Part shown: piece by piece, positions 1 through 20,609 of the stretch
How the letters are laid out: the number at the start of each line of letters is the position of its first letter
Numbering within the stretch: the stretch's first letter is position 1
From: a virus
Reading direction: 5' to 3' (one strand)
DNA: 20,609 nt
IMG/VR virus record: IMGVR_UViG_3300017771_000155
Span: 1 to 20,609 of that record
Made by a program: the position numbers and the translations under genes
The notes under the pieces: model-generated
What the model was told of the DNA's origin: nothing
Database searches by the model: none
Seen by the model: only the letters and a program-made list of their open reading frames with translations

Positions 1-239
1 CCTGCACTATTAACAATATAGAATGTATTTGACAGAGCTGCTGTTGCCGCTGTAATTACTACTCTCGGTAACTCTCCAACTATGTGCCATTGTACAGCGT
101 TATGGTTATAAACTTCTAGAATATTTTTAGAAGTATTATAATATAAAGCGCCGGAGTTAGCACTAGGAGGGCGTTGAGCAGTAGTGCCAGATGCAATCAG
201 TGGCTGATCGTTAAGTCCTTGTCCTACTATTCTTCCCAT
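1..239 (-). CDS. Phage fibre-like structural protein, N-terminal part (runs off left edge)
   Basis: The first 79 residues of a protein that continues beyond base 1. The start ATG (237-239) is preceded by AAGGAG about 8 bases upstream, and that ribosome site overlaps the stop codon of the 106-aa gene before it, which suggests translational coupling. The protein begins MGRIVGQGL, resembling the GRI-G-x-L starts of the 350-aa and 463-aa proteins in this window. Residues 21-51 carry an AQRPP...LYYNT...EVY...QW motif that matches AQRP...RYNTD...E.Y.G..W in three other genes here. Motifs of this kind are common in marine phage tail and structural proteins. By inference it is a virion surface or fibre-associated protein; total length and function cannot be seen. 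Confidence 0.75.
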   Translation of the reverse strand, partial: MGRIVGQGLNDQPLIASGTTAQRPPSANSGALYYNTSKNILEVYNHNAVQWHIVGELPRVVITAATAALSNTFYIVNSA

Positions 240-251
240 GTTTATCTCTCC

Positions 252-572
252 TTATGCTGTTGAAGTTTCAATACCTAAGCACACAGCCGATACGTTAATT
301 GCGTTTGATCTAACAACAACGACCTTAGATGCGTCAAGCACTATACCTGTTCTTTCTAGTACACCGTTTGCAGTTACCTGTGAGTCATACTCTATGTAAT
401 CTGCGTCTGCTGGTGTTCCAGAGGAACTAACTGCTATCCTTACTGTTGCAGCACTTGAAGACCTGTTACAGATATTTACCGTTACTACGCTAAAAGTATC
501 TGCAGGTACTGTGTATAGGGTAGTGTCAGTAGCCGCTGCAAGGTCCGCTGTCCCTAAAATTCCTGTTGCCAT
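252..572 (-). CDS. Small beta-rich virion-type protein, 106 aa
   Basis: A complete small gene between the 2602-aa adhesin and the next fibre-like gene. GGAG lies about 9 bases before the ATG, and the TAA stop is embedded in the next gene's ribosome site (TAAGGAG). The product has no charged helices and is rich in Val, Thr, Ala and Ser. It has an LYTVPA segment near residues 18-24, a VTVNICNRS strand at about 30-38, and a late region with alternating hydrophobics (VVVV near 84-87), which suggests a single beta-sandwich. Its layout resembles the 110-aa and 125-aa proteins elsewhere in the window: an N-terminal strand pair, an 'N' turn after a hydrophobic strand, a Gly/Pro turn, then a final strand. 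No catalytic motif, signal peptide or membrane segment is visible. I infer a small structural or fibre-accessory protein; the specific family is not recognised. Confidence 0.75.
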   Translation of the reverse strand: MATGILGTADLAAATDTTLYTVPADTFSVVTVNICNRSSSAATVRIAVSSSGTPADADYIEYDSQVTANGVLERTGIVLDASKVVVVRSNAINVSAVCLGIETSTA

Positions 573-600
573 TATATTTTTCTCCGTTTATAATTTATTT

Positions 601-3600
601 CTAGTTTAAGAAGTACTGCCATGCAATTGGAAGTCCTCTAACTCCACCTTTGAAATTTAGGTTAGCATTAACCTTAATTGCCGCTTGTGTAGTTGTAGTT
701 ATCTGTGTTCCAGCAATGTAAATTGCACCTGCTGTAACACTATTTACGTTAAGTGATGCACCACCGCCACCAATTTGTGAACTGATGTAAGCCTTAATAG
801 CTCTTTGTGTTGGTACAACACTATCACTATCTGCTGTGAAGAATGGGTCTGTACTAAATTCTTCAATTGAAGCAGATCCTCCACCTAGCGTAACCTCACC
901 AAGTGTAAGTTCTTGTAGTCCTGCAATGTTAAATGCATCAGCATTCAATGTTGCAACACCAGTTGACTGTTCAACACTAAACAATCCACCAACTCTAAAG
1001 TTACCATCTTGGTCAGTTGCTGTGTAGAATACTCTACCACCGCTACGTTCCCTGGTTTCGTTAGCCTGTATAGGATCTTGTGTTGGAAGCCCTGGATAAT
1101 TAGTTTCAGTAAAGTTACCTGTACCAATATCTAGGAAGTCATGTCCTGTTAAACGTACCTGCGAGTACTTAATTCTAGTTGTTACACTAGTACCGTGTGC
1201 AGGAACATTAATAACTTTCATATCCGGTGATACTTGTAAGAAACATGTATAAGCACCTGGGTTTGTACCTAGTTGTGTTATAATGTTAACAAGTTTAAAC
1301 GTATCATTTGGTAAATGTCCAAACACAACGTTTGATCCTGTTACCGGAATATTTGTAAGTTGTCTAACAGCAATGAACGAACCACTTTGGAAGAAGTCAG
1401 CAAATCCATCACCACCTGTTAAGTCAGCGGAAGCTGAAACATATCCAGTTCCTCTACTAATGAATGTTGGGTTCGCTAACACACCGTTACCAATTCTAAC
1501 TATAAACGGTACTGCGTAAATCTCACTTGGGTCAGTAATAGTTAGTGTTGGAACACTATCATATCCTGCACCTGGTTCAATAAGTCTAATTGAAAAGATC
1601 TTGTTCTGTGCAACAAACGTTCTAGCTTTTGCTGTAACACCCAGTCTTGATCTTGAAGCAATTGCTCCTGATACAACTGGAATTGTTACCCAATAACCTT
1701 TTTTGCCTGATACACCATGTCCACATGCCATATAACCTTCACCTACTTGGTCTCCAGTTACACCTTCTAGTGATTTCCATGTCCAGTTAAATCCGTCTTG
1801 CGATGTAGCAACATCATTAAAGCCGTCTAATCCGTCTATGTATGCTGTAGCAACAAACTGTCCTTGTCCGTATTCAACTCTTTGCAATCCTGAAACTGCT
1901 GTTGAGTCTGGAGCACCCATTGGCATCGCTACCCATGTTGCGCCATCTAATGACATAGCACCTGTGTTGTTATCACTTGCTACTGCAACAAAGTGTCCAT
2001 TACCCCATGCAACATCTGTCCATGCTCTTGAAGCCGGAAGTGCTGCTGCTGTCCAAGTTATTGCATCTGTTGAGTATTCAACAACTGTTGAGCTTGGTTT
2101 AATTGCAACAAACAATCCTTTACCATATTCAATTCTTGTATGTCCAGTGTTGTTAAGTGTTCCTGTAATATCCCACTCAACTCCATCTAATGATATAGCA
2201 ACTGTAGCTGATCCTGCTTGTACTGCAACAAACTTGCCTTCACCGTATGTAACATCAGTCCATGTTCCGCTTGATGGCATAGTAGAAGTTACCCATGTAA
2301 TACCGTCATCGGAGTATGCTGCTGTTGCAGTTCCTGTTGCTACTGCAACATATCTACTTTGTAATGCTACAGTTGATCCATCGTCAATCAATCCGTGTGC
2401 TATAGATGTCCAGTTAGCATTTGGCATAACGTTTGCTGTCCAAGTTTTACCATCAGTACTATAAGCACCTGCTGCTGCACTTGATTTAACAGCTACCCAT
2501 GCACCTTCTTGTGCTGAACCTTCTGTTTCAATTTCTAAAATTACACCGTTAGTGTCTACTGATACAACTGTTACTGTAATATCATTTGTGGTTGCTGCGC
2601 CTCCAACATTGTTACCAGCAATAGTAAATGTATCGTAACGTGTATATCCTGTTCCGCCACTTACAAGTGTTGTAATGTATTTTCCGCCGTTTTTAATAAC
2701 TTGGAAACTAGCACTTGAACCACCACTGTTATTGTATGTTGAACTTGGTAAGTAAACTCCTGTTCTTGCACCCCATAATACATCTTGCCATGCACCACTT
2801 GTAGGAAGTGTTACACCTTCTGAACTATCAGTTGGAGCACTAAATACCGCTCTTGGTTCAACTGTATATGTTGATGAAGCATCTGGAGCAACAATTGTTG
2901 TACCTGCTACAATGTGATCAAATCCTGATGCACCTGTTGACTCTTTAGTAACTGCTGCAATTTTAGTACCACTGTTATATGATGCAATAATACCGTATTG
3001 TCCAACACCAGCGCCGCCTGTAATGTTAACTCTCATACCAACGTATGCTGAGCTAATCTCTGCGTCTGTTGCAGCAAGTGTAAGGCTTGTTGAAGTACCA
3101 GCCTGACAAGTGTTTGAGTTAGTAATGTAACCAAATCCACCGAAGTTACCGTCTGCTTCTGGAGCATTAGTACTGTCGTCTACATTATCTTGTAGGAATA
3201 CTTCGTGTACACCACCGTCTCTATACTCATCTGTCTCTGCTGTTGCGCCTGTACCAGCACCTGAAATTAACCAAGTTGCGTTAGTATATTCGTTACCAGC
3301 ATTAGTAAATTCAAATGCGTAAACTTGTTGTGCATTATCAGTTTGTACACTACCAACTGTAGCTTCAAACTGGAATTTGTTATCAACAATAGCAGTGTTT
3401 GGAGTTTCAGTATTATCAAATCCTTCTGCTACTGAACCAAAGTCACCGTATGAGTTGTTACCGTTTGTACCTCTAATTCTACCACCGTTTTCTGACAAGT
3501 AACCTACGTGTGAGTAATATGTAAACACTGATACAAGCTCTGCTCTACCATTGTTTGTTACCCAAGCACCGATACCGTCGGATATAACCTGTGTAAAGTC

Positions 3601-6600
3601 GTTACTAACAATCGAATCATTACCACCATTGTGTAGTGCGCCATCAATCTTTTGACCAATTGCACCAGCACCAAGTGTTGTTACGTTTTGTACGTATGGT
3701 GAACGTTCAATAATCCATGTTGAGAAATCATCTGGACCATATCCTGGATCAAGTGATACATAAGCACCACCCGAAACTCTTGAAGTTCCTAATGCATTTG
3801 GAGCAAGTAAATCACCTGCCATGTTTGCAAGAGTTTGGTTTCTAACACCAGTAGCGTTTCTTACATAATAGAAGTCTTCGCCATCTCTTACACCATGTAC
3901 TGCGTTACCGTAGTATCTTGCAGCCATTAATGATTTGTAGTTACCGTGATATTGGAAGTCATACTTGAGTGCGTCAAGTATTCTATTCATATCTCTTTCA
4001 CATTTTGCACTGTTGTAGTCAAGCATAACAGTCATTGAACCAGATGCATCATCTATTGACATCGCAGTAGAATCGTTTCTAGTTTTTGCAACTGTAAATT
4101 TAGTGCCTGAAATAATTTTGTTTACATAGTAAGTTGTTCCTACTTCAAAACCATTTCCTCCTACTGATGCTGGCGGACTTAATAATGTTCCGCTAACTTT
4201 AATTGCAGTACCAATTCTTAACCAGCTAGTATCACTAATTGTTAAAGAATCATCTGATGCCGCTGTTGCTGTACAAGTATCTTTGTATGTGTCTTGTACC
4301 CATGCTGTAGATTCACCAATAATAAAGTTTCTGTTTCTTTCAATTTGTAAAATTGCATAGTGTGCATTTCTTACTTCAGAAACACACGGAGATCCTTCAT
4401 TTGAACCACTGTAAACTACGTCATCTAAGTCTTGCATTAATGTATTAATACGTGCAATTGCTGTAGCGTCTCCGCCTACGTTTGCTATTGCTTGTGTTCT
4501 TACATATTCAAAAGCACTTCTTGTAGTTGCTTTCTGATCTAAGTTATAAACATCTTTAGCTGTTGCTCTCAAGTATGAAAGTGCAGCTCTCATTGTTTGT
4601 TCGTTGCTGTTTGTAGCAAAGTCAAACATAACTGCTTCCATGATCATTCTTGTATCACGTAAACACTTAGTTTGGTTGTATAATACTTTTGCTGTTGTTC
4701 CGTCTGACTTAAAAGCATTCGGATATACATGATCGCCATTGAAGCAATTAAACACAATATTTGCTAGTGTAAATGTATCTTCAATTGCTAAACCGTGTGC
4801 TGCGTCTACAGTAATATCCATTACACCTGTGCTGTTATTATATGTAACTGCTGTGATGTTTAATACAGTTCCGTCACCTTTAGTAACAATACCACCACTT
4901 ACATATGTGTGAGTATATGCACTTGTACCAACATAAGTTTCAATTCTTGTTGTTGACGGTACAGCTTGTACTCTATAATCAGTATGGTAATTACCTGGAT
5001 TTAAGTGATTGATAACTCCTGTTATAACGGTCTCTTGCGCTGCGTCTAAGGTCGTTACAGCGTTGATCAATGCTGTTGTACTACTTACACCGTTCGTTAG
5101 TGCAGGGAAGTTTGTAGCGTTTGCTATAACTGTTAAACTTGTTCCGTCTGTAACTGTTTGTGTACTACCACCAAATGTTGCAGACAATGTAAATGTGTTT
5201 GCATCTGGTGCAGTTTTAATCCAGTATGTACGTGTTTTATATAAAGCGCCACTACCTGTACCGTATGTAGTTCTCATTGCAATTGAATCGCCAACCTGTA
5301 AACCGTGGTTAGCAGATGTAAGTGTATTACTTGATGCTGCTGTAATTACAATATTTGGTTGATCATTTGGATCACCAATTACTGCTGTAATAATATCAAG
5401 TGCTTCACCAATAAATGTTGAAGCTGCTGCACTACCTGCTGTTCCTCTTACTTGAGGTACAACACTTTGTAATGCTGTAATAGTAGTATTAGTTGAAGCA
5501 TCTTGCATTATTGCTTTTAATTTGTTATATGCTGCAACAGTTGCTCCGCCTTCTACTACACCTACGCCTACTCCATCGTCTAAGTATGCTAAAGCAGCAA
5601 TCCTTGACATGCTCTTACCACCATAAGTTAAGTCGTAACAAACAGAGTCAACAATATAACCTACGTCTTGACGACATTTCATTTTACTGTGTTTTACATT
5701 TGGATAGTTAGCAGTAATAAATGCAACTACTTCTTCTTTAAAGAATTTTTTGTTTTCTCTAAGTCTAGCTCTTGCATCACCGTAACCATTTAAATATGCA
5801 GCGTTGTATCCTGTAGGATCAGCACTGTTTCTTAATTCAAATTCACCGACTCTATAGTCGATTTGTTTTTGCATTGATCTAATTAAACGTTCAACATGTG
5901 TTTCTTCTACTGTGTCAGCAAAAGGAACAGCAATGTCTTGTGCAAAAGCGTTAGTTGAAGTTTTAGTTACACTTGCACCTTTAATAATATCACCAATAAC
6001 GCCTTCTAAACGTCCTAATGCAGCAATTGTATATTTTGCATCAGTCATATTTGTAATTGGTCCTGAAGGTCCAACGTTTGTGGATCTAACTTCTTCACCA
6101 AGCACAACAGTATTTTCTGGAACAATAATTGGTCCAATTTCTCTGTACTGTCCTGTTTTAATTTTAATTGTGTTCTGTGGAACATATCTTGCAGGAATAT
6201 TATCTGCATTACCTGCTGCAATTGCATCAGTAATGATTTTTAAACCTGCTGCAAGTACAGCACTTGAAGTTGGTTCTGCAATCAATGTTGATGTTTTATA
6301 TTGTGAAACAACAGCAGTTGAATTATCACCGTTTGTAGTTTGGTAATTAGTTGTTGGATCAGTTTGTGCTAATACATGATCAACCAATGTTGACATATAT
6401 GCATATGCTTCTGCTGAGTTTGCTGCTTCTGTTGTTAAGTTTGAGTATGGACCTGTGTTGTAAGGTGCTTCAAAAAGAGCTCCAACAAATGCATTCGCAG
6501 CACCTCTTGATCTCTTGTTACCACCATGACACATGTCATAGACCATAGCGTCTAATACTAGTCCCATATCTCTGTGACAGTCATCATCCGCATAATCAAA

Positions 6601-8409
6601 GTTTTCCCAAATGCTACCACTTGCAGCATTTGCAATTTGATATGTAATCCATTCTGTAACTTCACGTTGAATAAACGCTTTGTTCATTTCAATTAAGTGT
6701 CTTGCTTCTGGATGTCTTGGACCGTTTAATACTGCTTCACAAGCATATCTAACTGATGCAAATGGTTTATCTAATGTTGCACCATGCACTGGATATGGAT
6801 TATCTTGTCCATGTGGAGCAACGTAGTAAACGTAATCGTTTGCACCCATTGAACGCCATTCTGGATAGTTTGCTCCAGCTTGTAAAACTTGTCCTTCTAC
6901 ACCAATTGGAAGTCTAGCAACACCAGCACCACCGTAGTAAACCAAATCACCTTTTGTTGTTAGTAGTGAAGTTTCACTACCTGTAATCATTTGGTTCCAG
7001 TAAGTACCTGTTGTGTCTTGGTCTGGACGACTGTTGTCTGCACCACCACCAGCTGCACCAATTGTTGATCCGTCATCGCCTTCTGATCTGTGTTTGTTAA
7101 TACACACATATGAGTTGTCGCCGAACTTAACACAATCGCCTACATCATATTCATAGTCGTCAGCCCATGTGCCTGCCCAGTAAAAACCACTTGATAGTTT
7201 GCTCCAGTAATTAGGTTCAATTGGATGAGCTGCAACTCTTGCAGTCATTGACCCTGTACCTAGAGTTGGTGTAAATACTGTTCCGCCATGTGCGATTGAA
7301 ATTGTAAATGTTGTTGCATCATCAACTGTCTTAATGTAGTATGTTGCACCTTCGTTAACGTTACCATAAACAGCACCGCTAAAGTATATTGACATACCAA
7401 CAGCCATTCCTGTTGTGGATGCTGTTGTAAATTTGTTTGTTGAGTTACTTGATGCTGTTATTGTAAAGTCGTTACTTGGTGAATCAACTGTAGCAACATA
7501 TGATTGTCCTTTAACTGCTACAACTTGACCAACTTTATAATCTGTTGCGTTGCTCCAGTTATTCTGGAAGTCAAAACCTTTACCAAATAATGCAAAGTTT
7601 GTAGTATCAGTTGAAGGATTAGTTGAACCTGAATGATATACTTTTGCTACGTATTGGTTACCACCGTATGATACAACATCACCTGGTTGGTATACTGTCG
7701 AGCCGCTCCAAGTATTTTCATATTCAAAGCCTTCAATAAACTGTGTCCAGTTTGCTGCGTCAGTTGCAAAAGTTGTTGCATTTGAAGTATGCTGTGTAGT
7801 ACAAATATATGTACCAGCACCTTGCTTAACAACATCATTATATTTGTATCTTGTATTTCCTGTCCAAGCAGCTTTATATTCTATTCCTTGGTTAAATATA
7901 TCCCATTTAGATTGATCATTTTCTAATCCGTCGCTGGCAGTAGCAGCAGATGTATGACCTTCGTTTGCAACATAAGTTGTTGCACCATATCTAACTAAAT
8001 CGTTAATTTTGTATCTAGTTGCAACTGCCCAATCACTCTTCCAGTCAAAACCTTCAGCGTAAGCAGTCCATTTAGCAATATCATTCTCAAGACCTAATGA
8101 AGCAGTAGCGGCAGATGTATGCGGAGTAGAACAAATATAAATCTGTCCACCGTACTTAACTAAGTCATTTGTTTTGTAATAAGTTGATGTAGCCCAATCG
8201 CCCTTCCAGTCCTGACCGTCTGTCATCTGGTTCCATCTTGAAGGACTTACGTTCAAGTCTACATAAAAATCTGCGTCACTTGTATGTCCTGTAGTACAGA
8301 TAAACGTTTTACCGCCATATCTTACTACATCGTCTTTGTAGTAGACTGTAGGAGTGGCCCAATCGCCTTTCCATACAAATCTAATTCTACCTAATTTAAA
8401 CTCTGCCAT
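601..8409 (-). CDS. Giant modular phage adhesin / tail-fibre-like protein, 2602 aa
   Basis: Starts MAEFKLGRIR with GGAG 9 bases upstream and ends WQYFLN. Visible order: seven repeats of the form W..xW....Y..gD.V.yGg..Y....HTS (about residues 8-480), like the CBM5/12 carbohydrate-binding pattern; a TTKGDLVYYGG phage linker (~485); a beta-helix start YYVAPHGQ (~525); four helical modules with a CxRD...YD pattern (~575-630, 885-935, 1250-1270, 1358-1494); a conserved beta-helix region with GQKIDGALHNGGN and AELVSVFTYY (~1550-1660); a BNR-like propeller with repeated FVAV...S.DG..W (~1970-2220); and a C-terminal module with GGRVFYTATDQDGNFRVG (~2455) and PTQRAIKAY (~2540). An 80-residue domain is inserted three times. 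By inference it is an elongated virion protein that binds cell-surface polysaccharide; enzymatic activity is not shown. It is a paralogue of the neighbouring 1862-aa protein. Confidence 0.85.
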   Translation of the reverse strand: MAEFKLGRIRFVWKGDWATPTVYYKDDVVRYGGKTFICTTGHTSDADFYVDLNVSPSRWNQMTDGQDWKGDWATSTYYKTNDLVKYGGQIYICSTPHTSAATASLGLENDIAKWTAYAEGFDWKSDWAVATRYKINDLVRYGATTYVANEGHTSAATASDGLENDQSKWDIFNQGIEYKAAWTGNTRYKYNDVVKQGAGTYICTTQHTSNATTFATDAANWTQFIEGFEYENTWSGSTVYQPGDVVSYGGNQYVAKVYHSGSTNPSTDTTNFALFGKGFDFQNNWSNATDYKVGQVVAVKGQSYVATVDSPSNDFTITASSNSTNKFTTASTTGMAVGMSIYFSGAVYGNVNEGATYYIKTVDDATTFTISIAHGGTVFTPTLGTGSMTARVAAHPIEPNYWSKLSSGFYWAGTWADDYEYDVGDCVKFGDNSYVCINKHRSEGDDGSTIGAAGGGADNSRPDQDTTGTYWNQMITGSETSLLTTKGDLVYYGGAGVARLPIGVEGQVLQAGANYPEWRSMGANDYVYYVAPHGQDNPYPVHGATLDKPFASVRYACEAVLNGPRHPEARHLIEMNKAFIQREVTEWITYQIANAASGSIWENFDYADDDCHRDMGLVLDAMVYDMCHGGNKRSRGAANAFVGALFEAPYNTGPYSNLTTEAANSAEAYAYMSTLVDHVLAQTDPTTNYQTTNGDNSTAVVSQYKTSTLIAEPTSSAVLAAGLKIITDAIAAGNADNIPARYVPQNTIKIKTGQYREIGPIIVPENTVVLGEEVRSTNVGPSGPITNMTDAKYTIAALGRLEGVIGDIIKGASVTKTSTNAFAQDIAVPFADTVEETHVERLIRSMQKQIDYRVGEFELRNSADPTGYNAAYLNGYGDARARLRENKKFFKEEVVAFITANYPNVKHSKMKCRQDVGYIVDSVCYDLTYGGKSMSRIAALAYLDDGVGVGVVEGGATVAAYNKLKAIMQDASTNTTITALQSVVPQVRGTAGSAAASTFIGEALDIITAVIGDPNDQPNIVITAASSNTLTSANHGLQVGDSIAMRTTYGTGSGALYKTRTYWIKTAPDANTFTLSATFGGSTQTVTDGTSLTVIANATNFPALTNGVSSTTALINAVTTLDAAQETVITGVINHLNPGNYHTDYRVQAVPSTTRIETYVGTSAYTHTYVSGGIVTKGDGTVLNITAVTYNNSTGVMDITVDAAHGLAIEDTFTLANIVFNCFNGDHVYPNAFKSDGTTAKVLYNQTKCLRDTRMIMEAVMFDFATNSNEQTMRAALSYLRATAKDVYNLDQKATTRSAFEYVRTQAIANVGGDATAIARINTLMQDLDDVVYSGSNEGSPCVSEVRNAHYAILQIERNRNFIIGESTAWVQDTYKDTCTATAASDDSLTISDTSWLRIGTAIKVSGTLLSPPASVGGNGFEVGTTYYVNKIISGTKFTVAKTRNDSTAMSIDDASGSMTVMLDYNSAKCERDMNRILDALKYDFQYHGNYKSLMAARYYGNAVHGVRDGEDFYYVRNATGVRNQTLANMAGDLLAPNALGTSRVSGGAYVSLDPGYGPDDFSTWIIERSPYVQNVTTLGAGAIGQKIDGALHNGGNDSIVSNDFTQVISDGIGAWVTNNGRAELVSVFTYYSHVGYLSENGGRIRGTNGNNSYGDFGSVAEGFDNTETPNTAIVDNKFQFEATVGSVQTDNAQQVYAFEFTNAGNEYTNATWLISGAGTGATAETDEYRDGGVHEVFLQDNVDDSTNAPEADGNFGGFGYITNSNTCQAGTSTSLTLAATDAEISSAYVGMRVNITGGAGVGQYGIIASYNSGTKIAAVTKESTGASGFDHIVAGTTIVAPDASSTYTVEPRAVFSAPTDSSEGVTLPTSGAWQDVLWGARTGVYLPSSTYNNSGGSSASFQVIKNGGKYITTLVSGGTGYTRYDTFTIAGNNVGGAATTNDITVTVVSVDTNGVILEIETEGSAQEGAWVAVKSSAAAGAYSTDGKTWTANVMPNANWTSIAHGLIDDGSTVALQSRYVAVATGTATAAYSDDGITWVTSTMPSSGTWTDVTYGEGKFVAVQAGSATVAISLDGVEWDITGTLNNTGHTRIEYGKGLFVAIKPSSTVVEYSTDAITWTAAALPASRAWTDVAWGNGHFVAVASDNNTGAMSLDGATWVAMPMGAPDSTAVSGLQRVEYGQGQFVATAYIDGLDGFNDVATSQDGFNWTWKSLEGVTGDQVGEGYMACGHGVSGKKGYWVTIPVVSGAIASRSRLGVTAKARTFVAQNKIFSIRLIEPGAGYDSVPTLTITDPSEIYAVPFIVRIGNGVLANPTFISRGTGYVSASADLTGGDGFADFFQSGSFIAVRQLTNIPVTGSNVVFGHLPNDTFKLVNIITQLGTNPGAYTCFLQVSPDMKVINVPAHGTSVTTRIKYSQVRLTGHDFLDIGTGNFTETNYPGLPTQDPIQANETRERSGGRVFYTATDQDGNFRVGGLFSVEQSTGVATLNADAFNIAGLQELTLGEVTLGGGSASIEEFSTDPFFTADSDSVVPTQRAIKAYISSQIGGGGASLNVNSVTAGAIYIAGTQITTTTQAAIKVNANLNFKGGVRGLPIAWQYFLN
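4022..4281 (-). repeat. Roaming ~80-aa domain, copy 3
   Basis: Residues about 1377-1463 of the 2602-aa protein: ATAASDDSLTISDTSW, IGTAIKVSG, FEVGTTYYVNKIISGTKFTV and SGSMTVML. It splits the fourth helical module, falling between its NRNFIIGES...TYKDTC half and its AKCERDMNRILDALKYDF half. In the 1862-aa paralogue the corresponding halves are joined by only a short linker. Confidence 0.6.
5115..5357 (-). repeat. Roaming ~80-aa domain, copy 2
   Basis: Residues about 1018-1098 of the 2602-aa protein: ITAASSNTLTSANHGLQVGD, then TYWIKTAPDANTFTLS, GGS and SLTVIA. The spacing of the VGD, TY.IKT.pDA.tFTls and final TV elements matches copy 1. It lies between the second and third helical modules. Confidence 0.6.
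6960..8385 (-). repeat. Seven CBM5/12-like repeats in the 2602-aa adhesin
   Basis: Protein-level tandem repeats of about 55-60 residues. Each has an aromatic pair (W/Y/F..xW), a Y followed by GD or ND plus two hydrophobics, then YGG, a Y, and usually HTS. Cores include WKGDW...DDVVRYGG, WKGDW...NDLVKYGG, WKSDW...NDLVRYGA, YKAAW...NDVVKQGA, YENTW...GDVVSYGG, FQNNW...GQVVAVKG and WAGTW...GDCVKFGD. Copies 6 and 7 are the most diverged, and copy 6 is interrupted by the 80-residue roaming domain. The pattern matches the known CBM5/12 (ChiC-type) carbohydrate-binding layout; the ligand is not inferable. Confidence 0.65.
7235..7477 (-). repeat. Roaming ~80-aa domain, copy 1
   Basis: Residues about 311-391 of the 2602-aa protein. 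It reads as an autonomous beta domain with a polar start, GMAVGMSIYFSG, a G-rich turn, ATYYIKTVDDATTFTIS, and GTGSMTARV at the end. It is inserted inside carbohydrate-binding-like repeat 6, between its YVA strand and the closing W. The 1862-aa paralogue has an uninterrupted repeat there. Two further copies occur later in the same gene. Confidence 0.6.
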
Positions 8410-8435
8410 GTTTATCTACTCCATAGTGTTCCATT

Positions 8436-8443
8436 GTATTTAC
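8436..8443 (-). promoter_or_regulatory. Possible late-type promoter before the 2602-aa gene (GTAAATAC)
   Basis: The 68-base gap between the two giant genes contains TAAATA on the minus strand (8437-8442), the core of the T4/cyanophage late motif NATAAATA, but with G instead of A before TAAATA. It lies about 28 bases upstream of the ATG, a plausible leader length. The gap also holds an AT-only inverted repeat (8462-8480) across the upstream stop codon, which looks too weak to terminate. A similar near match (AATAAATT, 592-599) precedes the 106-aa gene. In AT-rich DNA these short matches may be chance. Confidence 0.28.
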
Positions 8444-8477
8444 CATTAATTTGTTATCTTCTAATATTAGTCTCATA

Positions 8478-11400
8478 TTAATCAGTCCTAATACCCTTAT
8501 GCTCAAAGCTTCGATAAAACATAGCTTGAGCTAGATAACTTCCACCAATGCCCGCTTTCGGACCTTGTAATTCAAACATCACTGGGATGTTAACTGCTTG
8601 TCCTGCTGTATTACCAATCTCATCAGGACCTATCTTAACTGTACCTGCGATAAAGCTCGCTGTTAACAAGTCTGCTCCACCAACGTTAAGTCTATTTGTT
8701 AAGTACGCTTTAATTGCTCTCTGTGTAGGAATAATGTTGTTTGAATCTGCAATAAACAACGGATCTGTTGAGAACTCTCTAATAACTGTACCAGTACCAC
8801 CAACTCTAATTCCACCTAGTGCAAGTTCTGTAAGACCTGCTAAGTCAAAGAAGTCAGCACTAATAGTAACAATACCTGTAGACTGTTCAACAGCAAACAA
8901 TTCACCAACCCTAAAGTTACCTGATTGGTCTGTACTTGAGTAGAACACTCTACCACCATTTAATTCTTGTACCTCATTCTCTGGATAAGAAATATAATTT
9001 TGTGTATATAATCCCGGATAGTTAGTTTGTGTAAAGTTACCTGTACCAATATCTAGGAAGTCGTGGTTTGAAATTCTACATTGTGAATATCTAGTGTTAA
9101 TTGTTACGCCATTACCATGATCTGTTGTTGGATCGTCCTCAATTTTAAGTTCAGGACTTACTCTAAATCTTAGAGTAAAGGTTCCGCCAGTATCAACACT
9201 TTCTTGTTCAATAACAACAACTGTATAAAGTTCTGGATTTCCGTTAAGTCTTAACTGCGCACCTGGACCAATAACAACTGGCATTCCAGAAACTGTTATA
9301 AACTTACCTACAGGAATAATATCTGCAAAACCATCACCTGTTACAGTAACAGTAGTTGTACTTGTTTTGTATGCAGTACCTCTGTTAGTCCAACTTGGCT
9401 GTGCTAACACACCGTCTGCAAATCTTGTCATATCCATTTCAAGTTCACCAGTATTGTTAGGATCAATAACTGTAAACCCAACTGGAGTATTAACAGGATC
9501 ATAACCTGAACCTGGATCCCAAAGTTTTACAACTCCAATTGAACCAGCAGTTACATCTGCTCTACCTTTAATTGTAGCACCTGTGTAAACAACTTTGTGA
9601 GTAAATTTAACATCACGGTCTAATACTACCCATCTACCTTTTCTATTATCTAAACCATCTGTAGCATCTGCGTCTGGATTACCAAATGCACATCTGTTCC
9701 AGTTTCCAATTTGTCCAATGTCTCTCTCGGTCCACTGTATTCCGTCTGGTGATGTGTAAATGTATTGTACCGGTCCTGATGTTACATCTCCTGAAATAGT
9801 TCTACCTGCTGTATCGTAAAGTGCCATAAACACACCTTGACCATATTTTAGATCGTTCCATTGTAATATTGTTGAACCATCTATTAATGGCATAGTTGCT
9901 GGATACCAAGTTTCTCCATCGAATGAATAACCAATATCGCCAGTGTCTGACATAGCAACAAATCTATTATTACCAAATGCAACACGGTTCCAATCTTTTT
10001 GCGTACTGTCTGCAACAACGTCCATGATATAAGTTGCCCAAGTAATAGTTGTACCGTTCCATGTTCCTATTGCTGCTAAGTTATTACTATTTGCAATTGC
10101 AACAAATTTTCCTGAACCATAAGTTACACTCACCCATTCGTTAATAGTTGAGTCGCCTGCTGCTGGAAAGTTAGCTGCTGACCAAGTTGCGCCGCCGTTA
10201 GTTGATATCGCTGCATTGTTTCCTGCACTTGCAACTGCAACAAATACGTTTGATTCTACTTCATCATATATTGGATTACCGTATGCAACATCTGTCCAAT
10301 TAGTATTTGCTGGTAAACTGAATGCTGTCCATTGATTACCATTTGAACTATATGCACCTACTGCTGCTGAATCTTTAATTGCAACAAACTTTCCGTTACC
10401 TGCTGCTGCTGATTTCCACACGCCTGAGGATGGTAAGTTTGAAGTTGCCCATGTTGTTCCGTTAAGAGAGTAGTTAACAGTTGTACCTGTGTTTGCAACT
10501 GCTACAAATCTACCACTTTGTGCAAAACCTGAGTGTTCAAATGTAACAATACTATTTGTACTATCGTCAGTTACACTATGTACTGTAATTGTAATATTAT
10601 TATCAGTGCCTGCACCCAAGCTACTACCTAAAATTGTAAGGGTATCGCCTACTGCATATCCAGCACCACCTTGTCTTAATGTAACTGTGTAGTCTTTGCC
10701 AAGTTTTACAATATCAAATGTTGGGTTAGCAGCTGGTACTCCTACTGTTGTACCTGTTCCTGTTCCTGTTGCACTAATAGATGTAAACACACCTGATGTT
10801 TCACCATAAACTACATCACCCCATGTTGTACCAGCATCAAGTGTAGACACTGCATGTGAAAACGGAGGTGCATCAAATACAACCCTTGGTTCAAATCTAT
10901 AAGTTGTTCCTGTTAACAATTGCTCTAGAATTGGTTTACCTGGAACTACATGATCCCAACCTGGTGTACCACTAGACTCCTTGTAAACTGTTACAACTTT
11001 TGAAGTACTGTTATAAGCATGTACATAACCATACTGTCCTGTACCAGGTCCTGATGTTAAAATAATTCTTAAACCTAATAAGTTTGCTTCTTCATTTTCA
11101 TCGTTAGTGGCAATAGTAATAGTTGTTAAATCACCAGTTTGAGCATTGTTACCAATAAGTGTAAATCCGCCGCCGCCTGCTGCTGCTGATGATTCACCTG
11201 TAACAATCCTTGCTTCAAACATAGCATCATCTCTAGTTTCTTCTTGAAGTACTGCTGCGTTTGCACCTGAACCAACAAATGTATAGTTTGCTGATGTATA
11301 ATTTTGTCCACAGTTTTTAAATTCTAATGCAAGAATCTCATCATTTACTTCTCCAGCAAATGCTGACACAACCTGTGCTTCTTCTTGTCTGTTATTAATT

Positions 11401-14066
11401 GTAGCAGTAATTGGTGTTTCAGTTGGGTCTGTACCGTCTGCTAACGCACCAATGTAACCATATGAACAGTTACCATTAGTAGCACGTATAATTCCACCAT
11501 TTTCTGCTAGGTATCCTACCTGTGCATAATATGTAAACACTGATACAAGTTCTGCTCTACCATTGTTAAGAACGTGAGCACCAATACCATCACTAATTAC
11601 CTGCGTGAAGTCGTTGGACACAATTGATTTGTTACCGCCTGCGTGTAGTGATCCATCAATTTTTTGTCCTGTACAATTGTTACCAAATGTAGATACACCT
11701 TGTATATATGGAGAACGTGTTGTAATCCAAACTTTAGTATCTGCTGTACCCCAACCTGGATCAAGTGAAACATAATTAGGACCAGTTGGTCTTTGATATT
11801 GTTCAAAAACGTTTGGTGGATTAAGTGTACCTGTTAAACCGTCAAGCGTACACTGTCTAACTCCACATGCATCTCTAACATAAAACATATCTGTTGTCTG
11901 GCTACCAATTACCATGCTGTTGTAGAACTTACCTTCTCTTAAAATTCTATAGTTTCCTTCATACTGTAAATCGTATGCAAGTGCATTACAAATTCTGTGC
12001 ATATCATCGTTATAAATTGCACTATCGTATGCATAATCACTAAACGTATTATCAAGATATGATGTTGCTTCTTTCATTAAGAAGTCTTTGTTTGCAAGAA
12101 TCATTCTTGCAGCATTTAATCTATTTGTTTGATCTGTAATAGCATTTGTACCACTAACAACAGGATCAGTTCCTGTACTTTGTACATGGAAGTTAATATA
12201 CTGATTATAATCTGATAATCCGTTGTCAACTAAGTTTGCTGCAACTGAATCTGAAGTAACTTGAACATAGTTAATAATTTCTAGTCCGTCGCCTGTTGGA
12301 GGTCCTGGATTAAATGTTCCTGTTGGAATAGCATCTGTAATTACTGTAACATCAGCAGTATTTCCTGATTGTTTTGTAAACGATGTTCCTTCTAAAATGT
12401 GTCTAATAACACCTTGTAAGTGTGTTGATACAGCAATTCTGTATACAGCATCACCTGCCATAGCAGCAATTGCTAATTTTGGTTTAATTTTAGATGATCT
12501 AATTTCATCGCCAAGCACAACTGTTTTAGCAGGCAAACTGATTGGAAGTATTTCTTCAAACAAGCCTGTTGTTAATTGTATTGTGTTATGTGCATCTACA
12601 CCGTCGTCAGCTATTTCTGCTGCGTATCTGATTGTCTTAACTGGTTTGAAAGGATCAATACCTGCGTTAGCATTTGATCTATCGTCTACACCAATAATTG
12701 GATCAACATAAATGAACCTTGCACTTTTACCCCAATTATCATATTCAATAGTGTCGTTTGGTCCGACCTGTAAAAGTTTTTCTGCTGTATCGATCGGAAC
12801 ATTAGTAGCACCTAGTGTAGATCCGTCTCCAGCAATAGTTCTGCTTAAACCAAATGTTAATAAATCTCCTGGGTTAACAAGTCCAACATTTTCTGCACCT
12901 GCCATTAAAAGATCCCAGTATGTAAATCCACTACCGTTATCTCCTGGAAAGTTTTCAGCACTTGCTGTGTGTTCTACATTCGCTTTGTATACACTACCTC
13001 TGTAAGTGATTACATCACCTACTGCATATACTGTTGTAATAGTCCAAGAATTTTTCCATGATTGACCTTGAACAATTAACTCCCAGTTACCTGCATCAAG
13101 ATAGTCTAATGAACTTCCATCATCGGTACTGTTTAATGTTGCAACATAAATCGATCCGCCTCTTTCAACTACGTCACCTGTTTTATATTGTGTTCCCGTT
13201 GCCCATGCACCTGCAAGATTAATACCTTTTGAAATAACTGCCCAATCAACCTCTGTCGGTTGATAAATTGAATCACCTGGGTTACGTGCATAATTGTTTG
13301 TTTGTGATTGGTAAACATATCCGCCGTGTTGTACAACATCACCAATTGCATAATATGTTGATCCTGTCCACTGACCTTGAATTTTACGTCCTGGTACTTC
13401 TAGAACAAAGTTTGAAGCAGTAATATTAGTTGTTGATGTGTGTCCTGTTAAAACTCTTAAAAGTGATCCACCATACTTAACAAGGTCCTGCGCTCTGTAT
13501 CTAGTAGCATTAGCAAATTCACCTTTGTAAGTTTTACCATAGTAATAAGTTGTCCATTTAAATTGATCGTCTTCTAAACCTAATGCTGTTGTTGCTGCTG
13601 AAGTGTGTGCAGTAGAACATTTGTAAACAATACCACCGTAGTTAACAACATCACCTACACCATATCTAGTTGCAACTGCCCAATCGCTGCCCCAGTCTGC
13701 TCCTGGAACATACACTGCCCAATTAGCAATATCTGCGTTAAAATCTGCTGTTGACGTGTGTCCTGTTGCAACTATCCAAAGTGTACCACCGTCATCTACA
13801 ATGTCTCCGTTATAGTAAGTCGTTGCGGCAGCCCAAGCACCTCTAAATGCTCTACCATCGGACATTTTCTTCCATGCTGGTTGTGCAATAGTATCACCAG
13901 GTGGTGTATAATCTACATCATCTTTAAATGTTGCTGATGTGTGTCCTCTAAGCGCAATATATACACTGCCTCCGTACTGTACAACATCATCAATGATGTA
14001 TGCAGTAGAAGTTGTCCATGGGCCTTTCCATGTATATCTAATTCGACTTATCTTAAACTCTGCCAT
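8478..14066 (-). CDS. Giant modular phage adhesin / tail-fibre-like protein, 1862 aa
   Basis: Starts MAEFKISRIRYTWKG with AGGAG about 7 bases upstream and ends with a basic FEHKGIRTD tail. It shares the plan of the 2602-aa protein. Seven carbohydrate-binding-like repeats fill about residues 8-400. The beta-helix opens with FIYVDPIIG (~450) and VVLGDEIRSS. A single helical module follows (NKDFLMKEAT...DMHRICNALAYDLQY, ~654-712). Then come DPGWG, GQKIDGSLHAGGN and AELVSVFTYY (~768-870), a BNR-like propeller with FVAVANTG, FVAIKDSA, FVAVASAG, FVAIANSN and FVAMSDTG blades (~1188-1450), GGRVFYSSTDQSGNFRVG (~1703) and PTQRAIKAYL (~1776). No signal peptide or membrane segment is seen. By inference it is a receptor-binding or baseplate-peripheral virion protein that arose with its neighbour by duplication; no enzymatic residues are identifiable. 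Confidence 0.85.
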   Translation of the reverse strand: MAEFKISRIRYTWKGPWTTSTAYIIDDVVQYGGSVYIALRGHTSATFKDDVDYTPPGDTIAQPAWKKMSDGRAFRGAWAAATTYYNGDIVDDGGTLWIVATGHTSTADFNADIANWAVYVPGADWGSDWAVATRYGVGDVVNYGGIVYKCSTAHTSAATTALGLEDDQFKWTTYYYGKTYKGEFANATRYRAQDLVKYGGSLLRVLTGHTSTTNITASNFVLEVPGRKIQGQWTGSTYYAIGDVVQHGGYVYQSQTNNYARNPGDSIYQPTEVDWAVISKGINLAGAWATGTQYKTGDVVERGGSIYVATLNSTDDGSSLDYLDAGNWELIVQGQSWKNSWTITTVYAVGDVITYRGSVYKANVEHTASAENFPGDNGSGFTYWDLLMAGAENVGLVNPGDLLTFGLSRTIAGDGSTLGATNVPIDTAEKLLQVGPNDTIEYDNWGKSARFIYVDPIIGVDDRSNANAGIDPFKPVKTIRYAAEIADDGVDAHNTIQLTTGLFEEILPISLPAKTVVLGDEIRSSKIKPKLAIAAMAGDAVYRIAVSTHLQGVIRHILEGTSFTKQSGNTADVTVITDAIPTGTFNPGPPTGDGLEIINYVQVTSDSVAANLVDNGLSDYNQYINFHVQSTGTDPVVSGTNAITDQTNRLNAARMILANKDFLMKEATSYLDNTFSDYAYDSAIYNDDMHRICNALAYDLQYEGNYRILREGKFYNSMVIGSQTTDMFYVRDACGVRQCTLDGLTGTLNPPNVFEQYQRPTGPNYVSLDPGWGTADTKVWITTRSPYIQGVSTFGNNCTGQKIDGSLHAGGNKSIVSNDFTQVISDGIGAHVLNNGRAELVSVFTYYAQVGYLAENGGIIRATNGNCSYGYIGALADGTDPTETPITATINNRQEEAQVVSAFAGEVNDEILALEFKNCGQNYTSANYTFVGSGANAAVLQEETRDDAMFEARIVTGESSAAAGGGGFTLIGNNAQTGDLTTITIATNDENEEANLLGLRIILTSGPGTGQYGYVHAYNSTSKVVTVYKESSGTPGWDHVVPGKPILEQLLTGTTYRFEPRVVFDAPPFSHAVSTLDAGTTWGDVVYGETSGVFTSISATGTGTGTTVGVPAANPTFDIVKLGKDYTVTLRQGGAGYAVGDTLTILGSSLGAGTDNNITITVHSVTDDSTNSIVTFEHSGFAQSGRFVAVANTGTTVNYSLNGTTWATSNLPSSGVWKSAAAGNGKFVAIKDSAAVGAYSSNGNQWTAFSLPANTNWTDVAYGNPIYDEVESNVFVAVASAGNNAAISTNGGATWSAANFPAAGDSTINEWVSVTYGSGKFVAIANSNNLAAIGTWNGTTITWATYIMDVVADSTQKDWNRVAFGNNRFVAMSDTGDIGYSFDGETWYPATMPLIDGSTILQWNDLKYGQGVFMALYDTAGRTISGDVTSGPVQYIYTSPDGIQWTERDIGQIGNWNRCAFGNPDADATDGLDNRKGRWVVLDRDVKFTHKVVYTGATIKGRADVTAGSIGVVKLWDPGSGYDPVNTPVGFTVIDPNNTGELEMDMTRFADGVLAQPSWTNRGTAYKTSTTTVTVTGDGFADIIPVGKFITVSGMPVVIGPGAQLRLNGNPELYTVVVIEQESVDTGGTFTLRFRVSPELKIEDDPTTDHGNGVTINTRYSQCRISNHDFLDIGTGNFTQTNYPGLYTQNYISYPENEVQELNGGRVFYSSTDQSGNFRVGELFAVEQSTGIVTISADFFDLAGLTELALGGIRVGGTGTVIREFSTDPLFIADSNNIIPTQRAIKAYLTNRLNVGGADLLTASFIAGTVKIGPDEIGNTAGQAVNIPVMFELQGPKAGIGGSYLAQAMFYRSFEHKGIRTD
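12850..14045 (-). repeat. Seven CBM5/12-like repeats in the 1862-aa adhesin
   Basis: Seven protein-level repeats matching those of the neighbouring giant gene, with cores WKGPW...DDVVQYGG, FRGAW...GDIVDDGG, WGSDW...GDVVNYGG, YKGEF...QDLVKYGG, IQGQW...GDVVQHGG, LAGAW...GDVVERGG and WKNSW...GDVITYRG. Most carry a G-HTS or HTS turn after the last Y strand. None is interrupted. The equal copy number in both paralogues suggests that the number seven, or the whole array, predates their divergence. Confidence 0.65.
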
Positions 14067-14076
14067 TTAGTTACTC

Positions 14077-14442
14077 CTAACTTGATGTTCCGTTTGGATA
14101 AGCATAGTTCTGATTAATTCGTTGAACTAACATACCTTCTCCGTCTACATAATACAATATGCTTCTTTGGTCCCACTTATATTGAGTCCAATACATATTC
14201 TGTTTATCTTTAATATGGTTAACATTAATACCATCAAAGAAGTCAACACCTGGTTCTAAGTCCTCAAAAGTTTCTTCTGGCGGACCTGGCAAGTTAATAT
14301 CAATTGAGTCTTTGTCTTTCAACTGATCACTTCTTAGAAGATATAATTCACCATCTTCGTTTCTTCTTAGTGCATAAAAATATCTAGGGCTATCACCTAG
14401 TGATTCATCTGGGCTTTGTCCGAAATAATATGGATTTGCCAT
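14077..14442 (-). CDS. Small virion-associated protein of unknown function, 121 aa
   Basis: Begins MANPYYFGQSPDES with a strong GGGAGG about 8 bases upstream. It ends 10 bases before the 1862-aa gene, so the two are probably cotranslated. The sequence is acidic and aromatic: an N-terminal Pro/Tyr segment, a basic YALRRNED turn, LPGPPEETFEDLEPG in the middle, and a Trp/Tyr-rich C-terminal third (MYWTQYKWDQRSILYYVDGEG, split here as MYWTQYKWDQ and RSILYYVDGEG). No catalytic motif, transmembrane helix or coiled coil is apparent. Placement between fibre-like genes suggests a structural connector or assembly partner for the giant adhesins, but this is inference from context only. Confidence 0.75.
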   Translation of the reverse strand: MANPYYFGQSPDESLGDSPRYFYALRRNEDGELYLLRSDQLKDKDSIDINLPGPPEETFEDLEPGVDFFDGINVNHIKDKQNMYWTQYKWDQRSILYYVDGEGMLVQRINQNYAYPNGTSS

Positions 14443-14455
14443 TTTCTATACCTCC

Positions 14456-14788
14456 CTATGATATCTCTACGAAACTAACTGTTGCATCAACACTTGATTC
14501 CGTATCACTTGTTATTCTTAAACCAGCCGTTGCTGGCAATATTAATCTTTCGCCTTGCGTAATTACTTTAGCACTCGAACCCGGTGGTATCGGTACTGAT
14601 CTTGCATAGTTACCAACTGTTGAATTTTCGTCAACAACTTGTACATCAACTACAACTGTATCGTAATCTGAATTGTTTGCAAGGTTACAACCTACTACAG
14701 TTGCTTTAACACCTTCTTGAATTTGTAATACATCAGTAGGTGTTGTTCCAATATCTGTTACTACGCTCTGTTTAAATACTGTTGGCAT
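14456..14788 (-). CDS. Small beta-rich virion-type protein, 110 aa
   Basis: Begins MPTVFKQSVV with AAGGAAAT just upstream. It sits 10 bases after the 350-aa gene and 13 bases before the 121-aa gene. The composition is all-beta and Val/Thr-rich. VVGCNLANNS (about 31-40) resembles the strand-then-Asn turn VNICNRSS of the 106-aa protein and ILCNLGTP of the 125-aa protein. A VPIPPGSS turn near 65-72 precedes a RLILPATAGLRI strand pair, and the chain ends VSFVEIS. I infer a small beta-sandwich structural protein of the same loose group as its two counterparts. Sequence similarity is too low to assert homology by eye. Confidence 0.75.
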   Translation of the reverse strand: MPTVFKQSVVTDIGTTPTDVLQIQEGVKATVVGCNLANNSDYDTVVVDVQVVDENSTVGNYARSVPIPPGSSAKVITQGERLILPATAGLRITSDTESSVDATVSFVEIS

Positions 14789-14798
14789 ACTATTTCCT

Positions 14799-15851
14799 TT
14801 ATCCTAACATCAATGCATATGATGATGCAATTGTGTTTGCTTGAATTTCTGATACCGCACCTGATGCACCTGCTGGACTTGCCCATGCAGTACCTGTCCA
14901 TATTTCAATTGCTTTTGCATCTGTATTGTATCTTGTCATACCTGCAACTGCATATGAAGTTGGACGTTGTGCGTCATTACCTCTTGGTGGAACAAAACCG
15001 TTGTTGGTATCAATTTTAAAATAACCTGTTCCGCTCTGTACAATCTGTGTAATACCACCTGGTTGTACGTTAGTAATTGTGTTTCCTGAAAATCTAAAGT
15101 TACCTAATCTAGCGCCACCAGTTCCATTACCTTCAATAGTAAAGTCAGTACCAGTTGCTGCTGTAATTGTGCTATCTCTAAATGTTAAGTCACCAATGTC
15201 AAGTGTTGGAAGATTTAATGTTGTTGTATATAAATCAGCAACATGGATTTCTTTCCATCTTGTTGTGGCGTTACCTAACGTATATGTGTTGTCAGTCTCT
15301 GGAATAAGATCACTTGCAATCGAAGCATTGAACTCAATAGTGTCTGTATCTGCGTCACCAATAATAATGTTACCACCAATGGTAATATCACCACCTGTGT
15401 TAATGTTACCAGAAACATACAAGTCGCCAGTAATATTTGTATTACCTACAACTTCTAATGTGCCTGCGCCATTAGGACGGAGTTCTAAATTAGTGTTAGA
15501 AACTGTTGTTGAAATTGTGTTACCTGTAAGTTGCAAATCATCTACTTGTAACTTAGAATTATAAATTACTGGATCTGAACCTGAAGGTGCAAATGAAATG
15601 GTATCAAGCGAACTGGAAATAGTGTTACCAGTAATGCTTAAATTTCCTACATCTAGTTGATTGTCTACTGTGAGTGTTGTTGATCTTGTTGTACCTACAA
15701 CATCGATATCCGTGGTGGGAGAAGAGTTGTTTACTCCTAAACGAGCATTGTTTACGTCTATGTAAAGTAAGTCGTTCTCAAAAGCTAAATCAACCCCGTT
15801 TCTAACGAGATTCGCCTTTAAGAGCGGACCCGAAATACGACCAATTGCCAT
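14799..15851 (-). CDS. Fibre-like virion structural protein, 350 aa
   Basis: Starts MAIGRISGPLLKANLVRNG with AGGAG 6 bases upstream, in a 117-base leader. The N-terminus (GRI.G.LL..NL...G.DLAF, then YIDV.NARLGV..SSP) matches the start of the 463-aa protein, so the two are paralogues. The middle is an array of short beta repeats with TGNTI, TGDLYVSGNINTGGDITIGGN (here TGDLYVSGN and INTGGDITIGGN) and IIGD, typical of trimeric phage fibre shafts. A FRFSGNTI region follows. The C-terminal part has AQRP (about 294-297), TRYNTD and IEIWTGTAW, then a tail ending YALMLG. I infer an elongated, probably trimeric tail or baseplate fibre component; the receptor is unknown. Confidence 0.8.
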   Translation of the reverse strand: MAIGRISGPLLKANLVRNGVDLAFENDLLYIDVNNARLGVNNSSPTTDIDVVGTTRSTTLTVDNQLDVGNLSITGNTISSSLDTISFAPSGSDPVIYNSKLQVDDLQLTGNTISTTVSNTNLELRPNGAGTLEVVGNTNITGDLYVSGNINTGGDITIGGNIIIGDADTDTIEFNASIASDLIPETDNTYTLGNATTRWKEIHVADLYTTTLNLPTLDIGDLTFRDSTITAATGTDFTIEGNGTGGARLGNFRFSGNTITNVQPGGITQIVQSGTGYFKIDTNNGFVPPRGNDAQRPTSYAVAGMTRYNTDAKAIEIWTGTAWASPAGASGAVSEIQANTIASSYALMLG

Positions 15852-15968
15852 TACGCTCTCCTTTTCACGGGGATCCTGTCCCTCTAGCCACCTTACATTG
15901 CGGGCTAACCACAGTAAAAGATCGATGCTTGGTCGGCATCAACAGTAGTATTTAGCAAATTGTCTTAA
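15852..15968 (-). promoter_or_regulatory. Structured 5' leader with a partial late-promoter match
   Basis: This 117-base gap contains TAAATA on the minus strand (15949-15954; octamer GCTAAATA, one mismatch to NATAAATA), just after the 463-aa gene's stop. Downstream, the predicted leader can fold into three hairpins: 15924-15928 with 15936-15940, 15885-15889 with 15903-15907, and 15870-15873 with 15879-15882. These are followed by AGGAG at 15858-15862. It is by far the longest gap within the fibre cluster below 19700, and it resembles the leader of the 149-aa gene in arrangement. Confidence 0.35.
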
Positions 15969-17360
15969 TTAACCGAGGATAAGGCTATATACGTCGCCTA
16001 AATCTTCCATTAGTGATTCACTAATTTCAGCACCGCCACCAGTTGCTACTGCGTAGCCATCATTGGCCTGTGCGCCTACTGTTAAAGTGATATCGTTAGC
16101 TGGACTAGAACCACCCGGAAGTCTAGTTCCTGGAATTACGATCTGGTCGCCTTGTTGATATCCAATTCCTTGCGATAAGAATTGAACTACTGTTACCGTT
16201 TCTGCTAATAAGTTCATTCTACAACTAAAATCAGTTCCGTATACGGAGTTTGTAGTAGTAGTTCCTGAAACAATATTAGCCGCATCTGCTAATCCTGTAA
16301 ATGTTCCTGTTACTGTTACTGCTTCAACAATACCAGCAAAACATTCCATAATTTGTTCATCTGTGTTCCATCTAGTATCACCAACTTCTGGTAATCCTGG
16401 ACGTTCAGCATTTGTACCTGCTGGCATTTTAAATGCACTGTCGCCCATAAATCTTAAATAACCAATGCCAGTGTTTCCAAAACTAAAAGCATCGTTACCA
16501 GTATTATGAATATTATTAGTTTCTATCTTGGTTCCATTAATAAAGTAATCGCCTGTACCAGAAACTAACATTGTATCTTCATTTGATTGCGTACTTGTAA
16601 TTGTTGGTGTTTCTAAAACTTGATCTCCAGTTTCTCCTCTGAAACTAAGTTGATTACTAATCAACGCTCCCATAGGACGAACATTGTTTGTGTTTAATAA
16701 GTTATCGGGTGTATGTAATTCTTTCCATCTTCTTGGTGAAGAGTCGCGCTCATCTTGACCAAAACTTAATGTGTTATCAGTTTGTGGTAAAATGTCTTGT
16801 GTTAAGTCAGGATTAATTTCAGCAGTAGCAAAAGAACTATCACCTACTATAATATTACCTGCTAGTGTTACATTACCATCTAGGTTAATGTCTCCTGTTG
16901 CAGCTAGGTTACCTGTCATGTTTGTGTTTGCATGAACATTAATAGTACCTGTACCACTTGTATCTAAAGTAATACTATCGTCTGTGCTTTTACCTTGTAT
17001 AAAATTATCGCTAATATCTAAATTGTCTGTTTGTAATCTTTCCCAGACAATTGAATCTTGGTCTGTTGCAGGAACAATATTTAAAGGACCTACTACAGTT
17101 GAAAATGTTGCAGGTGCATTTATAAGAACGTTATCTATTCTTGCTTGTGCTGTTGCGTCAGCATTGGTTGTTGAAACATCTGTTTGAATGTCTAGGTCGT
17201 ATTGAGGGGAATCTGTTTTAACACCAATTCTATTATTAGTAACATCTAAGTATAATATCGGAGTTGCATCAAAATTGGTATTCTTAAAGGCAAGATCAAT
17301 TCCTTGTCTTTCAAGATTTGGATCTAATAAATGTCCACCTATTCGCCCTACTTGTGACAT
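15969..17360 (-). CDS. Fibre-like virion structural protein, 463 aa
   Basis: Starts MSQVGRIGGHLLDPNLERQG. The ATG overlaps the upstream stop as TAATG, and no clear ribosome site precedes it, so translation is probably coupled to the 174-aa gene. The N-terminus (GRI.G.LLD.NL...G.DLAF; YLDVTNNRIGV..DSP) matches the 350-aa protein. Shaft-like repeats follow (MTGNLAATGDINLDGNV, TLAGNIIVGD), then NAERP (about residue 315), TRWNTDEQIMECFAG, and a C-terminal GIGYQQGDQIVIPG...NDITLTV module also found in both giant adhesins. The tail ends YSLILG, like the YALMLG tail of the 350-aa protein. I infer an elongated tail or baseplate fibre component. The C-terminal module is absent from the shorter paralogue and looks acquired. 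Confidence 0.8.
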   Translation of the reverse strand: MSQVGRIGGHLLDPNLERQGIDLAFKNTNFDATPILYLDVTNNRIGVKTDSPQYDLDIQTDVSTTNADATAQARIDNVLINAPATFSTVVGPLNIVPATDQDSIVWERLQTDNLDISDNFIQGKSTDDSITLDTSGTGTINVHANTNMTGNLAATGDINLDGNVTLAGNIIVGDSSFATAEINPDLTQDILPQTDNTLSFGQDERDSSPRRWKELHTPDNLLNTNNVRPMGALISNQLSFRGETGDQVLETPTITSTQSNEDTMLVSGTGDYFINGTKIETNNIHNTGNDAFSFGNTGIGYLRFMGDSAFKMPAGTNAERPGLPEVGDTRWNTDEQIMECFAGIVEAVTVTGTFTGLADAANIVSGTTTTNSVYGTDFSCRMNLLAETVTVVQFLSQGIGYQQGDQIVIPGTRLPGGSSPANDITLTVGAQANDGYAVATGGGAEISESLMEDLGDVYSLILG

Positions 17361-17884
17361 TAGTTCGAGAATCCGTAGAAGGTTGTTAGATACTTGGTAG
17401 CTGGCACTGGAGAATTAAATTTAAAATAATATCCGTCTGCGTATGGTTGATTAGGCCCTGTTAAATTTCCAGCAGTACTTTGTTCAAGTGTAAAGTTAGT
17501 TGTAGGAATTTGTAATACGTTTTCAATTAAACATAAAACGTTGTTTGCACTTGTTGATTCAAATACTGGTCCAAACACAGTTTCAACCCCATCTCCTGGT
17601 CCTAGTGTTTGTACTGTAATAGCAGAAGCCGCAGGCTGCACAACTAATTCCCAGTTGCCGCCAACATATGCTTCAATAGCAGTAATGTCAGTATTGTATC
17701 TAATAGTTCCGTCTGCTGTGCCTGGTTGTCTTACACCTACTAAATCTGGTCTTTGTGCTGACGTTCCTTTAGGTAACATCAATCCAGCACTTGTACCCAT
17801 TACAACTCTTCCATAAGGATTAATTGAGATAGAATTATCGCTTGGACTATATCTAGATGTATTTTGGTATTTTAAAAACTTCAT
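17360..17884 (-). CDS. Virion structural protein with AQRP/RYNTD module, 174 aa
   Basis: Begins MKFLKYQNTSRYSPSDNS with GAGG 7 bases upstream. Residues 43-80 carry the module AQRP...G.IRYNTD...EAYVGGNWELV, shared with the 350-aa, 463-aa and left-edge proteins. The C-terminal half (ITVQTLGPGDGVETVFGP, LCLIENVLQIPTTNF, PYADGYYFKFNSPVPAT) looks like a second beta domain of the kind found at phage fibre tips. Its TAA stop shares a base with the ATG of the 463-aa gene. Short length plus the shared module suggests a fibre-tip, collar or baseplate-attached protein. This is inferred from motif and context only. Confidence 0.75.
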   Translation of the reverse strand: MKFLKYQNTSRYSPSDNSISINPYGRVVMGTSAGLMLPKGTSAQRPDLVGVRQPGTADGTIRYNTDITAIEAYVGGNWELVVQPAASAITVQTLGPGDGVETVFGPVFESTSANNVLCLIENVLQIPTTNFTLEQSTAGNLTGPNQPYADGYYFKFNSPVPATKYLTTFYGFSN

Positions 17885-17894
17885 AAGTTTTCCT

Positions 17895-18272
17895 CTACAC
17901 TTGCATTGAACTTACTGTAACAGTAATTAAATCTGCTACAGATGTACCAACCCAAATTTCATCGCCTGAATCTAAGATAATTTTTTCATCACTGAAAAAT
18001 ACTGTTTCGCCTGCAGGCACAATTAATGTGTTAACAATAATGTTATCTGTATCCGGTGTATCACCAGCTTTTACTAAGTACACACTTACATTACATGTAT
18101 TAACAGACTCATCCGTAATAGTTGGAGTACCAAGGTTACAAAGGATCATTGTAGTAATTGCGTTTACCTGTCCTGTAACACTGCCTCCAATAGGAGCACC
18201 TGTAGTTGTACTAGTATAGACTTTTTCCGGAACACTAACACTTGTTGCAGATACTTTTGTACTTTTAATCAT
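17895..18272 (-). CDS. Small beta-rich virion-type protein, 125 aa
   Basis: Begins MIKSTKVSATSVSVPEKVY. The AAAGGA ribosome site overlaps or abuts the region after the TAA of the next gene's neighbour, with only 10-11 bases between genes on both sides. The protein is Val/Thr/Ile-rich: VYTSTTTG near 19-26, ITTMILCNLGTP (about 39-50), NVSVYLVKAG, then VPAGETVFF and EIWVGTSVADLITVTVSS at the end. The order of strands and the VPAG turn parallel the 106-aa and 110-aa proteins, so a similar beta-sandwich is likely. Position between fibre-like genes suggests a small accessory or decoration protein. No specific family is recognised. Confidence 0.75.
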   Translation of the reverse strand: MIKSTKVSATSVSVPEKVYTSTTTGAPIGGSVTGQVNAITTMILCNLGTPTITDESVNTCNVSVYLVKAGDTPDTDNIIVNTLIVPAGETVFFSDEKIILDSGDEIWVGTSVADLITVTVSSMQV

Positions 18273-18283
18273 TTGTTTTTCCT

Positions 18284-19246
18284 TTAAAATATCATACTGT
18301 AAAGTAATGCTCTGTTTCTATTTACTAGTTCTCCAGTTCTAGTACCATTGGTAAAGAACACACCTGTTTGACCTAACTGTTCTTCATTGTGATAAAGAAT
18401 AGTTGATTCGTTTACATATGCTGGAGTAACTGCAATTTTTTCAAGTTCAAGTCCGTAGTTAAGTTTAACTTTACCTGTACCTTGTGTTCTTAAAAAGATA
18501 TTACCGTTAGTATCGTTGTTTGTTATTTCGTTGTTAATAAATTCAAGGTTTTGAATTACTGCTCTATTAGAATAAAATTGAGCACCTAATGAACCATCAA
18601 CAATTACTGAAATAGCACTTTCTCCAAAGGAACTATATCCAGTATTGTCAATCAAGTAAGTTAATGCACCACTAACATCTTTATCAGTAACAATGACCCT
18701 TGTGTCATTATCAATAATTTGGAATGTTGGATTATCTCTAATAGCATCGTCAACATATTTTTTGTTAGGAATGTCATCATCGTCTGTTACTTGATCTTTA
18801 TAATTTGTAGTACCAATAACTTTTACAACGCCTAGTCCTGAACCGATAAGAGTTAAATCTCCCCCATCTGTAGTATCGCTAGTTGTAATAGTTTTTAATC
18901 TTAGACTACTATCATTAAAATTGTAACTTCCGCTGTTACCTTTTGCAATGTTAAACGTATCATCATTTTCATCATAAAAGAATGAAGCAGGCGTTTCGGT
19001 TCCTCTGTCAATCTGTATACCAGCATATCTTAGAGAAACACCTGCGCCTGTTTCACCATAATTTAATTCAATAATGTTATCGTTAACGTTTAAGTTTTCA
19101 GCTTGAACAGTTAATGTATCACCTTCAACAATTAAGTTTCCAGTAATACGAACCTCACCAATACCTGCTCCGGTATCAAATTTTACATTCGACCCTTCGC
19201 CTGTTTTGATTGTATAATCACCATTGGTTTGTACTAACTGTGCCAT
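18284..19246 (-). CDS. Fibre-like virion structural protein, 320 aa
   Basis: Begins MAQLVQTNGDYTIKTGEG with AAAGGT upstream. The N-terminal third has shaft-like beta repeats (VRITGNLIVEGDTLTVQAENL, here VRITGNLIVEGD and TLTVQAENL; NVNDNIIELNYGE) followed by YAGIQIDRGTE and FFYDENDDTFNI, a pattern seen in marine phage fibre-type proteins. In the middle, IPNKKYVDDAI (about 161-171) resembles the PTQRAIKAY-type helix that follows fibre domains in phage tail proteins. The rest is beta-rich (SAISVIVDGSLGAQF, GNIFLRTQGTGKVKL), ending RALLYSMIF. It lacks the GRI start and AQRP module of the other fibre-like genes. By inference it is a separate fibre or baseplate component, probably oligomeric. Confidence 0.75.
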   Translation of the reverse strand: MAQLVQTNGDYTIKTGEGSNVKFDTGAGIGEVRITGNLIVEGDTLTVQAENLNVNDNIIELNYGETGAGVSLRYAGIQIDRGTETPASFFYDENDDTFNIAKGNSGSYNFNDSSLRLKTITTSDTTDGGDLTLIGSGLGVVKVIGTTNYKDQVTDDDDIPNKKYVDDAIRDNPTFQIIDNDTRVIVTDKDVSGALTYLIDNTGYSSFGESAISVIVDGSLGAQFYSNRAVIQNLEFINNEITNNDTNGNIFLRTQGTGKVKLNYGLELEKIAVTPAYVNESTILYHNEEQLGQTGVFFTNGTRTGELVNRNRALLYSMIF

Positions 19247-19265
19247 TATCCGTTACCTTTAATTA

Positions 19266-19715
19266 TTAAGCGTCTTCAGTGAAGTCATCATCATCTGTAC
19301 CAGATAATGTGTTGTCATCACCAGCTTCTTCAACTTGTGCTGCGCCATCTGAAGTACTAGTTGCAAAGTTCCAAGGAACAGTCAAACCGTCATATGCGTT
19401 TGAACCTGTTGCAGATGGTGCTGATAGTGTTGCTTTCTTTCCAGCAATTTTACTTACTAGATAAGTTTCACTGTCGTCCATATTAAATGAAATTGACATT
19501 TCGCCTGCTGTTAATGCTGCTGGTAATTTACCAGTTGTTAGTACACAAGTAAATTCACCTGCTGTTTCAATTTCTTCACAGACAAATTTCTTTGAACCTT
19601 TTTGCTTTACGATATAACCTTCTTTAACTGCTGAGCCGTTATGAAAGTTGACTTTGATTTCTGATCCAGCCGCTGTTGGCTCACCAAACAATCTTTTATT
19701 AAGTGGTCTTCCCAT
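19266..19715 (-). CDS. Small virion-type protein with acidic tail, 149 aa
   Basis: The start is placed at the internal ATG (19713-19715; MGRPLNKRLFG) because AGGAG sits 8-9 bases upstream, separated by a run of A, and because the in-frame extension to 19802 reads through a hairpin-rich leader. The product has a basic N-terminus, a beta-rich core (EIKVNFHNGSAVKEGYIVKQ, then KKFVCEEIETAGEFTCVL), MSISFNMDDSETYLVSKIAGKKATLS, and a strongly acidic, disordered-looking end (EEAGDDNTLSGTDDDDFTEDA, broken here as EEAGDDNTLSG and TDDDDFTEDA). No motif gives a function. As the first gene after the best late-promoter match it may be highly expressed, which would suit an abundant capsid- or tail-associated protein. 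This is inference. Confidence 0.7.
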   Translation of the reverse strand: MGRPLNKRLFGEPTAAGSEIKVNFHNGSAVKEGYIVKQKGSKKFVCEEIETAGEFTCVLTTGKLPAALTAGEMSISFNMDDSETYLVSKIAGKKATLSAPSATGSNAYDGLTVPWNFATSTSDGAAQVEEAGDDNTLSGTDDDDFTEDA

Positions 19716-19816
19716 TTTTTTTCTCCTATTAAGTAGTCCTATGCGAGTTCTAGTCGCTACGCTGTGGGTTAAACAGCATAAGTCCGCCACACTATGCGGC
19801 ACACTTTAGACACAAG
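19716..19816 (-). promoter_or_regulatory. Hairpin-rich 5' leader of the 149-aa gene
   Basis: On the minus strand this gap can form three consecutive hairpins before the ribosome site: 19786-19791 with 19795-19800 (6 bp with one G-U), 19761-19765 with 19773-19777 (5 bp perfect), and 19743-19746 with 19754-19757 (4 bp). AGGAG and an A-run follow, directly before the ATG at 19715. Together with the late promoter match at its upstream end, it looks like a deliberate untranslated leader, possibly for mRNA stability or for control of a highly expressed late gene. Confidence 0.4.
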
Positions 19817-19824
19817 TATTTATC
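19817..19824 (-). promoter_or_regulatory. T4-type late promoter match GATAAATA
   Basis: Minus strand GATAAATA is a perfect match to the NATAAATA late motif described for T4-like cyanophages, and one base from T4's TATAAATA. It overlaps the TAA stop of the 89-aa gene and lies about 100 bases before the 149-aa ATG, at the head of the whole structural gene run. No other perfect match was found in the gaps of this window. Confidence 0.5.
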
Positions 19825-20089
19825 TTCTGCTAAGAATAGATAAGAGTTCTTGCTGTCCAACAGTTTTAAGGAGAATGTTGATATTGTCTATTTCTGCTTG
19901 GGCACGTTCTAAATGTATAGTACGTTTTGTCTGCCTGTGCATAATCATGTGCTGACTATGATTATCAATGAGCTTTTCTAGTGCTTTAGATAACTGACGA
20001 ACATCGTGTTTGAACATAGAATGGTTCTTATTCCATTTTTTCACTTGTTCTCTTAATAAAGAGAAGTCTTTGTCGTCTTTTATCTCCAT
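19820..20089 (-). CDS. Small helical protein of unknown function, 89 aa
   Basis: Begins MEIKDDKDFSLLREQVKKW. The protein is almost wholly helical and charged, with regularly spaced Leu/Val/Ile (VRQLSKALEKLIDN about 30-43; ERAQAEIDNINILLKTV about 61-77), suggesting a coiled coil, and a His/Met/Arg-rich middle (NHSQHMIMHRQTKRTIH). There is no ribosome site before the ATG. The -10 of the promoter at 20096-20124 ends 6 bases upstream, so the message is probably leaderless. The next internal ATG (codon 25) also lacks a ribosome site. It lies outside the late leader and has its own sigma70-like promoter, so it may be an early or regulatory protein rather than a virion part. Function not recognised. 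Confidence 0.6.
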   Translation of the reverse strand: MEIKDDKDFSLLREQVKKWNKNHSMFKHDVRQLSKALEKLIDNHSQHMIMHRQTKRTIHLERAQAEIDNINILLKTVGQQELLSILSRR

Positions 20090-20095
20090 GCTAGT

Positions 20096-20124
20096 ATTAT
20101 ATAGTATTTTGGACAGTTAGTCAA
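20096..20124 (-). promoter_or_regulatory. Near-consensus sigma70-type promoter (TTGACT-17-TATAAT)
   Basis: On the minus strand, TTGACT (20119-20124), a 17-base spacer and TATAAT (20096-20101) match the bacterial housekeeping consensus at 11 of 12 positions. The -35 box begins one base after the T-run of the upstream terminator. Predicted start is at or within 1-2 bases of the ATG at 20089, implying a leaderless transcript. A host-sigma promoter would fit early or middle expression, in contrast to the late octamer downstream. Confidence 0.65.
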
Positions 20125-20125
20125 G

Positions 20126-20150
20126 AAAAAAGACGCCGTAGCGCCTTTTT
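20126..20150 (-). terminator. Intrinsic terminator with UACG tetraloop
   Basis: Read on the minus strand: A-run, GGCGC, loop TACG, GCGTC, then six T. The 5-bp stem has one G-U pair that would be an A-C mismatch on the plus strand, so it is built for minus-strand RNA. The A and T runs extend the stem. The C(UACG)G loop is of the very stable UNCG class common in bacterial terminators. It ends transcription from the putative RNA gene upstream, insulating the next promoter. Confidence 0.8.
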
Positions 20151-20370
20151 AAAATATAAGCAAAATAGGTAGGACTTGGTTACACCTACAAGCACGTACA
20201 CAGAATACCATTCTATCACGCACAACCTAGTTCCGCTCGGTAGAGCAATGTGATCCTCAGTCTCTCAACCTTGAACCTGGGTACCACCCCTAACTAGTCA
20301 AGTTCGACCCTTCTGGTAAAGGCCTCTTCCTTGCACTATAAACAAAAGTTAATTACTCTTTTGTTGCTAT
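20126..20370 (-). ncRNA. Putative structured small RNA, about 245 nt
   Basis: A gene-free stretch between a sigma70-like promoter and an intrinsic terminator, clearly less AT-rich than its flanks. On the minus strand it can form hairpins at 20341-20365 (8-bp perfect stem at the 5' end), 20306-20324 (7 bp, loop of 5, two G-U), 20298-20304 with 20267-20274 enclosing 20279-20289, 20250-20254 with 20215-20219 enclosing 20235-20246, 20202-20214, and 20169-20173 with 20185-20189. Two stems pair as G-U on the minus strand but mismatch on the plus strand, supporting minus orientation. A 6-bp pairing of 20292-20297 with 20227-20232 could make a pseudoknot. No long reading frame, tRNA or tmRNA signature fits. 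Class unknown; marine metagenome RNA families are candidates. Confidence 0.5.
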
Positions 20371-20376
20371 ATTATT

Positions 20377-20404
20377 AATATAACACAAAATAAGTATTTG
20401 TCAA
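20377..20404 (-). promoter_or_regulatory. Sigma70-type promoter for the putative small RNA
   Basis: Minus strand TTGACA (20399-20404) is a perfect -35 box. A 16-base spacer leads to TATATT (20377-20382); an alternative TATTAA gives an 18-base spacer. It starts 21 bases after the stop codon of the upstream gene, and the predicted start is near 20370, just before the 8-bp hairpin at 20341-20365. Confidence 0.55.
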
Positions 20405-20425
20405 CCTCTTTTATTTTGGATAAAA

Positions 20426-20609
20426 CTATATATTATTACTTGAAGTAACAGAAATATGTTTTAGTACTTTGCCAGTATTCTCGCCACTTTTTACAGTATA
20501 TCCACTAGTACCACTACCATTAATGTTTGGCTCAGAACGTGACATCATTAAGATGCGTTCCTTACGAGCTCTCATTTTTGCCTCGCGGTATGTTTTGTGT
20601 AAATGATCG
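20426..20609 (-). CDS. C-terminal end of an unrecognised protein (runs off right edge)
   Basis: A 60-residue open C-terminus on the minus strand ending SVTSSNNI with TAG at 20426-20428; the frame is open to the window edge. The visible part starts with a basic helical stretch (HKTYREAKMRARKERILMM) and continues into a polar, Gly/Ser/Asn-rich tail (PNINGSGTSGYTVKSGEN) followed by GKVLKHISV. An internal ATG exists, but no ribosome site is obvious before it, so continuation upstream is more likely. It is not included in the longer open frames because the start lies outside. Family and function cannot be told from this end. Confidence 0.6.
   Translation of the reverse strand, partial: DHLHKTYREAKMRARKERILMMSRSEPNINGSGTSGYTVKSGENTGKVLKHISVTSSNNI

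Follow-up and report, generated by a model that had tools for sequence, protein, structure and literature searches.

A divergent manA-family RNA in a viral genome stretch, probably encoded as a gene of its own

The manA RNA family (RF01745) was published in 2010 by Weinberg et al. as a marine and cyanophage riboswitch candidate, and the accessible parts of that paper place it often in potential 5′ UTRs (PMC2864571). Elsewhere, 48 significant base pairs have been reported for the family (PMC7779021), and the excerpts available from three papers label it cis-regulatory (PMC9964418, PMC10832533, PMC10665884), with a copy on a Bifidobacterium megaplasmid reported in one of them (PMC10832533). The Rfam type of RF01745 is likewise Cis-reg, and the gene type that gave the family its name is that of mannose-6-phosphate isomerase. 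Within the accessible portions of open-licence papers on the family, no function is established for manA and no treatment of it as a free-standing RNA was found.

The window analyzed here is the whole stretch of 20,609 nt that makes up positions 1 to 20,609 of the IMG/VR virus record IMGVR_UViG_3300017771_000155, and its minus strand carries a match to the full manA model (positions 1–192) at 20159–20363. With cmscan and Rfam 15, this match scored 57.9 bits (E 1.1e-12) against a gathering score of 55.2, and manA and freshwater-2 were the only families found at E ≤ 1 over 19600–20609; no match was obtained in that interval for the IMES, wcaG or PhotoRC-II models. A sequence-only reading of this DNA had presented the RNA as undescribed and as a possible relative of the IMES RNAs, which are RNAs from marine metagenomes, and had proposed an Infernal search against Rfam. 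That search has now been run and identifies a known RNA, so that, given the RF01745 match and the prior publications, the word “undescribed” must be dropped. The suggested IMES relationship is not supported. By sequence and structure, the window RNA is assigned to the manA family: it passes the RF01745 gathering cut-off over the full model, its consensus structure is backed by covariation across 37 sequences, and a model of its own branch recognizes cyanophage manA in return. The cis-reg tag is a functional label that lies outside the sequence and structure definition of manA.

A sigma-70-type promoter, TTGACA-16-TATATT, stands at 20377–20404 on the minus strand with 11 of 12 consensus bases and a TG preceding its second hexamer, and its sequence is 100% identical in all ten other distinct contigs of the same locus. 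From a predicted start near 20370 to position 20126, the RNA would measure 245 nt, ending in a putative intrinsic terminator at 20126–20150 on the minus strand (AAAAAGGCGC-UACG-GCGUCUUUUUU), with a UACG loop and a G20144-U20133 wobble in its stem. This terminator was identified by our own script and by family comparison, whereas another terminator scan of 19700–20609 listed 0 sites, we think because its rule seems to count the A/U tract as stem. Frames that open with ATG, GTG or TTG inside the unit reach at most 34 aa (minus strand) and 25 aa (plus strand). Folded as a single sequence, the 245 nt reach −72.4 kcal/mol, whereas shuffled sequences give −62.75 ± 4.82 (z −2.0), with 4 of 200 falling as low, and the folding energy, taken alone, is only moderate evidence of structure; the predicted fold contains eight hairpins, terminator included. 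The promoter, the roughly 245 bases without a reading frame, the at least six hairpins and the UACG-loop terminator with its 20133/20144 wobble had all been picked out by the sequence-only reading, and all are borne out.

Past the terminator, a separate promoter (TTGACT-17-TATAAT, 20096–20124, minus strand, 11 of 12 consensus bases) precedes the next gene (19820–20089, minus strand), which encodes an 89-aa protein with no Pfam or PHROGs family at E ≤ 0.001 and is read here as a transcription unit separate from the manA unit. The −10 box and the ATG of this gene (20089–20124) are only 6 nt apart, so its mRNA may be leaderless. Another protein of the window, of 463 aa and used for host assignment, had no match in the phage collection.

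Homologues of the RNA were gathered through two pattern scans of viral contigs and one protein-anchored scan, and two types were found among the matches listed, a cyano-type and a window-type. Cyano-type copies score 169–195 bits against RF01745 (six loci scored). Among the matches listed, 50 records lie behind window-type loci. RF01745 detects 35 of them at E ≤ 0.001, 11 above its gathering cut-off; one of the 50 (that of L195) holds a second, weak match of 20 bits. A covariance model, R1, built from 37 window-type sequences, recovers the window and those 50 loci, i.e., 51 of 51 (five truncated at contig ends), partly by construction, as the model was built from many of the same loci, and this figure and the 35 of 50 obtained with RF01745 come from different search routes and are not strictly like for like. 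At E ≤ 0.01 the same model matches 29 cyano-type sources out of 50 (among the matches listed), and at E ≤ 1 it hits none of the 50 unrelated genome contigs searched. As judged from these searches, the window RNA sits in a divergent manA branch that is mostly missed by Rfam. Beyond viral contigs, R1 gave 0 matches in 118 genomes of the same family as a Pelagibacteraceae contig and RF01745 gave 0 in 121 genomes of the same family as a Prochlorococcus contig, both being searches without a positive control. A pattern scan of genome contigs yielded no convincing manA by eye in nine filtered candidates among the matches listed, and plasmids searched with a cyano-type query returned nothing.

The fold was assessed in an alignment (A2) of 37 distinct window-type sequences, including three of the same locus that were reached via the neighboring protein (L010, L012 and L017). 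Conservation inside the seed is uninformative, because the seed patterns fix those letters in homologues from the pattern scans. Over 63 named pairs, 92.6% of cells are paired and 40 pairs are double-changed, values that 0 of 500 shuffles equaled, and sliding the partners lowers pairing to 34–52%. An unprompted RNAalifold run on the same alignment returned 53 pairs, 38 of them with double changes. Covarying homologues in marine viral contigs, which the sequence-only reading had named as a check, therefore exist, and the conserved reading frame it had raised as the opposite outcome does not appear, the longest stop-free sense runs ranging from 36 to 74 codons across the 37 homologues. Moreover, 56 pairs in these homologues comprise 286 G-U and 7 A-C cells when read on the minus strand, so the RNA is the minus-strand one; the earlier argument to this effect, drawn from two G-U pairs, holds, as do the coordinates given with it.

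RNAalifold and covariation also support an outer helix, P0, that is absent from the helices of the Rfam model. Its 5′ strand, AGCAA (20364–20368, minus strand), lies at the predicted transcript start and its 3′ strand, UUGCU (20159–20163, minus strand), just before the terminator, corresponding to alignment columns 6–10 and 223–227, so that both hairpin P1 and the main domain lie within it. In a version of eight pairs, P0 includes six double-changed pairs, and its pairing or covariation score was reached by 0 of 500 shuffles; the window keeps five of the eight tested pairs, with three columns unpaired, and its minimum free energy fold also forms GCAA/UUGC of P0. P1, the 5′ hairpin of the manA motif (20341–20365, minus strand), is present in the Rfam alignment, A2 and the RNAalifold structure, and its two outermost pairs compete with P0. 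The main multi-branched domain (20165–20339, minus strand) is closed by AUAG at 20339–20336 with CUAU at 20168–20165; its helix 3 has 100% of cells paired, double changes occur in other helices, and P8 (columns 156–190) aligned poorly, its inner part (helix 12, 51.8% paired) being unsupported. A kissing contact between a GUGGUA loop and a UACC loop has complementary runs of five pairs in 28 of the 37 rows and of four pairs in 7, and is regarded as unsupported because shuffled loops often reach four to five pairs. By eye, the 3′ hairpin adjoining the closing stem has a tRNA- or tmRNA-like look, which is not claimed as a reading.

A census of promoters and terminators in the homologues started from 161 stretches past a first filter, of which 133 had enough flank and 129 remained after application of 3′-end patterns (four failed these: L039, L052 and L117, apparently true manA, and L196, a false one), giving 111 distinct units among the matches listed, 37 window-type and 74 cyano-type. 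When at least 10 of 12 consensus bases directly upstream are taken as the criterion, a promoter is found in 100 of these 111 units: in 32 of the 37 window-type units, against 1.4% of 654 random positions, and in 68 of the 74 cyano-type units, against 2.0% of random positions in the same loci. The best promoter score is 11 or 12 in all 16 phage genome records. Among the matches listed, the first helix begins 5 nt past the −10 box in 49 of 67 cyano-type units measured and 6 nt past it in 19 of 32 window-type units measured (3 in the window itself), so near that almost no leader is expected on the transcript. A simple terminator lies within 70 nt downstream in 27 of 37 window-type units, against 1.2% at random, and in 10 of 74 cyano-type units, against 1.6%, again among the matches listed. 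Since the units are related by descent and were found via sequence seeds, and the 16 genome records were picked for holding a match and include near-identical pairs, these fractions are not independent samples; even so, the window-type figures agree with the discrete minus-strand RNA unit, beyond chance, that had been proposed from the window alone.

Among the cyano-type units of the matches listed, 13 others of the 74 carry a hairpin, GACCTAAGATGCAACT...GGGCAGATGGTC, 3′ of manA, often with a T run (L033, L037, L066 and ten more); no Rfam family matched it in L033 and L037. Neither a simple terminator nor the GACCTAAGATGCAACT hairpin is present in 51 of the 74 (among the matches listed), and many of the cyano-type units without a terminator have a start codon within 50 nt. 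With so many cyanophage copies lacking a terminator, a leader role could therefore still apply there.

The terminators of the window branch offer a view of what lies between the RNA and its neighbor. Among the matches listed, the 27 window-type units that have one display 17 different terminator 5′ arms, some of them alike. A weak duplex-energy test on these units gave no sign of antiterminator pairing beyond the level seen with foreign bodies, the arm pairing with its own RNA at −9.89 and with the RNAs of other units at −9.65 kcal/mol (mean rank 0.56). Past the 27 terminators and before the next gene, a sigma-70-like promoter (4) or the element NATAAATA (18), which we take to be a T4-type late promoter, occurs in 20 of 27 together, against 3.6% of 663 random stretches. 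Of the seven terminator units without such an element, two (L160 and L240) have a convergent next ORF; these ORFs are related to each other, and the one searched, that of L240, had no Pfam or PHROGs match. More generally, among the matches listed the first ORF met downstream is a minus-strand one in 9 window-type units (of 37) and 4 cyano-type units (of 74); judged by eye, L160 and L240 alone have likely genes there, and the rest were left unused. Contigs of the same locus as the window keep the 89-aa gene at 92–100% identity, with part of the manA core down to 78–79% in five of ten and the terminator down to 52–56% in seven of ten. The core is retained and the terminator different in L014 and L015, and sequence beyond the 89-aa gene diverges (51–61%) in five of these contigs, as does that upstream of the promoter in one.

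At the level of genomes, one manA copy was found by Infernal with stricter filters in each of 16 phage genome records of 141–252 kb, a preselected set with some near-identical members. Its places include those after gp23, after pstS, between regA and purL, behind ferredoxin, and before gp32, talC or rubrerythrin. In P-SSM2 (AY939844), manA occupies 142837–143034. The downstream ORFs (available for 110 of 111 units, a few perhaps spurious) form 40 blastp clusters, 13 with window-type members, and the recurring genes, named by eye from annotated relatives, are gp32-like in 14 units and transaldolase-like in 9, all among the matches listed. A MannoseP_isomer domain (mannose-6-phosphate isomerase C-terminal) occurs in the representative of the cluster found downstream of 4 of 111 units among the matches listed, three of which (L140, L147 and L148) have it behind a terminator. 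Outside phages, 150 genomes of the Photobacterium jeanii family yielded manA in six, 241–248 nt before the next ORF and with weak promoter matches of 8 of 12 only; there (L409–L414) it lies, by eye, between phosphoglycerate-mutase-like and small membrane protein genes, not at a manA gene. GenBank has hypothetical genes drawn over manA in P-HM1, P-SSM4, S-SSM5 and P-HM2 (L378, L380, L382 and L385, respectively), which are probably spurious.

Other RNA elements adjoin the motif. In the window, a freshwater-2 RNA (RF02980, 19713–19801, minus strand, 73.3 bits with cmscan) lies behind the sole NATAAATA element (19824–19817, minus strand) and before the gene at 19715–19266. In window-type loci that were scanned, freshwater-2 follows the manA unit within ~85 nt in 8 of 11, and a glutamine riboswitch (RF01739) lies ~160–290 nt upstream of the unit in 8 of 11 (L170, L173, L187, L193, L197, L234, L253 and L256), placing up to three RNA elements in a row. 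A tRNA-Asn or tRNA-Gly gene is found within ~20 nt behind manA in six cyano-type loci (L025, L042, L055, L079, L125 and L131).

Taken from sequence, the window RNA is a divergent manA member, probably encoded as its own gene, most likely acting in trans, and not a leader switch of the next gene. Its own promoter and own terminator, the sites expected of a small RNA, are present in the window and in its branch, and because the terminator (20150–20126) and the second promoter (20124–20096) separate it from the next gene, the cis-reg label does not fit this copy; the context thus favors the free-standing RNA of the sequence-only reading over the published label. The main alternative, which we consider unlikely, is a cis-regulatory leader or riboswitch candidate acting on the next gene, with attenuation at 20150–20126 in the window. 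It accords with the Rfam type and with the potential 5′ UTRs described in the accessible text of Weinberg et al. (PMC2864571), as well as with the many cyano-type copies, and that of Pelagibacter phage Mosig, that lack a terminator and are closely followed by a start codon on the same strand. An aptamer-like fold with a terminator behind it is, moreover, classic attenuator anatomy, and 4 of 111 units among the matches listed precede the cluster with the MannoseP_isomer representative. However, antiterminator pairing in the weak test is no better than with foreign bodies, two bodies are each paired with two different terminators, and a promoter-like element follows the terminator in 20 of 27 units and a convergent ORF in 2 more, among the matches listed. 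The single copy per genome record, beside functionally unrelated genes, also speaks against a leader, even if a cis element employed once in each genome would fit it too, and in the six genomes of the Photobacterium jeanii family the next ORF is 241–248 nt away and by eye is no mannose gene.

It is conceivable, with somewhat less probability still, that manA has a dual use, being a discrete unit in the window branch and a processed or stabilizing 5′ leader in cyanophages, cut out like tRNAs. Cyano-type units mostly lack terminators yet share the promoter geometry, a tRNA gene stands directly behind 6 of 74 of them among the matches listed (cmscan agrees in L025, L079 and L131), and the accessible text of PMC10832533 mentions manA RNAs that adjoin tRNAs; against this, 23 of the 74 (among the matches listed) do carry a terminator or the GACCTAAGATGCAACT hairpin. 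Chance hairpins or an unannotated small gene, for which one could cite the single-sequence z of only −2.0 and the GenBank ORFs drawn over some homologues, can be set aside almost entirely: the covariation and the 286 G-U against 7 A-C cells, the lack of any frame above 34 aa in the window unit and the stop-free runs of 36–74 codons in 37 homologues already refute this reading as far as sequence allows.

If the autonomous RNA gene is correct, a host-type RNA polymerase would start at the promoter at 20404–20377, with the transcript's 5′ end in or beside the first helix, and the RNA would fold into a multi-branched domain closed by P0 and the inner closing stem until the terminator at 20150–20126 ended it, giving a product of ~245 nt. 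We infer that such a transcript exists, and that it would bind a host or phage partner in trans during the phase served by host-type promoters. A broader proposal, to which we give an even chance, is that the entire manA family is a free-standing RNA gene, present once per genome in marine phages and some Photobacterium relatives and trans-acting early in infection, with the window in a large branch overlooked by Rfam in which RNA core and terminator were swapped and promoter and neighbor gene kept. Were manA to act in trans, functional guesses drawn from neighboring genes would have pursued the wrong mechanism. Conserved, single-copy and driven by a host-type promoter, such an RNA would be a candidate tool for host takeover in phages that infect Prochlorococcus, Synechococcus and SAR11, whose cells are among the ocean's most abundant. 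As far as the literature searches go, the divergent branch, helix P0, the promoter and terminator geometry and the single-copy placement beside changing neighbors are new here.

Among known systems, the IMES RNAs share only a marine origin with the window RNA, which has no Rfam IMES match at E ≤ 1. The wcaG and PhotoRC-II RNAs of cyanophages are structured RNAs of marine T4-like phages that PMC10665884 labels cis-regulatory; the window matches neither of their models. Within the phage collection, the copy nearest to the window RNA is that of Pelagibacter phage Mosig EXVC030M (MT647606), with 73.3% identity over 74% of the query. It has the same promoter type, scores 64.0 bits against RF01745 and forms P0 in a compensated form (AAUGC/GCAUU); unlike in the window, no terminator was found and a rubrerythrin gene begins 23 nt behind the motif. 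The Mosig record has no RNA feature annotated at manA, and its tmRNA gene, ~3.2 kb away (L002:2629-2843), also matches the permuted tmRNA model RF04321 with 93.6 bits. Finally, the window RNA agrees with manA as described by RF01745, also found in marine T4-like phages, in the order of 5′ hairpin, closing stem, multi-branched core and 3′ hairpin adjoining the closing stem; it differs in belonging to a divergent branch with an extra outer helix, P0, and a terminator directly behind the motif, and, probably, in not being the leader of the next gene.
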